Of a DNA stretch of 64,000 nt, positions 1-64,000 are shown piece by piece; position 1 is the stretch's first letter, and each line of letters starts with the position of its first letter. Below the pieces are notes generated by a model, which was given only the letters and a program-made list of their open reading frames with translations, was not told the origin of the DNA and did not search any database. The stretch spans positions 62,001 to 126,000 of the forward strand of contig JAQTLV010000002.1 of assembly GCA_028714675.1 (NCBI GenBank), given 5' to 3'. The stretch comes from Sulfurovaceae bacterium (GTDB taxonomy: Bacteria; Campylobacterota; Campylobacteria; Campylobacterales; Sulfurovaceae). A program made the position numbers and the translations under genes.

Positions 1-2
1 TG

Positions 3-1964
3 GAGATTTGGAATCTTGTATTTATGCAATTTGAAAGAGATGAAAGCGGCACACTTCATCCACTGCCAAAACCTAGCATTGATACAGGTATGGGGTTGGA
101 GAGAGTTGTTGCCATAAAAGAAGGCGTTTTAAATAATTATCACTCATCTTTATTTATGCCTTATATTGAAGCTTTAGAAAAATTAGTTGGTAAAAAATAT
201 GACTATAATGATAAGCAAAGTGCAAGTTTTAGAGTAATTGCAGATCATCTAAGATCTGTTTCTTTTCTTTTGGCGCAGGGTGTTAACTTTGACAAAGAAG
301 GTAGAGGATATGTTCTTCGTCGTATAATGAGAAGAGCTATAAGGCATGGTTATCTATTGGGTTTAAGAGAACCATTTATGTATAAATTAGCAGATGTGTT
401 AGTAAACAATATGTCTTCTCACTATAGTTATCTTGAAGATAGGTTAGAGCCTATTAAAAGTGCAATGAAACTGGAAGAAGAGAGGTTTTTTGATACCATA
501 GAAGCTGGCATTACACTATTTAACAAAGAACTTGAAAATACAAAAAATGTTTTTAGCGGAGAAGTAGCATTTAAACTATACGATACTTTTGGATTTCCAC
601 TTGATTTGACAGAAGATATGCTTAGAGAGTTAAAAATTAGTTTAGATAAAGATGAATTTGAAAAGCATATGAATATGCAAAGAGAACAATCTAAGGCTTC
701 ATGGAAAGGAAGTGGTGACGCAATTGCAAATGGGGATTTTAAAGAACTAAAAGAGTCATTTGGCATAAATAACTTTGTAGGCTATGAGCATAAAAGTTTT
801 AAAAGTAAAGTTTTAGCACTTCTTGATGAAGATTTCAAATCAACCAAAGAAATAACAACTAGCGGATGGGTGATGCTGGACAATACACCATTTTATGCAC
901 AAAGTGGTGGACAAAGAGGGGATGAGGGAACTTTAAATGATACAATCAGAGTAACTGATACTAAAAAGTTTTTAGATATTAATCTTAGTCATATAGAAGG
1001 AAAAGTAAAAGTAGGAGATAATGTTGAAGCTATTGTTGATGATTTGAGAATGCAGATTGCAAAGCATCACTCAGCGACACATTTGCTTCATGCAGCACTT
1101 AGAGAAATACTCGGAAGTCATATAGCACAAGCAGGTTCTCTTGTCGAAGAGAATCGTTTGAGATTTGACTTTTCTCACCCTCAACCTTTAAAGGATGAAG
1201 AGCTTAATATGGTTGAAGCTTGGGTAAATGATAAAATAGATAAAGCTATCCCTGGCAAAACAAATGTGATGGATATACAAAGTGCAAAAGATAAAGGCGC
1301 AATGGCACTATTTGGTGAAAAATATGGCGACGAAGTCAGAGTTGTAGAGTTTAGTGATTCATCAATTGAGCTTTGTGGCGGGATACATGTTGAAAATAGT
1401 TCCCAAATTGGTCAATTTATTATTTTAAAAGAGAGCGGAGTTAGTGCTGGGGTTAGGAGAATTGAAGCAATTTGCGGGAAAGAAGCAATTAGTTATAATA
1501 AAAATCTAAGAGTACAAATAGAAGAGATAAAAGCTGAATTAAAAAATAAAGATCCAATCAATGGTATTTACAAGCTAAAAGAACAAATCAAATCTTTAAA
1601 ACAAGAGCTAGAAAATTCTTTAAGTAGTCAAAAAAGCGAATTAAAAATTGAAGATATAAATGGTGTGTCTGTTGTAATTTCAGAAATAGACTCTGGAGAT
1701 ATAAAAACTATGATCGATGATTTTAAAAATAAATTTGACAAAGCCTTGATTATGCTAATTCAACCTAAAGATGATAAAGTGCTTATCGCATGTGGAAGTA
1801 AAGGTGTAGATATAAAAGCTGGAGATTGGATAAAAAATATTGCACCTATTCTTGGTGGTGGCGGTGGCGGTCGAGATGATTTTGCCCAAGCTGGTGGAAA
1901 AGAAGTTGCAAAAATAGCTGATGCGCTTAGTGTGTCAAGAGAGTACATAAAAAATAATCTATAA
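3..1964 (+). CDS. alaS: Alanyl-tRNA synthetase, 3' part (5' end outside window)
   Basis: Charges tRNA-Ala with alanine in the cytoplasm and hydrolyses mischarged Ser/Gly products. The frame is open to the window edge: the residues encoded from base 3 ([10 protein letters not shown]) are the conserved AlaRS block ahead of the first internal Met at 24, so the N-terminal catalytic part, roughly 200 residues by family length, is missing. What remains is the rest of the catalytic region, the editing domain with its zinc-type motifs (HSATH near 1067-1081 and CGGIH near 1374-1388), a coiled stretch and the C-terminal DHHA1 domain with a glycine run near 1853-1870. The 653 visible residues are complete at the 3' end. 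A small membrane-protein gene follows after 8 bp. Confidence 0.97.
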
Positions 1965-1972
1965 GGATTTTT

Positions 1973-2431
1973 ATGAGTCAGCTGCATTTACTTTTAATGC
2001 TACATATAATATCCGCAGTTGTTTGGATAGGTGGCATGATTACTATTAGATTGGTTATTCATCCGATTAATTTGCAATTTGAAGATTTACAACAAAGAGT
2101 AGAGAGAAATTTAAAAGCAACAAAACGACTTTTAGTTTTGGCTTTTCCATTTGTTTTGGGTTCATTTGTTTCTGGATTTATGATAACATCAGCTAATTTC
2201 TCGAGCTATAATGGCTCGTCTGTATATCCCAAAATAGTTATTTGGCTTTTGATGTTTTTGAATTATATGATTATATTTTATAGAAGCCGAGTTGCTACTA
2301 GATCATTTAATAATTTAGATATAACAGGAGCTAGAAGAATTATGTCTCCTGTTGCTAATTTACTATTGCCAATAAATATTATTCTTGGCATTGTAGCTAT
2401 CTACATTGGCATTAATTTGAGAGGTGTTTAA
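1973..2431 (+). CDS. Small four-helix membrane protein, CopD/HemJ-like
   Basis: A 152-residue integral membrane protein with four clear hydrophobic segments (about residues 5-25, 53-73, 83-103 and 126-148). The first helix carries an HxxxxxxWxGG pattern (HIISAVVWIGG) like that of the CopD/HemJ/UPF0093 group of haem- or copper-linked membrane proteins. The resemblance is short and the true family is uncertain. The gene lies 8 bp after alaS with an AAGGA ribosome site, and a BioF-like gene follows 9 bp later, so the three are probably co-transcribed. A haem or copper role is inferred only from the helix-1 pattern. Confidence 0.75.
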   Translation: MSQLHLLLMLHIISAVVWIGGMITIRLVIHPINLQFEDLQQRVERNLKATKRLLVLAFPFVLGSFVSGFMITSANFSSYNGSSVYPKIVIWLLMFLNYMIIFYRSRVATRSFNNLDITGARRIMSPVANLLLPINIILGIVAIYIGINLRGV

Positions 2432-2440
2432 ATAAAAAAT

Positions 2441-3526
2441 ATGTATCAAAATGAATTAAATGCGCTAAAAAAACGAAATCGTTTTAGAGAAAGATTCATT
2501 TATGATGATCATTTGATTGATTTTGCAAGTAATGATTATCTAGGGTTGGCTCACAACAAAGAACAATTTCAAAAAGCTATAAAACTTATAGAAAAATATG
2601 ATTATTTTGCCCCAAAGTCAAGTATGCTTGTAGGCGGTTATCATAAAATTCATCAGTTGTTTGAAAATGAAATTAGCAATTTAAATGATTTTGAAGATGC
2701 TATAGTTGTTGGTAGTGGGTTTTTAGCAAATTTTGCTCTCATAGAATCTCTTGTTAGAAAAGGTGATTTTCTTTTTATTGACGAAGAGTACCATGCTAGT
2801 GGAATGGCAGCACTTGCAAATATAAATGATAGATTTGTAAAGTTTACACATAATTCTCCAGAGGACTTAAGGAGCAAACTCTCAAAAATAAAGGCAAAAA
2901 GAATAATCATTGCGATAGAAGGTGTTTATTCTATGAGCGGAGATATTTGCAAAAAAGAATTTTTCGATATTGCAGATGAATTTAATGCAATACTTATTGT
3001 TGATGAAGCGCATAGTAGTGGGGTGATTGGAGAAAAACTTCTTGGGGTATTTGATTATTATGATATTACGCCAAAGCCAAATTACATCAAAATGGGAACT
3101 CTTGGCAAAGCATATGGAAGCTATGGTGCATATATATTGGCTTCAAAAGAGATAGTCTCATTTTTGGAAAACAGGGCAAAACCTATTATTTATTCTACAG
3201 CCCCATCAATTTTTGATATAGCATTGGCACTTGTTAATATTAGATATGTTCAAGAAAATATAAATTATTTTTTGGATGAAATTAGACAAAGAAAAGAGTT
3301 ACTTCATAAATTTGGATACAACATTAATTCGCTAATCGTTCCTGTGTTACAAAAAAGTAACTCACAGTCAATTAAAAATAGAGATTTATTACAAAAAGAA
3401 GGTTTTTTAGTAGGTGCCATCAGGCAACCAACGGTTAAAGAACCAATTCTAAGAGTTATTCCAAGACTTGGGATTGGTCTAGAAGATTTGAAGTTACTTT
3501 TTGATAAACTAGCTAAATTGCTATGA
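2441..3526 (+). CDS. bioF: Pyridoxal-phosphate alpha-oxoamine synthase, BioF-like (8-amino-7-oxononanoate synthase)
   Basis: This is a fold-type I PLP enzyme of the alpha-oxoamine synthase family. Members condense an amino acid with an acyl-CoA, and BioF makes 8-amino-7-oxononanoate from alanine and pimeloyl thioester in biotin synthesis. Visible family marks are the N-terminal SNDYLGL block, the DEAHSSG motif with Asp188 and His191, and GTLGKAYG with the Schiff-base Lys223. At 361 residues it is slightly short for BioF (about 380) but complete. No other biotin gene is nearby, so 2-amino-3-ketobutyrate CoA ligase (Kbl) cannot be excluded. The ribosome site before ATG 2441 is weak, which suggests coupling to the upstream gene. 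Confidence 0.82.
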   Translation: MYQNELNALKKRNRFRERFIYDDHLIDFASNDYLGLAHNKEQFQKAIKLIEKYDYFAPKSSMLVGGYHKIHQLFENEISNLNDFEDAIVVGSGFLANFALIESLVRKGDFLFIDEEYHASGMAALANINDRFVKFTHNSPEDLRSKLSKIKAKRIIIAIEGVYSMSGDICKKEFFDIADEFNAILIVDEAHSSGVIGEKLLGVFDYYDITPKPNYIKMGTLGKAYGSYGAYILASKEIVSFLENRAKPIIYSTAPSIFDIALALVNIRYVQENINYFLDEIRQRKELLHKFGYNINSLIVPVLQKSNSQSIKNRDLLQKEGFLVGAIRQPTVKEPILRVIPRLGIGLEDLKLLFDKLAKLL

Positions 3527-3582
3527 AATATTGACTAAAATTCGATACAATAAACTTAATTATTTTACAGGAGTCAGTTAGC

Positions 3583-5631
3583 TTGAAAGCTCTCAAATTA
3601 TTTACAAAAATACTTATTCTTTTTTTAATAGGACTTGTTTCTGCTGGTATTTATGCTTATGTTATGATATCTTTAGATGCAAAAAAACTTATAGATTATC
3701 ATCCAGAACTTTCAACTCAAATTGTTGATAGAAATGGCAACACGGTCGCATATATATATAAAGATCAAAATCGCCTTTATGCCAAGTATGACGAAATGCC
3801 AAAAAAACTAATTTATTCTCTAGTCGCCATAGAAGATAGCGGTTTTTTTGAACATAAAGGAGTAAGTCCAGAGGCTATTTTAAGAGCGATTTTAAAAGAT
3901 ATACAAGCTGGAAGTTTTGTCGAAGGTGGAAGTACGCTAACACAACAACTTATTAAAAATACTTATTTGAGCAATGAAAAAAAGTTAGCTAGAAAAATAA
4001 AAGAGGCTGTGCTGGCTCTTAAAATAGAGAAAGCTTTAACAAAAGAACAAATATTAGAAGTCTATCTAAATGAGATATTTTTTGGGAATGGTTATTATGG
4101 CGTTAAAACCGCCGCAAATGGATATTTTCATAAAAATCTAAATGAGCTAACTCTAAAAGAGAGTGCAATGTTAGCTGGTATTCCAAACGCACCAACTTCC
4201 CTTAACCCTATAAAATATTATGATAAAGCAGAAAAAAGAGCAAATCTAGTTCTTGGTAGATTAAAAAGTTTAGGCTGGATAGATGAACAACAATATAATC
4301 AAGCAATAAATGAACAGCCAATTGTTTATAAAGAAAACCCAAATAAAAATTTAGCTCCTTATGTGGTAGATGAAGTAATAAAAGGATATGAGCCAGCAAT
4401 AGAAGATATAAAAACTGGTGGATATAAAATATATACAACTATTGACATAAAACTTCAAGAAGTAGCCCAAGAAGCAGCTCTAAAAACATATGATAATGCA
4501 CAAAGATATACCAAAAATGACTCTTTAAATGTTGCTGTTGTATCAATGGAAAATGAAACAGGAAATGTTTTAGCTATGGTTGGTGGAATTGATTATGTAA
4601 AAAGTCCTTTCAACCGTGCAGTAAATGCCAATAGACAGCCTGGCTCATCATTTAAACCATTTGTATATCAAGTTGCACTAGATAACGGATATAGCCCAGC
4701 AAGTGTACTAGATGACTCCCCTAAAACATTTAATATAATAGATGGTAGTGGCAGAACAAAGTTATGGAGTCCAAAAAACTATGATGGAACAAATAAGGGG
4801 CATATAACATTAAGAGAAGCACTTATCCATTCTAGAAATTTGCCAATAATAAATCTAGTTGATGCTATGGGATTATTCAATGTTGCTGATGCATTAGATG
4901 TTTTGCAGATTAACAATATGCCACGCGTTATGTCTTTGGCACTTGGATCACTAAGTGCTACCCCACTTAAAATGGTACAGATGTATTCAATTTTTCCAAA
5001 TGGTGGCAAAATGGTTCAACCAAAGTTGGTTACCAAAATTATATCAAGAGATGGAGAAGTTGTCTTTAAATCAGAAAATGAAGATATTGCAGAGTTTACT
5101 ATACCAAAGCAAGCATATTTGATGACAACTATGCTACAAGATGTAGTTAGACGAGGCACTGGTACAGCAGCAAATGTTGGTGGGATTGACCTTGCCGGAA
5201 AAACAGGAACAACCAATAACAATGTAGATGCATGGTTTTGTGGATATTCGCCAACAACAAGTACTGTTATCTGGGTTGGTAGAGATGATAATAAGCCAAT
5301 GAATCATAGTATCACAGGAGGAACTACGGTTGCCTCCGCCTTTGGTTTATATTATAAAAAATTAATATCTATTTATCCAAAAACAAAAAGGCACTTTGAT
5401 GTTCCAAAAGGTGTTGAGGTCGGAACTATAGGGGGAGTAAGTGAGTACTATACAGATATATCTCCATTCCCTGAAAATCAAGATTTACTTGATGCTAATG
5501 CAACGGATGCTAATGCAACAAATGATACAGGAAATAATAGTGCAGGAAATAACGATACAGGAAATGCTGATAATCGAAATCGTCCACCTACGGTAGATGA
5601 GATATTTGATTCGATAAATAATGGAGAGTAA
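3583..5631 (+). CDS. mrcA: Penicillin-binding protein 1A, bifunctional transglycosylase/transpeptidase
   Basis: Polymerises glycan strands and cross-links peptidoglycan at the outer face of the inner membrane. Order of parts: an N-terminal membrane anchor (residues 5-28), a GT51 glycosyltransferase domain with catalytic Glu84 in EDSGFFEHKG, then a transpeptidase domain with SSFK (nucleophile Ser355, Lys358) and KTG at 540-542. The start is TTG at 3583 with a CAGGAG ribosome site 8 bases upstream; no ATG fits. The tail after about residue 635 is an Asn/Ala/Thr/Gly-rich stretch made of 15-bp DNA repeats. The gene converges on smpB with one base between the stop codons. Confidence 0.96.
   Translation: MKALKLFTKILILFLIGLVSAGIYAYVMISLDAKKLIDYHPELSTQIVDRNGNTVAYIYKDQNRLYAKYDEMPKKLIYSLVAIEDSGFFEHKGVSPEAILRAILKDIQAGSFVEGGSTLTQQLIKNTYLSNEKKLARKIKEAVLALKIEKALTKEQILEVYLNEIFFGNGYYGVKTAANGYFHKNLNELTLKESAMLAGIPNAPTSLNPIKYYDKAEKRANLVLGRLKSLGWIDEQQYNQAINEQPIVYKENPNKNLAPYVVDEVIKGYEPAIEDIKTGGYKIYTTIDIKLQEVAQEAALKTYDNAQRYTKNDSLNVAVVSMENETGNVLAMVGGIDYVKSPFNRAVNANRQPGSSFKPFVYQVALDNGYSPASVLDDSPKTFNIIDGSGRTKLWSPKNYDGTNKGHITLREALIHSRNLPIINLVDAMGLFNVADALDVLQINNMPRVMSLALGSLSATPLKMVQMYSIFPNGGKMVQPKLVTKIISRDGEVVFKSENEDIAEFTIPKQAYLMTTMLQDVVRRGTGTAANVGGIDLAGKTGTTNNNVDAWFCGYSPTTSTVIWVGRDDNKPMNHSITGGTTVASAFGLYYKKLISIYPKTKRHFDVPKGVEVGTIGGVSEYYTDISPFPENQDLLDANATDANATNDTGNNSAGNNDTGNADNRNRPPTVDEIFDSINNGE
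5491..5568 (+). repeat. 15-bp in-frame tandem repeats in the PBP1A tail
   Basis: Five 15-bp units are visible. Two near-identical units spell DANAT (5491-5520). Three related units spell DTGNN, SAGNN and DTGNA (5524-5568), with ACAGGAAAT or GCAGGAAAT as the shared core. The period is a multiple of three, so a change in copy number would lengthen or shorten the periplasmic tail without breaking the frame. Confidence 0.8.
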
Positions 5632-5632
5632 T

Positions 5633-6094
5633 TTATTTATTGTTTTCTTTCATTGCTTGTTTAGCTTCTAAATTTAGAGTTTTGGCTTTTAAGTCGGCTC
5701 TTTTATCATAAAGTTTTTTACCGCGAGCAAGTGCTATTTGAACTTTTGCTTTGTTTTTTTCATTGAAGTAAATCATAAGTGCAATTATTGTGAGACTCTC
5801 TTGTGATGAAGTATTGAATATCTTATTTAACTCTTTTTTATGCATTAATAATTTTCTAGGCACTCTAGTATCTGGCGCAAAATTTTTATAAACAGTTTCA
5901 AGATGAGATATATGGGCATTTGTCAAATAAAGTTCATTTTTGATAAATTTACAATAAGAATCTTTTAGATTTGCTCTTTTGGCTCTAAGTGCTTTTACTT
6001 CACTTCCACTAAGTACAATTCCTGCTTCATATGTATCTAAAATTTCATAATCATGTCTAGCTTTTTTATTTTGTGAAACTATATTTATTTCCAT
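5633..6094 (-). CDS. smpB: SsrA-binding protein SmpB
   Basis: Binds tmRNA and delivers it to stalled ribosomes for trans-translation. The 153-residue sequence has the SmpB beta-barrel marks: NKKARHDYEI near the start, GIVLSGSEVKALR, the conserved DSYCKF region, and the basic C-terminal tail (ARGKKLYDKR) that enters the decoding site. Length is normal. It lies 5 bp downstream of ispE on the same strand, in the order helicase-truB-ispE-smpB, so it is probably the last gene of that operon. I know the same order from Campylobacter jejuni. Confidence 0.97.
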   Translation of the reverse strand: MEINIVSQNKKARHDYEILDTYEAGIVLSGSEVKALRAKRANLKDSYCKFIKNELYLTNAHISHLETVYKNFAPDTRVPRKLLMHKKELNKIFNTSSQESLTIIALMIYFNEKNKAKVQIALARGKKLYDKRADLKAKTLNLEAKQAMKENNK

Positions 6095-6099
6095 CTATT

Positions 6100-6879
6100 T
6101 TATCTTTTATTTAATTTAAAAAATGTACTACCACTACCACTAAAGAACCACTCTTCATTTTTTTGTGTTTTTAGTTTTGGATATACAAGGGTTGCTGCTT
6201 TATATAAATCATTCAATAAAGACCTATCAGAAGAAACCTCTTCTAATATATCTTTGAATTTTATTTTTTTCCAATGTTCAAAACTTTTTTGGCTTACATT
6301 TTTTAGAAAATTATCTTTAAATGCTTTATAAACAAGTGCCGTATCACAACCAAAGTCTGGCGTAAAAAGTTCTACTTCTATATCATCTTCTTCAAATGGT
6401 TCGATAATTTCACCAAAACCACTAACATTTGCCACTTTGTAATTATATACAAAAAAAGCAACATCTGCTCCAACGCGTGAACCTATAGTAGCAAGTGTTG
6501 GTGTATCTATATTTAATCCACATACTTTATTTGCTAACATTAAAAAAGATGCTGCATCACTACTTCCACCACCAAGCCCAGCAAGGGTAGGTATTTGCTT
6601 GTTTACTACAACTTTGTGATGATAGAAAAAATTCAATATGTCTAAGTTGCCACTAAAATTATTCAAAGCAACAAATGATTTATATATTGTATTATTTTTT
6701 AATTCCACATTGTCCATACCCTCAATTGTAAAAGATTTACACTCGCAAGGCATGAAGCTTATAGTATCATATAAATCATCAAGTCTTAAAAATCTAGATT
6801 CTAGTGTATGATATCCGTCTAAAAAGCCTGTAATCTTTAGATATAAATTGATTTTAGCAAATGCTTTTATGGTGTACAT
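6100..6879 (-). CDS. ispE: 4-diphosphocytidyl-2-C-methyl-D-erythritol kinase
   Basis: Catalyses the ATP-dependent phosphorylation of CDP-methylerythritol in the MEP route to isoprenoids. It is a GHMP kinase: the N-terminal AFAKINLYL strand and the glycine-rich loop PTLAGLGGGSSDAASF at residues 97-112 are both intact, and the C-terminal SGSGSTFF motif (GHMP motif 3) is present. At 259 residues it is close to the short epsilonproteobacterial form. The ATG is 2 bp after the truB stop, which indicates tight translational coupling. In C. jejuni, as I recall it, csrA sits between these two genes; it is absent here. Confidence 0.95.
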   Translation of the reverse strand: MYTIKAFAKINLYLKITGFLDGYHTLESRFLRLDDLYDTISFMPCECKSFTIEGMDNVELKNNTIYKSFVALNNFSGNLDILNFFYHHKVVVNKQIPTLAGLGGGSSDAASFLMLANKVCGLNIDTPTLATIGSRVGADVAFFVYNYKVANVSGFGEIIEPFEEDDIEVELFTPDFGCDTALVYKAFKDNFLKNVSQKSFEHWKKIKFKDILEEVSSDRSLLNDLYKAATLVYPKLKTQKNEEWFFSGSGSTFFKLNKR

Positions 6880-6881
6880 TT

Positions 6882-7709
6882 TTAGCCTTCAAATAGTGGC
6901 ATACGATTTATTTTATAAACTACATTATCATCTTCTATCTCAATAATTGAAAAAAAGTTATTAGTCACAACAAGATAGACTCCATTGTCTTTTATCTTAA
7001 AATCATTATACGATAATTTTTTACCAAGTTCTATATCCATAATATCTTTTAAATATTCATTTCTTTTTAAACCAATAAAATCAAGTGGATTTAGTGCCTT
7101 TTCGCTTTCAAATGTAAAGTTTCCTTCGTGTACTCTTTTTAGACTTGAGAGAGCACCATCAACTTTTAATTCTTTACAAATTATTTCGCCCAAAGATCTT
7201 ATATATGTTCCTTCGCTAACTGTTGCTTCAAAATTTACAAATGGATGATTGTAAGAAATGAGTTTTATATCATATATAGTTGATGTAATCTTTTTTAAAT
7301 CTGTTTCAATTCCGTTTCGTGCATTTTTATACGATGCAACACCATTTACTTTTTTTGCACAAAATTGTGGCGGATAATATGATAATTCACCTTTTAAAGA
7401 CGATATAACATTTTCTATTTTTTGCAATTCCAAAGGCTTTATATTTTGTATATTTTCTATTTGTTCTATGTCAAGTGATGCAGATTTTGCTCCAAGCCAA
7501 ATAGTTGCATTATATTTTTTTGGAGTTTTGTCTAGGAATTGAAAAAGTTTCGTATATTGTCCGGTTGCAACTATCAAACATCCAGTTGCAAAAGGATCCA
7601 ATGTTCCAGAAAAACCAATTTTTTTTGTATTGTATTTTCTCTTCATCACATTCATGTAACTATTTGAAGAAAGGAAAATGGGCTTATTTACAACAAATAG
7701 AAGGTTCAC
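6882..7709 (-). CDS. truB: tRNA pseudouridine(55) synthase TruB
   Basis: Converts U55 of the T-loop of tRNAs to pseudouridine. The catalytic block KIGFSGTLDPFATG is complete, with Asp38 as the nucleophile, and the downstream GTYIRSLG motif of the TruB family is present. Length is 275 residues. The start is GTG at 7709, read as Met-Asn-Leu-Leu; no ATG lies nearer to the conserved region. It follows the helicase gene by 11 bp and precedes ispE by 2 bp in one minus-strand operon. Confidence 0.95.
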   Translation of the reverse strand: MNLLFVVNKPIFLSSNSYMNVMKRKYNTKKIGFSGTLDPFATGCLIVATGQYTKLFQFLDKTPKKYNATIWLGAKSASLDIEQIENIQNIKPLELQKIENVISSLKGELSYYPPQFCAKKVNGVASYKNARNGIETDLKKITSTIYDIKLISYNHPFVNFEATVSEGTYIRSLGEIICKELKVDGALSSLKRVHEGNFTFESEKALNPLDFIGLKRNEYLKDIMDIELGKKLSYNDFKIKDNGVYLVVTNNFFSIIEIEDDNVVYKINRMPLFEG

Positions 7710-7720
7710 GACTTTAATCT

Positions 7721-9775
7721 TTAAACACTTTGTACAAATGAGCTAAGTATCTCTTTTTTGTTACCACCAAAATTAATAAGAAGTTTGTATTCTTTGCCGC
7801 TTGGGCTTATGTTTTGGATTCTTCCAATTCCAAATATTTTATGTTTTACTAAATCACCTTTTTTGAAAATGGCACTTTTTGTTATTTTTAAGCTACTGTT
7901 TTGGATTAGTCCAGCTTCGCCCAAAAATCTGCTTTTTTGCATAATTTTTCTTTTACCTTTATAAAATCTACTGTCGCAGTAACATAAAGTTATATGAGAT
8001 TTTGCTCTAGTTATCGCAACATATCCAAGTCTTCTCTCTTCTTCAATATTGCAATCATCTCCAAGTAATGGAAAAAATTCTTCTTCTAAGCCAATTACAT
8101 AAACATATTCAAATTCAAGTCCTTTTGAAGCATGTATGCTCATAATCGAAATTGCATCATTTTCAATACTATCTTGATCACTTTGTAGTGATATATCATT
8201 TAAAAACTCTTCTAGTTGTAAATCAGGATTCAGTAAAATACTTTCTTGAAAAAACCCATAAAATTCTTCAATATTTAAAACTCTCTCGTATCCATCTGGC
8301 AAACTTTGATAATATGCTTTGAGTTTAATTTTACTTTCAAGGATATCAAGAAGACTTGAGAGTTTCCCATCTTTTATTTCATCTTGTAAATCGATTAAAA
8401 TTTCAAAAAGCTCATCTAAAGAAAGAGTTGCTTTTTTACCAATCTCTTTTAGTATTAAATCTCTATGATTTTTATGGAGCGAAAATATTGAGCAATTATT
8501 TTTTAGAGATAGATTTTGAAGCTTTTCAATGGATGTTTTGCCAATGCCTCTTTTTGGTTTATTGATTATTCTCACAAGAGAAAAATCATCATTTATGTTA
8601 GTTAGTATTCTAAGATATGATATGGTATCTTTTATCTCGCTTCTCTCATAAAATCGTATTCCACCGATTAATTTATATGAAAGCCTCTCTTTTGTAAAAC
8701 CTTCTTCTAGTGAGCGCGAAAGGGCATTAATTCTATAAAGAACAGCAATATCTTTTGCTTCGGTGCCTTTGTCTATCAAGGATTTTATCTCTGTTGCTAT
8801 GCTCCTTGATTCATTACTTTCATCTGCAGAATGAATTATTTTTACACTACCACCTTCCCCTTTGTGGCTTACGAGTTTTTTGCCAAGTCTTGATGAATTA
8901 TGTTCAATAAGTAAGTTAGCGGCGTCTAGTATCTCTTTTTTGGATCTATAATTTGTTTCTAATTTTATAGTTTTTGTATTTGCAAAAATGTTAGCAAACT
9001 CAAGTATATTTCTTATGTTCGCACCCCTCCAGCCATAAATACTCTGATCATCATCTCCTACAACACATAAATTATTATGTTCACTTGCCAGTAACTCAAG
9101 TAATTTAAATTGCAATTCATTGGTATCTTGATATTCATCCACCATTATATAGGTATATTTTTTGCTTATCTCTTTTCTAAGTTCATTTTCTTGATCAAGA
9201 ATTTCATATGTAAGTTTTAATAAATCATCAAAATCAACTAAATTATCATCTTCTATATTTTTTTGGTATTCTTTGTATATTTGTGCTATTTTTTGATATT
9301 CTGGAATTTGCGCCTTATCTATAATTACCTGAGGGGAGAGAAGAGAATTTTTGTATTTTGATATTTCAGAAGCTACCAAAGATGCACTAATATCAAATTT
9401 TAACTCTTTGGCTATATTTCTTATTATTCTTTTTTTATCATCAGTATCTATTATCACAAAGTTATTTTTTCTTCCAATTTTTTCAATATGAAATTTTAGA
9501 AACAAAAGTCCAAATTTATGAAAAGTGCAAAGTAGTGGAGGATATATTTCTTTATTTTTAAGTAATTTTAATGCTCTTTCTCTCATTTCTCCAGCAGCTT
9601 TGTTTGTAAATGTCAAAGTCAAAGTATTTGCAGGGTCTATACCGATTTCCCCTATTAGATATGCCAGTCTTGATGTGAGCGTTTTTGTTTTTCCACTCCC
9701 AGCACCAGCTAGTATTAACATAGGGCCATCAATATGTTTTATGGCATTAAGTTGTTCTTCGTTTAAATTTTCCAA
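7721..9775 (-). CDS. UvrD/Rep/PcrA-family superfamily 1A DNA helicase
   Basis: An ATP-driven 3'-5' DNA helicase of 684 residues. Motif I is GAGSGKT (residues 24-30), motif II is DEYQDTN, motif III is GDDDQSIYGWRGA, motif IV/V residues follow and motif VI is GYVAITRAK. The C-terminus has a GDLVKHKIFGIGRI block like the small tudor-type domain of PcrA/UvrD. Members remove proteins from DNA, restart forks or act in excision repair. C. jejuni calls the gene at this position rep, but sequence alone does not separate Rep from UvrD or PcrA. It is the first gene of the helicase-truB-ispE-smpB operon. Confidence 0.93.
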   Translation of the reverse strand: MENLNEEQLNAIKHIDGPMLILAGAGSGKTKTLTSRLAYLIGEIGIDPANTLTLTFTNKAAGEMRERALKLLKNKEIYPPLLCTFHKFGLLFLKFHIEKIGRKNNFVIIDTDDKKRIIRNIAKELKFDISASLVASEISKYKNSLLSPQVIIDKAQIPEYQKIAQIYKEYQKNIEDDNLVDFDDLLKLTYEILDQENELRKEISKKYTYIMVDEYQDTNELQFKLLELLASEHNNLCVVGDDDQSIYGWRGANIRNILEFANIFANTKTIKLETNYRSKKEILDAANLLIEHNSSRLGKKLVSHKGEGGSVKIIHSADESNESRSIATEIKSLIDKGTEAKDIAVLYRINALSRSLEEGFTKERLSYKLIGGIRFYERSEIKDTISYLRILTNINDDFSLVRIINKPKRGIGKTSIEKLQNLSLKNNCSIFSLHKNHRDLILKEIGKKATLSLDELFEILIDLQDEIKDGKLSSLLDILESKIKLKAYYQSLPDGYERVLNIEEFYGFFQESILLNPDLQLEEFLNDISLQSDQDSIENDAISIMSIHASKGLEFEYVYVIGLEEEFFPLLGDDCNIEEERRLGYVAITRAKSHITLCYCDSRFYKGKRKIMQKSRFLGEAGLIQNSSLKITKSAIFKKGDLVKHKIFGIGRIQNISPSGKEYKLLINFGGNKKEILSSFVQSV

Positions 9776-9959
9776 AGTTTTACCATTTTTATTTAGATAA
9801 TTTATTTAGATTATATCAAAAATATATTAAATCAGATGTTTTAACAATTTAGTTTAGATAAAAGTATATTATTTTATAAATTTAAAATTAAATATAAGCA
9901 AAGCTTAAAAGCATAAGTAATATAATTAAAACAAATAAACAAAAATAACAGGAGTATAT

Positions 9960-10862
9960 ATGCTGAAGGATTTTGTTAAGTTAGAAACATTTTTAACAAC
10001 CGTAAGAGAGAGGAGTTTTTCTAAAGCATCAGCAAAACTTGGTATATCACAACCAGCAGTTACTCAGCAGATAAAATTTTTAGAAAGTTATCTAAATACT
10101 CCAATAATCGAAAGAAAGAAAAATGGGATTAAGCTTACTGCAGAGGGTGAAGAATTATACAAGATACTGATAAGGTTAGAAAAAGCAATTCATACTGCCG
10201 AGATTGATTTGATAAAAATTATAAATAAAGAGATGACATTTAGATTAGGAGCGTCTTTTACTATTGGTACTTATGTGATTCCAGGTGAATGTTTAGGTAA
10301 CTTAAAGAAGGTAGTTAATAACGATGTAACACTAAATATTGCTCTTAGCCAAGACATAATAAATCAAATAAAAGATAAAAAAATTGACATTGGTCTTATA
10401 GAGTCTCCAATAATGGATAATGATCTTATATATAGGGAGTGGCTAGAAGATGAACTTATAGTTATCAGCAATGTTCCTATTCCAAAAATTATACAAACAG
10501 AAGAATTGTATGATTTTCAATGGATATGCAGGGAAGAAAGTAGCCACACAAGAAAAATGATGGTAGAAGTTTTTGATGAACTTGGTGTTAATTGCAAAGA
10601 TTTCAAGATGAGAAGTGAGGTTAATCATACAACTGCAGTACTTCAAGGAATAAAGAAAAGCAAAAAAGATTTAGCAAACCCAGTTGTGTCTATAATTTCA
10701 AAATATGCAGTAGCCGATGAAATACAAAATGGACAATTATTTGAGGCAAGAATTAGAGGCTATGAGATAAAAAGAAAATTTTATATTGTTTATTCAAAAG
10801 AGAATAAAAGAAATGCATTTATAGAAAATATAGTTGATTATATTTTAAATGGTCGTTGCTAA
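9960..10862 (+). CDS. LysR-type transcriptional regulator
   Basis: A 300-residue DNA-binding regulator. The N-terminal winged helix-turn-helix covers about residues 5-62 and has the family signature SFSKASAKLGISQPAVTQQI. A periplasmic-binding-protein-like effector domain follows from about residue 90. An AGGAG ribosome site precedes ATG 9960. The 184-bp space before it is very A+T-rich and shared with the divergent helicase operon, but LysR proteins usually control a divergent gene and I see no clear T-N11-A box there. Its 3' end overlaps the convergent hemW-like gene by 4 bp. Target and effector are unknown. Confidence 0.9.
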   Translation: MLKDFVKLETFLTTVRERSFSKASAKLGISQPAVTQQIKFLESYLNTPIIERKKNGIKLTAEGEELYKILIRLEKAIHTAEIDLIKIINKEMTFRLGASFTIGTYVIPGECLGNLKKVVNNDVTLNIALSQDIINQIKDKKIDIGLIESPIMDNDLIYREWLEDELIVISNVPIPKIIQTEELYDFQWICREESSHTRKMMVEVFDELGVNCKDFKMRSEVNHTTAVLQGIKKSKKDLANPVVSIISKYAVADEIQNGQLFEARIRGYEIKRKFYIVYSKENKRNAFIENIVDYILNGRC

Positions 10863-11908
10863 TTAGTAATATATAATGCAATCTCATCACTTATAAAAAA
10901 GTTTTTATTGAAGTAGTGTGTATCATTTTCATTTAACTTTTTATTTTTTACGAGAATATTAGCTCTATCTTTTTGAGCTGGCGTTAGTATTTTTTTGTTT
11001 ATGCCAACTTTGCTCCTAAGTCCTAAAAATATTTTTTCAAAAATTAAATCATTATTACTTATAATTTCATCTTTTATATTTAGCGGATTTTTTATAAATT
11101 CATCTATATCTTTTGTTGGATAAAATCGAGTATTGTTTAAAAATCCAACTGCACCTGCACCAATTCCTATGTAATTCTCTAAATTCCAATAACCTATATT
11201 ATGCTTGCACTGATATTTTCCAAAATTTGAAATTTCATACTGATAAAAACTATTTTTGGTTATTTTTTGTGCTACAAAAAATGCCAATTCATCGTTTTCT
11301 TGTTTATCTTTTTCTTTAAAATTTGTTCCGTCTTCTATCGTTAATTCATAGGCAGATATATGGTCTATGGGCAAAGATAAAGCTATATCTATATCATTTT
11401 CAATTAGTTCTTTTGTATCATTTTTTGCATTGTAAATTAAATCACAAGAGATATGCTCAATGCCAACTTTTTGGGCATTATTTATTGCCCCTATAGCTTG
11501 ATTTTTATCATGTGAACGACCAAGTTGTTTTAATTTTTCATCATTAAAACTTTGAACTCCAAAACTCACTCTGTTGATTCCAAGATTTGCCATACCAAAA
11601 AGCCACTCTTTTGTTGCAGAATTTGGATTTGCCTCTATTGTGATTTCACAATCTGCTGTTAAAAAGTTTTTTAATTTATCAAAAAATTCTTCATATAATT
11701 TTGGCTTAATAGTTGATGGTGTTCCTCCGCCTATAAATACAGATGTAATTTGATTTTGTTTTACATCAAATCTTTTTAGTTCAAAATCAAGTTGATTCAA
11801 GATAGCTTTCATATAATCAACTCTTGTATCAAATTTATCAACATAAGAGTTAAAGCTACAGTAGTGGCATTTGGAGTCACAGTATGGGATATGGAGATAA
11901 ATAAGCAT
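10859..11908 (-). CDS. hemW: HemW-like radical SAM protein (coproporphyrinogen oxidase-like)
   Basis: A radical SAM protein of 349 residues. The iron-sulfur motif CxxxCxxC is at Cys10, Cys14 and Cys17 (PYCDSKCHYCSF). The extra aromatic and cysteine pattern after it matches HemW/HemN-like proteins, whose best-supported role is haem trafficking rather than coproporphyrinogen oxidation. True HemN is about 450 residues, so this length favours HemW. Further family marks are FIGGGTPS, EANP and SFGVQSF. It is divergent from rppH across a 240-bp spacer and overlaps lysR by 4 bp at the 3' end. Confidence 0.92.
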   Translation of the reverse strand: MLIYLHIPYCDSKCHYCSFNSYVDKFDTRVDYMKAILNQLDFELKRFDVKQNQITSVFIGGGTPSTIKPKLYEEFFDKLKNFLTADCEITIEANPNSATKEWLFGMANLGINRVSFGVQSFNDEKLKQLGRSHDKNQAIGAINNAQKVGIEHISCDLIYNAKNDTKELIENDIDIALSLPIDHISAYELTIEDGTNFKEKDKQENDELAFFVAQKITKNSFYQYEISNFGKYQCKHNIGYWNLENYIGIGAGAVGFLNNTRFYPTKDIDEFIKNPLNIKDEIISNNDLIFEKIFLGLRSKVGINKKILTPAQKDRANILVKNKKLNENDTHYFNKNFFISDEIALYITN

Positions 11909-11983
11909 TTTGAAAATTCTTTTTGCACATTATTGCGTTAATTTTTTTTGAATTAGCTTAAGCTTGTCTCGCAAAAATCGCCT

Positions 11984-11989
11984 TATAAT
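11984..11989 (+). promoter_or_regulatory. Candidate -10 element ahead of the rppH-lysC-hobA operon
   Basis: A TATAAT hexamer stands 160 bp before the rppH start in the hemW/rppH divergent spacer. There is no good -35 at 17 bp, which is usual for housekeeping promoters of Campylobacterota. Confidence 0.4.
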
Positions 11990-12148
11990 TTATTAAAAAC
12001 CTAAGCGTCTATATATACCAAGTGGTTTTAAGTATACCCTTAATATGACACTAAGTCCAAATGAGATAGAATTATATATAGAAATATTTACAGTCAAATA
12101 TATCAAAATTTGTTTGATAGTTCCAATATTATTATAAATGAAGAAATT

Positions 12149-12634
12149 ATGAATCACAAAAAAAATAAGAAAAAACGGTACAGACAAAATGTTGCAGCTG
12201 TTATACTTTCGCCAAAATATCCCGATGAGTGCAAATTTTTTGTTGGACTTTGCAAGGATATAAAAAATAGGTGGCAATTTCCACAAGGCGGAATTGATGG
12301 ATTTGAAACACCACAAGAAGCACTTCTGCGAGAACTTGAAGAAGAGATAGGATGCAATAATGTTGAAATTTTAGGAGAGTTTCCAGAATGGATAACATAT
12401 GATTTTCCCAAAATTAAAACAACAAAAAGATATCCATTTGATGGGCAAACCCAAAAATATTTTTTGGTAAGGCTGAAAAATCATTTGGATATAAATCTAA
12501 ATGCTTTTGAGATACCAGAGTTTGAGGATTTTGATTTTTTATCTTATGATGAGGTTTTTAGAAAAGTGACATATTTTAAGAGAAAAGCTTATCGAAGAGT
12601 GATAGATTATTTTATACAGGAAGGATTTATTTAG
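12149..12634 (+). CDS. rppH: RNA pyrophosphohydrolase (Nudix)
   Basis: Removes pyrophosphate from the 5' end of mRNA, which triggers decay, and can hydrolyse dinucleoside polyphosphates. The Nudix box GGIDGFETPQEALLRELEEE, followed by IG, is complete. I place the start at ATG 12149 (161 residues, MNHKKNKKKRYRQNVAA), because RppH proteins begin a few residues before the RQNVAA strand; an upstream in-frame ATG at 12110 would add 13 unlikely residues. The stop is one base before lysC, so the two are translationally coupled. I know the same pair from C. jejuni. Confidence 0.93.
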   Translation: MNHKKNKKKRYRQNVAAVILSPKYPDECKFFVGLCKDIKNRWQFPQGGIDGFETPQEALLRELEEEIGCNNVEILGEFPEWITYDFPKIKTTKRYPFDGQTQKYFLVRLKNHLDINLNAFEIPEFEDFDFLSYDEVFRKVTYFKRKAYRRVIDYFIQEGFI

Positions 12635-12635
12635 T

Positions 12636-13841
12636 ATGTTATTAGTTCATAAATATGGTGGCACCAGTGTTGGCGATTTAGAAAGAATCGAAAATGTCGC
12701 ATCAAGAATTATGAAAGCTTCAGATGCTGGGAATAATATAGTTGTAGTTGTTTCAGCTATGAGTGGAGAGACAAATAAGCTTATAGATTATGCAACACAT
12801 TTTACAACCACCCCAGCAAAACAAGAGATGGATATGCTTCTTAGTTCAGGTGAGAGAGTAACAGCCGCTTTGCTTGCAATTGCTCTACAGGCAAAAGGCT
12901 ACAAGGCAGTAGCGATGACTGGTCGTCAAGCTGGTATTGTAACGGATTCTGTGCATACATATGCTAGAATAAAATCAATAGACCCAAAAGCGATGCTAGA
13001 TGCTATAAATGATGGCAAAATAGTTATCGTTGCTGGTTTTCAAGGGATTAATGAAGATGGTAATGTAACAACGCTTGGACGTGGCGGAAGCGATTTGTCA
13101 GCTGTTGCAATTGCTGGTGCGATTAATGCCGATGCTTGTGAAATTTACAGCGATGTAGATGGTATTTATACAACAGATCCTAGAATAGAGCCAAAAGCAA
13201 AAAAACTTAATACTATCAGTTATGATGAAATGCTTGAAATGGCATCATTGGGAGCCAAGGTTTTGCAAAACCGTTCAGTAGAATTGGCTAAAAAATTGGA
13301 TGTAAAATTGTATGCAAAAAGCAGTTTTAGTGATAATGAAGGAACACTTATAACAAAGGAGAGCGCAAATATGGAAGAAGTTTTGGTTAGTGGAGTAGTT
13401 TTAGATAAAAATCAAGCTAGGGTAACTCTTAGAAATGTGTCAGATAGACCTGGAATTGCTGCTGAGATTTTTACAAAACTTGCCGAAATGGGAATAAATG
13501 TAGATATGATTACTCAAAATGTTGGTATTGATGGTTCAACAAATCTAGGATTTACAATACCTCAAAGTGAGTTAGACAATGCAAAAAGCGTAATAGAGTC
13601 TTTTGATCACGATATAGGCAGTATGGATTTTGATAAAAACTTATGTAAAGTTTCAGTTGTTGGTGTTGGTATGAAGTCACATGCTGGGGTTGCCGCAAAA
13701 GCATTTAGAACATTAGCTGCAAGTAATATAAATATACAAATGATTTCAACTAGTGAGATTAAAATTTCTGTAATTATAGATGAAAAATATGGCGAACTAG
13801 CTATTAGAATTTTACATGATGCATACGAGCTAGATAAATAA
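12636..13841 (+). CDS. lysC: Aspartate kinase
   Basis: Phosphorylates aspartate, the first step towards lysine, diaminopimelate, threonine and methionine. The N-terminal KYGGTSVG substrate loop is at residues 6-13. The kinase core contains SSGERVTAALLA and TLGRGGSDLSA. Two ACT domains fill about residues 265-401 and normally bind lysine or threonine for feedback control. Length of 401 residues is typical of the monofunctional enzyme. ATG 12636 lies one base after the rppH stop, and hobA starts one base after the lysC stop. Confidence 0.97.
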   Translation: MLLVHKYGGTSVGDLERIENVASRIMKASDAGNNIVVVVSAMSGETNKLIDYATHFTTTPAKQEMDMLLSSGERVTAALLAIALQAKGYKAVAMTGRQAGIVTDSVHTYARIKSIDPKAMLDAINDGKIVIVAGFQGINEDGNVTTLGRGGSDLSAVAIAGAINADACEIYSDVDGIYTTDPRIEPKAKKLNTISYDEMLEMASLGAKVLQNRSVELAKKLDVKLYAKSSFSDNEGTLITKESANMEEVLVSGVVLDKNQARVTLRNVSDRPGIAAEIFTKLAEMGINVDMITQNVGIDGSTNLGFTIPQSELDNAKSVIESFDHDIGSMDFDKNLCKVSVVGVGMKSHAGVAAKAFRTLAASNINIQMISTSEIKISVIIDEKYGELAIRILHDAYELDK

Positions 13842-13842
13842 A

Positions 13843-14394
13843 ATGACACAAAATTTATTATCTTGGACACTTGAAGCCATCAGGGGTGAAAATTCAGATT
13901 TTTCATGGATGGAAGAGTATCGTTTTGAGTGGACTCCTTTAGTTAATAATTTTTTAGAATGTATTTTAAATGGTCAGAGCGTTTTTATATTGACTGACAC
14001 TCCAAGACAATGGTTTGGAGACTATATACAAAGTAAAATCAATGATGTTTCTAAAAATAGACCATTTTTGCCATTTTATCAACTAAAAAAACTATTTTCA
14101 TCACTAGATGAGATGCAAAATAATCAAGACTTGCAACTGTTAGAAGATATGCTTGATATTTCATTTCCAAATGGTTATGTTATATGGTACATTGGTAGAG
14201 ATGATTCACCATATACAAAATTAGTATTTAAAAAAGATAATAGTTTTTTGTGGATAGTTGATTCACAGATACAAAATGCATTTCACTTAAATGGTAGTGA
14301 TACTCTTTTTGACATAAAACTACTGCAACTTTTCAAACTTTTTGACATAAGTCTTTCTGAAGCACTTTATGGAAATATAGAGATAGAATCATGA
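13843..14394 (+). CDS. hobA: DnaA-binding replication initiator HobA
   Basis: HobA binds domain I of DnaA and helps assemble the initiator complex at oriC; it is the epsilonproteobacterial counterpart of DiaA and is not known outside that group. The 183-residue protein starts MTQNLLSWTLEAIRGE and keeps the aromatic-rich segments of the family (SWMEEYRFEWTPLV, GYVIWYIGRDDSPYT). It is a strong taxonomic marker. It starts one base after lysC and overlaps holB by 4 bp, so initiator regulator and clamp-loader subunit are made from one message. Confidence 0.93.
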   Translation: MTQNLLSWTLEAIRGENSDFSWMEEYRFEWTPLVNNFLECILNGQSVFILTDTPRQWFGDYIQSKINDVSKNRPFLPFYQLKKLFSSLDEMQNNQDLQLLEDMLDISFPNGYVIWYIGRDDSPYTKLVFKKDNSFLWIVDSQIQNAFHLNGSDTLFDIKLLQLFKLFDISLSEALYGNIEIES

Positions 14395-15011
14395 TGTTAG
14401 TTAGCCAAGTTATTATATGTGATGATTTTGAACATACAATAGCTCAGCTTGAAAGTTTAAAAACAAACCAAAGATTTATACCCATTATCAAAGAAGATAC
14501 TTTTTTGGTTGAAGATGTAAAATATGTTATTGAAAAAGCTTCCATCGCTAGCAGCAATGAAGTGATTATCATCATAGGGGCAAAAAAGTTTAGTGATATT
14601 GTTCAAAATAAACTTTTAAAGATATTAGAAGAGCCACCCAAAAATATTATATTTATAATCTTAGCCAATCAAAAAGCAATGATACTTGACACAATCAAAT
14701 CAAGACTTCCTATGCATGTTATAAGCAACAGAAACAATACTTATGAGTTGGATTTGAATGTTGAAAATATGACACTGCAAAATGTATATGATTTTATAAA
14801 ATCAAATCAAAGAACATCTTTTACTCAAATGCAGCAAATTGTCCAAGAAATAGTAGGCAGAGCATTAAAAAGCAATAGATATAAATTTGACTACAAAGCA
14901 TTGGATCTTTTTTCAAAATCGATAAAAGCATTAAATATGGGTTCAAACTCCCAATTTATTTTATCAACTGTTTTGCTAAAACTATTGGCAAATAAAAAAC
15001 AAGCAAAGTAA
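14391..15011 (+). CDS. holB: DNA polymerase III delta' subunit
   Basis: A subunit of the clamp loader that places the beta clamp on primed DNA. At 206 residues it is a shortened form, as in Campylobacter, and covers mainly the AAA-like core without zinc-finger Cys residues. It keeps the sensor block NKLLKILEEPPKNIIFIILA typical of delta'/DnaX. The Walker A motif is absent, as expected for delta'. The start overlaps the hobA stop by 4 bp (ATGATG context). folP follows after 15 bp. Confidence 0.88.
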   Translation: MMLVSQVIICDDFEHTIAQLESLKTNQRFIPIIKEDTFLVEDVKYVIEKASIASSNEVIIIIGAKKFSDIVQNKLLKILEEPPKNIIFIILANQKAMILDTIKSRLPMHVISNRNNTYELDLNVENMTLQNVYDFIKSNQRTSFTQMQQIVQEIVGRALKSNRYKFDYKALDLFSKSIKALNMGSNSQFILSTVLLKLLANKKQAK

Positions 15012-15026
15012 AAGAGGAGTAAATAT

Positions 15027-16163
15027 ATGAATCTTTACAAAATAAACATAGAAAACAAAAAAGATTTTTTAAAAACATTAGGTGTAGAGAGTGCTGGAGT
15101 AGAGATTATCTCAAAAAAAATGGATCTTTTATATATTTTTATAAAAGATTTAAAAACACCAGCTGTCAATATTTTAAAACAAGATGCACTCAGTATTGGT
15201 GCTGAATTGGCAGTACCAGGCGGAGTTATACTTTGCGAAAAAAGTCATTATGACTGTTTGTTAATCGCTTCAAAAAAACATTTAGAGATTTTATCAAACA
15301 AAGAACTAGCACAGCCATTTGGGCTTAAAGATGTCGCAAAAAAACTAAAAGAATTTTTAGTCAATGAAAAATTTCCAATTAGAGTTATGGGCATTATTAA
15401 TGCTAATAATGATAGCTTTTATGAGAAAAGTAGATTTGAGTCAAAAAATGCAATTATGGCAATCGAGCAGATGATAGATAATGGTGCTAATATAATTGAT
15501 ATAGGCGCAGTATCTTCTCGCCCAAATTCACTTCTAGTTACCCCACAAGATGAGCTAGAAAGAATAAAAGATATATGCGATACGATTAAGCATAGCAAAC
15601 TTTATGAAAAAGCAGTTTTTAGCATAGACAGCTATACGCCAAGCATTGTTGAATATGCACTAAATTGCGGATTTGGTATAGTCAACGATATTACTGGAGC
15701 AAGTGATGATGAAGTTATCAAGCTAACCAAAAAATACAATGCGAAAATATGCATAATGCATATGCAAGGAACGCCACAAACTATGCAAGAAAATCCGCAT
15801 TATGATGATGTTGTAGTCGAAGTTAGTGACTTTTTTGAAGATAGGATAAGTAGATGTGAAAATATTGGTATTGCCAAAAAAGATATTATTCTAGATGTTG
15901 GCATAGGTTTTGGAAAAAATTTAGAACACAATATCACATTGATTAGAAATTTATCTCATTTTAAAAAGTTTGGATGTGAGTTGCTTGTAGGTGCGAGTAG
16001 AAAATCAATGATAGATAAAATTATAAAAACACCGATAGAAGATAGACTAGAGGGAACTTTGACAATTCATTTAAAAGCCTTAGATAATGGAGCAAATATA
16101 ATTAGATGTCATGATGTAAAAGAGCATATTAGAGCTTTAAAAGTTTACGAGGCTATACAATAA
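15027..16163 (+). CDS. folP: Dihydropteroate synthase with N-terminal extension
   Basis: Joins 4-aminobenzoate to hydroxymethyl-dihydropterin pyrophosphate in folate synthesis. The TIM-barrel core starts near residue 115 with MGIINANNDSFYEKSRF, a variant of the usual GIINVTPDSF. It continues with GANIIDIGAVSSRPNS, the VNDITGA strand, the MHMQGTPQTMQ loop and the final VGASRKSM. About 110 residues precede the core; this extension is usual in Epsilonproteobacteria and its function is unknown to me. Length is 378 residues. A GAGGAG ribosome site precedes ATG 15027. Confidence 0.94.
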   Translation: MNLYKINIENKKDFLKTLGVESAGVEIISKKMDLLYIFIKDLKTPAVNILKQDALSIGAELAVPGGVILCEKSHYDCLLIASKKHLEILSNKELAQPFGLKDVAKKLKEFLVNEKFPIRVMGIINANNDSFYEKSRFESKNAIMAIEQMIDNGANIIDIGAVSSRPNSLLVTPQDELERIKDICDTIKHSKLYEKAVFSIDSYTPSIVEYALNCGFGIVNDITGASDDEVIKLTKKYNAKICIMHMQGTPQTMQENPHYDDVVVEVSDFFEDRISRCENIGIAKKDIILDVGIGFGKNLEHNITLIRNLSHFKKFGCELLVGASRKSMIDKIIKTPIEDRLEGTLTIHLKALDNGANIIRCHDVKEHIRALKVYEAIQ

Positions 16164-16211
16164 ATTTATAGGCTTTTGATATAATTGTAATTATACAAGG
16201 GGCATACTAAA

Positions 16212-16853
16212 TTGAAATTAATAAATTTTTTATTTAAAGTTATCATATTTATTTTTCTTTTGCCATTTTTTATTTATATCGTAATGAATATTGTGAGTTA
16301 TGATAAGATATATAACGATATTGATAAAGTTCCAACAAAACAAACAGCTCTGCTTTTAGGTACGACTAAATACACAGTAAAACATGAAGTAAATCCATTT
16401 TACAAATATCGTATTAAAGCAGTTATAGAGTTGTATGAAAAAGGAAAAGTAAAAAATATCTTGATTTCTGGTGATGGTAGTTCGGATAGATATTATCACG
16501 AAACAGCAACAATGAAAAAAGATTTGATAGAAAATGGCATAAAACCAAATGATATAAAAACAGATAAAAAAGGTATTCGCACATTTGATTCTATCGAAAG
16601 AGCGAAAGATATATATGGCATAGATGACTATATAATCGTATCCCAAAAGTTTCATTTACAACGAGCCATCTTTTTGGCTACAGCCAGAGGAGATAAAGCT
16701 ATAGGCTTTGTAGCACCAGAAGATGACGGTAGTCAAGCAAGTAAAAATATGATAGTAAGAGAATTTTTTGCAAGACCAATAGCACTATTGGATCTTTTTG
16801 GATTATCCAAACTATATGAGCCATGGAAAAAAAATTTTAAAGATAAATTTTGA
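16212..16853 (+). CDS. DUF218 (SanA/YdcF-like) membrane-anchored protein
   Basis: A 213-residue protein with one N-terminal membrane helix (residues 5-28) and a DUF218 domain. Visible DUF218 marks are ALLLGTTKY, KNILISGDGSSD, the R-TFDSIERAKDI helix and IVSQKFHLQRAIFLA. Relatives SanA, YdcF and ElyC affect envelope integrity; the chemistry is unresolved. The start is TTG at 16212, read as Met-Lys-Leu-Ile, with an AGGGG-like ribosome site. It lies between folP and ligA in the same direction and is compositionally like folP, unlike ligA. Confidence 0.85.
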   Translation: MKLINFLFKVIIFIFLLPFFIYIVMNIVSYDKIYNDIDKVPTKQTALLLGTTKYTVKHEVNPFYKYRIKAVIELYEKGKVKNILISGDGSSDRYYHETATMKKDLIENGIKPNDIKTDKKGIRTFDSIERAKDIYGIDDYIIVSQKFHLQRAIFLATARGDKAIGFVAPEDDGSQASKNMIVREFFARPIALLDLFGLSKLYEPWKKNFKDKF

Positions 16854-20038
<3,185 letters not shown>

Positions 20039-20046
20039 AATACAAT

Positions 20047-20074
20047 GAAGATGAGATGCGAGGGATGGTGTGAG
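20047..20074 (+). repeat. ligA 3'-end repeat, copy 2
   Basis: 28 bp that match the ligA 3' end with one mismatch (AGGG for AGCG), nine bases after the TPR-gene stop. In the ligA frame it encodes EDEMRGMV and stop. The GTG that would follow opens only a four-codon frame here, so no gene starts at this copy. Confidence 0.85.
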
Positions 20075-20092
20075 GTTTGTTTGAGCTAACTA

Positions 20093-20101
20093 TGTTATAA
20101 T
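20093..20101 (+). promoter_or_regulatory. Extended -10 promoter for the RDD gene
   Basis: TGTTATAAT gives an extended -10 (TGn-TATAAT) 29 bp before ATG 20131, just upstream of the G9 tract, so the tract would lie in or next to the mRNA leader. Confidence 0.5.
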
Positions 20102-20117
20102 TAATTTATCACTTAGA

Positions 20118-20126
20118 GGGGGGGGG
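20118..20126 (+). repeat. G9 homopolymer tract in the leader of the RDD gene
   Basis: Nine consecutive G in an A+T-rich genome, four bases before ATG 20131. The last bases merge with the ribosome site GGGAG. Poly-G tracts of this length are the classical slip sites for phase variation in Campylobacterota. Here length change would move the Shine-Dalgarno context, not the reading frame. Confidence 0.85.
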
Positions 20127-20130
20127 AGTA

Positions 20131-20706
20131 ATGACTGATCAAATAGAAAATTATACGCTCAATAAAAAGGCTTGGTTGCGTTATTTTGCACGTATATCTG
20201 ATATGTTTTTTATGCTTATACTGTTAATAAGTGTTATGGGATTTGCATTTATGATTTTAGCATTAATTGCACTAAAACTATTTCCAAGTTACCTATTTCC
20301 ATGGGATATGCTTTCATCATTGCTAGTATTTGTTCAGACGCTATTAATAATTATTGTGTATCTATTTATTGAAGCAAAAATAATATCAAAATATGGCACA
20401 ACCCCATTTAAAAAATTATTAGGCATATCGATTGTCGATATAAATGGAGAAAAATTAGACTATAAAACTAGTTTGATAAGAAATCTAACATTATGGCTTA
20501 AGGGATTAGGCCTTACAATTCCTTTCATTTCTCTTATAGCATTAATTATGTCTTACAATGGATATGTAGAACAAGGCACCACCCCATGGGATAAAGACAA
20601 TGGTGTGGTAGTACAATATGAACCAATTAGTACTATAAGATTTGCTATTGGAATTATCTTTGGCATATCTGCTCTTATATTTAATGCTTATTTTTCATTT
20701 CAATAA
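20131..20706 (+). CDS. RDD family membrane protein
   Basis: A 191-residue inner-membrane protein with about four hydrophobic segments (residues 24-48, 62-84, 122-142 and 170-188). It has the RDD family pattern, an Arg in the first helix (WLRYFARISD) and Asp residues in it and the second motif (PFKKLLGISIVDINGEKLDYKTSLIRN). RDD proteins are poorly characterised; some act in ion or osmotic stress. Expression may be affected by the G9 tract just before the start. It stands alone between two copies of the ligA 3'-end repeat. Confidence 0.85.
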   Translation: MTDQIENYTLNKKAWLRYFARISDMFFMLILLISVMGFAFMILALIALKLFPSYLFPWDMLSSLLVFVQTLLIIIVYLFIEAKIISKYGTTPFKKLLGISIVDINGEKLDYKTSLIRNLTLWLKGLGLTIPFISLIALIMSYNGYVEQGTTPWDKDNGVVVQYEPISTIRFAIGIIFGISALIFNAYFSFQ

Positions 20707-20770
20707 AACTTATTCGTTTGCACTAGCCTATAAGCATTAAAAATAAAGAAATGATAGGTATGATAAACAA

Positions 20771-20881
20771 ATGAAACCACAATTTGAGATAAAAGATAGA
20801 AGCATCATCAATGATATATTGGTAAATGCTCAGTATGGCACTTTGGTTTTATGTGAAGATGAAATGCGAGGGATGGTGTGA
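20771..20881 (+). pseudogene. Truncated NimA-like gene fused to the ligA 3' end
   Basis: The first 92 bp are about 90 percent identical to the 5' end of the intact flavin-binding gene at 22541 and give MKPQFEIKDRSII in the same frame. At GAAGATGA the sequence switches to the ligA 3' end and ends EDEMRGMV and stop, a 36-codon chimera. The intact gene and ligA share the 11-mer AGCGAAGATGA exactly at this switch point (22622-22632 and 18783-18793), so the joint fits recombination at short homology. No strong ribosome site is seen and a functional product is unlikely. Confidence 0.8.
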
Positions 20882-20882
20882 G
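20855..20882 (+). repeat. ligA 3'-end repeat, copy 3
   Basis: 28 bp with two mismatches to ligA and one to copy 2 (GAAATG for GAGATG). As at ligA, the terminal GTGTGAG supplies a GTG start (20878) for the next gene. The change AGCG to AGGG places an AGGG ribosome-site core eight bases before that GTG. Confidence 0.85.
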
Positions 20883-21513
20883 AGCCAATAAAGAACATAT
20901 ATTTTGTGAATCTATTCATCCATATAATGATGAGAAGTTTAATTTTGAGAAAGCAAAAACATTTATCATAGGTAGCATTCCGCCACATAGATTCTCTGAA
21001 CCAAAAAATCTTTTATGTGGCGATATTGATTGGTATTACGGAAGCAAAGATAACTCATTTTGGGATATTTTAAAAGAGAGTTGTTGTGATAGTAAATTTG
21101 CTCTATGTACAAAAGAAAATCGGCAAAAATTTTGCGAAGATAATGAAATTGGCATTTTTGATATGATACAAAAATGTACACGCAAAGATGGGTGTGGTTC
21201 ATCAGATTCTGATTTGTATAATATTGAACTTATTGATGCCTGTGAGATAATTTTTAGAAATAAAAATACCGGATTGAAACTTTTTTTTACAAGTATTTTT
21301 GTTGCAGATTTATTTTGTAAACAAACTGGAGTTAAGATTGATCTCAAAAATCGTCAAATTCAAGAAATATCTATTTGCAAGAAAAATTGTGAAGTGATAA
21401 TCCTTTATTCACCTTCGCCTTCATGGTCTCGTGGACTTAAAGTGTTAAGTGAAAAAACTTCTCAAGAAAAAAAGCAAATAAGAATTAATCAATATAAGCA
21501 CATTTGCTCTTGA
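20878..21513 (+). CDS. Uracil-DNA glycosylase superfamily (Mug-like) protein
   Basis: A 211-residue protein with the arrangement of small UDG/Mug-type glycosylases: FIIGSIPPHRF as the first strand and loop, WYYGSKDNSFWDIL as the YGxxxNxFW motif, IGIFDMIQKC as a second conserved strand, and LYSPSPSWSRG as the C-terminal active-site loop (usually PSTSPAN-like). Members excise uracil or other damaged bases; substrate cannot be told and the DNA-repair role is inferred. The start GTG 20878 sits in copy 3 of the ligA 3'-end repeat, giving the same GTGA overlap as ligA with its neighbour. Confidence 0.72.
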   Translation: MRANKEHIFCESIHPYNDEKFNFEKAKTFIIGSIPPHRFSEPKNLLCGDIDWYYGSKDNSFWDILKESCCDSKFALCTKENRQKFCEDNEIGIFDMIQKCTRKDGCGSSDSDLYNIELIDACEIIFRNKNTGLKLFFTSIFVADLFCKQTGVKIDLKNRQIQEISICKKNCEVIILYSPSPSWSRGLKVLSEKTSQEKKQIRINQYKHICS

Positions 21514-21538
21514 CAAATAGTATCAAATATGATACTAT
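21510..21538 (+). promoter_or_regulatory. Sigma-70 promoter of the XRE/Fic pair
   Basis: TTGACA at 21510-21515 and TACTAT at 21533-21538 are separated by 17 bp. The first palindromic operator lies between and over these elements, so a bound repressor would exclude RNA polymerase. Confidence 0.65.
21518..21537. promoter_or_regulatory. Operator 1: perfect 8-bp inverted repeat
   Basis: TAGTATCA and TGATACTA are exact reverse complements around a 4-bp AATA spacer. The site covers the -35/-10 gap of the XRE promoter. An identical site lies 32 bp downstream, about three helical turns, on the same face of DNA. Confidence 0.85.
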
Positions 21539-21549
21539 GCTAAAAATAT

Positions 21550-21569
21550 TAGTATCAAATATGATACTA
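21550..21569. promoter_or_regulatory. Operator 2: identical inverted repeat
   Basis: The same 20-bp palindrome as operator 1, ending 15 bp before the XRE start codon at 21585. Two identical sites at whole-turn spacing fit cooperative binding by the XRE dimer encoded next. Confidence 0.85.
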
Positions 21570-21584
21570 TAGAAAGGTACTTAT

Positions 21585-21950
21585 ATGAGAATAGTAGAAG
21601 CACTTAGAAAACAAAAAGAAGTTCTTGGTATCTCTTACGAGTCGATAGCCATTCGTTCTGGTGTTGGTATAGCAACAGTCAAAAGAGCCTTTGGTGGGCA
21701 AGATATATCATTGGAGAGATTAGAGAAGATAGCTGAAGCCATCGGATGCCAAATAGGCATCAAAGCAACAATCTCTGCAAACAATCTTTATAATGCCCAG
21801 ATTGAGAAAAAGGCACAGGAAATTGTAAAGCGAGTGATGCAGACTTCTGCGCTAGAAGATCAAGCAGTAGACGCAAAGGCTCAAGCAAAAATGTTAACCC
21901 AAGCAAAAGCAAGGATAGCTAAGATGCCAAGATCACAGGTTTGGGGATGA
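21585..21950 (+). CDS. XRE-type HTH regulator, likely antitoxin/autorepressor (mobile mystery protein A-like)
   Basis: A 121-residue protein with a helix-turn-helix at about residues 16-50 (LGISYESIAIRSGVGIATVKRAF) and an Ala/Gln-rich helical C-terminal half. It lies directly before a Fic-domain gene with a 4-bp ATGA overlap, and two palindromic operators stand before it, so it most likely represses its own operon. XRE/Fic pairs occur as the mobile mystery protein A/B family. Part of its coding sequence approaches 47 percent G+C, above the window average, which fits transfer. A ribosome site GAAAGG precedes ATG 21585. Confidence 0.82.
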   Translation: MRIVEALRKQKEVLGISYESIAIRSGVGIATVKRAFGGQDISLERLEKIAEAIGCQIGIKATISANNLYNAQIEKKAQEIVKRVMQTSALEDQAVDAKAQAKMLTQAKARIAKMPRSQVWG

Positions 21951-22519
21951 TTGTTTTTGACAAAGAGGGTGAGACACCCCTTGATGATATATCGGGATTG
22001 AAGTTTGAGATAGCAACTCGTAAAGAGCTTGATGAGGCAGAAGCTCAAAATATATTGAAGGCTTATCTCAAATACACACTAAATTCATCCAAGCTCAAAA
22101 ATGTAACCTTTGATTTGAACTTTTTTCGTAAACTCCACAAAGAGATGTTTGGCGATGTTTGGAGCTGGGCAGGAGAGTTTAGAACAACCCAAACTTCTAT
22201 AGGCGTTGAAGCAAATAAAATTCATCTAGCTTTATATCAGTTGCAGGATGATTTGAAATTTTGGGAAGAAAATTGGAATTATCAAGATACGGCCGTGAGA
22301 TTGCACCATAGTTTGGTAAAAATTCATCCATTTTTGAACGGCAATGGTAGATGGGCGAGGTTTGTAGTAGATTTATGGCTACTTAAACATGGGCATAATG
22401 TTCTTTCTTGGGGTGGTGACATTAATGAAATATCTACCATAAGAAATGAGTATATAGCAGCATTGAAAGAAGCTGATAATGGAGCTTATGAGAAATTGAA
22501 ACAATTTATGTTTTCTTAA
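21947..22519 (+). CDS. Fic/Doc family protein (mobile mystery protein B-like)
   Basis: A 190-residue single-domain Fic protein. The active-site loop is HPFLNGNGRWAR with His127; the usual Asp/Glu after the aromatic-x pair is Asn, as in mobile mystery protein B. Fic enzymes transfer AMP or other nucleotides or phosphate to hydroxyl side chains of target proteins. The N-terminal block (EGETPLDD, ATRKELDEAEAQNI, MFGDVWSWAGEFR) is also typical of that family. I use ATG 21947, which overlaps the XRE stop as ATGA, rather than TTG 21941. No SxxxEG inhibitory helix is seen in this protein; control is probably through the XRE partner. Confidence 0.88.
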   Translation: MIVFDKEGETPLDDISGLKFEIATRKELDEAEAQNILKAYLKYTLNSSKLKNVTFDLNFFRKLHKEMFGDVWSWAGEFRTTQTSIGVEANKIHLALYQLQDDLKFWEENWNYQDTAVRLHHSLVKIHPFLNGNGRWARFVVDLWLLKHGHNVLSWGGDINEISTIRNEYIAALKEADNGAYEKLKQFMFS

Positions 22520-22540
22520 ACAGTTAAAGGGAGTTTTACA

Positions 22541-23140
22541 ATGAAACCACAATTTGAGATAAAAGATAGAAGCATCATAGATGATATATTGGTAAGTGCA
22601 GAGTATGGCACTTTGGCTTTGAGCGAAGATGATATACCATATAGTGTGCCTGTAAATTTTGCTCATCAAAGAGATATTGTCTATTTTCATGGCTCATTAA
22701 AAGGTCGAAAAGCAGAGATGATAAGTAAAAATCCTTTATGTTCTTTTAGCGTTGTAGAGCCTTACTCGATGATACAGTCATATTTTAGTTCCAGCGAAGG
22801 GCTTGCATGTCCTGCGACACATTTTTTTAGATCAGTAAGCATACAAGGCAAGATAGAGATAGTAAGTGAGTATGATGAAAAAGTTTTGGCTTTAGAGTTG
22901 CTCATGCAAAAGTTGCAAAGCGAAGGTAATTATAAGCCAATGAGCGATGAAGTGTATCAAAAAACTATAAACATAACACAAGTATTTAAGATACTTATCG
23001 CAGATATAAAAGGCAAAGTCAAATTGGGACAACATCTCCCGCAGGAGCGATTTGATATGATACTGGAACATCTTGAGCTTAGAGGCAATGAGATAGATAA
23101 ATTGACCGCCAAAGAGATGATAGAGCAAAGAGAAAAATGA
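22541..23140 (+). CDS. Pyridoxamine 5'-phosphate oxidase-like flavin protein (NimA-like)
   Basis: A 199-residue split-barrel protein of the PNPOx-like flavin-binding group, closest in layout to nitroimidazole-resistance NimA proteins: ILVSAEYGTLALSEDDIPYSVPVNF, then VYFHGSLKGRK, and CSFSVV. Members bind FMN or haem and reduce small molecules. True PdxH is longer in motif content and is not supported. GGGAG precedes ATG 22541. A truncated second copy of its 5' end lies at 20771, and the sequence over its stop codon (23137-23157) also resembles its own first 21 bases. Confidence 0.8.
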   Translation: MKPQFEIKDRSIIDDILVSAEYGTLALSEDDIPYSVPVNFAHQRDIVYFHGSLKGRKAEMISKNPLCSFSVVEPYSMIQSYFSSSEGLACPATHFFRSVSIQGKIEIVSEYDEKVLALELLMQKLQSEGNYKPMSDEVYQKTINITQVFKILIADIKGKVKLGQHLPQERFDMILEHLELRGNEIDKLTAKEMIEQREK

Positions 23141-23161
23141 AACCAAAATTTGGGGTAATAT

Positions 23162-23938
23162 ATGAAAAAAACTAAACAAACAAGTTGGGATCCAAATAAA
23201 TATAATGTAAATTCCAAAGGGCAGGCGATATGGGCGAAAGAGTTGATAGACAAGATAGGCATAGAAGGTTACGAGTCTATCTTAGATATTGGTTGTGGTG
23301 ATGGGAAAATCACAGAAGATTTGGCTCAAATCACAACAGGCGAAGTTGTAGGGATTGATTTTGACCAAAATATGGTAGATTTTGCAAAAGAGATATATAA
23401 AAAACCTACTTTTATACAAATGGATGCACAAAATATAAATTTTGAAAACAGATTTGATATAGTATTCTCAAACGCTGCATTGCATTGGGTGCAAGATCAC
23501 AAGGCGGTTGTGAATGGAATATATAAAGCTTTAAAAAGAAATGGAAAAGCGATATTACAGATGGGCGGCGAAGGCAATGCCAAAGATGTATTTGAAGCAT
23601 TGGAGAAAATCACGCCAAATTATGCGAAATATCTTCAAGGCTATAAATCTCCTTATCGTTTTTGTTCTGACATATATTATAATGATTTGCTTGGGCAGGT
23701 TGGATTTAGCAAATATAATGCAAAATTAATACAAAAAGATATGGTTCATGATGATGTAACAGCTTTTAAGGGATGGCTAGAGACTACATGGTTTCCATTT
23801 ATAGATAGAATACCTAAATCTTTAAAAGAAACTTTTCTAAAAGAGTGGATAGATACTTATTTGGATTATTTTCCTCAAGATGAAAATGGTAAAATACATA
23901 TTGCTATGATAAGACTCGAAGTCGAGGCTGTCAAATAA
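23162..23938 (+). CDS. Class I SAM-dependent methyltransferase, trans-aconitate methyltransferase-like
   Basis: A 258-residue Rossmann-type methyltransferase. Motif I is ILDIGCGDGKITEDL (about residues 40-54), followed by VVGIDFDQNMVDFA and the post-motif FSNAALHWVQDH. The NAALHW block and overall length resemble Tam (trans-aconitate 2-methyltransferase), but the small-molecule substrate is not certain. The start ATG 23162 has a GGGG-rich ribosome site. It lies 21 bp after the NimA-like gene and 20 bp before an exported hydrolase, so the three may form one transcript. Confidence 0.85.
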   Translation: MKKTKQTSWDPNKYNVNSKGQAIWAKELIDKIGIEGYESILDIGCGDGKITEDLAQITTGEVVGIDFDQNMVDFAKEIYKKPTFIQMDAQNINFENRFDIVFSNAALHWVQDHKAVVNGIYKALKRNGKAILQMGGEGNAKDVFEALEKITPNYAKYLQGYKSPYRFCSDIYYNDLLGQVGFSKYNAKLIQKDMVHDDVTAFKGWLETTWFPFIDRIPKSLKETFLKEWIDTYLDYFPQDENGKIHIAMIRLEVEAVK

Positions 23939-23958
23939 ATATTATACATGGAGTATTT

Positions 23959-24840
23959 ATGAAATTTTTAAAAATAAAGTCCAGAATTATAGTTATATTT
24001 TGCGCTTTGTCTATTGGTGTTCAATCTGGACCAATTCGTAATATTTTACAAAAACATATTTTGCAAAACAATACAGAATATGGATTAAAAATGATAGATG
24101 TGGCATATGGAAAAGATAAAAAACAAAAGTTTGATGTTTATCTTCCAGATAATCCAAAAGATGCACCTATTATTGTTATGGTTCATGGAGGTGCTTGGAG
24201 TATAGGCGATAAAAGTATAAATCGTGTTGTTGAAAATAAAACTGCAAGATGGCTTCCAAAAGGAGTTATTTTTATTTCGATAAATTATAGATTATTACCA
24301 AATGCAGATCCACTAAAACAAGCTGATGATGTTGCTAGTGCACTTGCATATATTCAAAAGTATGGTGCTTCATGGGGCGGAGATACTAAAAAAATAATTT
24401 TAATGGGGCATTCTTCTGGCGCTCATCTAGTGACATTAATTTCATCAGATCCTACTCGTTATAGTATTTTAAAACCATGGCTTGGCACTATATCACTTGA
24501 TAGTGCGGTTATGAATGTGCCTCAGACAATGAACGAGAAACATTATGATTTTTATGATAAAGCATTTGGTACCGATAAGGAATACTGGGAAGATTCTTCG
24601 CCTTATCATCGCTTGAAAAACTCTGCTATTCCTATGTTGATGGTTTGTTCTACTAAACGCCCAGATAAGCCTTGTGTACAAGCAGAGCTTTTTTCTATCA
24701 AAGCAAAAATGCTAAAACTTCGTGCCGAAGTATCTCCACAACCACTTACTCACAGAGAGATAAATGAAAATCTAGGTATTGAAAATATGTATACAAAAAG
24801 AGTTGAAAATTTTATTCGTTCACTTGGTGTAGCATTATAA
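23959..24840 (+). CDS. Exported alpha/beta hydrolase (esterase/lipase-like)
   Basis: A 293-residue protein of the BD-FAE/carboxylesterase-like hydrolase group. It has a signal-type N-terminus (about residues 8-24), the oxyanion block MVHGGAWSIGDK and the nucleophile elbow GHSSGAH. The acid and His are expected near the C-terminus; PLTHREINENLG contains a plausible His. It would act on short esters outside the cytoplasm; the substrate is unknown. GGAG precedes ATG 23959. Decayed coding sequence follows its stop. Confidence 0.85.
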   Translation: MKFLKIKSRIIVIFCALSIGVQSGPIRNILQKHILQNNTEYGLKMIDVAYGKDKKQKFDVYLPDNPKDAPIIVMVHGGAWSIGDKSINRVVENKTARWLPKGVIFISINYRLLPNADPLKQADDVASALAYIQKYGASWGGDTKKIILMGHSSGAHLVTLISSDPTRYSILKPWLGTISLDSAVMNVPQTMNEKHYDFYDKAFGTDKEYWEDSSPYHRLKNSAIPMLMVCSTKRPDKPCVQAELFSIKAKMLKLRAEVSPQPLTHREINENLGIENMYTKRVENFIRSLGVAL

Positions 24841-24841
24841 A

Positions 24842-25011
24842 GAATCGGTAGCATTTCTTGTTACTGGTGGGATAAACTTGCAGACAACAACTGATAATAT
24901 AGATTAGGTCTTGGAGCTTCATTGTTGTTATCAGATGGAGTTTTGAGATAGAAGATAAAAAAAGATGGTTTCATAACAAATACTTTTACAAAAGAACAAT
25001 TACAAACCTAA
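24842..25011 (+). pseudogene. Decayed coding remnant
   Basis: The 177 bp between the hydrolase and the acetyltransferase contain protein-like stretches in two frames broken by stops: ESVAFLVTGGINLQ from 24842, and GASLLLSDGVLR-stop-KIKKDGFITNTFTKEQLQT ending at 25011. The second stretch looks like the C-terminus of a real protein interrupted by one TAG. I cannot name the family. Confidence 0.35.
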
Positions 25012-25017
25012 TAAATA

Positions 25018-25683
25018 TCACTCTTTTATAGCAAGTAATGCATCCAAATCATTACCTGTGATGATTTCTATATTTTTTTCTATCTCTTCAATTGACCAGT
25101 TCCACCATCTAATATCCAGCAATACCTTAATTGTATAGTCATCAAAGCGTTTTTTTATAACTGTGGCTGGATTGCCACCAACTATAGTATATGGTGCTAC
25201 ATCTTTTGTAACTACTGATTTTGCACCTATGATAGCACCGTCACCGATTTTGACACCAGGCATTATAGTTGCATCCATCCCCATCCACACATCATTGCCT
25301 ATGACAATATCGCCTTTATTTTTGGACTCTTCAAACATCGCTGTAATATCTTCGCTTGTTGTTTGTGATGTTAACATAAAAGTTGTAAAAGGATATGTTG
25401 AAAAACCACTAGTTTTATGATTTGCGGAACTTGTTATAAATCTAACACCATGGGCTATTTGTACAAATTTCCCTATAATGAGAGAGTCTTTGCTTAGAGG
25501 AAATAGATATGGAGCCAAAAAGCTAGCATAATCTTCAAGTATGTCGAAGTTGTGATAGTATGTAAATTCACCAACATGTATACGTGGATGATTGATTACT
25601 TCTTTTAAATGTACAGTCTGTTTAATCACAGTACCATCTGGCATAGTCATAGGATATTTTTTACTACTATCCAATAATCCCAT
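25018..25683 (-). CDS. CatB/Vat-like hexapeptide-repeat O-acetyltransferase
   Basis: A 221-residue left-handed beta-helix acetyltransferase. Hexapeptide rungs are clear at about residues 120-165 ([36 protein letters not shown]), with the conserved GNPA and the aromatic C-terminal block [11 protein letters not shown] shared with the Vat (streptogramin) and CatB (xenobiotic) enzymes. It uses acetyl-CoA; the acceptor could be an antibiotic or a cell sugar. AAGGA precedes the start. It is the only minus-strand gene of the island and is divergent from the next methyltransferase. Confidence 0.88.
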
Positions 25684-25777
25684 AAAAATCCTTGTTTTGT
25701 TTGTAATATACCAAATAATGTCTCAATATAGCCTGTTTAATTAAATCAATTTAAATATAATTATAAAAAAGATAAAA

Positions 25778-26452
25778 ATGCAATTAAATTTAGAAAATAT
25801 AGTGATAACTGGTAGAACATTCGAGGAGTATAGTGCTTTCTTTGATCTAAATATGGATGACTTAAAAGGCAAAAAAGTTTTGGATTGTCCAAGTGGTGCA
25901 AGTTCATTTGTGGCAACATTAAACAAAAACTCTATACAAGCAAAAGGCGTGGATGTCATCTATGAGTTTGACAAAAAGGTCCTTGAGCAACAAGGAATTA
26001 AAAGTATAGAGAAAATCTACAAAGATACATCGTGGATGGATGTGTATAAGATGGACTTTTATAAAACAAAAGAAAATCATAGGTTTCATAGAGAGAGTGC
26101 ATTAAAAGCTTTTATAGACGATTATAATAGTCAAGATTATATTTTTGCTAAGCTTCCAAATTTGCCATTTGAAGATGATAGTTTCGATATACTTCTGTCA
26201 TCACACTTATTGTTTGTATATGACGATAGGCTAGATTTCAATTTTCACAAAGACTCTATTGTAGAGATGCTTAGAGTTGCAAGAGAGGTGAGGATTTTCC
26301 CACTTGTTGATTTTAAAAATAGCAGAGTCCATGAAGTAGAAAACTTTTCACCATTTGTTTATAAGATATTAAAAGAGTTTAAGTGTGAAATCGTTAAAAC
26401 AGATTTTGAATTTCAACCAAGGGCAGATTGTTACTTGAAGATATCACGATAA
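25778..26452 (+). CDS. SAM-dependent methyltransferase-like protein
   Basis: A 224-residue protein with a Rossmann-type motif I variant (KVLDCPSGASSFVATL, residues 33-48), an acidic residue after strand 2 (GVDVIYEF), and PFEDDSFDILLSSHLLF as the motif IV/V region. The Pro-Ser in place of Gly-x-Gly in motif I is unusual. The middle insertion with many Lys, Tyr and His residues distinguishes it from generic methyltransferases. Substrate unknown. No strong ribosome site precedes ATG 25778; the upstream 94 bp are A+T-rich. Confidence 0.7.
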   Translation: MQLNLENIVITGRTFEEYSAFFDLNMDDLKGKKVLDCPSGASSFVATLNKNSIQAKGVDVIYEFDKKVLEQQGIKSIEKIYKDTSWMDVYKMDFYKTKENHRFHRESALKAFIDDYNSQDYIFAKLPNLPFEDDSFDILLSSHLLFVYDDRLDFNFHKDSIVEMLRVAREVRIFPLVDFKNSRVHEVENFSPFVYKILKEFKCEIVKTDFEFQPRADCYLKISR

Positions 26453-26501
26453 ATCTTATATCGGATATAATATCTACTGCAATAATAAAAGAGGAGCATA
26501 G

Positions 26502-26975
26502 ATGAAAATGTTGATAAGGTTAATATCGGTTAGTTTGCTACTTTCCGCATTTGCTTTTGCACAACAACCAACACAAAAAGTTGTTGTAGATTTGACAACA
26601 GGTGATGCAAAGACAATCACATCACATTTCATAAAAGGCTTTGCGAATACCTTGGGGCATTTTCAAAAAAATGGGAGTGATGTCGATACCGTTGTGGTTA
26701 TCCATGGAGATGCATATCGTTTTTTTGTTCAAAAATTAGAGCAATCGCCATATAGTAATGATCAGGAGCTAAAAAAGAGACAGCAGGAGTTTTTGGCTGG
26801 CTTTACAATGCTTATGAAAAAATATCATGTCAGATTCGAGGTATGCTCAGAGGGTATGAAAGCACGCAAGCTTGATAAGGATATATTTTATTCGTTTGTG
26901 TATCCTGTACCTTCGGCACAAATTAGTCTCATAGAGTGGCAAAATAGAGGCTATGCATATCTTCCTTTTCGATGA
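26502..26975 (+). CDS. Periplasmic DsrE-family protein
   Basis: A 157-residue protein with a signal peptide (residues 1-20, LISVSLLLSAFAFA then QQ) and a DsrE/DsrF-like fold: VVVDLTTGDA first strand, VVVIHGDAYRFFV, and a conserved Cys near residue 118 (FEVCSEGMKARKL). Such exported DsrE proteins are frequent in sulfur-oxidising Epsilonproteobacteria; a role in sulfur or thiol carriage is inferred, since only one Cys is present. GAGGAG precedes ATG 26502. Confidence 0.8.
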   Translation: MKMLIRLISVSLLLSAFAFAQQPTQKVVVDLTTGDAKTITSHFIKGFANTLGHFQKNGSDVDTVVVIHGDAYRFFVQKLEQSPYSNDQELKKRQQEFLAGFTMLMKKYHVRFEVCSEGMKARKLDKDIFYSFVYPVPSAQISLIEWQNRGYAYLPFR

Positions 26976-27057
26976 TTTGTCATATAATAATTTAATAAAG
27001 AGAATACCACATGTTAACATCAAATATTAACTCCATTGAAGAACTGTATCAAATATA

Positions 27058-28248
27058 ATGAAGTACGGCGAAATATTTAAAAACCAAATAACTAGAGGCT
27101 TGACTACAATTCAGTTTCTAAGTTATTTTGGTACTGTTTTTTCTCATGTGGCTATAGCATCACTTCTCGTAACTCTTGGTGCTAGTGCTGATATGATAGC
27201 GATGATATTTATAGCAATATTACTTCCAAGCTTAGTACTTGCACCTATCAATGGCTACATCATAGATAGATTTGAGTTTAAAAAGCTTATTTTGGTATTG
27301 CTTAGCGTTGAGATGAGTATGACGATATGTTTTATGTTTATAAATGATTTAGCACATATTTGGCTGCTTTGGACATTTTTGTTTGTTAGATCCATAGCAG
27401 GAACTATCATATTTACAGCTGAGATGTCTTATTTGCCAAAGATAATTTCAGATGATACACTAAAATCAGCAAATGAAGTCCATAGTATTATTTGGTCAAG
27501 CACATTTGCTTTTGGTATGGCACTAGGTGGACTTAGTACATATTATTTTGGCTATATCGGTACATTTATGATAGATTTTTCATTTTATGTGATAGCGTTT
27601 TTGGTGATGTTCAAACTGCCTATCGAAGTCATACAAAACAAAGTTCAAAGTGCCTGGAGTGCTACAAAAGAGGTTTTTAGCTATATTAAAAAAAATACAA
27701 AACTAATTCATATCATGATTCTTCATTCAAGTGTGGGGCTGACGGTTTTTGATACTATAGTTACACTTCTTGCAGAGCAAAAATATAAGTATGTCCTAGC
27801 AGTACCACTAGCCATTGGTTGGATCAATTTTTCACGAGCAGTCGCACTGATGATAGGTCCTCTGTTTTTTAGCAAATACATCAAGATGAATAGCTTGTGG
27901 GTAGTTATGGTGTTGCAAGGTGTGAGCATCATCCTTTGGGCGTATCTGCAGTACGATTTCACTCTTTCACTCTTTAGTATGTTCCTCGTAGGACTATTGA
28001 CTACATCTATATGGTCATTTACATATTATTTGCTTCAGCAAAATACCAATGAAGAATTTTTGGGGAGAGTGATATCTTATAATGATATGGTTTTTATGGC
28101 AGTAAGCGTGGGAATGACATACGCCATAGGGAAAATGGCAAGTGCTGGAGTAGCACTAAGTTATATAAGTGCAATGATAGGGGCTATCTTCTTTTTTGTC
28201 GCATTTTATGCCTTTGTGTTGAGAGATAAGATTGTTACAAAGCGGTAA
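27058..28248 (+). CDS. Major facilitator superfamily transporter
   Basis: A 396-residue inner-membrane protein with about twelve hydrophobic helices and the short MFS loop motif after helix 2 (APINGYIIDRFEFKK, a form of GxxxDRxxxR/K). It belongs to the drug-exporter/enterobactin-exporter type of MFS proteins by length and layout; the substrate is unknown. ATG 27058 overlaps the stop of a 15-codon ORF (27011-27058) as TAATG, so that short frame may couple translation. It stands between the DsrE gene and the second Fic gene. Confidence 0.88.
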   Translation: MKYGEIFKNQITRGLTTIQFLSYFGTVFSHVAIASLLVTLGASADMIAMIFIAILLPSLVLAPINGYIIDRFEFKKLILVLLSVEMSMTICFMFINDLAHIWLLWTFLFVRSIAGTIIFTAEMSYLPKIISDDTLKSANEVHSIIWSSTFAFGMALGGLSTYYFGYIGTFMIDFSFYVIAFLVMFKLPIEVIQNKVQSAWSATKEVFSYIKKNTKLIHIMILHSSVGLTVFDTIVTLLAEQKYKYVLAVPLAIGWINFSRAVALMIGPLFFSKYIKMNSLWVVMVLQGVSIILWAYLQYDFTLSLFSMFLVGLLTTSIWSFTYYLLQQNTNEEFLGRVISYNDMVFMAVSVGMTYAIGKMASAGVALSYISAMIGAIFFFVAFYAFVLRDKIVTKR

Positions 28249-28328
28249 AAATATACAAATATTAATATTTAACTCAAATAAAATACACACTTAAACACGA
28301 TATTTAGGGATTTATCGTTATTTTATGC

Positions 28329-28358
28329 TATAATAACTCAAAATTTAAAATTTGAGTT
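28329..28358 (+). promoter_or_regulatory. Promoter -10 and overlapping operator of the second Fic gene
   Basis: TATAAT (28329-28334) is followed at once by the inverted repeat AACTCAAA-N8-TTTGAGTT (28335-28358). A further half-site AACTCAAA lies at 28271-28278. The site ends ten bases before ATG 28368. The HTH at the C-terminus of the Fic protein is the obvious candidate to bind it. Confidence 0.55.
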
Positions 28359-28367
28359 GAAAGTAAA

Positions 28368-29696
28368 ATGCCAAAAAGTATAATAGAACCATTGCCATTC
28401 AAATTTGACTATAATTTATATGATGTGCGTGAAAATATTCAGTATTTATTAAAATATAAAGCCACAAATGAAGATGGTAAATATCTATATTGGGATAAGT
28501 TTAGATTTCATGTCAATAAAGATGATAATCCGAAAATAGCATGGTGGGCGACAAAATTCAATAGATTTACAAACCGTAAAACTCTAAATTTGAGAGATAA
28601 AAAAAATGATTTTTTTTATTTTTCAATCCCAGATGCATTGCAAGCAAAATTATATAAAATTATGCAAAAAGCAAATCAGGGTATAGTTCCACATGACTCT
28701 ATAAAGAAACAATATCTCATATCTTCATTGATTATGGAAGAAGCTATTAGTAGTTCACAGCTTGAAGGTGCGGCAACTACAAGAAAAGTTGCCAAAGATA
28801 TGATAGTAAGTCAAAGAAAACCAAGAAGTGAAGATGAGTGGATGATACTCAATAATTATTTATTGCTAATAGAAGTAAAAAAAGCAAAAAATGATAATTT
28901 ATCCATGGGATTAATAAAAGAATTTCATAAAATTGCTACACAAAATACATCTCATAATAAAGTAATAGCAGGTGAATTTAGAAATTCAGATGATATAGTT
29001 ATAACTGATGGATATGATGTTATTTTTGAGCCTCCAACTTTTGATGAAATAGACAAAAGATTGCAAAAATTATGTTATTTTGCAAATACAAATCATCATG
29101 AAGATAATCCAAAAGAGTTTATAGACCCGATAGTAAAAGCAATTATATTGCATTTTATGATTGGCTATATTCATCCATTTAATGATGGTAATGGCAGAGT
29201 TGCAAGAGCTTTGTTTTATTGGTATATGCTAAAAAATGGGTTTGATTATTTTGAGTATGTGTCAATTAGTTCTTTACTAAAAAATGCACCCAAACAATAT
29301 GCACTATCTTATTTGTATAGCGAAAATGATGACAATGATATTACTTATTTTATTTCTTATCAACTAGATATTATGCTAAGAGCCATTGAAGAACTTTTAA
29401 AATATCTTCAAGCTAAAAGCAATGATTTTGAAGAAGCTCTTGATATATTTAAACACTCAAGATATAACGATTTGTTTAATTTTATTCAAAAAGATGTTGT
29501 TAAAAAAGCGATTAAAGAAGCTGGCAGAGTATTTACTGCCAAAGAAATAGCAATTGATTACAGCATATCAGAAAATAGTGCTAGAAAATATCTCAATGAG
29601 TTGGCTAGTCATCAATTGTTATTTACTAGTAAAAAAGGTAAAAGTATTATGTATATTGCTACAAATGATATTAGAAATAGGTTGGCTCACAAATGA
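28368..29696 (+). CDS. Fic family protein with C-terminal winged helix
   Basis: A 442-residue multi-domain Fic protein. The N-terminal part carries the inhibitory-helix motif SxxxEG (SSQLEGA) typical of class II Fic enzymes. The catalytic loop HPFNDGNGRVAR has His269 and the full acidic motif, so adenylylation activity is likely. A C-terminal HTH lies near residues 385-430 (FTAKEIAIDYSISENSARKYLNEL). This type usually acts alone and may bind its own promoter; a palindrome lies next to the -10. Its stop overlaps the tlyA start as ATGA, so an accessory gene is fused tightly to a core operon. Confidence 0.9.
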   Translation: MPKSIIEPLPFKFDYNLYDVRENIQYLLKYKATNEDGKYLYWDKFRFHVNKDDNPKIAWWATKFNRFTNRKTLNLRDKKNDFFYFSIPDALQAKLYKIMQKANQGIVPHDSIKKQYLISSLIMEEAISSSQLEGAATTRKVAKDMIVSQRKPRSEDEWMILNNYLLLIEVKKAKNDNLSMGLIKEFHKIATQNTSHNKVIAGEFRNSDDIVITDGYDVIFEPPTFDEIDKRLQKLCYFANTNHHEDNPKEFIDPIVKAIILHFMIGYIHPFNDGNGRVARALFYWYMLKNGFDYFEYVSISSLLKNAPKQYALSYLYSENDDNDITYFISYQLDIMLRAIEELLKYLQAKSNDFEEALDIFKHSRYNDLFNFIQKDVVKKAIKEAGRVFTAKEIAIDYSISENSARKYLNELASHQLLFTSKKGKSIMYIATNDIRNRLAHK

Positions 29697-30412
29697 GACT
29701 AGATGTATATTTGGTAGAAAATGGTTATTTTGAGAGTAGAAATAGAGCATTAGAGGCTATAAAATCAGGTAAAGTAAAAGTTGATGGTAAGATAGCTAAG
29801 CCTTCTGTTAAGTGTGATGAGAAGAGTAATGTTGAAGTTGAAAATGAAAAATTTTACGCCAGTAGGGCAGGCAGAAAGCTTGAAGCTTTTTTAGAAGAAC
29901 ACGAGATAGACTTAAATGGTAAAAAAGCTTTGGATATAGGATCATCCACAGGTGGATTCGCTCAAATTTTACTTGAAAATGGTGTAGAAAGTTTGACATG
30001 TGTAGATGTGGGGACAAATCAGCTTCATTTTACTATCAGAGATGATAAAAGAGCTGAAGTTCATGAAAATTGTGACATAAGAAATTTTAGAATTGATGGC
30101 GGATTTGGAGTTATAAGTTGTGATGTGTCTTTTATATCATTAGAAGATATTTTAAATGACATAAATACTTTGGCATTATATAATTGCGACATTATACTTT
30201 TATATAAACCACAATTTGAAGTTGGTAGATTGGTAAAAAGAGATAGCAATGGCGTAGTAACAGATATTGATGCTATCAGACACACAAGAGTTGGATTTGA
30301 GAAAAAATGCGAAGAGCTTGGTTGGAAAAAGATTATAGATATTCCTTCTAGGATACAAGGGAAAGAAGGCAATATAGAGTATTTTTATCATTTTAGAAAG
30401 GTTGAAGTTTGA
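29693..30412 (+). CDS. tlyA: rRNA 2'-O-methyltransferase TlyA
   Basis: Methylates riboses of 16S and/or 23S rRNA, which affects capreomycin sensitivity. The 239 residues comprise an N-terminal S4 RNA-binding domain (MRLDVYLVENGYFESRNRA) and an FtsJ-like Rossmann domain with ALDIGSSTGGFAQILLE near residue 80. Length is at the short side of the family (type II TlyA lacks nothing obvious). It overlaps the Fic gene before it and ribF after it by 4 bp each. In C. jejuni, as I recall, tlyA-ribF-cmoA follow ligA almost directly. Confidence 0.94.
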   Translation: MRLDVYLVENGYFESRNRALEAIKSGKVKVDGKIAKPSVKCDEKSNVEVENEKFYASRAGRKLEAFLEEHEIDLNGKKALDIGSSTGGFAQILLENGVESLTCVDVGTNQLHFTIRDDKRAEVHENCDIRNFRIDGGFGVISCDVSFISLEDILNDINTLALYNCDIILLYKPQFEVGRLVKRDSNGVVTDIDAIRHTRVGFEKKCEELGWKKIIDIPSRIQGKEGNIEYFYHFRKVEV

Positions 30413-31197
30413 TAAAATCTATAGCTATCGGAGCTTTTGATGGCATTCATGTGGCTCATAATGTTTTAGTAGACAAAGCAGATGCTATCATAGTTATAGA
30501 AAGAAATGGTGCTGTACTTACTCCTGGACATAAAAGAGCCAAATATACAAACAAACCAATATTCTTTTACCATTTGGACAAAATAAAAGATTTAACTCCA
30601 AAAGAGTTTATAGATTTGCTTATGAAAAATTTTAAAGACCTTGAAGAGATAATAGTAGGATATGATTTTGGTTTTGGTAGAGACAAGAGCGGTAGCATAG
30701 ATACTCTCAAAGAGTTTTTTGTGGGCAATGTTACTGTTATTGAAATGATAAAATATGAAGATATAGCCATACATTCACGAGTAATCAAAAACTATATAAG
30801 AGAAGGCAAGATACAAGAAGCCAACAAGATGCTAGGCAGAAGCTATCAAATAAGTGGAAGTGTGATAACTGGGCAGGGGTTAGGCAGTAAAAGATTTGTG
30901 CCAACACTGAATATTGATATTACTGGGTATCTATTACCAAAAGAGGGTATATATGCAACACAGACGAAGATAGGCGATATTTGGCATAAAAGCGTTAGCT
31001 TTATAGGGCACAGAGTTAGCACAGATGGAAAATTTGCTGTAGAGACTCATATAGTAGATAAAGAGATACATGGCGTCAAAAATTTAGTAGAAATAAAATT
31101 CGAGCAGTTTATAAGAGGAAATAAAAAATTTGATAATCTTGATGAGCTAAAAGAGCAAATCGATAAAGATATACAAAAAGTAAAAGAGTTTATATGA
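30409..31197 (+). CDS. ribF: Riboflavin kinase / FAD synthetase
   Basis: Phosphorylates riboflavin to FMN and adenylylates FMN to FAD. The N-terminal nucleotidyltransferase part has [12 protein letters not shown] (a form of GxFDGxHxGH) and [17 protein letters not shown]; the C-terminal kinase part has [13 protein letters not shown] (a GRxxGFPTAN form). It has 262 residues, shorter than the 300-residue E. coli enzyme, as usual here. The start is TTG 30409 overlapping the tlyA stop as TTGA. Confidence 0.92.
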
Positions 31198-31916
31198 ATA
31201 ATAACAAAAAAGATAATGTTTTTGAAAAAGCCAAAGATAAAAAGTTTGAGTTTGATGAATCTGTCGCAACTGTTTTTGATGATATGCTTAGTCGCTCCAT
31301 TCCATTTTACGATGAGGTTCAAAAACTAATTATATCTTTTATACTAGAAAATCAAAAAGATGGTAAAAAAGTTTTGGATCTTGGATCATCAACAGCTAAA
31401 TTTTTGATAGATTTGCATTCTCGTATGAATACAAAAATGCACCTAAAAGGTCTTGATAACTCTGAAGCTATGTTAAAACAAGCTATGGCGAAGTGCAAAG
31501 CATATGATGCTGAAATAGAGCTTATTTTGGCCGACTTAATCACATATAATTTTGATAAACAGGATTTTATAACATCAAATTATACCTTGCAGTTTATTCG
31601 CCCCATCCAAAGGGCAAGTTTGGTAAAAAAAATATATAATTCTCTTCAAAGTGGTGGGTATTTTATATTTTCTGAAAAAGTTGTTTTTGAAGAAAAAAAG
31701 ATGGATAAAATTATGATAGATATTTACTATAACTTCAAGAAAGCCCAAGGATACAGCACTTATGAGATATCCAACAAAAGAGAAGCCTTGGAAAATGTAC
31801 TAGTTCCATATACCATAGAAGAGAATATAAAGCTTTGTAGCGAGGCTGGATTTGAAAATGTTACAACAATTTTCCAATGGGCAAATTTTGTGACATTTGT
31901 AGCTCAAAAAAAATAG
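31194..31916 (+). CDS. cmoA: Carboxy-S-adenosyl-L-methionine synthase
   Basis: Makes carboxy-SAM from SAM and prephenate for the cmo5U wobble modification of tRNA. Family marks are [20 protein letters not shown] near the N-terminus, motif [16 protein letters not shown] and the [12 protein letters not shown] block. It has 240 residues. It overlaps ribF by 4 bp. Its partner CmoB is not in the window. The generic methyltransferase label is possible, but the [11 protein letters not shown] block favours CmoA. Confidence 0.88.
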
Positions 31917-31929
31917 GATAAAATTACAC

Positions 31930-31972
31930 TTATTCACATTTTTATTATATTTATTAATAAAAGTTATTCACA
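31930..31972 (+). promoter_or_regulatory. Two DnaA-box-like 9-mers
   Basis: TTATTCACA occurs at 31930-31938 and again at 31964-31972 in the same orientation, with A+T-rich DNA between them. Both match TTATNCACA exactly and contain TTCAC, the core I recall for epsilonproteobacterial DnaA boxes. They lie upstream of the DAHP synthase promoter. Confidence 0.45.
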
Positions 31973-32012
31973 TAGTGAAAAAGGAAAAAAATTATCTTTT
32001 TAAGAATAGAAT

Positions 32013-32040
32013 TTGACATTTTTTTTCAATAGGGTATAAT
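32013..32040 (+). promoter_or_regulatory. Sigma-70 promoter of the DAHP synthase gene
   Basis: TTGACA (32013-32018) and TATAAT (32035-32040) are both perfect consensus hexamers with a 16-bp spacer containing an eight-T run. The start codon is 30 bp downstream. This is the strongest promoter match I found in the window. Confidence 0.85.
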
Positions 32041-32070
32041 CTTGCCAATAAATTTTTCAAGGGATATATA

Positions 32071-33420
32071 ATGAGTTGGACACCTAGTAGTTGGAGAGAT
32101 TTTCCAATCAAACAGCAACCACAATATCAAGATCAAGATTTGCTAAAAAAAGCTGAAAAAGAACTATCTTCTTATCCACCTCTTATATTTGCAGGAGAGG
32201 CTAGAAATCTAAAAAGTGAACTTGCAAAAGCTGGTCGTGGTGAGGCATTTTTACTTCAAGGTGGAGATTGTGCAGAGAGCTTTGGTGAGTTTAAAGCAAG
32301 TACGATTAAAAACCTATTTAAACTAATGCTTCAAATGAATATGGTGTTGATGTATTCATCTGGAAAGCCAATTGTAAAAGTAGGTAGAATTGCAGGACAA
32401 TTTGCAAAGCCAAGAAGTAGTGATTTTGAAGAAATAAACGGTGTAAGTTTGCCAAGTTATCGTGGAGATATCATAAATGATATAGAGTTTACACAAGAGG
32501 CTAGAGTTCCAGATCCTCAAAGGATGATAAAAGCATATAATCAATCAGCAGCCACTCTTAACTTGATTCGTGCATTTGCAAGAGGTGGAATGGCTGATTT
32601 GGCACAAGTTCATCAATGGAATCTCGACTTTATAAAAGACCATCCAATCGGTAAAAAATATGACGAGCTTAGTATTAAAATTGATGATGCACTTAGATTT
32701 ATGAATGCTTGTGGACTTGAAGTGAGTAAATTGCCACAACTTCATCAAACAGTTCTTTATACATCTCATGAAGCGCTTTTGCTAAATTATGAAGAAGCTC
32801 TAACAAGAAGAGATACGCTAACGAATGATTGGTATGACTGTTCTGCTCATATGTTATGGATTGGTGATCGTACAAGAGACCTTAATGATGCTCATATAGA
32901 ATACTTCAGAGGCATAAACAATCCAATTGGTTGTAAAGTTGGACCAAGTATGAAAGAAGATGAGCTAATTAAGCTTATAGATGCACTCAATCCAACAAAC
33001 GAAGAGGGTAGACTGAATCTAATTGTAAGAATGGGAGCAGATAAGATAAATGAGTTTTATCCAAATCTTTTAAAAGCCGTAAAAAAAGAGGGCAAAAATG
33101 TTGTCTGGTCAACAGACCCAATGCACGGTAATGTTGAAAAAGCAAGTAGTGGATTTAAAACTAGAGACTTTGATAATATCCTAAGAGAAGTAAAACAATT
33201 TTTTGAAATTCATGAAAGTGAAGGAACAGTTGCCGGTGGGATACATTTGGAGATGACAGGAGAAGATGTGACAGAGTGTACAGGAAGCCAAAGCTGTGCC
33301 ATTACTGCAGAAGGACTAGCAAGTAGATATCATACACAATGTGATCCAAGACTTAATGCAAAACAAGCCCTTGAACTTTCATTTATGCTCTCAGATATGT
33401 TAGCTAAGTATGTGAAATAG
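32071..33420 (+). CDS. 3-deoxy-7-phosphoheptulonate (DAHP) synthase, class II
   Basis: Condenses phosphoenolpyruvate with erythrose 4-phosphate, the first step of the shikimate pathway. The 449-residue plant-like class II enzyme starts [15 protein letters not shown]. It has the metal and PEP blocks [34 protein letters not shown] and [18 protein letters not shown] consensus promoter and an AGGGA ribosome site give it its own transcription. Its 3' end overlaps the convergent kinase gene by 17 bp. aroE and trpE for the same pathway lie on the opposite strand a few kb away. Confidence 0.96.
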
Positions 33421-34594
33421 TAAATATATTATTTCCATCTATATATTCATAATCAAATTTTAGATTGTGAATATCTAAAATACTTTTAACTATATATAAT
33501 CCTAGCCCCATACTATCTTTTGATTCGTGAAATGGTTCAAAATATGTTTTTATCTCATTTTTGAGTTTTAAGCCTTTGTTTGAAAAAATAAGTTTATTAT
33601 CTTTTGCTTCTATCTTGATATTTTTTGTATCACTATATTTTATGCCATTATCTATGAGATTTTTTATCGTTAAACTAAAAAGTTCAAAATCAACATTCCA
33701 AACATCATTATCAACAATATTTAAAGATATATGCTCACTAACATTATCAATTAAAAGCTTGTCAATACCTGCCTCTATAAGATTATTTATATAATAAGGT
33801 TTTTTATCAAGTTCAAAATGTTTGGATGTTATCTGTTCTATTTTTATAAACTCATTAATAATAAAGTTGAGTCTGTCAAATGATTTCACAATTCTTTGTT
33901 TTTGTTTTTCATCAGTTATTAATTCACTTGATATTCTACCTTTGGCTATTGGAGTTTTTAACTCATGCATCATTGTTCTAAGCATTAAGTGTCTAGAATG
34001 AAGAAGTTCTTTTATTCTTATAACAGCATTATTAAACTCATTAGCAACATCTGCGATTTCATCATTATTTTCACTTATGCATTCTATATCTAGGTTGCCT
34101 TGCGAGAATTTTATAATTTTCTCTTTTAAATTTGCTAGTGGTGATAAGCTTTTTTGTATCCATATATAGATAGCCACCATTATTATAAAGAACATCAAAA
34201 ATACAACAAATGTTTTTATAGGGAGATAATTTCTGTTTTTATTTTCAAGTAAAATTTTAAATCTATCATTGTTTATAAACATAATTCTTTTTAGTTTATA
34301 TTTATCTACACCATAATTCTTTTTATTTTTGAAGAAAAACTCAATCTTTTCTATTTCATCTTTATCTTTTATAACGGATATATTTTGTGATTCCAAAAAA
34401 GCATAGTCAATTTTTCCATATTTCAAAAAATAATCATAAAGATAGCGTGTAACTTCTCTTTCTTGTTTCATTTTCGCTTCTTCTAGTTCATGCCTAGATA
34501 TATGAAAAAGTAATACAAAAAGCGTGCCAAGCAATATGAAAGAGATAAAAAATATCAGATTAATTTTGCTTTTGAGAGTAGATAGTCGTGTCAT
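33404..34594 (-). CDS. Two-component sensor histidine kinase, ArsS-like
   Basis: A 396-residue membrane kinase: helix at about residues 12-30, a periplasmic segment of about 100 residues, a second helix (128-146), a HAMP-like linker ([20 protein letters not shown]), the phosphoacceptor block [13 protein letters not shown], and an ATPase domain with [11 protein letters not shown] (N box), [14 protein letters not shown] and [10 protein letters not shown] (G box). It overlaps its response regulator by 4 bp, so the pair is one unit. By type it resembles the acid-sensing ArsS of Helicobacter; the signal here is unknown. It is last in the long minus-strand run. Confidence 0.9.
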
Positions 34595-35244
34595 AGTAGT
34601 TTATATCCTATGCCTCTTACAGATTTTATTTTGTTTGTATCATCCAGTTTAGATCTAATTTTGCTTATGATAACATCTAAGCTCTTTGCTGATGAGTCGA
34701 TATTCATAGATGGAGTATTGTTTAGAATATATTCTCTTGTTTGAGTAATGCCTCTATTTTTTAAAAGAATTAGAAAGACTTCAAATTCTGCAGGAGTTAA
34801 TATCAATTGTTTATCTTTTAAATATATAGAATTGCCTTTTACTGTAAAATCACTATCTTCTTTTGTAAGTATTGTTTCAAACTCATTATTATGTCTTCTT
34901 AATAGAGATAATATTCTAGCATGTAACTCTTGCGGGTCGTATGGTTTTGGTAAGTAGTCATCTGCCCCTAAATTTAAAGCTTCTAATTTGTCTTTTATAT
35001 CTACTCTTGCCGAGGATATTATGATAGGAATATTATATCTTTCTCTAATCTCTTTACATACTTCCAGTCCATCAATGCCAGGAAGAGTTAAATCTAAAAG
35101 TATTAAATTATATTTAGTAATTCCAGCACTAAGCCCCAAAAATGGATCTTCAAAGTTTGTAATCTTTATATCAAATTGGCTTAGATAGTCGCTCAATATT
35201 TCAGCAAATTCTGTATCATCTTCTATCATTAGGATATTTATCAT
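34591..35244 (-). CDS. OmpR-family response regulator
   Basis: A 217-residue regulator with a receiver domain (acidic pair in MIEDD, phosphoacceptor Asp in LILLDLTLPG, Lys in YLPKPYDP) and a winged-helix output domain (LTPAEFEVFLILL, VIISKIRSKLDD, VRGIGYKL). I choose ATG 35244 with AGGATA before it; a longer frame to 35280 would overlap aroE and adds unlikely residues. The gene follows aroE by 7 bp and overlaps the kinase gene by 4 bp. Confidence 0.92.
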   Translation of the reverse strand: MINILMIEDDTEFAEILSDYLSQFDIKITNFEDPFLGLSAGITKYNLILLDLTLPGIDGLEVCKEIRERYNIPIIISSARVDIKDKLEALNLGADDYLPKPYDPQELHARILSLLRRHNNEFETILTKEDSDFTVKGNSIYLKDKQLILTPAEFEVFLILLKNRGITQTREYILNNTPSMNIDSSAKSLDVIISKIRSKLDDTNKIKSVRGIGYKLL

Positions 35245-35251
35245 GGTTATC

Positions 35252-36043
35252 CTATCTAGAAAATGCTTTTTCCATAGCATCTTCTATCTCTGAGAGTGAA
35301 AATTGATGATTGGTAAAATAATCAAAAGCCAAAACACCTTGATTTATAAGCATATCAATGCCATCTTTTGAAGATATATTTTTATTTTTTGCTAATTTTA
35401 AAAATGGAGTTTGTTTGCCATATATTATATCAATGACTCCAGATGAGTTTGAAATTATATTTTCTAAAAGTTCTTTTGGGGCTGGAAGTAATTCATCTTG
35501 CAGTCCTGCTGAGGTCATATTGATAATGAGATTATATTTTTTTTCTTTAAAACTTTCGAATGTAAAACAATCAAAATTATTTTCAAAATCTTTTAGCCTG
35601 TCTGCATTTCTTGCAAGTATATCTACGATGTAGCCTTGCTCTTTTAATATATATGAAGTTGATTTAACTGTTCCCCCAGCACCTAAAATTAAAATATTTT
35701 TTGTGCCAACAAAATCTTTTACACACTTTAGAAAACCCGGAGCATCTGTATTGTACCCCATGAGTTTATCATTTTTTAAAATGATAGTATTAACTGCTCC
35801 AACTTTTAAAGCAAAGCTATCAAGTTCATCACAAGCTTTAAAAGCAGCTTCTTTGTGTGGTACTGTTATATTTGCACCACTAAGACCAAGTGAGTGAAAT
35901 TTATCTTTTAGTAGATTACCATCTTCTAGTAAATATCTCGTATAGCAGCCATTATATTCAAGAACTTTAAATGCCATATTGTGCATAAGTGGTGATTTTG
36001 AATGACTTACAGGATTACCAAATATTGCAAAAAGTTGATTCAT
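35252..36043 (-). CDS. aroE: Shikimate dehydrogenase
   Basis: Reduces 3-dehydroshikimate with NADPH. Visible marks: FGNPVSHSKSPLMHN at the N-terminus (shikimate site), GANITVPHKEAAF with the catalytic Lys, the GYNTDAPGFL block and the NADP loop ILGAGGTVKSTSYIL, where the usual GAGGAA is GAGGTV. Length 263 residues. The start overlaps the trpE stop by 4 bp. In C. jejuni, aroE follows the SPOR gene directly as I recall; here trpE stands between them. Confidence 0.95.
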   Translation of the reverse strand: MNQLFAIFGNPVSHSKSPLMHNMAFKVLEYNGCYTRYLLEDGNLLKDKFHSLGLSGANITVPHKEAAFKACDELDSFALKVGAVNTIILKNDKLMGYNTDAPGFLKCVKDFVGTKNILILGAGGTVKSTSYILKEQGYIVDILARNADRLKDFENNFDCFTFESFKEKKYNLIINMTSAGLQDELLPAPKELLENIISNSSGVIDIIYGKQTPFLKLAKNKNISSKDGIDMLINQGVLAFDYFTNHQFSLSEIEDAMEKAFSR

Positions 36044-37443
36044 TTTATATTTTGCAACTCTTCAAGTGTTGCTTTTAGAGCTCCAAGTTTATTGTTTACT
36101 TCCAAAAATTCAAGTTCAGGTTTAGAGTCTGCAACGACACCAGCTCCTGCTTGAAGTGTAACTTTGTCATCTTGTATTAGAGCTGTTCTTATAGCGATTG
36201 CCGAATCCATATTGCCATTAAATGCAAAATATCCAACAGCTCCACTATAATAACCTCTTTTTAGTTTTTCAAATTTTGCGATTAATTCCATCGCTTTAAT
36301 TTTTGGAGCCCCAGTCATCGTTCCAGCTGTAAAAGTTGCCATGAACAAATCAAACATATCTTTATCATCTGCTAGTTGTGCTTCAATATCAGAAACCATA
36401 TGCATCACATGAGAATATCTCTCAACCCTCATCATTTCTGTTACTTTTACGCTGCCAGTTTTGGCTACTCTTCCAACATCATTTCTACCAAGATCTATAA
36501 GCATAAGATGTTCTGCACACTCTTTTGGATCATTTAGCATTTCATGTTCAAATTCTAGGTCTCTTTGTCTGTCTTTCCCTCTTTTTCTTGTTCCAGCAAT
36601 TGGACGAAGAAGTATGTCATTATTTGTTAGTTTTATCATAACTTCTGGGGATGAACCGCAAATAGCAAAATCTTCATACTCTAGTAAAAAAAGATAAGGA
36701 GATGGATTTTTAGATCTTAAAAGCCTATAAAAACTAAGTCTATCAACACTTCCATATTGTGTGTATCTGTTTGATATTAATATTTGAAAAACATCCCCAG
36801 ATTTTATATGTTCTTTCGATTCATCTATGAGTTGTTCAAATTTGTCTTTATTTATATTTAGACTGCCATCTTTTAAAATAGCTTTTTTAAGTGGAGATGG
36901 TGTGTGAGATTGTTTAAGAATGCTTTCTATTTTTGAAACAATCTTATCATCCGTTTTTTCATTATCTATAATTGTAAGCATTGAGTTTTTATGAGAAAAA
37001 CCAATTATAATTTTTGGTCTAATCAAGTCTAAATCAGGAGTATTTAAAGTATCTTCTAGATTGGACATGCTTTCTTTTAAAATAGGCTCAAAGACTTTAA
37101 CCATATCATATCCGATAAAACCGATAAAGCCATCAGTAAAACTAAAACCAGCATCCTCGGCTTTTTTTGCATATAGGGCTTTATCTATTTTTTCATAATA
37201 TGATTTTAAAAATTCAAAAGGAGAAATGTTTAAATTGTGAGATTTTTTATTTTGATCTATATGTATAGTTGTTTCATTTTTGTATACAATTCTCTCTTTA
37301 GCGCCAATAGCTATAAAGCTAAAATTACCATCATTTGTATTTACAACACTTTCAAAAAGCATTGTAATTTCATCATTGAAATGTTTTTTTAATTCGCCAT
37401 ATAATGCTACTGGTGTTAATTCATCAAAAAGAAAAGTTTTCAA
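36040..37443 (-). CDS. trpE: Anthranilate synthase component I (TrpE-like)
   Basis: Converts chorismate to anthranilate with ammonia supplied by TrpG. The 467-residue chorismate-binding enzyme has IAGTRKRGKDRQRD, the DLGRNDVGRVAK block, the TFTAGTMTGAPK motif and the final GAGVVADSKPE. The N-terminal segment carries LFES, like the LLES of tryptophan-inhibited TrpE, which favours TrpE over PabB. No trpG or other trp gene is adjacent, so it is a detached trpE; aminodeoxychorismate synthase remains a weaker alternative. It lies 10 bp after the SPOR gene and overlaps aroE. Confidence 0.88.
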   Translation of the reverse strand: MKTFLFDELTPVALYGELKKHFNDEITMLFESVVNTNDGNFSFIAIGAKERIVYKNETTIHIDQNKKSHNLNISPFEFLKSYYEKIDKALYAKKAEDAGFSFTDGFIGFIGYDMVKVFEPILKESMSNLEDTLNTPDLDLIRPKIIIGFSHKNSMLTIIDNEKTDDKIVSKIESILKQSHTPSPLKKAILKDGSLNINKDKFEQLIDESKEHIKSGDVFQILISNRYTQYGSVDRLSFYRLLRSKNPSPYLFLLEYEDFAICGSSPEVMIKLTNNDILLRPIAGTRKRGKDRQRDLEFEHEMLNDPKECAEHLMLIDLGRNDVGRVAKTGSVKVTEMMRVERYSHVMHMVSDIEAQLADDKDMFDLFMATFTAGTMTGAPKIKAMELIAKFEKLKRGYYSGAVGYFAFNGNMDSAIAIRTALIQDDKVTLQAGAGVVADSKPELEFLEVNNKLGALKATLEELQNIK

Positions 37444-37453
37444 TTTTATCAGC

Positions 37454-38227
37454 CTATTGTTTTACTAAAAAAGCTGATTTGTTTATTCTATCTTTTATTC
37501 TTTGTAAAGCTAAATCAGCTTTTTCTCTACCACTATATGGACCAATTAATATTTTAGATGAGCCATTTTGTCCATTTACTATTTTATAACTGTAACCATT
37601 TTTTTTGATTATTTCTATAAAGCCATCACTTGGTTTGTTTGAAAATGCACCTACTTGGGCATAGTAAGTTTCATTATTTGTATTTGTATTTTTCGCTACA
37701 GGTTTTGTTTCTGTATTTGTTTTTGTCTGTGTGGTAGTAGCAGTTGTTTTTGCATCTGTTTTATTTGAATCTTTTTTTGCCAATTGTTGTTCGTCAACTT
37801 TCTTTTTAACTGGCAAAAGTTTTTTTATAGAGTCTTTATTTATTGTTTTTTCAGTAACTTTTTTAGGAGCTACAACAACAGTCTCTACTTTAGTATCATT
37901 AGGAGTAGGAGATACCTCTTTTATTGAGGTATTTACCTCCTCATTTGCTACTGAAGTGTTTGATTCCATCATTATAGATTCATTTACATCACTTAAATTT
38001 GATTCATTCATATCAGCTTGTACTAATGCACTATTGGTTAAATTTTCTTCCAATGGAATTTTAGGTTTTTGAGGCTCTTCCAAAACAGTTTTTGTCAAGA
38101 AAATAGCACCAATTAAAACCGCAAGCACCAAGCCAATCATAGTTAAAATATTTTTAGAATTATTGTTTTTATTTAAATGTAGATTTTCGCCAATAATCAA
38201 ATCATCAAGACTATCTTGCTTTTTCAT
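37454..38227 (-). CDS. SPOR-domain inner-membrane protein
   Basis: A 257-residue bitopic protein: short cytoplasmic head, one helix (about residues 25-45, ILTMIGLVLAVLIGAIFLT), a long Asn/Thr/Lys-rich periplasmic linker, and a C-terminal SPOR domain (YYAQVGAFSNKPSDGF to the end) that binds denuded glycan at septa. I choose ATG 38227 because GGAG stands six bases before it; the in-frame ATG 38239 has none. It has its own -10 element in the 84-bp gap after the DUF1882 gene. Confidence 0.88.
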   Translation of the reverse strand: MKKQDSLDDLIIGENLHLNKNNNSKNILTMIGLVLAVLIGAIFLTKTVLEEPQKPKIPLEENLTNSALVQADMNESNLSDVNESIMMESNTSVANEEVNTSIKEVSPTPNDTKVETVVVAPKKVTEKTINKDSIKKLLPVKKKVDEQQLAKKDSNKTDAKTTATTTQTKTNTETKPVAKNTNTNNETYYAQVGAFSNKPSDGFIEIIKKNGYSYKIVNGQNGSSKILIGPYSGREKADLALQRIKDRINKSAFLVKQ

Positions 38228-38255
38228 AGTTTTCTCCATTTTTTTATATTATATA

Positions 38256-38264
38256 ATTATAACA
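38256..38264 (-). promoter_or_regulatory. Internal extended -10 promoter for SPOR-trpE-aroE
   Basis: On the minus strand TGTTATAAT lies 29 bp before the SPOR-gene start. It would give this distal part of the run transcription independent of fur and lysS. Confidence 0.5.
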
Positions 38265-38311
38265 TTAATTTTATTGTATTTTTTTTGATTTATTGCTTTG
38301 TAATTATGTTT

Positions 38312-38815
38312 TTATTCAAAAATTTTATATGGTAATGTAAATATATTGTAATCATCCGGAAGATTTTTATTTGGCAATGTTTGCCATTCAATTGGTAATT
38401 TTAATGCTAAAGATTTAGATATTTCTTCTAATTTTGTTGAAGCTTGGGCTAAATCCATTTTATTAACAGGAATAAAGACTTGTATATGTTTTTGGCTTTT
38501 ACCTTGAAAAATATAATATTTTTCAATTTTTAAAGCAAGAAATAGTTGTTTTATGGTGTGATAAAATTTGAATCCATCATCGCCTTTGTAGATAAAAATT
38601 AAGTTATTTGTATAGCCATTTTTTACTAGGGTAGAGGCAATTGTATTTTTTTTATCTATGTGGTCTTTGATTATTTGTTTATCTAACGGTTTATTAATTT
38701 TTTCAAATTTTGCATAGAAAGTTCTATTTTTAAATTCTATTTTTTCTACTACATAATCCCTTTTTATATAGTAGAATGATTTATCAATTAATAAATTATC
38801 TATTAAATCAATCAA
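38312..38815 (-). CDS. DUF1882-like conserved epsilonproteobacterial protein
   Basis: A 167-residue cytoplasmic protein of unknown function. I assign the DUF1882 type mainly from position: the C. jejuni order lysS-glyA-DUF1882-SPOR-aroE is the same. It is rich in Lys, Ile and Tyr, has no signal or membrane segment, and contains no motif I can link to chemistry. It starts 8 bp after the glyA stop. Confidence 0.7.
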   Translation of the reverse strand: MIDLIDNLLIDKSFYYIKRDYVVEKIEFKNRTFYAKFEKINKPLDKQIIKDHIDKKNTIASTLVKNGYTNNLIFIYKGDDGFKFYHTIKQLFLALKIEKYYIFQGKSQKHIQVFIPVNKMDLAQASTKLEEISKSLALKLPIEWQTLPNKNLPDDYNIFTLPYKIFE

Positions 38816-38823
38816 TAATAACT

Positions 38824-40074
38824 CTAATAGATTGGTTTATCATAAATAACAAATTTAAGTGCCAACTCTTTCATCTCTTCTTTTATTTTTGCATGAAGAG
38901 CATCATCATTTATATTATCAAGTACATCAGCTATTTTATTTGCAATAATTTCAAATTCGGCTTTTTTCATTCCTCTGCTTGTAAGTGCAGGTGAACCTAT
39001 GCGGATACCAGAAGTTATGAATGGACTTCTTGTCTCTCCTGGAACTGTATTTTTATTTACAGTAATTCCTGCATTTCCAAGTGCTGCATCAGCATCTTTC
39101 CCTGAAAATGGTTTGTCTAGGAATGATACAAGTACTAGGTGGTTATCAGTTCCTCCTGAGACTATATCATAGCCTCGATCACTGAGAACTTTTGCAAGAA
39201 CTTTTGCATTTGCTTTAACTTGTTTTGCGTATGTTTTCCACTCATTGCTTAGATTGTGTTTAAAACCAACAGCCTTACCAGCTATAACATGAACTAGTGG
39301 ACCACCTTGAATACCTGGGAAAATTGCTGAGTTAATCTTCTTTGCTATGTCCTCATCATTTGTAAGAATCATACCACCTCTTGGACCCGCAAGAGTTTTG
39401 TGTGTAGTTGTTGTTACAATATGTGCATGAGGAAAAGGGCTAGGATGCTCATTTGCCACTATAAGACCAGCGATATGAGCTACATCCGCAAAAAGATAAG
39501 CTCCAACGCTATCAGCGATTTCTCTAAAACGGGCAAAATCAATCTCTCTTGCGTAAGCACTTGCACCACAAACGATTATTTTTGGTTGTACTATTTTTGC
39601 AATTTCGGCAACTTTGTCATAATTTATTCTTCCATCAAGTTCAACACCATAAAAGAAACTATGATAATTTTTCCCAGAGAAGTTTACTTTACTCCCATGT
39701 GTTAAATGTCCACCATGGCTTAAATCCATCCCTAAAATTTTATCTCCAGCCTGAAGTAAAGCAGCATAAACTGCTCCATTTGCTTGGCTCCCTGAGTGAG
39801 GTTGTACGTTTGCAAATTTACAATCAAAGAGTTTACAAGCTCTATCAATTGCAAGTTGCTCAACTATGTCAGCATATTCACAGCCACCATAATATCTTTT
39901 ATATGGATATCCTTCAGCATATTTATTTGTAAAGACGCTTCCCATAGCTTCCATAACAGCAGGGAGTGTGAAGTTCTCACTAGCAATCATCTCAAGATGT
40001 TCCGTTTGTCTTTTAAGTTCATTTTCTATCGCTTCAAAAACTTCTGGGTCAAATTTTTCTATCGCATAACTCAT
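38824..40074 (-). CDS. glyA: Serine hydroxymethyltransferase
   Basis: Interconverts serine and glycine with tetrahydrofolate. The 416-residue PLP enzyme has [18 protein letters not shown], the [14 protein letters not shown] block, [10 protein letters not shown] and the Schiff-base motif [15 protein letters not shown]. Length and motifs are standard. It follows lysS by 16 bp in the minus-strand run fur-lysS-glyA. Confidence 0.97.
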
Positions 40075-40090
40075 TTAATTTATCCTTTTA

Positions 40091-41605
40091 TTAATTTTCT
40101 TCATCTTTTTTTACAATACTCTCTGGTCTCATGGCTGGGAATAACAAAACATCTCTTATGGAGTGTTGATTTGTTAGCATCATAACAAGTCTGTCAATTC
40201 CTATGCCTTCTCCAGCCGTAGGAGGCATACCGTAGCTAAGAGCTTTGACATAATCCAAATCCATATGCATTGCTTCATCGTCTCCACTTACCTCTTTGGC
40301 TTCAACTTGTGCTTTAAACCTTTCGTATTGGTCAATCGGATCATTTAATTCACTAAAACCATTAGCTATCTCTTTGCCAGCTATGAAAAGTTCAAATCTT
40401 TCCGCTATTTGTGGATTTTCATCAGACCGTCTAGCAAGTGGAGATATGTCTATAGGGAAATCTGTTATAAAAGTAGGGTTTGTCAGCTTATCTTCTACAA
40501 AATTATCAAATAGTTCTGCTTGTAGATACCCAAGTGTCAAATTGGAATCAACTTTTATATTATTTTGGTTTAAAAAGCTTATTATTTTTTCTTTATCATT
40601 TACAATATCAGCGGGAACATCACCAATAGATGTTAGAGAATCAACATATTTTATTTTAGCAAAAGGAGTAGAGAAGTTAACCTCTTTATCTCCATAGTTT
40701 AGCATTTTTGGAAGATTCAGATTTTCAAAAAGATATTCAAATAACTCTTCTGTAATATTCATCAAATCAGTATATCTATGATATGCCCAATAAAATTCAA
40801 TCATAGTAAATTCAGGATTGTGTGTATGATCCATGCCTTCATTTCTAAAGTTTCTATTTATTTCAAATACAGCTTCCATTCCGCCAACAATAAGTCTTTT
40901 TAAATAAAGTTCAGGAGCAATCCTAAGATATCTCTCAACATCTAGTGCATTATGATGAGTAATAAAAGGTCTAGCATTTGCACCACCTGGTATTGGGTGA
41001 AGCATTGGAGTTTCAACTTCTAAGAATGTCTTACTTTCAAAAAATCTTCTCACTAAAGATACTATGTGGCTTCTTTGTATAAAAATATTTTTTACTTCTG
41101 GATTAACTATCATATCAAGATATCTTTGACGATATCTAATTTCCGTATCTTGAAGTCCATGAAATTTTTCAGGCAATGGAGATATTGCTTTGGTAACAAT
41201 TTTAAATTCAAAGCAGTGCAAAGTTAATTCACCAGTTTGTGTTACAAATGGAAAGCCTGTAGCTTCAACAATATCACCAACTTCAATAAGTTTTTTTATT
41301 TTATTATAATAACCTTCTGGCAACTCATCTCTGCTGTAATAAACTTGCACTAAGCCACATGAGTCTTCTAGCTTTGCAAATGCGGCTTTTCCCATGATAC
41401 GAAGTAATTTTACACGCCCTTTCAGTGTAATATTCTTACTTTCGTCTCTTTTACTTTCACTATTTTTTATGTATTCATATGTTTCGTTAAATTCTTGAGA
41501 TGTTATGGCGGTTTTTGTAATGTTTGGGTATGGGTTTATACCCTCATTTCTAAGCTCATCAGCTTTTTTTATTCTTTCTTGAATATATTGATTTTCAAAT
41601 ATCAA
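40091..41605 (-). CDS. lysS: Lysyl-tRNA synthetase, class II
   Basis: Charges tRNA-Lys. It has 504 residues with an N-terminal OB-fold anticodon domain ([17 protein letters not shown]) and a class II catalytic core: motif 2 around [20 protein letters not shown], and motif 3 [15 protein letters not shown]. Normal length. It lies 10 bp after fur. Confidence 0.97.
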
Positions 41606-41615
41606 ATTTTTTCCC

Positions 41616-42062
41616 TTATTGTTTTTTTTGACAACTTTTACAAATTCCTATGATTTTCATAGTATGATCTGTCATTTCAAACTCAAAATTTTTGGCAATT
41701 TCAAGCTGTTTTTTTTCTATAGTTTCGTCATAAAATTCTATGATTTTACCACACTTAATACACACCAAATGGTCATGATGTTTTTTTAATCCAAATTCAT
41801 ATTTTTTGCCCTGTGTACCAAAGGATATTGATGTTACAATCCCAGAATCTTCAAGTAGTGTTAATGTACGATAAATTGTCGCAATTCCTATATTTTCATC
41901 TGGATAAATTTTTTTTAATTTACCATTTAACTCTTCTGGTGTGAAGTGTTCATTGTGTTCATAAAGAAACTTTAGTATCAACTCTCTTTGTTTGGTGTAT
42001 TTTAGCCCATTTTCTTTAATAATTGATTTAAATTTTTCAATTAAAACATTATAATCAATCAT
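41616..42062 (-). CDS. fur: Ferric uptake regulator Fur
   Basis: An iron-responsive repressor. The 148-residue protein has a winged helix (about residues 15-85, with [18 protein letters not shown] as recognition region), the metal-site block [16 protein letters not shown] and the second Cys pair ICKSC at the end, forming the structural zinc site. It overlaps cvpA by 8 bp. I see no convincing Fur box directly upstream, because the upstream DNA is coding. Confidence 0.95.
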
Positions 42063-42636
42063 ATTTTATTGCCTTTTTTAATTTATTTGCACTATTTGTT
42101 ATTTTGTGCAAAGAATTATTTTGATCCATTTTTAAAATATTAAAATCTTGTGGTTTTAATTGTATTAAAAAATCCCCAGTTACAATTAGATAAGGATACA
42201 TTAGACTATTTTTTTCAAAGTTTGTTATAGTGCTATGTAGTAATTTGACATTTGAAAATGCTGTAATTATAACAGCAAAAATTACAAAATATTTACCACC
42301 ACCAATTATAAAACCAAGTGCATTGTTTATAAATCCAAGACCAGTTAATTTTGTAAGTTTGGATAAAAGTGACCCTATTGAAATGGATGTAAGCCATATA
42401 AATGCTAAAATAGCTAAAAAAACAATTAATGTTAAAATTGTTTTATTTTCAATCTGTAAAAAATTATTGCCCATTTCAAGTGCAACTTTACTTGATATAC
42501 TTGAACCAACATATACTCCAAGAATAAGTCCTAGTAAGCTAAAAATCTCTTTCAAAAAGCCATTAAAAAATCCTTTTAAGCCAAGTAAAACTACAATAGA
42601 GCCAATAATTAAATCAAGTGAACTTATATTGTCCAT
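42055..42636 (-). CDS. cvpA: CvpA family membrane protein
   Basis: A 193-residue inner-membrane protein with four hydrophobic segments (about 5-25, 27-47, 62-84, 105-127). It has the CvpA pattern SLDLIIGSIVVLLGLKGFFNG at the N-terminus and GFINNALGFIIGGGKY in the third part. CvpA is named for colicin V production and affects envelope stress; the biochemical role is unknown. It follows pilT by 26 bp and overlaps fur by 8 bp. Confidence 0.9.
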   Translation of the reverse strand: MDNISSLDLIIGSIVVLLGLKGFFNGFLKEIFSLLGLILGVYVGSSISSKVALEMGNNFLQIENKTILTLIVFLAILAFIWLTSISIGSLLSKLTKLTGLGFINNALGFIIGGGKYFVIFAVIITAFSNVKLLHSTITNFEKNSLMYPYLIVTGDFLIQLKPQDFNILKMDQNNSLHKITNSANKLKKAIKYD

Positions 42637-42662
42637 ATAAACCTTTTGATAGTCATTAAAAA

Positions 42663-43736
42663 TTAATACACACCACTAGGGAGTAATTTTACAATCTCAT
42701 CTTGTTTATTAGAATACTGAATAGCATTTTCTTTGGAAATAATTCCTTGTTTAACCAAAGATAATAAAACTTGTGTTTGTGTTTGCATACCAGTTTCATC
42801 TTGTCCCAATTGCATTTGAGAGTATATTTGATGTATTTTTTCTTCACGGATTAAGTTTGCTATCGCGTGATTCATTACCATTATCTCCGCTGTTGCTATC
42901 CTTCCACCACCAACTTTTGGTACAAGGGTTTGTGCGATAACAGCAACAAGAGATGTTGCAAGCATGGCTCTAATTTGTGGTTGTTCATCTCCCGTAAAAA
43001 CATCTATAATACGGTTTATTGTATTTGGTGCAGAGCTTGTATGAAGTGTACTAAAAACTAAGTGACCAGTTTCAGCAGCAGTAAGAGCGGCTGCGATAGT
43101 TTCTTTATCCCTCATCTCCCCAACTAGAATAATATCAGGGTCTTGACGCATTGCATATTTTAATGCTGTAGCAAATGAGGCTGTATCACTCCCGACTTCT
43201 CTATGTGAAAAAACAGACTGCTTGTTTGTATGGATAAATTCTATTGGATCTTCAACGGTGATTATATGTTTTTGTTCATTTACGTTTAGCTCATTAAGCA
43301 TCGCAGCAAGTGTTGTTGATTTACCAGATCCAGTTGGTCCTGTTACAAGAATAATGCCTTTTTCTCTTTTAATGAGTTTTTTGTATATAGATGGAGCTCC
43401 CAAATCATCAAGAGAAGGGATATCAACAGGAATTGCCCTAAATGCTGCTGACATTTCGCCCATAGCATGATAAAAGTTTGCCCTAAAACGAGCAACGCCT
43501 GGAATTTCAAATGAAAAGTCAAGTTCACCAGAATCTTCATAATGTTGTTTTTGTTTCTCTGTTATGATTGGGAAACACATCTCTTCTATATCTTTACCTG
43601 TTAATTCAGGTAAATTTACAGGTTTTAATTTTCCATCAATTCTAATAAGTGGTTTTGAACGGCTAATTAGATGTAAGTCTGAAGCATTGTGGGTTTCTAA
43701 AGCTCTTAATAATTGATCTAGTTTAAAATTTGACAT
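42663..43736 (-). CDS. pilT: Type IV pilus retraction ATPase PilT
   Basis: A hexameric cytoplasmic ATPase that retracts type IV pili. The 357-residue sequence has the N-terminal HNASDLHL motif, Walker A GPTGSGKS, Asp box, Walker B ILVGEMRDKETI (with the Glu), and the His box HLVFSTLHTSSA; the C-terminal region holds AIANLIREEKIHQI, the AIRNLIRE-type motif specific to PilT over PilB. I place the start at ATG 43736, nine bases after AAGGA, not TTG 43742. No other pilus gene is in the window. Confidence 0.94.
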   Translation of the reverse strand: MSNFKLDQLLRALETHNASDLHLISRSKPLIRIDGKLKPVNLPELTGKDIEEMCFPIITEKQKQHYEDSGELDFSFEIPGVARFRANFYHAMGEMSAAFRAIPVDIPSLDDLGAPSIYKKLIKREKGIILVTGPTGSGKSTTLAAMLNELNVNEQKHIITVEDPIEFIHTNKQSVFSHREVGSDTASFATALKYAMRQDPDIILVGEMRDKETIAAALTAAETGHLVFSTLHTSSAPNTINRIIDVFTGDEQPQIRAMLATSLVAVIAQTLVPKVGGGRIATAEIMVMNHAIANLIREEKIHQIYSQMQLGQDETGMQTQTQVLLSLVKQGIISKENAIQYSNKQDEIVKLLPSGVY

Positions 43737-43748
43737 GGGCAAAATCCT

Positions 43749-44039
43749 TTACTCTAAGATTGCTGGTACTATAAAAAAATCATCCTCGCTTTGTGGAGCA
43801 TGAGATAATATTTCTTTGCTAATTTCACTTTTGTCTTTTATCTCATCATTTCTCATAGGTGTTCCACCGCTGAGTGTAGAAAAAGATGCATCTAATCCAT
43901 CGGTATTTAATTCATTTAAATTTTCTACATAAGCAACAATGTCAGAAAGCTGATTAATGATTTCATCTCTTTTACTTTCATCTACTTTTAGGGCTGAGAG
44001 CTTTTCTAATTTTTCCAAAACGCTGATGTCAATTTGCAT
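43749..44039 (-). CDS. gatC: Aspartyl/glutamyl-tRNA amidotransferase subunit C
   Basis: The small subunit of GatCAB, which converts misacylated Glu-tRNA-Gln (and Asp-tRNA-Asn) to the amide forms. The 96-residue protein starts MQIDISVLEKLEKLSALKVD. It ends with the conserved GGTPMRNDE and the hydrophobic tail FFIVPAILE. I use ATG 44039, with an AAGAGA site, rather than ATG 44075. gatA and gatB are not in the window. It heads the minus-strand run and is divergent from the FTR-type gene. Confidence 0.93.
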   Translation of the reverse strand: MQIDISVLEKLEKLSALKVDESKRDEIINQLSDIVAYVENLNELNTDGLDASFSTLSGGTPMRNDEIKDKSEISKEILSHAPQSEDDFFIVPAILE

Positions 44040-44127
44040 GTATGTCTCTTTATTTGAAGTTTTATTATTGTACATTAAATTACTTTAAGATATAACTTTA
44101 AATAACTTTGAAACAAAGGATTATTGA

Positions 44128-44466
44128 ATGTTAAAAAATATAGATATGAGTTCTCAAGAGTTTTTAGATGAAATGGAAAAAACAAAACAATTTACAGATA
44201 AAGTATGCAAACAATTTGGGTTTGTATATCATCCAAATCAAGATGTAACAGAGGGTGTTTTGATGGGGTTAGCACGCCATAAAATGTTATATAAAAAAAG
44301 ATTTTGTCCATGCTATATGGTCATAGAAGATGATAGTGGAAAACCAAAAAGTGCAGATGATAGAATATGCCCATGTAAACCAGCATTGGAGCACGAAATA
44401 CCTAATGAAGGAAAATGTCATTGTGGGATTTTCTGCACACCAGAATATGCAAAGGAAAACAGCTAA
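44128..44466 (+). CDS. Ferredoxin-thioredoxin reductase catalytic-subunit-like protein
   Basis: A 112-residue protein with the cysteine layout of the FTR catalytic (beta) chain: CPC, then CPC, then CHC, plus a further Cys after GIF (KRFCPCYMV, RICPCKPALE, GKCHCGIFC). In the plant enzyme these hold a 4Fe-4S cluster and the redox disulfide that reduces thioredoxin. The spacings here are longer than the classical CPC-x16-CPC-x8-CHC. No FTR variable chain is nearby, so the electron donor and target are open. A small ORF and dapE follow without gaps. Confidence 0.85.
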   Translation: MLKNIDMSSQEFLDEMEKTKQFTDKVCKQFGFVYHPNQDVTEGVLMGLARHKMLYKKRFCPCYMVIEDDSGKPKSADDRICPCKPALEHEIPNEGKCHCGIFCTPEYAKENS

Positions 44467-44573
44467 TGAGACCAATAAGCTATAAAAGGTCTCATAGAGC
44501 GACAAGGTCGCGAGAGCACTCTGCTGAAGAGCTAATTTTGAGCTTTGCTCAAGATTTGAGAAGCAATAAATGA
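44466..44573 (+). CDS. Small basic protein of 35 residues, unlisted sORF
   Basis: ATG 44466 overlaps the preceding stop as TAATG, and its stop overlaps the dapE start as ATGA, so the frame exactly fills the gap between two genes. The product starts MRPISYKRSHRATRSREHSA and ends EELILSFAQDLRSNK: a basic N-terminal half followed by an amphipathic helix. G+C is higher than in the neighbouring genes. The DNA also contains short inverted repeats (TGAGACC and GGTCTCA; GCGAC-AAG-GTCGC), so a structured RNA is an alternative. I do not recognise a family. Confidence 0.6.
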   Translation: MRPISYKRSHRATRSREHSAEELILSFAQDLRSNK

Positions 44574-45667
44574 ATGCAGTCGACCTATTATTAAAATTAA
44601 TTAGTTATAGAACAATAACTCCAAGTGAAGATGGCTCTTTTGAATTTATAAAAGAGTATTTGGATGGTTTTGAAGTTATTTGTTATGATATAAATGAAGT
44701 AAAAAATATTTTTTTAACAAAAAAATTTAGTGCTGACGATACACATCTTTGTTTTGCAGGGCATATCGATGTAGTACCAGTTGGAGATGGATGGAGTCAT
44801 GATGCTTTTACCCCTATAGTAGAAAAAGACAGAATATTTGGTCGTGGGGCGCAAGATATGAAAAGTGGGGTTGCTGCATTTATCTCAGCAGTAAAAGATA
44901 CAAATGATTTTAAAGGAAGACTATCCATTTTGCTTACTTCAGATGAAGAGGGTGACGCTGTATATGGAACAGTTGAAATGCTAAAGCATTTAAAAGAGAT
45001 TAATCTTTTACCGCAATTTTGCATAGTGGCCGAGCCTACATGTGATAAAATTTTTGGAGATTCTATCAAAATTGGCAGAAGAGGTTCTATCAATGGTAAG
45101 ATAGTTATAAAAGGCAAACAAGGGCATGCGGCATACCCAGAAAAATCAATAAATCCAATTCACGATATAGCTCCTATTTTAGCTAACATTGCTGGGATAA
45201 ATTTAGACGATGGAGATGAATACTTTTCTCCAAGTAAACTTGTAATTACAGACATCAGGGCTGGCATGGAAGTTACAAATGTAACTCCAGGCGAGCTTAA
45301 AATGATGTTTAATGTTAGAAATTCTACAAAAACGGATATAGACAAAGTCAAAACTTTTATAGAGAGCAAAATGGGTGGTCTTGACTATACCTTGGAATTA
45401 AGCCAAAGTGCAAAACCATTTATCACTAGCATGAATAGCAAGTTAGTTAAAGTTTTAAGTGAATGTATAGAAGATATTTGTGAAATAAAACCACTATATT
45501 CTACTACTGGTGGAACAAGTGATGCTAGGTTTGTTGCCGAATATGGGATAGAAGTTGCTGAATTTGGAGTGATAAATGACACTATCCACGCACCAAACGA
45601 ATCAACTACCATAGATGAAGTTGAAAAACTTTACGCCATATTTACTAAAGTTATAAAAAATTTCTAA
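44570..45667 (+). CDS. dapE: Succinyl-diaminopimelate desuccinylase
   Basis: Hydrolyses N-succinyl-LL-diaminopimelate in the lysine/peptidoglycan precursor pathway. The 365-residue M20 metallopeptidase-fold enzyme has the metal ligands in GHIDVVPVGDGW, the GRGAQDMKSGVAAF block, TSDEEGDA with the catalytic Glu, and HAPNEST near the C-terminus; the lid-domain motif GKQGHAAYPEK is also present. It is translationally coupled to the 35-codon ORF before it. Confidence 0.95.
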   Translation: MNAVDLLLKLISYRTITPSEDGSFEFIKEYLDGFEVICYDINEVKNIFLTKKFSADDTHLCFAGHIDVVPVGDGWSHDAFTPIVEKDRIFGRGAQDMKSGVAAFISAVKDTNDFKGRLSILLTSDEEGDAVYGTVEMLKHLKEINLLPQFCIVAEPTCDKIFGDSIKIGRRGSINGKIVIKGKQGHAAYPEKSINPIHDIAPILANIAGINLDDGDEYFSPSKLVITDIRAGMEVTNVTPGELKMMFNVRNSTKTDIDKVKTFIESKMGGLDYTLELSQSAKPFITSMNSKLVKVLSECIEDICEIKPLYSTTGGTSDARFVAEYGIEVAEFGVINDTIHAPNESTTIDEVEKLYAIFTKVIKNF

Positions 45668-45688
45668 TAATACACAAGAGGCAGACTT

Positions 45689-46087
45689 ATGAAAAAACTT
45701 TTAATCATTATGGCATTTGGACTATCTTTGCTAAATGCTGATCTCGCTTGGCAAAGTGATTTAAGTAAAGCCACTGTTGTGGCAAAACAGAACAAAAAGA
45801 ATATTTTTATTTTAGTGGAGAGCAATCATTGCAGATGGTGTAAACTATTAAAAGAGACTACTTTAAATGACCCAAAAATTCAAACAAAATTAAATAAATT
45901 CATTTTAGTAAAATTGATGAGAGAAGATAGTGAAAAGTATTCGCTGCCTCCAATTATAGGCGTTCCTACTATGTTTGTTATGACACCAGATAAAAAAATA
46001 ATTGAGCAAGGCATTGGGTATTTGGAAACTGAAGATTTGTCCGAAGTTATAGATAAGTTCAATAAAAAAGTAAAAAGCAAAAAATAA
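45689..46087 (+). CDS. Periplasmic thioredoxin-fold protein
   Basis: A 132-residue exported protein: signal peptide at residues 1-17 (MKKLLIIMAFGLSLLNA), then a thioredoxin fold with redox motif CRWC (residues 49-52) and cis-Pro in IGVPTMFV. It resembles the SoxW/thioredoxin_7 group that reduces periplasmic disulfides or protein-bound sulfane sulfur. The stop overlaps the next kinase gene start as TAATG, which hints that the kinase may respond to envelope redox state; that is inference only. Confidence 0.83.
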   Translation: MKKLLIIMAFGLSLLNADLAWQSDLSKATVVAKQNKKNIFILVESNHCRWCKLLKETTLNDPKIQTKLNKFILVKLMREDSEKYSLPPIIGVPTMFVMTPDKKIIEQGIGYLETEDLSEVIDKFNKKVKSKK

Positions 46088-46983
46088 TGTCACTGGTCCT
46101 TTTCTTAGAATTTTTATTGATAGTATTTATTTTAATCATCTTTTTTATTTATAGAAATCTTAGAATGCTACAAAAAGAGATTGAGTACCTAAACGAATGG
46201 ATAACTTATCCTAGGATAACAGAAAAAAAAGAATATAAAAATAAGACATTAAACGAGATTCAAGAAGAAGCACAAAATCTCATGAAGCAGTCCCAAAAAA
46301 GGAAAAGCCTAAAGGCTAAAATGGATGCTAAATTAAAACTAAAAAATAGACAGAAAAACGATATGATAGCAGCCCTTGCTCATGAGTTTAGAAATCCGAT
46401 TGCTTCTATTGTTGGTTATGCAACAACTCTTCAAGAAGACAAAAATATAGACACAAATTTACGAGATAGATTTTTATCAAAAATTTATAACAATAGCCAA
46501 AAGATAGAAGCCCTCTTAGCTAGATTGATTTTATGGAATAAGTTTGAAAATAGACAAGCTACTTTTAATTTAGAAAGTTTTTCCATAAAACCTCTTTTAA
46601 ATGAAGTTAAAAATTCTTTGCTTGAAAAATATCCATATAGGGTTATAAATATAAATGGAGACGATAGGGCAGTAAAAGCTGATAAGATTTTACTTGAAAT
46701 TGTTATAAAAAATTTAGTTGAAAACGCTATAAAATACTCGAAAAATGATGTTAATATTTTCATAAATCCTACGAATATAGAGATAGTTGATAGTGGTGTA
46801 GGAATTTCTGGGCAAAATATAGAAAGAGTTACTAAAAAGTTTTTTAGATCTGGTGAGCATGGTTGGGATAACTCTATGGGGCTTGGTTTGTCTATTGTTA
46901 AAAAGATATTAGAGATGCATGAAACAGAATTAAAAATAGAGAGTCAATTGGATAAAGGTTCAACTTTTTATTTTGAGATTTAA
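46087..46983 (+). CDS. Sensor histidine kinase with one membrane helix
   Basis: A 298-residue kinase: one N-terminal helix (residues 4-24), a charged coiled segment (30-90), the H box ALAHEFRNPIASIVGYA near residue 100, and an ATPase domain with NLVENAIKYS (N box), VDSGVGISGQN (G1) and GLGLSIVKKIL (G2). There is almost no periplasmic domain, so it may sense within the membrane or the cytoplasm. No response regulator is adjacent, so it is an orphan kinase. It is coupled to the periplasmic thioredoxin gene. Confidence 0.88.
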   Translation: MSLVLFLEFLLIVFILIIFFIYRNLRMLQKEIEYLNEWITYPRITEKKEYKNKTLNEIQEEAQNLMKQSQKRKSLKAKMDAKLKLKNRQKNDMIAALAHEFRNPIASIVGYATTLQEDKNIDTNLRDRFLSKIYNNSQKIEALLARLILWNKFENRQATFNLESFSIKPLLNEVKNSLLEKYPYRVININGDDRAVKADKILLEIVIKNLVENAIKYSKNDVNIFINPTNIEIVDSGVGISGQNIERVTKKFFRSGEHGWDNSMGLGLSIVKKILEMHETELKIESQLDKGSTFYFEI

Positions 46984-46993
46984 AGTATTTTTA

Positions 46994-47068
46994 TGGAGCG
47001 GGCGAAGGGATTCGAACCCTCGACCCTAACCTTGGCAAGGTTATGCTCTACCCCTGAGCTACGCCCGC
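46994..47068 (-). tRNA. tRNA-Gly (GCC)
   Basis: On the minus strand the acceptor stem GCGGGCG pairs with CGCCCGC, followed by discriminator U and an encoded CCA (46994-46996). The anticodon loop is TTGCCAA, anticodon GCC, and the T loop is GGTTCGAATCC. It lies 69 bp downstream of tRNA-Leu on the same strand. Confidence 0.96.
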
Positions 47069-47101
47069 ACCGTTAAAAAAGAATCTTCAAAAACGCGTTA
47101 T

Positions 47102-47123
47102 AAAATGAACTTTAGTTCGTTTT
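47102..47123. other. Hairpin between the two tRNA genes
   Basis: AAAATGAACT-TT-AGTTCGTTTT can form a 10-bp stem with one wobble pair and a 2-base loop. It lies between tRNA-Leu and tRNA-Gly and may mark a processing or termination point. The very short loop and A/T-only ends keep confidence low. Confidence 0.35.
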
Positions 47124-47137
47124 GCGTCATAATTATA

Positions 47138-47222
47138 TGGTACCTTGGGTCGGAATCGAACCGACACGAGCAAGCTCACCAGATTTTGAGTCTGGCGTGT
47201 CTACCAGTTTCACCACCAAGGC
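47138..47222 (-). tRNA. tRNA-Leu (CAA)
   Basis: On the minus strand the 85-nt gene has acceptor GCCTTGG paired with CCAAGGT (one G-U pair), discriminator A and an encoded CCA (47138-47140). The anticodon arm is CCAGA-CTCAAAA-TCTGG with anticodon CAA, which reads UUG. A long variable arm (TGAGCTTGCTCG) confirms a class II tRNA. Confidence 0.95.
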
Positions 47223-47239
47223 AAATTGAAGAGTTGAAT

Positions 47240-47286
47240 TTTACAAAAATCAACTTAAATTGTGTTTAAATATTGATTTTTGTAAA
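47240..47286. promoter_or_regulatory. Perfect 14-bp inverted repeat between tRNA-Leu and ftsK
   Basis: TTTACAAAAATCAA (47240-47253) and its exact reverse complement (47273-47286) flank a 19-bp spacer that itself contains TTAAA/TTTAA. It lies where the promoters of the divergent tRNA-Leu and ftsK genes must be, so it is not a terminator for either. An operator or a cruciform is possible. Confidence 0.6.
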
Positions 47287-47301
47287 TCAGATAGTTTTGG
47301 T

Positions 47302-47307
47302 TATAAT
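47302..47307 (+). promoter_or_regulatory. -10 element of ftsK
   Basis: TATAAT lies 28 bp before the TTG start at 47336. No clear -35 is present; the right arm of the 14-bp inverted repeat ends 15 bp upstream. Confidence 0.5.
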
Positions 47308-47335
47308 ATCAAAATCTAAAAGCTTTGGAGTTGAT

Positions 47336-49582
47336 TTGAAACTAACAATGATTATAAGCATAATAGTGCTTATCTACGGCGCATTTTCAACACTGTTTCA
47401 CAATTCGCCCATTGTAGGCAAAATCGGCAAAATTATAGGGGAAACAAATATAGAATTTTTTGGGTTTATGGCTTATATTAATTTATTGATTCTTCTTTTC
47501 CCTCTTTATAAAATATACAAAAATGTTAATCTCATTAAACAGTTGGATTTTATAGTCGGTTGGCTGCTTTTTTTCATAGGACTATTTTTATTTAGCGGTC
47601 TTGTATTTCCTCCTGATAATGCTGGATATGTAGGCTTTAATATGGTTTATTTTTTAGTCCCATATATTGGCGAACTTGGCTTGTGGCTTTTTTGGGTTAT
47701 GATATTGGTTATGAGTTTGATACTTATAGTTGATGATGATTTTGATTGGCATGACTTTTTTTATAGATTAAAATACAAAAATTCTCAAAGTGTTCGCAAA
47801 GAGCCGAAATATTATCCAAAAAAAGATAGTTTTTTCAAGACGCTATTTTCTCCTTTTAATACATTTTTTGGAAAAATAGGCTCAAGCATAAAAAATACTT
47901 TTAAAAATCCATTTGGAAACCCAGATGCAGATGATGATTTTTCATTTGCCAATAAGACAAAAGATAGAAAAACAACAGATTATTATCAAAATTTACAACA
48001 TCAGCTAAAACGAGAAACTTCAAACAATATAAGTTCATCTCGTATAGAGCCAATCGAAAGTATTGATTTTGAAATAAATAATGAAGCTTTAAAAACAACA
48101 AAAAATGTAGAAATAGTAGATTTTTTAGAAGAAAACACTAAATTAATGTCTCAAATAGACAAAGGTGTAGCACCTGCTCCAAAAAACTTTAAATTACCAA
48201 AGTTAGATTTTTTACAAAAAGCTCCTAAAACGGCAAGGAAAATTAATGAGGGAGAAATAGATAGAAAGATTAAAGATTTATTGGAGAAACTTAAAAAATT
48301 TAATATCGATGGTGATGTTATCAGAACATATACGGGGCCACTTGTTACGACATTTGAATTCAAGCCTGCCCCACATGTAAAAGTTTCTAAGATTTTAGGT
48401 CTTCAAGATGATTTGGCAATGGCTCTTAGTGCAGAGACTATTAGAATTCAAGCTCCAATTCCTGGAAGAGATGTCGTGGGTATTGAGATACCAAATGATG
48501 AAACACAAACAATTTATCTGAGAGAAATTTTAGAAGATCCTATTTTTAGAGAGTCCAAATCTCCCCTTACGGTGGCTCTTGGCAAAGACATAGTAGGAAG
48601 ACCTTTTATAACCGATATAAAAAAATTACCACACTTACTAATCGCAGGAACAACTGGAAGTGGTAAATCTGTAGGCATTAATGCCATGATACTTTCGTTG
48701 CTTTATAGAAATGACCCAGATCAGCTTAAACTTATGATGATAGATCCAAAAATGCTTGAGTTTTCTATATATAATGATATACCACATCTTATAACGCCAG
48801 TCATCACATCTCCCAAAAAAGCTATAGTTGCATTATCAAATATGGTAGGGGAGATGGAAAGACGATATATGTTGATGGCTGAAAATAGAACTAAAAATAT
48901 CGAAACATATAATGAAAAAGTAATTAAAGGTGGTTTAGTAAAACCTATGCCTTATATAGTTGTTGTAATCGATGAACTTGCGGATTTGATGATGAATGGC
49001 GGTAAAGAAGTTGAGTATTCGATAGCAAGACTTGCTCAAATGGCAAGAGCTAGCGGGATACACTTGATAGTAGCAACACAAAGACCAAGTGTTGACGTGG
49101 TAACCGGTCTTATAAAAGCAAATCTTCCTTCTCGTCTTAGTTATAGAGTTGGCACTAGAATTGATTCAAAAGTTATACTTGATGGGATGGGGGCTGAGAG
49201 CTTGCTTGGTCGTGGAGATGCACTTTTTACACCTCCTGGAGCGGTTGGTTTAGTTAGACTTCATGCACCGTGGAATACAGAAGACGAGATAGAACAGATT
49301 GTAGAATTTTTAAAAGCTCAAAGAATGCCAGAATACGATGAAAGTTATCTAACAAGTGATCCATCGAACAACAAAATCGGAGAGCTTTTAAATGTAGAAG
49401 ACCTTGATCCTTTATATGAACAGGCAAAAGAAGTTATTTTTACTGATAATAAAACATCAATCTCTTATTTGCAAAGAAAATTGCAGATAGGGTATAACAG
49501 AGCCGCAAATATAATAGAGCAATTAGAGGCAAGAGGAGTGTTGAGTTCTCCAAACAATAAAGGAAATAGAGAAATACTGTAA
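47336..49582 (+). CDS. ftsK: DNA translocase FtsK
   Basis: A septal motor that clears chromosome DNA and resolves dimers at division. The 748-residue protein has four membrane helices in the first 130 residues, a linker, then the alpha-beta motor with Walker A GTTGSGKS (from residue 438), Walker B block VVVIDELADLMM, and a C-terminal winged-helix gamma domain (LQRKLQIGYNRAANIIEQLE) that reads polar KOPS-type sites. I place the start at TTG 47336 after GGAG; the frame upstream to 47273 runs through the inverted repeat and is unlikely to be coding. Confidence 0.95.
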   Translation: MKLTMIISIIVLIYGAFSTLFHNSPIVGKIGKIIGETNIEFFGFMAYINLLILLFPLYKIYKNVNLIKQLDFIVGWLLFFIGLFLFSGLVFPPDNAGYVGFNMVYFLVPYIGELGLWLFWVMILVMSLILIVDDDFDWHDFFYRLKYKNSQSVRKEPKYYPKKDSFFKTLFSPFNTFFGKIGSSIKNTFKNPFGNPDADDDFSFANKTKDRKTTDYYQNLQHQLKRETSNNISSSRIEPIESIDFEINNEALKTTKNVEIVDFLEENTKLMSQIDKGVAPAPKNFKLPKLDFLQKAPKTARKINEGEIDRKIKDLLEKLKKFNIDGDVIRTYTGPLVTTFEFKPAPHVKVSKILGLQDDLAMALSAETIRIQAPIPGRDVVGIEIPNDETQTIYLREILEDPIFRESKSPLTVALGKDIVGRPFITDIKKLPHLLIAGTTGSGKSVGINAMILSLLYRNDPDQLKLMMIDPKMLEFSIYNDIPHLITPVITSPKKAIVALSNMVGEMERRYMLMAENRTKNIETYNEKVIKGGLVKPMPYIVVVIDELADLMMNGGKEVEYSIARLAQMARASGIHLIVATQRPSVDVVTGLIKANLPSRLSYRVGTRIDSKVILDGMGAESLLGRGDALFTPPGAVGLVRLHAPWNTEDEIEQIVEFLKAQRMPEYDESYLTSDPSNNKIGELLNVEDLDPLYEQAKEVIFTDNKTSISYLQRKLQIGYNRAANIIEQLEARGVLSSPNNKGNREIL

Positions 49583-49602
49583 TATATATGTTATTAATTT
49601 GA

Positions 49603-49608
49603 TATAAT
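49603..49608 (+). promoter_or_regulatory. -10 element of the Lys-rich protein gene
   Basis: TATAAT lies 58 bp before ATG 49667, in the gap after ftsK, with no good -35. Confidence 0.4.
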
Positions 49609-49666
49609 ATTTCATTGAATTATCTGCTTAAAGAGTAGTCTCAATTATTTAAAACAAGGAGGAAAA

Positions 49667-50173
49667 ATGGCATATTTTTCTGATGCAAAAGTTGGTGATA
49701 AAGTTTATGGTTTGATATTCGGAAAAGGGAAAATTGTAGATATTTTTCCAGATAGCTACTACTCGCTTATAGTTGAATTTAAAAATGGACATGAAGTTCC
49801 ATATACAGATGATGGAATCCCTGGTTGGGGGAATTTTAAAAAACAGACACTTTTTTTTAGAAATGATGTAGATTTGTGTAATGAAGATTTTTCACCTGTT
49901 GACAAACCAATGTCTCATAAAAAGATTATCAAACTCAGAGAAAAGAAAAAACTTGAAGTTAGATGTCCATCAGGTGTTTGGATGAATGCAAAAAAAATTG
50001 AAGATGAATATTTAGAGAAAATTTTAAAAAAAGAAAAATACCATCTATTTAGAAAGAAAAAAGAAACCAGCAAAAATAAAACAAAAAATAAAATAATAAA
50101 TAAGCCAAAAGTAGAGAAGTTAGAAAAGACGAGAAAAATAGAAAAAATAGACAAGAAAGAAGAAAAGAAATAA
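49667..50173 (+). CDS. Hypothetical protein with SH3-like head and Lys-rich tail
   Basis: A 168-residue cytoplasmic protein I cannot name. The first 75 residues look like a small beta domain (VGDKVYGLIFGKGKIVDIF, VEFKNGHEVPYTDDG), similar in outline to KOW/SH3-type or CarD-like modules. From about residue 120 the chain is almost only Lys, Glu, Asn and Ile, a disordered basic tail that could bind nucleic acid. A perfect AAGGAGG ribosome site suggests strong translation. A hairpin terminator follows, so it is a single-gene transcript. Confidence 0.7.
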   Translation: MAYFSDAKVGDKVYGLIFGKGKIVDIFPDSYYSLIVEFKNGHEVPYTDDGIPGWGNFKKQTLFFRNDVDLCNEDFSPVDKPMSHKKIIKLREKKKLEVRCPSGVWMNAKKIEDEYLEKILKKEKYHLFRKKKETSKNKTKNKIINKPKVEKLEKTRKIEKIDKKEEKK

Positions 50174-50204
50174 TTATCACAGCGTTTAGTTATGTAACGA
50201 TTTG

Positions 50205-50230
50205 ATACAAGATTTACTCTTGTATTTTTA
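50205..50230 (+). terminator. Rho-independent terminator after the Lys-rich gene
   Basis: ATACAAGA-TTTAC-TCTTGTAT forms a perfect 8-bp stem with a 5-base loop and is followed at once by TTTTT. Confidence 0.75.
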
Positions 50231-50303
50231 AAAATTCATTTAAATATCCATATTTTAGTCAAGAGTAGATATATTTATATTATAAAAATATATGGAGATT
50301 ATT

Positions 50304-52874
50304 ATGTCACTATTAGAAGAGTACAAGGCTCATACATTTGAGCGAGAAGCACTTGGTGTTCCACCTCTTGCCCTTGATGCAAAGCAAACAGCCGAGCTTG
50401 TAGAGTTACTAAAAGCAACACCTATAGAAAACCAAGACTATGCACTTAGCTTATTGGAAAATAGAATCAATGGCGGTGTTGATGATGCAGCTTATGTAAA
50501 AGCAGCATTTTTAAATGATATAGTTACAGGTAGTACAAAAAGTGAAGCTATAACTCCTGTTAAAGCTTGTGAAATTTTAGGCAAAATGGGTGGTGGATAC
50601 AATGTTGGACCGCTTGTAAATGCTTTAAAACTTAGTGGCGAAATTGCGAACAGTGCAGCAGAACAACTTAAAAATACTATTCTTGTTTATGCATCTTTTG
50701 ATGATGTAAAAGAGCTTATGGATAGTGGAAATACAAAAGCAAAAGAAGTAATAGAATCTTGGGCAAATGGCGAATGGTTTACAAATAGCCCTGAACTTGC
50801 GAGTGAGATTAAACTAACTGTATATAAAATCCCAGGCGAAACAAACACAGATGACTTAAGCCCAGCAAGTGAGGCTTTCACAAGAGCAGATATTCCTCTT
50901 CATGCAAATTCAATGCTTGGTTCTCGCATGGAGAAACCACTTGAAAAAATGAAAGAGCTAAAAACAAAAGGCAATCCTCTTGCTTATGTTGGCGATGTTG
51001 TTGGAACTGGAAGTAGTAGAAAATCAGGTATTAACTCTGTTCAATGGCATATGGGAGAAGATATCCCAGGTATACCAAATAAAAGAACAGCAGGCGTGGT
51101 AATCGGTAGCATTATCGCTCCAATTTTTTTCAATACAGCAGAAGATAGCGGATGTTTGCCTATACAAGCTCCTGTTGAAAATTTAGAAACAGGTGACGAG
51201 ATAATAGTCAAACCATATGATGGTGTTATAGAAAAAAATGGAGCAGTTGTAAGTACATTTAAATTATCTCCAAATACTATACCTGATGAGATGAGAGCAG
51301 GCGGAAGAATTCCTTTAATCATCGGTAAAGGTTTGACAGCTAAAGCGAGAGAAGCATTAAAGATGGGCGCTTCAACACTATTTGCAATCCCTGAGCAACC
51401 AAATGATAGCGGCAAAGGGTACACTTTGGCTCAAAAAATGGTAGGCCGTGCTTGTGGCATGGAAGGTGTGAGAGCTGGTATGTATGTAGAGCCAATCGCT
51501 ACAACAGTTGGAAGTCAAGATACAACTGGACCAATGACTAGAGATGAGGTAAAAGAACTTGCAGCTCTTAGTTTTGGTGCTGATATGGTTATGCAATCAT
51601 TCTGTCATACGGCAGCTTATCCAAAACCTGCAGATATCGAACTACAACATACATTACCAGAGTTTTGGACAAGCAGAAAAGGTGTTATTCTTCGCCCAGG
51701 CGATGGGGTTATTCACTCATGGTTAAATAGACTTTGTTTGCCAGATACTGTAGGAACTGGTGGAGATAGTCACACAAGATTCCCAATTGGTATCAGTTTT
51801 CCTGCCGGAAGTGGACTTGTGGCATTTGCTGGAGTTACGGGTATGATGCCATTAACTATGCCAGAGTCTGTTTTGGTTAGGTTTAAAGGCGAAATGCAAG
51901 CTGGCATCACACTAAGAGATTTAGTAAATGCAATCCCATACTATGCTATCAAGCAAGGACTTTTGAGCGTTGATAAAAAAGGCAAGAAAAATATATTTAA
52001 TGGCAGAGTGCTTGAGATAGAAGGACTTGAAAGTTTGAAATGCGAACAAGCATTTGAGCTAAGTGATGCATCTGCCGAGAGAAGTGCAGCGGCATGTACT
52101 GTTAAACTTGACAAAGAGCCAGTAGCTGAATATCTAAGCTCAAACATCGCTCTTATAGAAGAGATGATAAAACAAGGATATCAAGACGCAAAAACACTTC
52201 AAAGAAGAGCTGATAAAATGAGAGAGTGGCTAAAAAATCCAACTCTCTTAGAAGCTGATAAAGATGCTGAGTATGCAGCTATTATCGAGATAGATTTGAA
52301 TGAAATTAAAGAACCAATTCTTGCTTGTCCAAATGATCCAGATGATGTTGCAACGTTGAGCGAGATATTAGCAGACACAAATAGACCAAAAGAAATTCAA
52401 GAGGTATTTGTGGGCAGTTGTATGACAAACATAGGACTATTTAGAGCATTAGGTGAAGTTTTAAGAGGCGAGGGTGCCGTTAAAACAAAACTTTGGATAG
52501 CGCCACCTACAAAAATGGATGAAAAAACTCTAATAGAAGAGGGGTATTACTCTGTATTTGGAACAGCAGGTGCTAGAACAGAGATACCAGGATGTTCATT
52601 GTGTATGGGTAACCAAGCACAAGCAGCTCAAGGTAACACAGTATTTAGTACAAGTACAAGAAACTTTGACAATCGTTTAGGCAAAGACACAAAAGTATAT
52701 CTAGGTTCAGCAGAAGTTGCAGCTGTTGTAGCATTGCTAGGCAAGATACCTACAAAAGAGGAGTACATGAACATAGTTACTAAAAAAATAACTCCGCAGA
52801 TCGCTCCTAAAGTGTACAAATATCTCAACTTCAATCAAGTAACAAGCAATGAGCTTGAAGCGATGGTTAGATAA
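50304..52874 (+). CDS. acnB: Bifunctional aconitate hydratase 2 / 2-methylisocitrate dehydratase
   Basis: Interconverts citrate and isocitrate in the TCA cycle, which runs in reverse in many autotrophic Campylobacterota. The 856-residue AcnB has the N-terminal HEAT-like domain ([15 protein letters not shown]), the swivelling domain ([27 protein letters not shown]) and the cluster Cys residues in the core, with [13 protein letters not shown] and [11 protein letters not shown] near the C-terminus. I use ATG 50304, with GGAG before it, not ATG 50292. Composition is closer to highly expressed genes. Confidence 0.97.
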
Positions 52875-52882
52875 AACTCTCA

Positions 52883-52905
52883 AGCAGGATTCTCCCTGCC
52901 CCCCC
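52883..52905. other. Small hairpin and C7 tract after acnB
   Basis: GCAGG-ATTCTC-CCTGC can form a short stem, and its 3' side runs into seven C (52899-52905). It may help end acnB transcription, but no T run follows. The C7 tract lies between genes. Confidence 0.35.
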
Positions 52906-53023
52906 AATATTTTATACCATTATTCAATTCCTAAATCCCAGCTTTGTATTGCTATAATTTTGACAATTAAATTTTAATATAAATAGTTTTATTTGATAAA
53001 ATTTCAATTTAAGTAGGGATTAA

Positions 53024-53371
53024 ATGAATTTCAAAGAGATAGACACTTATCTACTTTCAAAAAAAGGTGCTACATTCGACTATCCTTTTGATGAGTTGGT
53101 GCGGGTGTATCGTGTGGCAAATAAGATGTTTGCACTTATGATAGATGAAGAAAATCTTAGTATAAATCTAAAATGCGACCCAATCTATGCTCTTGAACTT
53201 CGCTCTATTTATGAAGGTATAAAAGCTGGCTATCATATGAATAAAAAACATTGGAATACAGTAAATGTCGGTAGTGATGTGGATGATGAACTTCTAAAAG
53301 AACTCATAGACCACTCTTATGAGCTGGTTTATAATAAATTGCCTAAAAGAGAGAGGGAATTGCTTGGATAA
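53024..53371 (+). CDS. MmcQ/YjbR family protein
   Basis: A 115-residue protein of the YjbR/MmcQ fold, with the conserved GATFDYPFDE near the N-terminus, KMFALM strand, LNLKC-type strand (SINLKCDP) and the GYHMNKKHWNTV motif. The family resembles DNA-binding CyaY-like folds; the function is not established. A TATAAT lies about 65 bp upstream. It is followed by the remnant of an acetyltransferase gene in another frame. Confidence 0.88.
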   Translation: MNFKEIDTYLLSKKGATFDYPFDELVRVYRVANKMFALMIDEENLSINLKCDPIYALELRSIYEGIKAGYHMNKKHWNTVNVGSDVDDELLKELIDHSYELVYNKLPKRERELLG

Positions 53372-53453
53372 GATAAATTTAAAATGGATATATGATATTG
53401 ATAATATCAACTGGGATGAACTCTCATATCTGTATAAAGGAGAAAGTATATGA
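53364..53453 (+). pseudogene. N-terminal remnant of a GNAT-type acetyltransferase
   Basis: A 29-codon frame from TTG 53364 reads KINLKWIYDIDNINWDELS then YLYKGESI and stop. This resembles the first strand and helix of GNAT acetyltransferases (WxYxxxxIDWxxLSxLY), but the protein ends where the acetyl-CoA site should begin. It overlaps the YjbR stop and the next gene start. It may be kept only for translational coupling. Confidence 0.45.
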
Positions 53454-53860
53454 ATTTTATATCAATTATAACTAGCATTTTACTTGTAATTATGAGCGGC
53501 TTTCATATATATTGGCTTCTTGGAGGCATGGTAGGATTAAATAAAGCAATTCCTACTACTCTTGATGGAAAAAAGATAATAAATCCAGGTAAGTTTGCAA
53601 CTTTTATGGTCGCTTTGATATTGCTAGCATTTGCTTTTGTAGCATATAAACTTCAATTTGACAATGTGCAACATGGCATTTACGTTTACTGTGGATGGTT
53701 TATTTCAGCCATTTTTATTCTTCGTTCAATTGGCGAATTTAATACAGTGGGCTTTTTTAAAAAAATAAAATCAACACAATTTGCAAAATATGATACACGC
53801 TATTTTTCTCCACTATGTTTATTTATAGGCATCTGTTTTGCTATACTAACATACTACTAA
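53450..53860 (+). CDS. DUF3995 family membrane protein
   Basis: A 136-residue protein with four hydrophobic helices (about 4-28, 48-66, 78-98, 116-134) and the DUF3995 pattern SGFHIYWLLGG in helix 1. Function unknown. GGAG precedes ATG 53450. It overlaps the remnant frame before it and lies 14 bp before another membrane protein. Confidence 0.83.
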   Translation: MNFISIITSILLVIMSGFHIYWLLGGMVGLNKAIPTTLDGKKIINPGKFATFMVALILLAFAFVAYKLQFDNVQHGIYVYCGWFISAIFILRSIGEFNTVGFFKKIKSTQFAKYDTRYFSPLCLFIGICFAILTYY

Positions 53861-53874
53861 ATATGGAGAGAAAA

Positions 53875-54378
53875 ATGCTAGAAACAAGTACATTAATTAA
53901 AAAAGAATTACTGAAATTTAAAATGATACATTTTGCTATAGTTATGGGAAATGTCATATATGGTTTTGTAATATATTTTATCTACACATATACACCAATT
54001 ACTCCTTCTCTCAATGATAACCAAATGATAACTAATATTGAGTATGGATTTGTCCCCTTGATTTTAGGCATCATATTTGTTGCCAATAAAATAAGAACTA
54101 CAACACTTACTTCTAATTCGATTTTTATACAAAAAAGAGAGGACAAAGAAGATTCCAACAAACCACCATTTTTGGTCAATTATCTCTCAATGCTTTTTAT
54201 AATATGGGCAGTGTTGGAAATTATAAGTGTAGGAGGAGTTGTATTTTTTTTAATCAGTGGAGAACTTATGATTTCTTTAGGTTTAATTGCATTGGGAGTA
54301 TTTTTTTTGATGCTCAATGGACCACAATTAAAAGAGCTTGAGAGTCTTTCTGAAGGCGATAATAATCATTCTCTATAA
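53875..54378 (+). CDS. Four-helix membrane protein, unknown
   Basis: A 167-residue protein starting MLETSTLIKKELLKFK, with hydrophobic segments at about residues 20-42, 57-73, 105-128 and 130-150. I choose ATG 53875, just after GGAGAG, because the longer frame overlaps the preceding gene. I do not recognise a family. It sits between the DUF3995 gene and tag in the same direction. Confidence 0.65.
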   Translation: MLETSTLIKKELLKFKMIHFAIVMGNVIYGFVIYFIYTYTPITPSLNDNQMITNIEYGFVPLILGIIFVANKIRTTTLTSNSIFIQKREDKEDSNKPPFLVNYLSMLFIIWAVLEIISVGGVVFFLISGELMISLGLIALGVFFLMLNGPQLKELESLSEGDNNHSL

Positions 54379-54397
54379 TTCACGAGAGGTTAAACTA

Positions 54398-54961
54398 ATG
54401 GATTTAAAGCGTTGCGGATGGGTGAAGTTAAGCGATTCTATTTATGTAGCTTATCATGATGAAGAGTGGGGTAAGCCATTGCATGATGATAAAGCTCTTT
54501 TTGAACTTTTCAGCCTTGAGACACAATCAGCTGGGCTTAGTTGGTTGACGGTACTTAAAAAACGAGAAGGTTATAGGGAAGCTTTTGAGGGATTTGATTT
54601 GCAAAAAGTTGCTTCATATACTAGCATAGACATTGATAGGATAATAGGTAGCGGTCTTGTTATCAAAAGTCGTCCAAAGATAGAAGCTATCATCACTAAT
54701 GCCAAATGTTTTTTGGATATCGTAAAAGAATTTGGCTCGATTGATAATTACTTTTGGGGTAAAGTAGGTGGAGTGCAAATCGTCAATGATGTACCTTTTT
54801 ATAAAGATGCTATTTGTACTTCTAATATCTCTGATGAGATAACATCTGATTTAAAAAAACGAGGGTTCAAATTTATAGGCTCTACGACTATTTATGCATT
54901 TATGCAAGCATGTGGAATGGTAGATGACCATGAGAATGGATGTATATGCAAGAAAAAATAA
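54398..54961 (+). CDS. tag: DNA-3-methyladenine glycosylase I
   Basis: Removes 3-methyladenine from alkylated DNA. The 187-residue enzyme has KRCGWV at the N-terminus, YHDEEWGKPLHDD, the LETQSAGLSW block and the zinc snap residues (Cys near residue 6, with the C-terminal CGMVDDHENGC pattern). I use ATG 54398 with a GAGG ribosome site. The 3' end overlaps the start of the ABC ATPase gene by 16-22 bp. Confidence 0.94.
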   Translation: MDLKRCGWVKLSDSIYVAYHDEEWGKPLHDDKALFELFSLETQSAGLSWLTVLKKREGYREAFEGFDLQKVASYTSIDIDRIIGSGLVIKSRPKIEAIITNAKCFLDIVKEFGSIDNYFWGKVGGVQIVNDVPFYKDAICTSNISDEITSDLKKRGFKFIGSTTIYAFMQACGMVDDHENGCICKKK

Positions 54962-55755
54962 AACCAATTATATTTTTTGATAATGTTGAGTTGAGATATT
55001 TTGATACTCCTGTGTTGAAAAATATCTCTTTGCAAATCGAGAGGGGAGAACACTGTGTAATATTGGGTGCAAATGGTTCTGGAAAAACAAGTCTTATAAA
55101 ACTTATCAATTGCGAGCTTTATCCATCCCATAAAAACGAACCATTTAAACGCGAGATTTTAGGTGAAGAGCGATGGGTAGTTTCAGAACTTCGTAAACAT
55201 CTAGGTGTTGTTACAAATGACCTACACACTCATTTTGCTTTTGATGCCGGCTATCTAAGTGGTTTTGAGACAGTTATTAGCGGTTTTTTTGGAACTATTG
55301 GGTTGTTTGATCATTTGGAAGTTTTGCCAGAATATATATTGGCTGCCAATGATGCAATGGAGCGATTAGGAATCAAACGTTTAAGTGAAAAACGAGTAGA
55401 TGAAATGTCAACTGGAGAATTGCGTAAATGTATCGTAGCGCGAGCACTCGTTCATCCTGTAAAGGCTATTCTTTTGGATGAGCCTACTGTTGGACTTGAT
55501 ATAAAAGCCCAGCAGGATTTTATCTCGATGATGAGATCACTAGCAAATAGTGGGACAACGGTAATTTTAGTAACACATCATATCGAAGAGGTATTTAAAG
55601 AGATTAACAAGGCAGTTTTGATAAAAGATGGAAAGATATATGCTCAAGGACCATCTAATGAAGTACTAAATAGTGCAAATTTGTCTAAAATATTTGATAT
55701 ACCAATAAATTTAGCCATAAATGATGACAAATATTCTATACATCCAAAAGAGTAA
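54946..55755 (+). CDS. ABC transporter ATP-binding protein, orphan
   Basis: A 269-residue ABC ATPase: Walker A GANGSGKTS, a Q-loop region, the signature STGELRK (in place of LSGGQ), Walker B AILLDEPTVGLD, and switch His in LVTHHIEEV. Sequence style resembles YlmA/ModF-type ATPases. No permease or binding protein is adjacent, so it may pair with a distant permease or act without one. ATG 54940 is an equally possible start; both overlap tag. Confidence 0.87.
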   Translation: MQEKIKPIIFFDNVELRYFDTPVLKNISLQIERGEHCVILGANGSGKTSLIKLINCELYPSHKNEPFKREILGEERWVVSELRKHLGVVTNDLHTHFAFDAGYLSGFETVISGFFGTIGLFDHLEVLPEYILAANDAMERLGIKRLSEKRVDEMSTGELRKCIVARALVHPVKAILLDEPTVGLDIKAQQDFISMMRSLANSGTTVILVTHHIEEVFKEINKAVLIKDGKIYAQGPSNEVLNSANLSKIFDIPINLAINDDKYSIHPKE

Positions 55756-55764
55756 ATATCAACT

Positions 55765-56316
55765 TTAACTAAAAAGGTGTTCACATAAGATTTTTATACC
55801 AATCCCTATGAGTGCAATACCGCCGATAAATTCTGCTTTATTTTCAAGCCAAATACCACTTTTAAATCCTACAAATACTCCGATATATGAAAATGCAAAA
55901 GTTGTTAAGCCAATAAAAACTATACTTAACCAAACTGGAGCATCAAAAAGACTAAGCGTAAATCCAGCAGCCATAGCATCTATGCTTGTTGCTAGGGCAA
56001 GTATAAGTAAAATATAATTTGAGATATGAGATATATCTTCTGTAGTATCTTCGCTTCGTGATTCGTATATCATTTTTGCACCAATCAAAAATAGCAAGAT
56101 AAAAGCTATCCAATGAGCAATAGATTCTATATATTGTCCAAGCCCCACCCCAGCAAAGTATCCAACAAGAGGCATAAATGCTTGGAAAAAACCAAATAAT
56201 AAAGCAACTTTAAATGCTATAAGTTGTGTATCTCTGTATTTTTTGGCTCCCAAACCTATAGAAACAGCAAAAGCGTCCATACTAAGTGCAACTGCTAAGA
56301 CGATAACATCAATCAT
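55765..56316 (-). CDS. mntP: Manganese efflux pump MntP
   Basis: A 183-residue inner-membrane protein with six helices and the duplicated MntP motifs: ALSMDAFAVSIGLG in helix 1 and ATSIDAMAAGFTLS in helix 4, whose Asp residues are needed for Mn export. Length is typical. It is convergent with the ABC ATPase gene (9 bp apart). No Mn riboswitch is visible. Confidence 0.93.
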   Translation of the reverse strand: MIDVIVLAVALSMDAFAVSIGLGAKKYRDTQLIAFKVALLFGFFQAFMPLVGYFAGVGLGQYIESIAHWIAFILLFLIGAKMIYESRSEDTTEDISHISNYILLILALATSIDAMAAGFTLSLFDAPVWLSIVFIGLTTFAFSYIGVFVGFKSGIWLENKAEFIGGIALIGIGIKILCEHLFS

Positions 56317-56325
56317 TCTATCCCT

Positions 56326-56691
56326 TTATGTAAAAATAGTTTGTAATTCTTGTGGAATTTTTGTTATTTTACCATTTTTCTCAACAAAGCCCACTCTTAC
56401 TTGCATTTCAAATATTTTTTCATCTTTGATAAAAATAGTTTGTTTTAAAAGTAAACTAACCCTTTTCTTTTCCAAAAGTTCAGTTTTAACATCCAAAATA
56501 TCACCCAATTTGGCAGATTTTATAAATTTACAAGTGATATCACTTACTACAAAATGACATCCATCAAGCTCTGGGCTTGAGTCATTTTCAAAAAATATTT
56601 CACTTCTAGCTCTCTCGCAATATTTGATATAGTTAGTATGATAAACTACACCACCAGCATCGGTATCTTCATAATATACTCGTATTTTCAT
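56326..56691 (-). CDS. YbgC/4-hydroxybenzoyl-CoA thioesterase family protein
   Basis: A 121-residue hotdog-fold acyl-CoA thioesterase. The catalytic Asp lies in YYEDTDAGGVVYHTNYIKYCERAR at about residue 10. I use ATG 56691 (MKIRVYYEDTD), because the frame upstream to 56715 is not family-like. YbgC relatives often work with Tol-Pal or phospholipid turnover, but no tol genes are nearby. It is followed by mntP after 9 bp. Confidence 0.9.
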   Translation of the reverse strand: MKIRVYYEDTDAGGVVYHTNYIKYCERARSEIFFENDSSPELDGCHFVVSDITCKFIKSAKLGDILDVKTELLEKKRVSLLLKQTIFIKDEKIFEMQVRVGFVEKNGKITKIPQELQTIFT

Positions 56692-56756
56692 TATCCACCC
56701 TACTAAATATATCAAAAATTATACAAGGGTATGACTTTGATGGTGCTTTTCTCTCG

Positions 56757-56778
56757 TTCCACCTCTCCGTAGGTGGAA
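56757..56778. other. Perfect 8-bp hairpin in the spacer before the unknown membrane gene
   Basis: TTCCACCT-CTCCGT-AGGTGGAA is G+C-rich against an A+T-rich spacer (56692-56951). No T run follows on either strand, so it is not a classical terminator. Otherwise this 260-bp spacer shows only weak promoter-like A+T stretches and a 20-22-codon frame (56890/56896-56958) ending over the next start codon. Confidence 0.5.
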
Positions 56779-56951
56779 TGCATACTAAAGCTCAAAACAA
56801 AATATGACAATAAATAACAATCTTTAATACTACTTTAAAAATCTAACAGATAAACTATTATTTATATACTTTTAAAATCATCAAGAAGGATGATAGTGAC
56901 TACGATAAATTATACGAATAATCTAAACTTGAACAATCAAAGAGAGATTAT

Positions 56952-58361
56952 ATGTTGAATTCATTATTTGGTGCATTTTTATTTTTGTTGTTAATTGTTG
57001 CAATGTTAGTGGTTTATGTCTATGTCGCAACTATTGTTATTAGATATACACTTTTTTTCTTGCGCTATTTAAAACCTATAACGCGCACTATTATTGTCAT
57101 TATGTTTATATTGGTGACGATGTTTAATCAAACCATACTTACTGCTGTCGGTATCATTTGGTTCGTTATATGGATAATTTATCTATTTTATAAAAATAGA
57201 GATAGTGAAAAAGGATGGTTTAAAGAAAAAATCAAAGATCTTATCATTCCTCCAAAAGAGATGTTTTTGGTTGGGAGTAGAAAAACAGTTATGCTTTTTG
57301 TTGTCGGATTGTTTCTTATAAATACCAGTTATTGGCTCAAAGAAAGAGCTGAATGGGTCAATGAAAAACATGCATACTTAGATGCTAAAGAATATTATGC
57401 TGTAGGCAATGTTTTACTTTTTTATCGTGCCATATCTGCAAGTATATTATCTCCGGAAAATAATCTGCTTCAACCTCTTGAATGGTTGCAGCGTGCAATT
57501 GTTTCTAAAGGAGTATCGCTCATCCCAAAAGAGGATGCTGAATGGGCTATGTGGGAGTATAGATTTTTTTGGTATCTATATATACGCAATACGCATATAC
57601 CGAAACAAGCACATAATCTGCTTGGTAAAATAGTCACCTATAATACTTATATGAAACCTTGGATAACGGATATGTTAGATGATATCTATAAAGGCTTGGA
57701 TGATTTGGCAAATAAACCCATGAAAGATGCGGTATTTGAAAATGAAAAATATTTAGCTTATCCTACATTGGGAATGTATTATGATTTTGGGTATGCAGCT
57801 TATTATTCTAAAAATTTGAATGCTTCTGGCTCAATGTATAATTTTGTTAAAGTAGAAGATGCAATCATCCCTTTGCAAAATAGTGTGAGATGGATGGAAA
57901 AGATGCAAAGTGAATGGGAGGCTCATCCTGAAGCGTTAAAAGAGATCAATGCAAAACCAAGATTGCAAATAGCGCAACAAACAACTATACTTTTAAATCT
58001 AATGCATATATTAAACAATAAGATGTATCAGGGCACTTTTCGGTGTGATGATCCTTGGCTTTTAAAAGTTTATCCTTATTCAAAGGCTTTTAATGCCAAA
58101 GATGCACCGCTTACCAAAGTTTCCGAGGAAGAGCAGTTTATCTATACAGTTGCAAATAGACAATTAGAGATGGTGAGTTATACCGCGTACAAGCTTTGCG
58201 GCTATGAGCGGTTAAAGGGAGATACAAGTAATATAGTAGAAGAGCACAAAGATGATCCTGTAGATGGGAATATTACCATTGTTTACCAACTCTATTATTA
58301 TGCCAAAAAAGGTTTGGAAGAGCACAATAAAACACAAAATCAAATAATCAGAGGAGAATAA
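56952..58361 (+). CDS. Large membrane-anchored protein of unknown function
   Basis: A 469-residue protein I do not recognise. The first 130 residues contain about four hydrophobic helices (3-28, 44-64, 65-81, 112-130). The rest is a soluble domain rich in Trp and Tyr with helical repeats (AKEYYAVGNVLLFYRAIS, YKGLDDLANKP, QTTILLNLMHIL). Its topology suggests a large periplasmic domain. Two Cys lie in the last 100 residues. It ends 1 bp before a 11-codon frame with an excellent ribosome site, which may be the stump of a lost partner gene. Confidence 0.65.
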   Translation: MLNSLFGAFLFLLLIVAMLVVYVYVATIVIRYTLFFLRYLKPITRTIIVIMFILVTMFNQTILTAVGIIWFVIWIIYLFYKNRDSEKGWFKEKIKDLIIPPKEMFLVGSRKTVMLFVVGLFLINTSYWLKERAEWVNEKHAYLDAKEYYAVGNVLLFYRAISASILSPENNLLQPLEWLQRAIVSKGVSLIPKEDAEWAMWEYRFFWYLYIRNTHIPKQAHNLLGKIVTYNTYMKPWITDMLDDIYKGLDDLANKPMKDAVFENEKYLAYPTLGMYYDFGYAAYYSKNLNASGSMYNFVKVEDAIIPLQNSVRWMEKMQSEWEAHPEALKEINAKPRLQIAQQTTILLNLMHILNNKMYQGTFRCDDPWLLKVYPYSKAFNAKDAPLTKVSEEEQFIYTVANRQLEMVSYTAYKLCGYERLKGDTSNIVEEHKDDPVDGNITIVYQLYYYAKKGLEEHNKTQNQIIRGE

Positions 58362-58362
58362 A

Positions 58363-58398
58363 ATGTCAGATAAAAGGTGTCTGTATAAGCAAGGTTAG
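58363..58398 (+). pseudogene. 11-codon stump with strong ribosome site
   Basis: GAGGAG lies nine bases before ATG 58363, which reads MSDKRCLYKQG and stop. A strong start signal with such a short product suggests the 5' end of a truncated gene, once downstream of the 469-residue protein. The nif-side promoter begins 16 bp later, so the break may mark the boundary of the inserted nif locus. Confidence 0.35.
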
Positions 58399-58413
58399 CA
58401 ATTAAATTCACTT

Positions 58414-58429
58414 TGGAACGATTTTTGCA
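58414..58429 (+). promoter_or_regulatory. Sigma-54 (-24/-12) promoter at the edge of the nif locus
   Basis: TGGAACGATTTTTGCA has GG and GC separated by exactly 10 bases and matches TGGCACG-N4-TTGCA except A for C in the -24 half. It lies 56 bp before the aldo/keto reductase start. I looked for TGT-N10-ACA NifA sites in the 110 bp upstream and saw none. Confidence 0.75.
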
Positions 58430-58484
58430 TATAGTTAAGCATATCAAATAGTAGTATTTGTAAATCCATTATGATAGAAGAAAT

Positions 58485-59597
58485 ATGAATTGTGCAACAT
58501 TAGAGGGAACTTACCAATTTTCGAAGCATTTTTGCGATTATAAAGATTTTTATACAAAATCAAATAATCTGTTGTTTTCAAAACTTGGAATTGGTACTTT
58601 TAACAAAGAGCCATACAAAGAAGAAAATTATGTGTTTCATTATATAGAAGGTATAAAACAAGCCGTGCGTAATGGTATAAATCTAATTGATACAGCTTCA
58701 AATTATCGTTATGGAGAGAGTGAAAAAGAGATTGGTATAGCACTTCAAGAACTTTTTGCATCAGATGAAATCACGAGAGAAAATATCATAGTTTGTTCAA
58801 AAGGCGGTTTTATACAACTCTCATATCCCTTCCCAAAAAATCCATATGAGTGGATCAATGAAAACATCATAGATACTAAGTTAGCTTTGGCAGAAGAGAT
58901 TGAGTTAGATCAACATTGTATGACACCTGATTTTTTGGAATATTCTTGCAAAAGATCGTTGGAAAATTTACAACTCTCAACTCTCGATATATATTTTTTA
59001 CATAACCCAGAAATGCAATTAGTTAGACTTGGAAAAGATGCCTTTTATAAAGAGATAGAAAAAATATTTACTCGTTTTGAAAAATTGGCTGATGATGGAT
59101 TGTTCAAATATTATGGTGTTGCTGTGTGGAATGCATTTATATTGGATGCCAATGAAACAGAGCATATAAGTTTAGAGAAATTGGTTAACATTGCACAAAA
59201 AGTTGGCGGAGATAATCATAGATTTAAATACATACAAACACCTTTTAATATCGCTAAAACACAAATCTATAGCACGAATACTCAAAAAGTGAACAATGAG
59301 TCTTGCACACTTATCCAAGCAGCACGAAGATTGGGAGTTGATATCATAAGCAGTTCTTCTTTGTTGCAAATGAATCTATTTAAAAAATCATTTAATAGTG
59401 AGGTAGGCTTTATCTTGGATGAAAGCATGACACTCGAAAATGATATCCAGTTGGCACTTCAATTTGTCCGTTCCACACCAGGGGTACTTAGTAGTCTATT
59501 TGCATCAAAAGTGCCTGTTCATATAAAAAATAATGTTAAGATAGCATCGATTAAGGCAACACAACCTAGTCGGTATAATCTTTTGTATAGGCTTTAA
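58485..59597 (+). CDS. Aldo/keto reductase, nif-linked
   Basis: A 370-residue NADPH-type oxidoreductase of the aldo/keto reductase superfamily. Catalytic-type residues are visible: Asp in NLIDTASNYRYGESE with the Tyr at NYRYGE, Lys in IIVCSKGGF and His in IYFLHNPEM. It is longer than the usual 310-330, with inserted segments. It is the first gene after the sigma-54 promoter and ends one base before the flavoprotein gene, so it is probably expressed with nitrogen fixation. The substrate is unknown; carbonyl reduction is only inferred from the fold. Confidence 0.85.
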   Translation: MNCATLEGTYQFSKHFCDYKDFYTKSNNLLFSKLGIGTFNKEPYKEENYVFHYIEGIKQAVRNGINLIDTASNYRYGESEKEIGIALQELFASDEITRENIIVCSKGGFIQLSYPFPKNPYEWINENIIDTKLALAEEIELDQHCMTPDFLEYSCKRSLENLQLSTLDIYFLHNPEMQLVRLGKDAFYKEIEKIFTRFEKLADDGLFKYYGVAVWNAFILDANETEHISLEKLVNIAQKVGGDNHRFKYIQTPFNIAKTQIYSTNTQKVNNESCTLIQAARRLGVDIISSSSLLQMNLFKKSFNSEVGFILDESMTLENDIQLALQFVRSTPGVLSSLFASKVPVHIKNNVKIASIKATQPSRYNLLYRL

Positions 59598-59598
59598 A

Positions 59599-61248
59599 AT
59601 GATATATGATGTAATTGTAATTGGCGGTGGTATCGGTGGATTGATGGCAGCGATAGAAGCAAAAACTCCAACAAATAGAGTGGCACTTTTGACAAAAGGA
59701 AACCTTTTTAAGTCAAATAGTGCGCTTGCAAGTGGAGGTATAAATGCCGTATTGAACCCATATAACACCAAAGGTATTCAAAGCCATATAGATGATACTA
59801 CTAAAAGTGCTTATGGACTGGGGGATAAAAAAAATATTAAGTATGTGTGCAATCAAGCACCACACATCATAAAAAAATTGACAAAATATGGAGTTAATTT
59901 TGATAAAGATGAAAGTGGAAATATAGCTCAAAGAAGTTTTGGCGGAGGAAGCGTAAAACGAACTTGTTTTATCGGAGATACTACAGGTTCACAAATTACT
60001 CAAACTCTAATAAAAAAAGCCAAAGAGGTTGGAATAACTTTTATAGTCAATAACTTCGTTATGAATTTAACTACATATAATGGCAAAATAAGCGGAGTTG
60101 TTTCACTAAGAAGATTTGATTCTTCCATAGTAATATATCCAGCCAAAAGTGTTGTTTTGGCAGGTGGCGGATATGCTGGAATATATCGTGGATTTAGTAC
60201 AAATGCAAGTGACTATACTGGAGATATGTTAGCAATTGCTCTAAGAGCTGGGCTTCGCCTTGTGGATATGGAATTTGTACAATTTCATCCAACAGGATTT
60301 GTTGCTACAAGCTACCTTGTAAGTGAAGCTGCCAGAGGAGAGGGTGGTTTTTTGGTCAATAGTGATGGAGATAGATTTGTAAATGAACTTGACAAAAGAG
60401 ATGTTGTTGCTAGGGCTATAAATGAGCAGATACTATCAGGCAAGAAAGTTTTTATTGACCTTAGACATTTAGGTAAAGAGTTGATTGAGAAAAAATTACC
60501 ATCACTTTATAAGTCCGCATTTTTACAAGCAGGAATTGATTTAGCAACAGAACTATTGCCTATAAAACCTGTTGCACATTACACTATGGGTGGGATTGAA
60601 ACTGATGGAGTTGAAACCGACATAAAAGGACTTTTTGTTTGTGGCGAGTGTGCATCAAATGGTGTTCATGGAGCAAATAGATTGGGTGGAAATTCTCTAC
60701 TAGAAGGAGCAGTATTTGGAGAATTGGCAGGCAAAAAAGCATTGACGCACAGCAATGGAGCAGAATTTTTGCCTATAGACTATAGTGAGGTAATCAAAGA
60801 TATAAAACTTGTTGATAAGATTTTTGATTCTGAGACGACTAAAAACTTTAATGCCATGAGAATAAGTTTAGGCAAAATGATGTTTTCAAATGTTGGTATA
60901 GAAAGAAATGAAGATAGTTTAATAAAAGCGTTTGATTATATAAGCTATCTTAGAAGCGAAGTTCCAACGCTTCATTGTATTCATAAAGAGAGAACAAATA
61001 ATGTGGAGTTGATTTCTATTTTAGAACTTAGAAACTCTACGGAAATTGCAGAGGCTGTAATCTTGTCTGCATTAAAACGCAAAGAAAGCAGAGGTGCTCA
61101 CTATAGAAGTGATTATAATTTTGATAATCAAGAGTATAAAAAATCTATAGTCGTAGAAGAGCTAAAAAGAGGGATATTAAGAGTGCATTTTAAAGAAAAT
61201 AAATTTTTATATCGTTTAAGAAGACTTTTTAAACAAAAAGCAATTTAA
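59599..61248 (+). CDS. FAD flavoprotein of the fumarate reductase/succinate dehydrogenase/aspartate oxidase family
   Basis: A 549-residue flavoprotein. The dinucleotide site is DVIVIGGGIGGLMAA; the substrate region is VQFHPTGF...SEAARGEGG; the FAD domain closes with GECASNGVHGANRLGGNS. NadB-like length argues for L-aspartate oxidase, but the block QRSFGGGSVKRTCFIGDTTG follows the FrdA/SdhA pattern (R-FGG...RTCF) rather than the NadB pattern (EGGHS-RRILH). No iron-sulfur subunit is adjacent. It may supply or accept electrons near nitrogenase; that is inference. Confidence 0.83.
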   Translation: MIYDVIVIGGGIGGLMAAIEAKTPTNRVALLTKGNLFKSNSALASGGINAVLNPYNTKGIQSHIDDTTKSAYGLGDKKNIKYVCNQAPHIIKKLTKYGVNFDKDESGNIAQRSFGGGSVKRTCFIGDTTGSQITQTLIKKAKEVGITFIVNNFVMNLTTYNGKISGVVSLRRFDSSIVIYPAKSVVLAGGGYAGIYRGFSTNASDYTGDMLAIALRAGLRLVDMEFVQFHPTGFVATSYLVSEAARGEGGFLVNSDGDRFVNELDKRDVVARAINEQILSGKKVFIDLRHLGKELIEKKLPSLYKSAFLQAGIDLATELLPIKPVAHYTMGGIETDGVETDIKGLFVCGECASNGVHGANRLGGNSLLEGAVFGELAGKKALTHSNGAEFLPIDYSEVIKDIKLVDKIFDSETTKNFNAMRISLGKMMFSNVGIERNEDSLIKAFDYISYLRSEVPTLHCIHKERTNNVELISILELRNSTEIAEAVILSALKRKESRGAHYRSDYNFDNQEYKKSIVVEELKRGILRVHFKENKFLYRLRRLFKQKAI

Positions 61249-61268
61249 TCAAAAAAAAGGAATAAAAA

Positions 61269-61478
61269 ATGGCAAAAGTAATGTTAAGAGAACAAAATGG
61301 CGAGATATATTTTTATATTGCAAAAAAAGATATGGAAGAGATTATTGAAACAATAGAGTTTGATAGTGATGAAAAATGGGGTGGTGAAGTTGAGCTAAGC
61401 AATGGTGAAATATGGTGGATAGAGCCAGGATCTAAAAATCTTCCTAAAGAAGAAAACTGTAAAAAAATATCAGATTGA
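61269..61478 (+). CDS. nifT: NifT/FixU family protein
   Basis: A 69-residue protein with the full NifT pattern: MAKVMLREQNGEIYFYIAKK, then EEIIETIEFD, then KWGGEVELSNGEIWWIEP. NifT is found in nif operons, often next to nifK, and is not essential; its function is unclear. This is the most direct proof that the region belongs to a nif locus. AAGGA precedes ATG 61269. It lies 20 bp after the flavoprotein gene. Confidence 0.9.
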   Translation: MAKVMLREQNGEIYFYIAKKDMEEIIETIEFDSDEKWGGEVELSNGEIWWIEPGSKNLPKEENCKKISD

Positions 61479-61501
61479 TTAATTTATAATCAACAAAACT
61501 G

Positions 61502-61550
61502 TTTCTTGTTATAACAATAAATTGTACAATAAATAATCAATAACAAGAAA
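61502..61550. promoter_or_regulatory. Nested palindromes upstream of nifA
   Basis: Three perfect palindromic elements overlap in 49 bp: an 11-bp inverted repeat TTTCTTGTTAT (61502-61512) with its complement at 61540-61550, the 12-mer TTGTTATAACAA (61506-61517) and the 10-mer ATTGTACAAT (61521-61530). The right arm ends ten bases before the start codon and abuts the GAGGG ribosome site. Confidence 0.6.
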
Positions 61551-61559
61551 GAGGGTTAT

Positions 61560-62918
61560 ATGGAAGATGTATGTAGCAGTTGCCTTATACAAAAGGAATT
61601 ATCTGTATTGTATGATATTGCTAACCTAATGTCAGGATCAAGAGATATTGTAAAATCACTTGAAAAATCCCTCTTAGCACTTAAAAATTCTTTAGAGTTA
61701 GAGAATTGTGTAATTTATAAATTGGACAATGATATTCTTAGTGTATTTGCATCTTTGAATTTTAATAAGTTTCAAAAAGCACTATCGTCTTATCACATAG
61801 GTGAAGGTGCAACTGGAGTAGCAGCACAGAGCAAAGAACCTGTGGTTGTTGAAAATGTACATAATAATATATTATTTTTAAATAAATCAGGAAGCAGAAA
61901 CAACAATACAATATCATACGTTGCAGTCCCTTTAATAGTTGATGATGAAGTTATAGGTGTATTTGGGGTAAATTTAACCAAAACAACAAAGATTGATTTT
62001 GAAGAAACAATCAGAATACTTTCAATAGTAAGTTCACTATTTGCCCAATCTATTTATGCTCATATGGCATTTGAGCTTGAGAAAGAAAAAATAGAAGATT
62101 TAAAACAATATTATAAAATGGAGTGGGATTCTAAAGTACATAATTTTGGAGATATGATTGGTGAAGATCCTAAAATAAAACAAGTATTTAAAATTATAGA
62201 GAGAATTGCACAATCAAATGTAACAATTTTAGTTAGAGGAGAAACAGGTACTGGCAAAGAGCTTGTAGCGGCCGCAATTCACAAAAGAAGCAAAAGAGCA
62301 GATGAGCCTTTTGTAAAATTAAACTGCGCTGCAATTTCTGATACTTTGATAGAGAGTGAGCTTTTTGGTCATGAGAAAGGTGCATTTACTGATGCAAAAG
62401 AGATGAGAAAAGGCAGGTTTGAGTTGGCCGATGGTGGAACCCTTTTTTTAGATGAGATAGGAGATATTTCGCCTTCCGCTCAAGTTAAATTGCTAAGAGT
62501 CTTACAAGAGAGAGAGTTTGAGCGTGTTGGAGGAGCTAAAACAATAAAAGTCAATGTTCGTCTTATCGCAGCTACAAATCGTCCATTAGAACAAATGGTA
62601 AAAGAAGGAAAATTTAGAGAAGATTTATATTATAGGCTAAATGTAATTCCTATAGATTTGCCACCACTCAGAGAAAGAGGGGATGATATAAGATTGCTTG
62701 TAAATTTTTTCCTTGAGCGTTCTATGAAAAATCATAAAAAAAGCATAGTAATAACAGATGAAGCGATGGATGAGTTAATGAGATATAGATGGCCGGGAAA
62801 TATCAGAGAACTTGAAAATACAATCGAAAGAATTGTTTTGATGGGAAGCGAAGAAGACGGCATAGGTGCTGATGATATGAGACTTCTCCTTCCTGCACTT
62901 GAACCTCAAAATAGGTAA
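61560..62918 (+). CDS. nifA: NifA-like sigma-54 activator without DNA-binding domain
   Basis: A 452-residue enhancer-binding-type activator: N-terminal GAF domain (about residues 12-165), linker, and an AAA+ core with Walker A GETGTGKE (227-234), Walker B TLFLDEIGDI, and sensor blocks RLIAATNRP and YRLNVIPIDLPPLRERGDD. The sigma-54 contact loop reads GAFTDA (274-279), not GAFTGA. The protein stops at ALEPQNR soon after the lid block WPGNIRELENTIERI, with no Fis-type HTH, and no HTH is found in other frames downstream. FlgR of Helicobacter and Campylobacter also lacks this domain. It probably activates nif promoters from solution. Confidence 0.9.
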   Translation: MEDVCSSCLIQKELSVLYDIANLMSGSRDIVKSLEKSLLALKNSLELENCVIYKLDNDILSVFASLNFNKFQKALSSYHIGEGATGVAAQSKEPVVVENVHNNILFLNKSGSRNNNTISYVAVPLIVDDEVIGVFGVNLTKTTKIDFEETIRILSIVSSLFAQSIYAHMAFELEKEKIEDLKQYYKMEWDSKVHNFGDMIGEDPKIKQVFKIIERIAQSNVTILVRGETGTGKELVAAAIHKRSKRADEPFVKLNCAAISDTLIESELFGHEKGAFTDAKEMRKGRFELADGGTLFLDEIGDISPSAQVKLLRVLQEREFERVGGAKTIKVNVRLIAATNRPLEQMVKEGKFREDLYYRLNVIPIDLPPLRERGDDIRLLVNFFLERSMKNHKKSIVITDEAMDELMRYRWPGNIRELENTIERIVLMGSEEDGIGADDMRLLLPALEPQNR

Positions 62919-62922
62919 ATAT

Positions 62923-63450
62923 ATGAGCCATATTAAATATAAAGATGAAATATTATCACTGAGCGATGAACTAGCTGATGTTGGATATATGGCTGAAAAT
63001 ATTCAAGTTGTTGATGTAGATAAAAATAATTTGGTAGTAAAAAGAAGCCATTTAGATTATGCAATGACAATTTTGATTTCGTTTCCAAAATCAGTTTTTG
63101 ATGAAATTTATAGATTAGATGAATTTTTGTCAATGATTCAAGTTCCTATACATTGTTATGCAATTTTTAATGAATATTCAGACGAAATTGCCAAAATCCA
63201 GAAAGATTTTAAAAAAATAAATATAGTGTTTGATGATTTTGATGAATTTAAAGAACTCTACGGAACAGAAATTGTAACAGGAAGTATGGCTGGAGATTTA
63301 TGCAAGTCCATTTTTCTCATAAGCAAAGATGGAGCAATATTTTATATAGATATTTTAGATGATTTAGAAAAGAGTTTTGATTTAGAAAGATTGCAAGTAG
63401 AATTAAATAAAGCATATGTAACATATACTGGAGTAGGATGTCATGGTTAA
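62923..63450 (+). CDS. Thiol-peroxidase-like protein lacking the peroxidatic Cys
   Basis: A 175-residue protein whose layout follows thiol peroxidase (Tpx/AhpC): QVVDVDKNNLVV as the DxDG strands, ILISFPKS as the active-site strand, and ELYGTEIVTG and KSIFLISKDGAIFYIDIL as the closing strands. The usual TxxC motif after the active-site strand is replaced by PKSVFDE, so the peroxidatic Cys is absent. Other Cys are at IHCYAI, DLCKSI and the C-terminal GCHG. I start it at ATG 62923, not in the nifA overlap. It overlaps the next gene by 8 bp. Confidence 0.72.
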   Translation: MSHIKYKDEILSLSDELADVGYMAENIQVVDVDKNNLVVKRSHLDYAMTILISFPKSVFDEIYRLDEFLSMIQVPIHCYAIFNEYSDEIAKIQKDFKKINIVFDDFDEFKELYGTEIVTGSMAGDLCKSIFLISKDGAIFYIDILDDLEKSFDLERLQVELNKAYVTYTGVGCHG

Positions 63451-64000
63451 AATTATAGAAGATTTAAAAAGTGGGGCATTGATTCCATTTTTGGGCATGG
63501 GTATATTTAAGGGCGTTGTTGCAAAAGATGGGACAGAACTTCCTTATGATAGCGACAGCATGATTTTAACACTCAATGGTGGTAGAGCTATGAGTCCTCG
63601 TTTGATGTATGAATATACAAGAGCCGCAATGAGTTTAGAGCAGAGAAAAGGTAGAGGCTTTTTAGTAGGTATGGTAAACCATATATACACAAAAGAGTAC
63701 GATTTGCCAATGGTTTATGAGTTTTTTAAAAAAATTCAACCCCCTTTTTTGATAGATACCAATTTAGATGATAGTGGCTGTAAAGTCTACGAGGGTATTG
63801 AGCACTTTATGATTGTTGGCGTTTCAAGAATAATGGGCGGTTATGATAGATTTATAGTATATGAATATGATGTAAAGTCAAATAGTTACAGTGTTGTTGA
63901 TAAAAATCTTTTAAATGCAACAAAACCCATTCTTTTTAAACCACTAGGTTCAACTATTCCAGATAAAAATTTTATCATTAGCGATGCGGATTTTGTGGAT
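63443..64000 (+). CDS. SIR2-like domain protein, 5' part (cut by window end)
   Basis: An open frame of 186 codons without a stop runs to the window edge. It starts MVKIIEDLKSGALIPFLGMG, which resembles the first strand and glycine loop of SIR2-like NAD-binding proteins (LKSGxxIxFLGAGxS); here the loop is GMGIF, so the NAD-binding Ser is not conserved. I recall SIR2-like genes of this kind within nif clusters of Epsilonproteobacteria; their role is not known to me. Its start overlaps the Tpx-like gene, so nifA, Tpx-like and this gene form one tight unit. Confidence 0.7.
   Translation, partial: MVKIIEDLKSGALIPFLGMGIFKGVVAKDGTELPYDSDSMILTLNGGRAMSPRLMYEYTRAAMSLEQRKGRGFLVGMVNHIYTKEYDLPMVYEFFKKIQPPFLIDTNLDDSGCKVYEGIEHFMIVGVSRIMGGYDRFIVYEYDVKSNSYSVVDKNLLNATKPILFKPLGSTIPDKNFIISDADFVD

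Follow-up and report, generated by a model that had tools for sequence, protein, structure and literature searches.

Elements driven by an integrase typically insert at the 3′ end of a gene and restore that end. Hotspots that are poor in mobile genetic elements (MGE), with recombination at the flanking core genes, form another described class (Oliveira et al., 2017; PMC5635113), and homology-facilitated illegitimate recombination has been described in naturally competent species (PMC3240628). Tandem duplication belongs among these comparisons as well: according to a passage in PMC11111574 that cites Anderson and Roth (1978), the joints that it creates can put the following gene under new expression signals. 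Our literature search on Sulfurovum islands, on short-patch illegitimate recombination and on tandem-duplication joints accompanied by gene loss found no match to the locus described here. We analyzed a 64-kb stretch of DNA (64,000 nucleotides, hereafter the window) from a Sulfurovum-like bacterium, in which a short chimera of two genes represents a genuine recombination scar within a region of gene swapping.

The region lies between two core genes. Its left flank, ligA (16866-18812, +), encodes the NAD-dependent DNA ligase (Pfam DNA_ligase_aden, OB and BRCT) and has orthologs in 54 of 59 relatives. Its right flank, tlyA (29693-30412, +), adjoins ligA directly, at a distance of 0, in three relatives (G006, G022 and G031); in other members of the genus the two genes are separated by 2.3-10.9 kb of differing cargo. 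This cargo includes a C5 methylase and a restriction-type ATPase in G009, ankyrin and PIN proteins in G003, and AAA ATPases in G004 and G010; a pair of XRE and Fic genes (mobile mystery proteins A and B) is found in the window and in G010, and XRE alone in G003 and G004. Recombination also touches the flank itself: LigA of G004 is native up to about residue 478, of a long-LigA type up to about residue 885, and native again thereafter, the long type belonging to a different genus (g11; G020). As judged from these sequences, LigA of G004 is a between-genus mosaic, and recombination reaches into ligA. The long LigA proteins (about 965-1000 aa; G004 ligA at L101:2809-5703, G020 ligA on L043) carry an extra stretch of about 320 residues, a second HhH-like region before BRCT. 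Conserved core flanks, variable content, a recombined flank (LigA of G004) and the lack of an integrase or transposase among the interval proteins scanned, both in the window and in relatives, together mark the ligA-tlyA interval as a hotspot of gene exchange.

In the window, the last 27 bases of ligA are the source-type ligA end, here termed copy 1 (native; GAAGATGAGATGCGAGCGATGGTGTGAG; 18786-18813, +). They are followed by a TPR-repeat cargo gene (18809-20038, +), whose furthest-upstream start, a GTG, overlaps the ligA stop, and by a second, miniature chimera of 12 codons (20035-20073, +), whose ATG overlaps the TPR stop and which joins ATGAAATACAAT to ligA end copy 2 (20047-20073); its 12-base 5′ part is perhaps the start of an MFS or Nim gene. 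Next come a gene for an RDD-family membrane protein (20131-20706, +; Pfam RDD), again cargo, the main chimera, and a DNA-glycosylase-like cargo gene (20878-21513, +) with a weak match to NCBIfam TIGR04274 (32 bits against a cut-off of 80). Nine consecutive G (20118-20126) just ahead of the RDD start, within the probable ribosome-binding site, form a candidate slippage (phase-variation) tract. The XRE regulator gene (21585-21950, +; mobile mystery protein A-like), which recurs in the interval of G003, G004 and G010, precedes a gene for a Fic protein (21941-22519, +; mobile mystery protein B; NCBIfam TIGR02613, above cut-off). Two identical near-palindromes, TAGTATCAAATATGATACTAT, lie upstream of the XRE gene at 21518-21538 and 21550-21570 and are likely the operator of the XRE-Fic pair; similar palindromes precede XRE in G004 and G010. 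The intact Nim-like flavoprotein gene, the parent gene for the chimera's 5′ part, occupies 22541-23140 (+; Pfam Pyridox_ox_2) and scores 66.6 bits against NCBIfam NimABCDEF, for which the cut-off is 260. Its stop codon is overlapped by a degenerate Nim start (ATGAAACCAAAATTTGGGG...; 23137-23168, +) that is identical at 26/32 positions, where the best of 500 shuffled 11.8-kb intervals gave 24/32. A second, longer Fic-family gene (SoFic-like by PADLOC) stands just before tlyA, at 28368-29696.

The chimera itself is an open reading frame of 36 aa, MKPQFEIKDRSIINDILVNAQYGTLVLCEDEMRGMV, at 20771-20881 (+). The initial annotation had described it as a NimA-like 5′ end fused in frame to the 3′ end of ligA, and that description holds, as both parents were matched and the frame is open across the joint; the roughly 90% identity that had been noted to the start of the gene at 22541 was likewise recovered, over 20770-20865. 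The Nim-derived part (20771-20860, +) is identical to the window gene from 22541 onward at 79/88 positions and to the Nim gene of G004 at 81/88. Whole-genome comparison aligned 20770-20865 with 22540-22635 (90% identity, E 5e-31) and 20855-20882 with the ligA 3′ end at 18786-18813 (26/28 identical, E 4.7e-5), and it gave E values of 6e-7 and 5e-5 for the other two ligA ends of the window. The ligA end, which had been placed at two sites, in fact occurs three times in the window, at 18786-18812, 20047-20073 and 20855-20881. A direct-repeat scan of the 64-kb window (seed 16, minimum length 27) passed only the Nim-start and ligA-end families. On the strength of these alignments, we regard the joint as no product of chance. 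An assembly artefact was also considered and ruled out, the identical joint being present in two independent assemblies. Of the 199 Nim residues, the chimera retains the first 30 only, so that the full-length Pyridox_ox_2 domain (about 150 aa) is absent, and a scan for promoters and terminators gave a result no better than shuffled sequence.

With respect to the joint, the shared sequence is shorter than had been proposed. The initial annotation had the two genes recombine at an 11-bp homology, AGCGAAGATGA, which ligA and the Nim gene of the window do indeed contain; the chimera, however, reads TTATGTGAAGAT and not TTGAGCGAAGAT, and the repeat is missing in G004, a relative with the same chimera, which is one of the findings that the annotation had said would count against it. 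At the joint position the Nim gene of G004 reads TGTGAAGACAAT. Because the Nim genes of G004 (TTATGTGAAGACAAT) and of G072, from another genus (CTATGTAGTGAC), read otherwise when compared at the joint, the AGC by which the window's Nim gene extends the match probably arose later. By this comparison, the 11-bp homology would be a later coincidence and the ancestral overlap GAAGAY, about 6 bp; the Nim gene that took part in the joint probably had TGTGAAGAY, overlapping ligA at the six or so bases of GAAGAY. In the window, the homology common to both parents is GAAGAT (20855-20860, +). The joint is in frame because Nim and ligA both encode Glu-Asp there, in the same phase.

The same 36-aa reading frame is present in another species of the genus (G004; JAFGVX01), on the minus strand of L076 at about 13156-13266, and its surroundings there are unrelated to those in the window. 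On its left, the ATG of the chimera is overlapped by the stop of an XRE gene, and on its right is a gene for an AAA_14/DUF4143 ATPase, unlike the RDD and glycosylase genes that flank it in the window. Over 113 bases the two genomes are similar at this place, the boundaries lying close to the ATG and the TGA. Only 9 of 111 bases differ, five of the nine differences altering the protein, at a fourfold-site divergence for the same genome pair of 21-40% (ligA, Nim, XRE, MFS and other neighbors). Under unconstrained vertical inheritance, the probability of nine or fewer differences is 4e-11 at 35% divergence and 5e-6 at 25%; unconstrained DNA inherited vertically from the common ancestor would not differ so little, and recent transfer or selection on the reading frame could be the cause. 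Since the chimera survives in a second species, among different neighbors, its age or mobility exceeds that of a simple leftover of local duplication. The G004 assembly is a fragmented MAG in which a contig gap separates ligA from the chimera.

How the copies relate to one another is suggested by two sets of sites, each of them a small-number argument. A common derivation is suggested for the three ligA ends beyond the native ones (copies 2 and 3 of the window and that of the G004 chimera) by their shared CGAGGGATGG, a sequence that the ligA genes compared all lack. At three positions of the Nim half (29, 32 and 66), on the other hand, each chimera groups with the resident Nim gene of the same genome, which could point to conversion by that gene or exchange with it, or to separate origins at one and the same site. 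A decayed ligA 3′ end is also found in G004 (L076 9372-9411, minus strand; 27/36 identical, a match reached in 0/1000 shuffles), separated from the downstream intact Nim gene by about 110 bases.

Across the family, pattern scans located extra ligA ends only in the window genome and in G004; five genomes of the genus had the Nim start, always within the ligA-tlyA interval. Remnants of the Nim start persist in three more species, over 32 bases in G003, 31 in G005 and 46 in G009, and the remnant joints of G009 and G005 share about 4-7 bp. In G009 (L034, about 8368-8440), the first 46 or so bases of Nim are joined to a Nim 3′ piece at GATA, a structure that would have arisen by deletion between GATA repeats; in G005, the Nim start runs into sequence 5′ of the MFS gene, with about seven bases shared at the joint. 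A comparable fusion in G003 (L035:6709-7236) links the 13-codon start of a methyltransferase-like gene (window 25778) in frame to a DsrE-family gene. The family-wide scans also found two Nim-like genes, one apparently truncated, in G072, which belongs to another genus. Pattern scans of contigs gave no match in viral contigs and, in genome contigs, ligA ends and the G004 chimera only. Beside ligA, none of 14 further relatives, each queried with its own ligA end, showed repeats of that end. A ligA-end match in G010 was examined as an extra copy and rejected, being the true ligA end.

Several histories could lead to such a locus. The simplest is local: one tandem duplication from the ligA end to Nim between short repeats, followed by losses that left the fragment as a dead fossil. 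This is what had been proposed, and part of it stands, as the order of the halves of the chimera and the short homology at the joint both fit a tandem-duplication novel joint; moreover, XRE lies to the left of the chimera in G004 and to its right in the window, as if a unit containing XRE had been doubled. The remnants that a duplicate should leave are absent, however. Comparison of 18813-20770 with 20882-22540 gave chance-level matches only, with no leftover duplicate sequence, and no remnants of intervening genes attest to the later loss of one copy of each gene that had been invoked. The predicted single-copy order (ligA-TPR-RDD-UDG-XRE-Fic-Nim) and intact tandem duplicates were both absent from 175 family genomes, because the TPR, RDD and glycosylase genes have no close relatives there. 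The absence of the 11-bp repeat from the relative with the chimera, the need for a further event to make the second ligA-end copy, and a joint in another species that is far less diverged than neutral DNA all weigh against it, and one local duplication with subsequent loss is not enough to account for a scar that different species retain in unlike neighborhoods. We consider this history unlikely. A tentative alternative dispenses with the loss step: during DNA uptake, incoming DNA would have paired with the resident ligA at one end by homology-facilitated illegitimate recombination, and its other end, broken in a Nim gene, would have been joined at GAAGA of the resident ligA end, adding a ligA end, cargo and a Nim start at once. 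Unique cargo immediately after the ligA ends would then need no gene loss, and the TPR and glycosylase genes both start on a GTG overlapping a ligA stop; a ComEC domain and DprA genes are present (gene presence alone), and the between-genus mosaic in ligA of G004 is in keeping with such a process. Under this mechanism, nevertheless, the window's own ligA should change origin within its 3′ part, where an identity profile against G009 shows no foreign tract, and two such events at the same six bases are required.

Conservation of the reading frame might instead reflect usefulness, for example as a translational-coupling leader, as each ligA end brings a ribosome-binding stretch (GAGGG or similar) and a GTG that overlaps its TGA. 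In copy 3 (20855-20882, +), which carries GAGGG, that GTG is the start of the next gene: the only start in the first 95 codons of the glycosylase-like gene lies inside the ligA-end copy, and since there is no other start before codon 96, the chimera, on sequence grounds, very likely supplies the start codon. The frame is also open in both species, with similarity that stops at its start and stop, and in G022 and G031 the ligA end is joined directly to tlyA through the same overlap. Yet the G004 chimera is uncoupled, its next gene having its own signals about 75 bases on, the GTG of window copy 2 opens only four codons, and five of the nine differences change the protein. We regard a function of this kind as quite improbable; as the scar in G004 is uncoupled to a gene, the supply of a start codon is a local consequence and not a general reason for conservation. 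The 27-base direct repeats that flank unrelated cargo would also suit a ligA end serving as attachment site of an integrase-driven element, with the copies as its left and right ends. This is highly improbable, given that the interval proteins scanned include no integrase or transposase, that only some of the repeat copies run on into Nim sequence, and on one side, and that other genomes carry cargo at the same place without ligA-end repeats.

The reading that we favor, at a probability of roughly 0.6, is that of a short-homology joint in an apparently integrase-free ligA-tlyA exchange hotspot, which has since been kept or exchanged as shared homology; it is preferred because there is no residual duplicate, the cargo is unique, and the joint is conserved in unlike neighborhoods. 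Recombination at about 6 bp (GAAGAY) would have put the start of a Nim-like gene before a copy of the ligA 3′ end, whether by tandem duplication of the interval from ligA end to Nim start or by additive insertion there. The joint may have formed once, in an interval where cargo between ligA and tlyA comes and goes and short remnants of gene starts and gene ends stay. The 111-bp piece may subsequently have been kept or exchanged as homology for the recombination of incoming DNA, and the cargo on both sides of it would have been replaced with the joint retained. This role as an anchor rests on one comparison, since only two genomes carry the full chimera. The chimera is ordinary in kind and unusually well preserved. 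A bolder extension makes it a portable anchor, at which integrase-free, cassette-like modules, each with a ligA end to its left and a Nim start to its right, are added or swapped by ordinary recombination at chimeric junctions. We think this rather unlikely, as we do its corollary that the result is an array of cargo modules separated by such junctions. If the anchor reading were true, cassette-like arrays could arise without a dedicated recombinase, which would bear on why many transfer hotspots lack mobile elements. The locus otherwise offers a sequence-level record of gene gain and loss in an apparently integrase-free hotspot, with joints at a few shared bases, remnants opening with a start codon or closing with a stop codon, and a single joint that has outlived its neighbors in two species.

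Set against known systems, the locus shows both likenesses and differences. As in the novel joint of a tandem duplication, the start of a downstream gene is fused to the end of an upstream gene at a few shared bases; here, however, the duplicated unit is gone and the joint is conserved between species in different neighborhoods. Homology-facilitated illegitimate recombination (PMC3240628) could make a joint of this type, with one homologous end (ligA) and the other at a few bases, although no foreign tract was seen in the 3′ part of the window's ligA. Unlike genes separated by a repeated short sequence recall the gene-cassette arrays of integrons, from which the interval differs in that the scanned proteins include no integrase or other site-specific recombinase and the repeats are pieces of coding genes. 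It resembles the MGE-free hotspots (Oliveira et al., 2017; PMC5635113) in its variable cargo between two core genes, in the integrase-free proteins scanned and in the recombination seen in a relative's flanking core gene, and is set apart from them by an interval that carries short repeats of the flanking gene's end and the resident gene's start.
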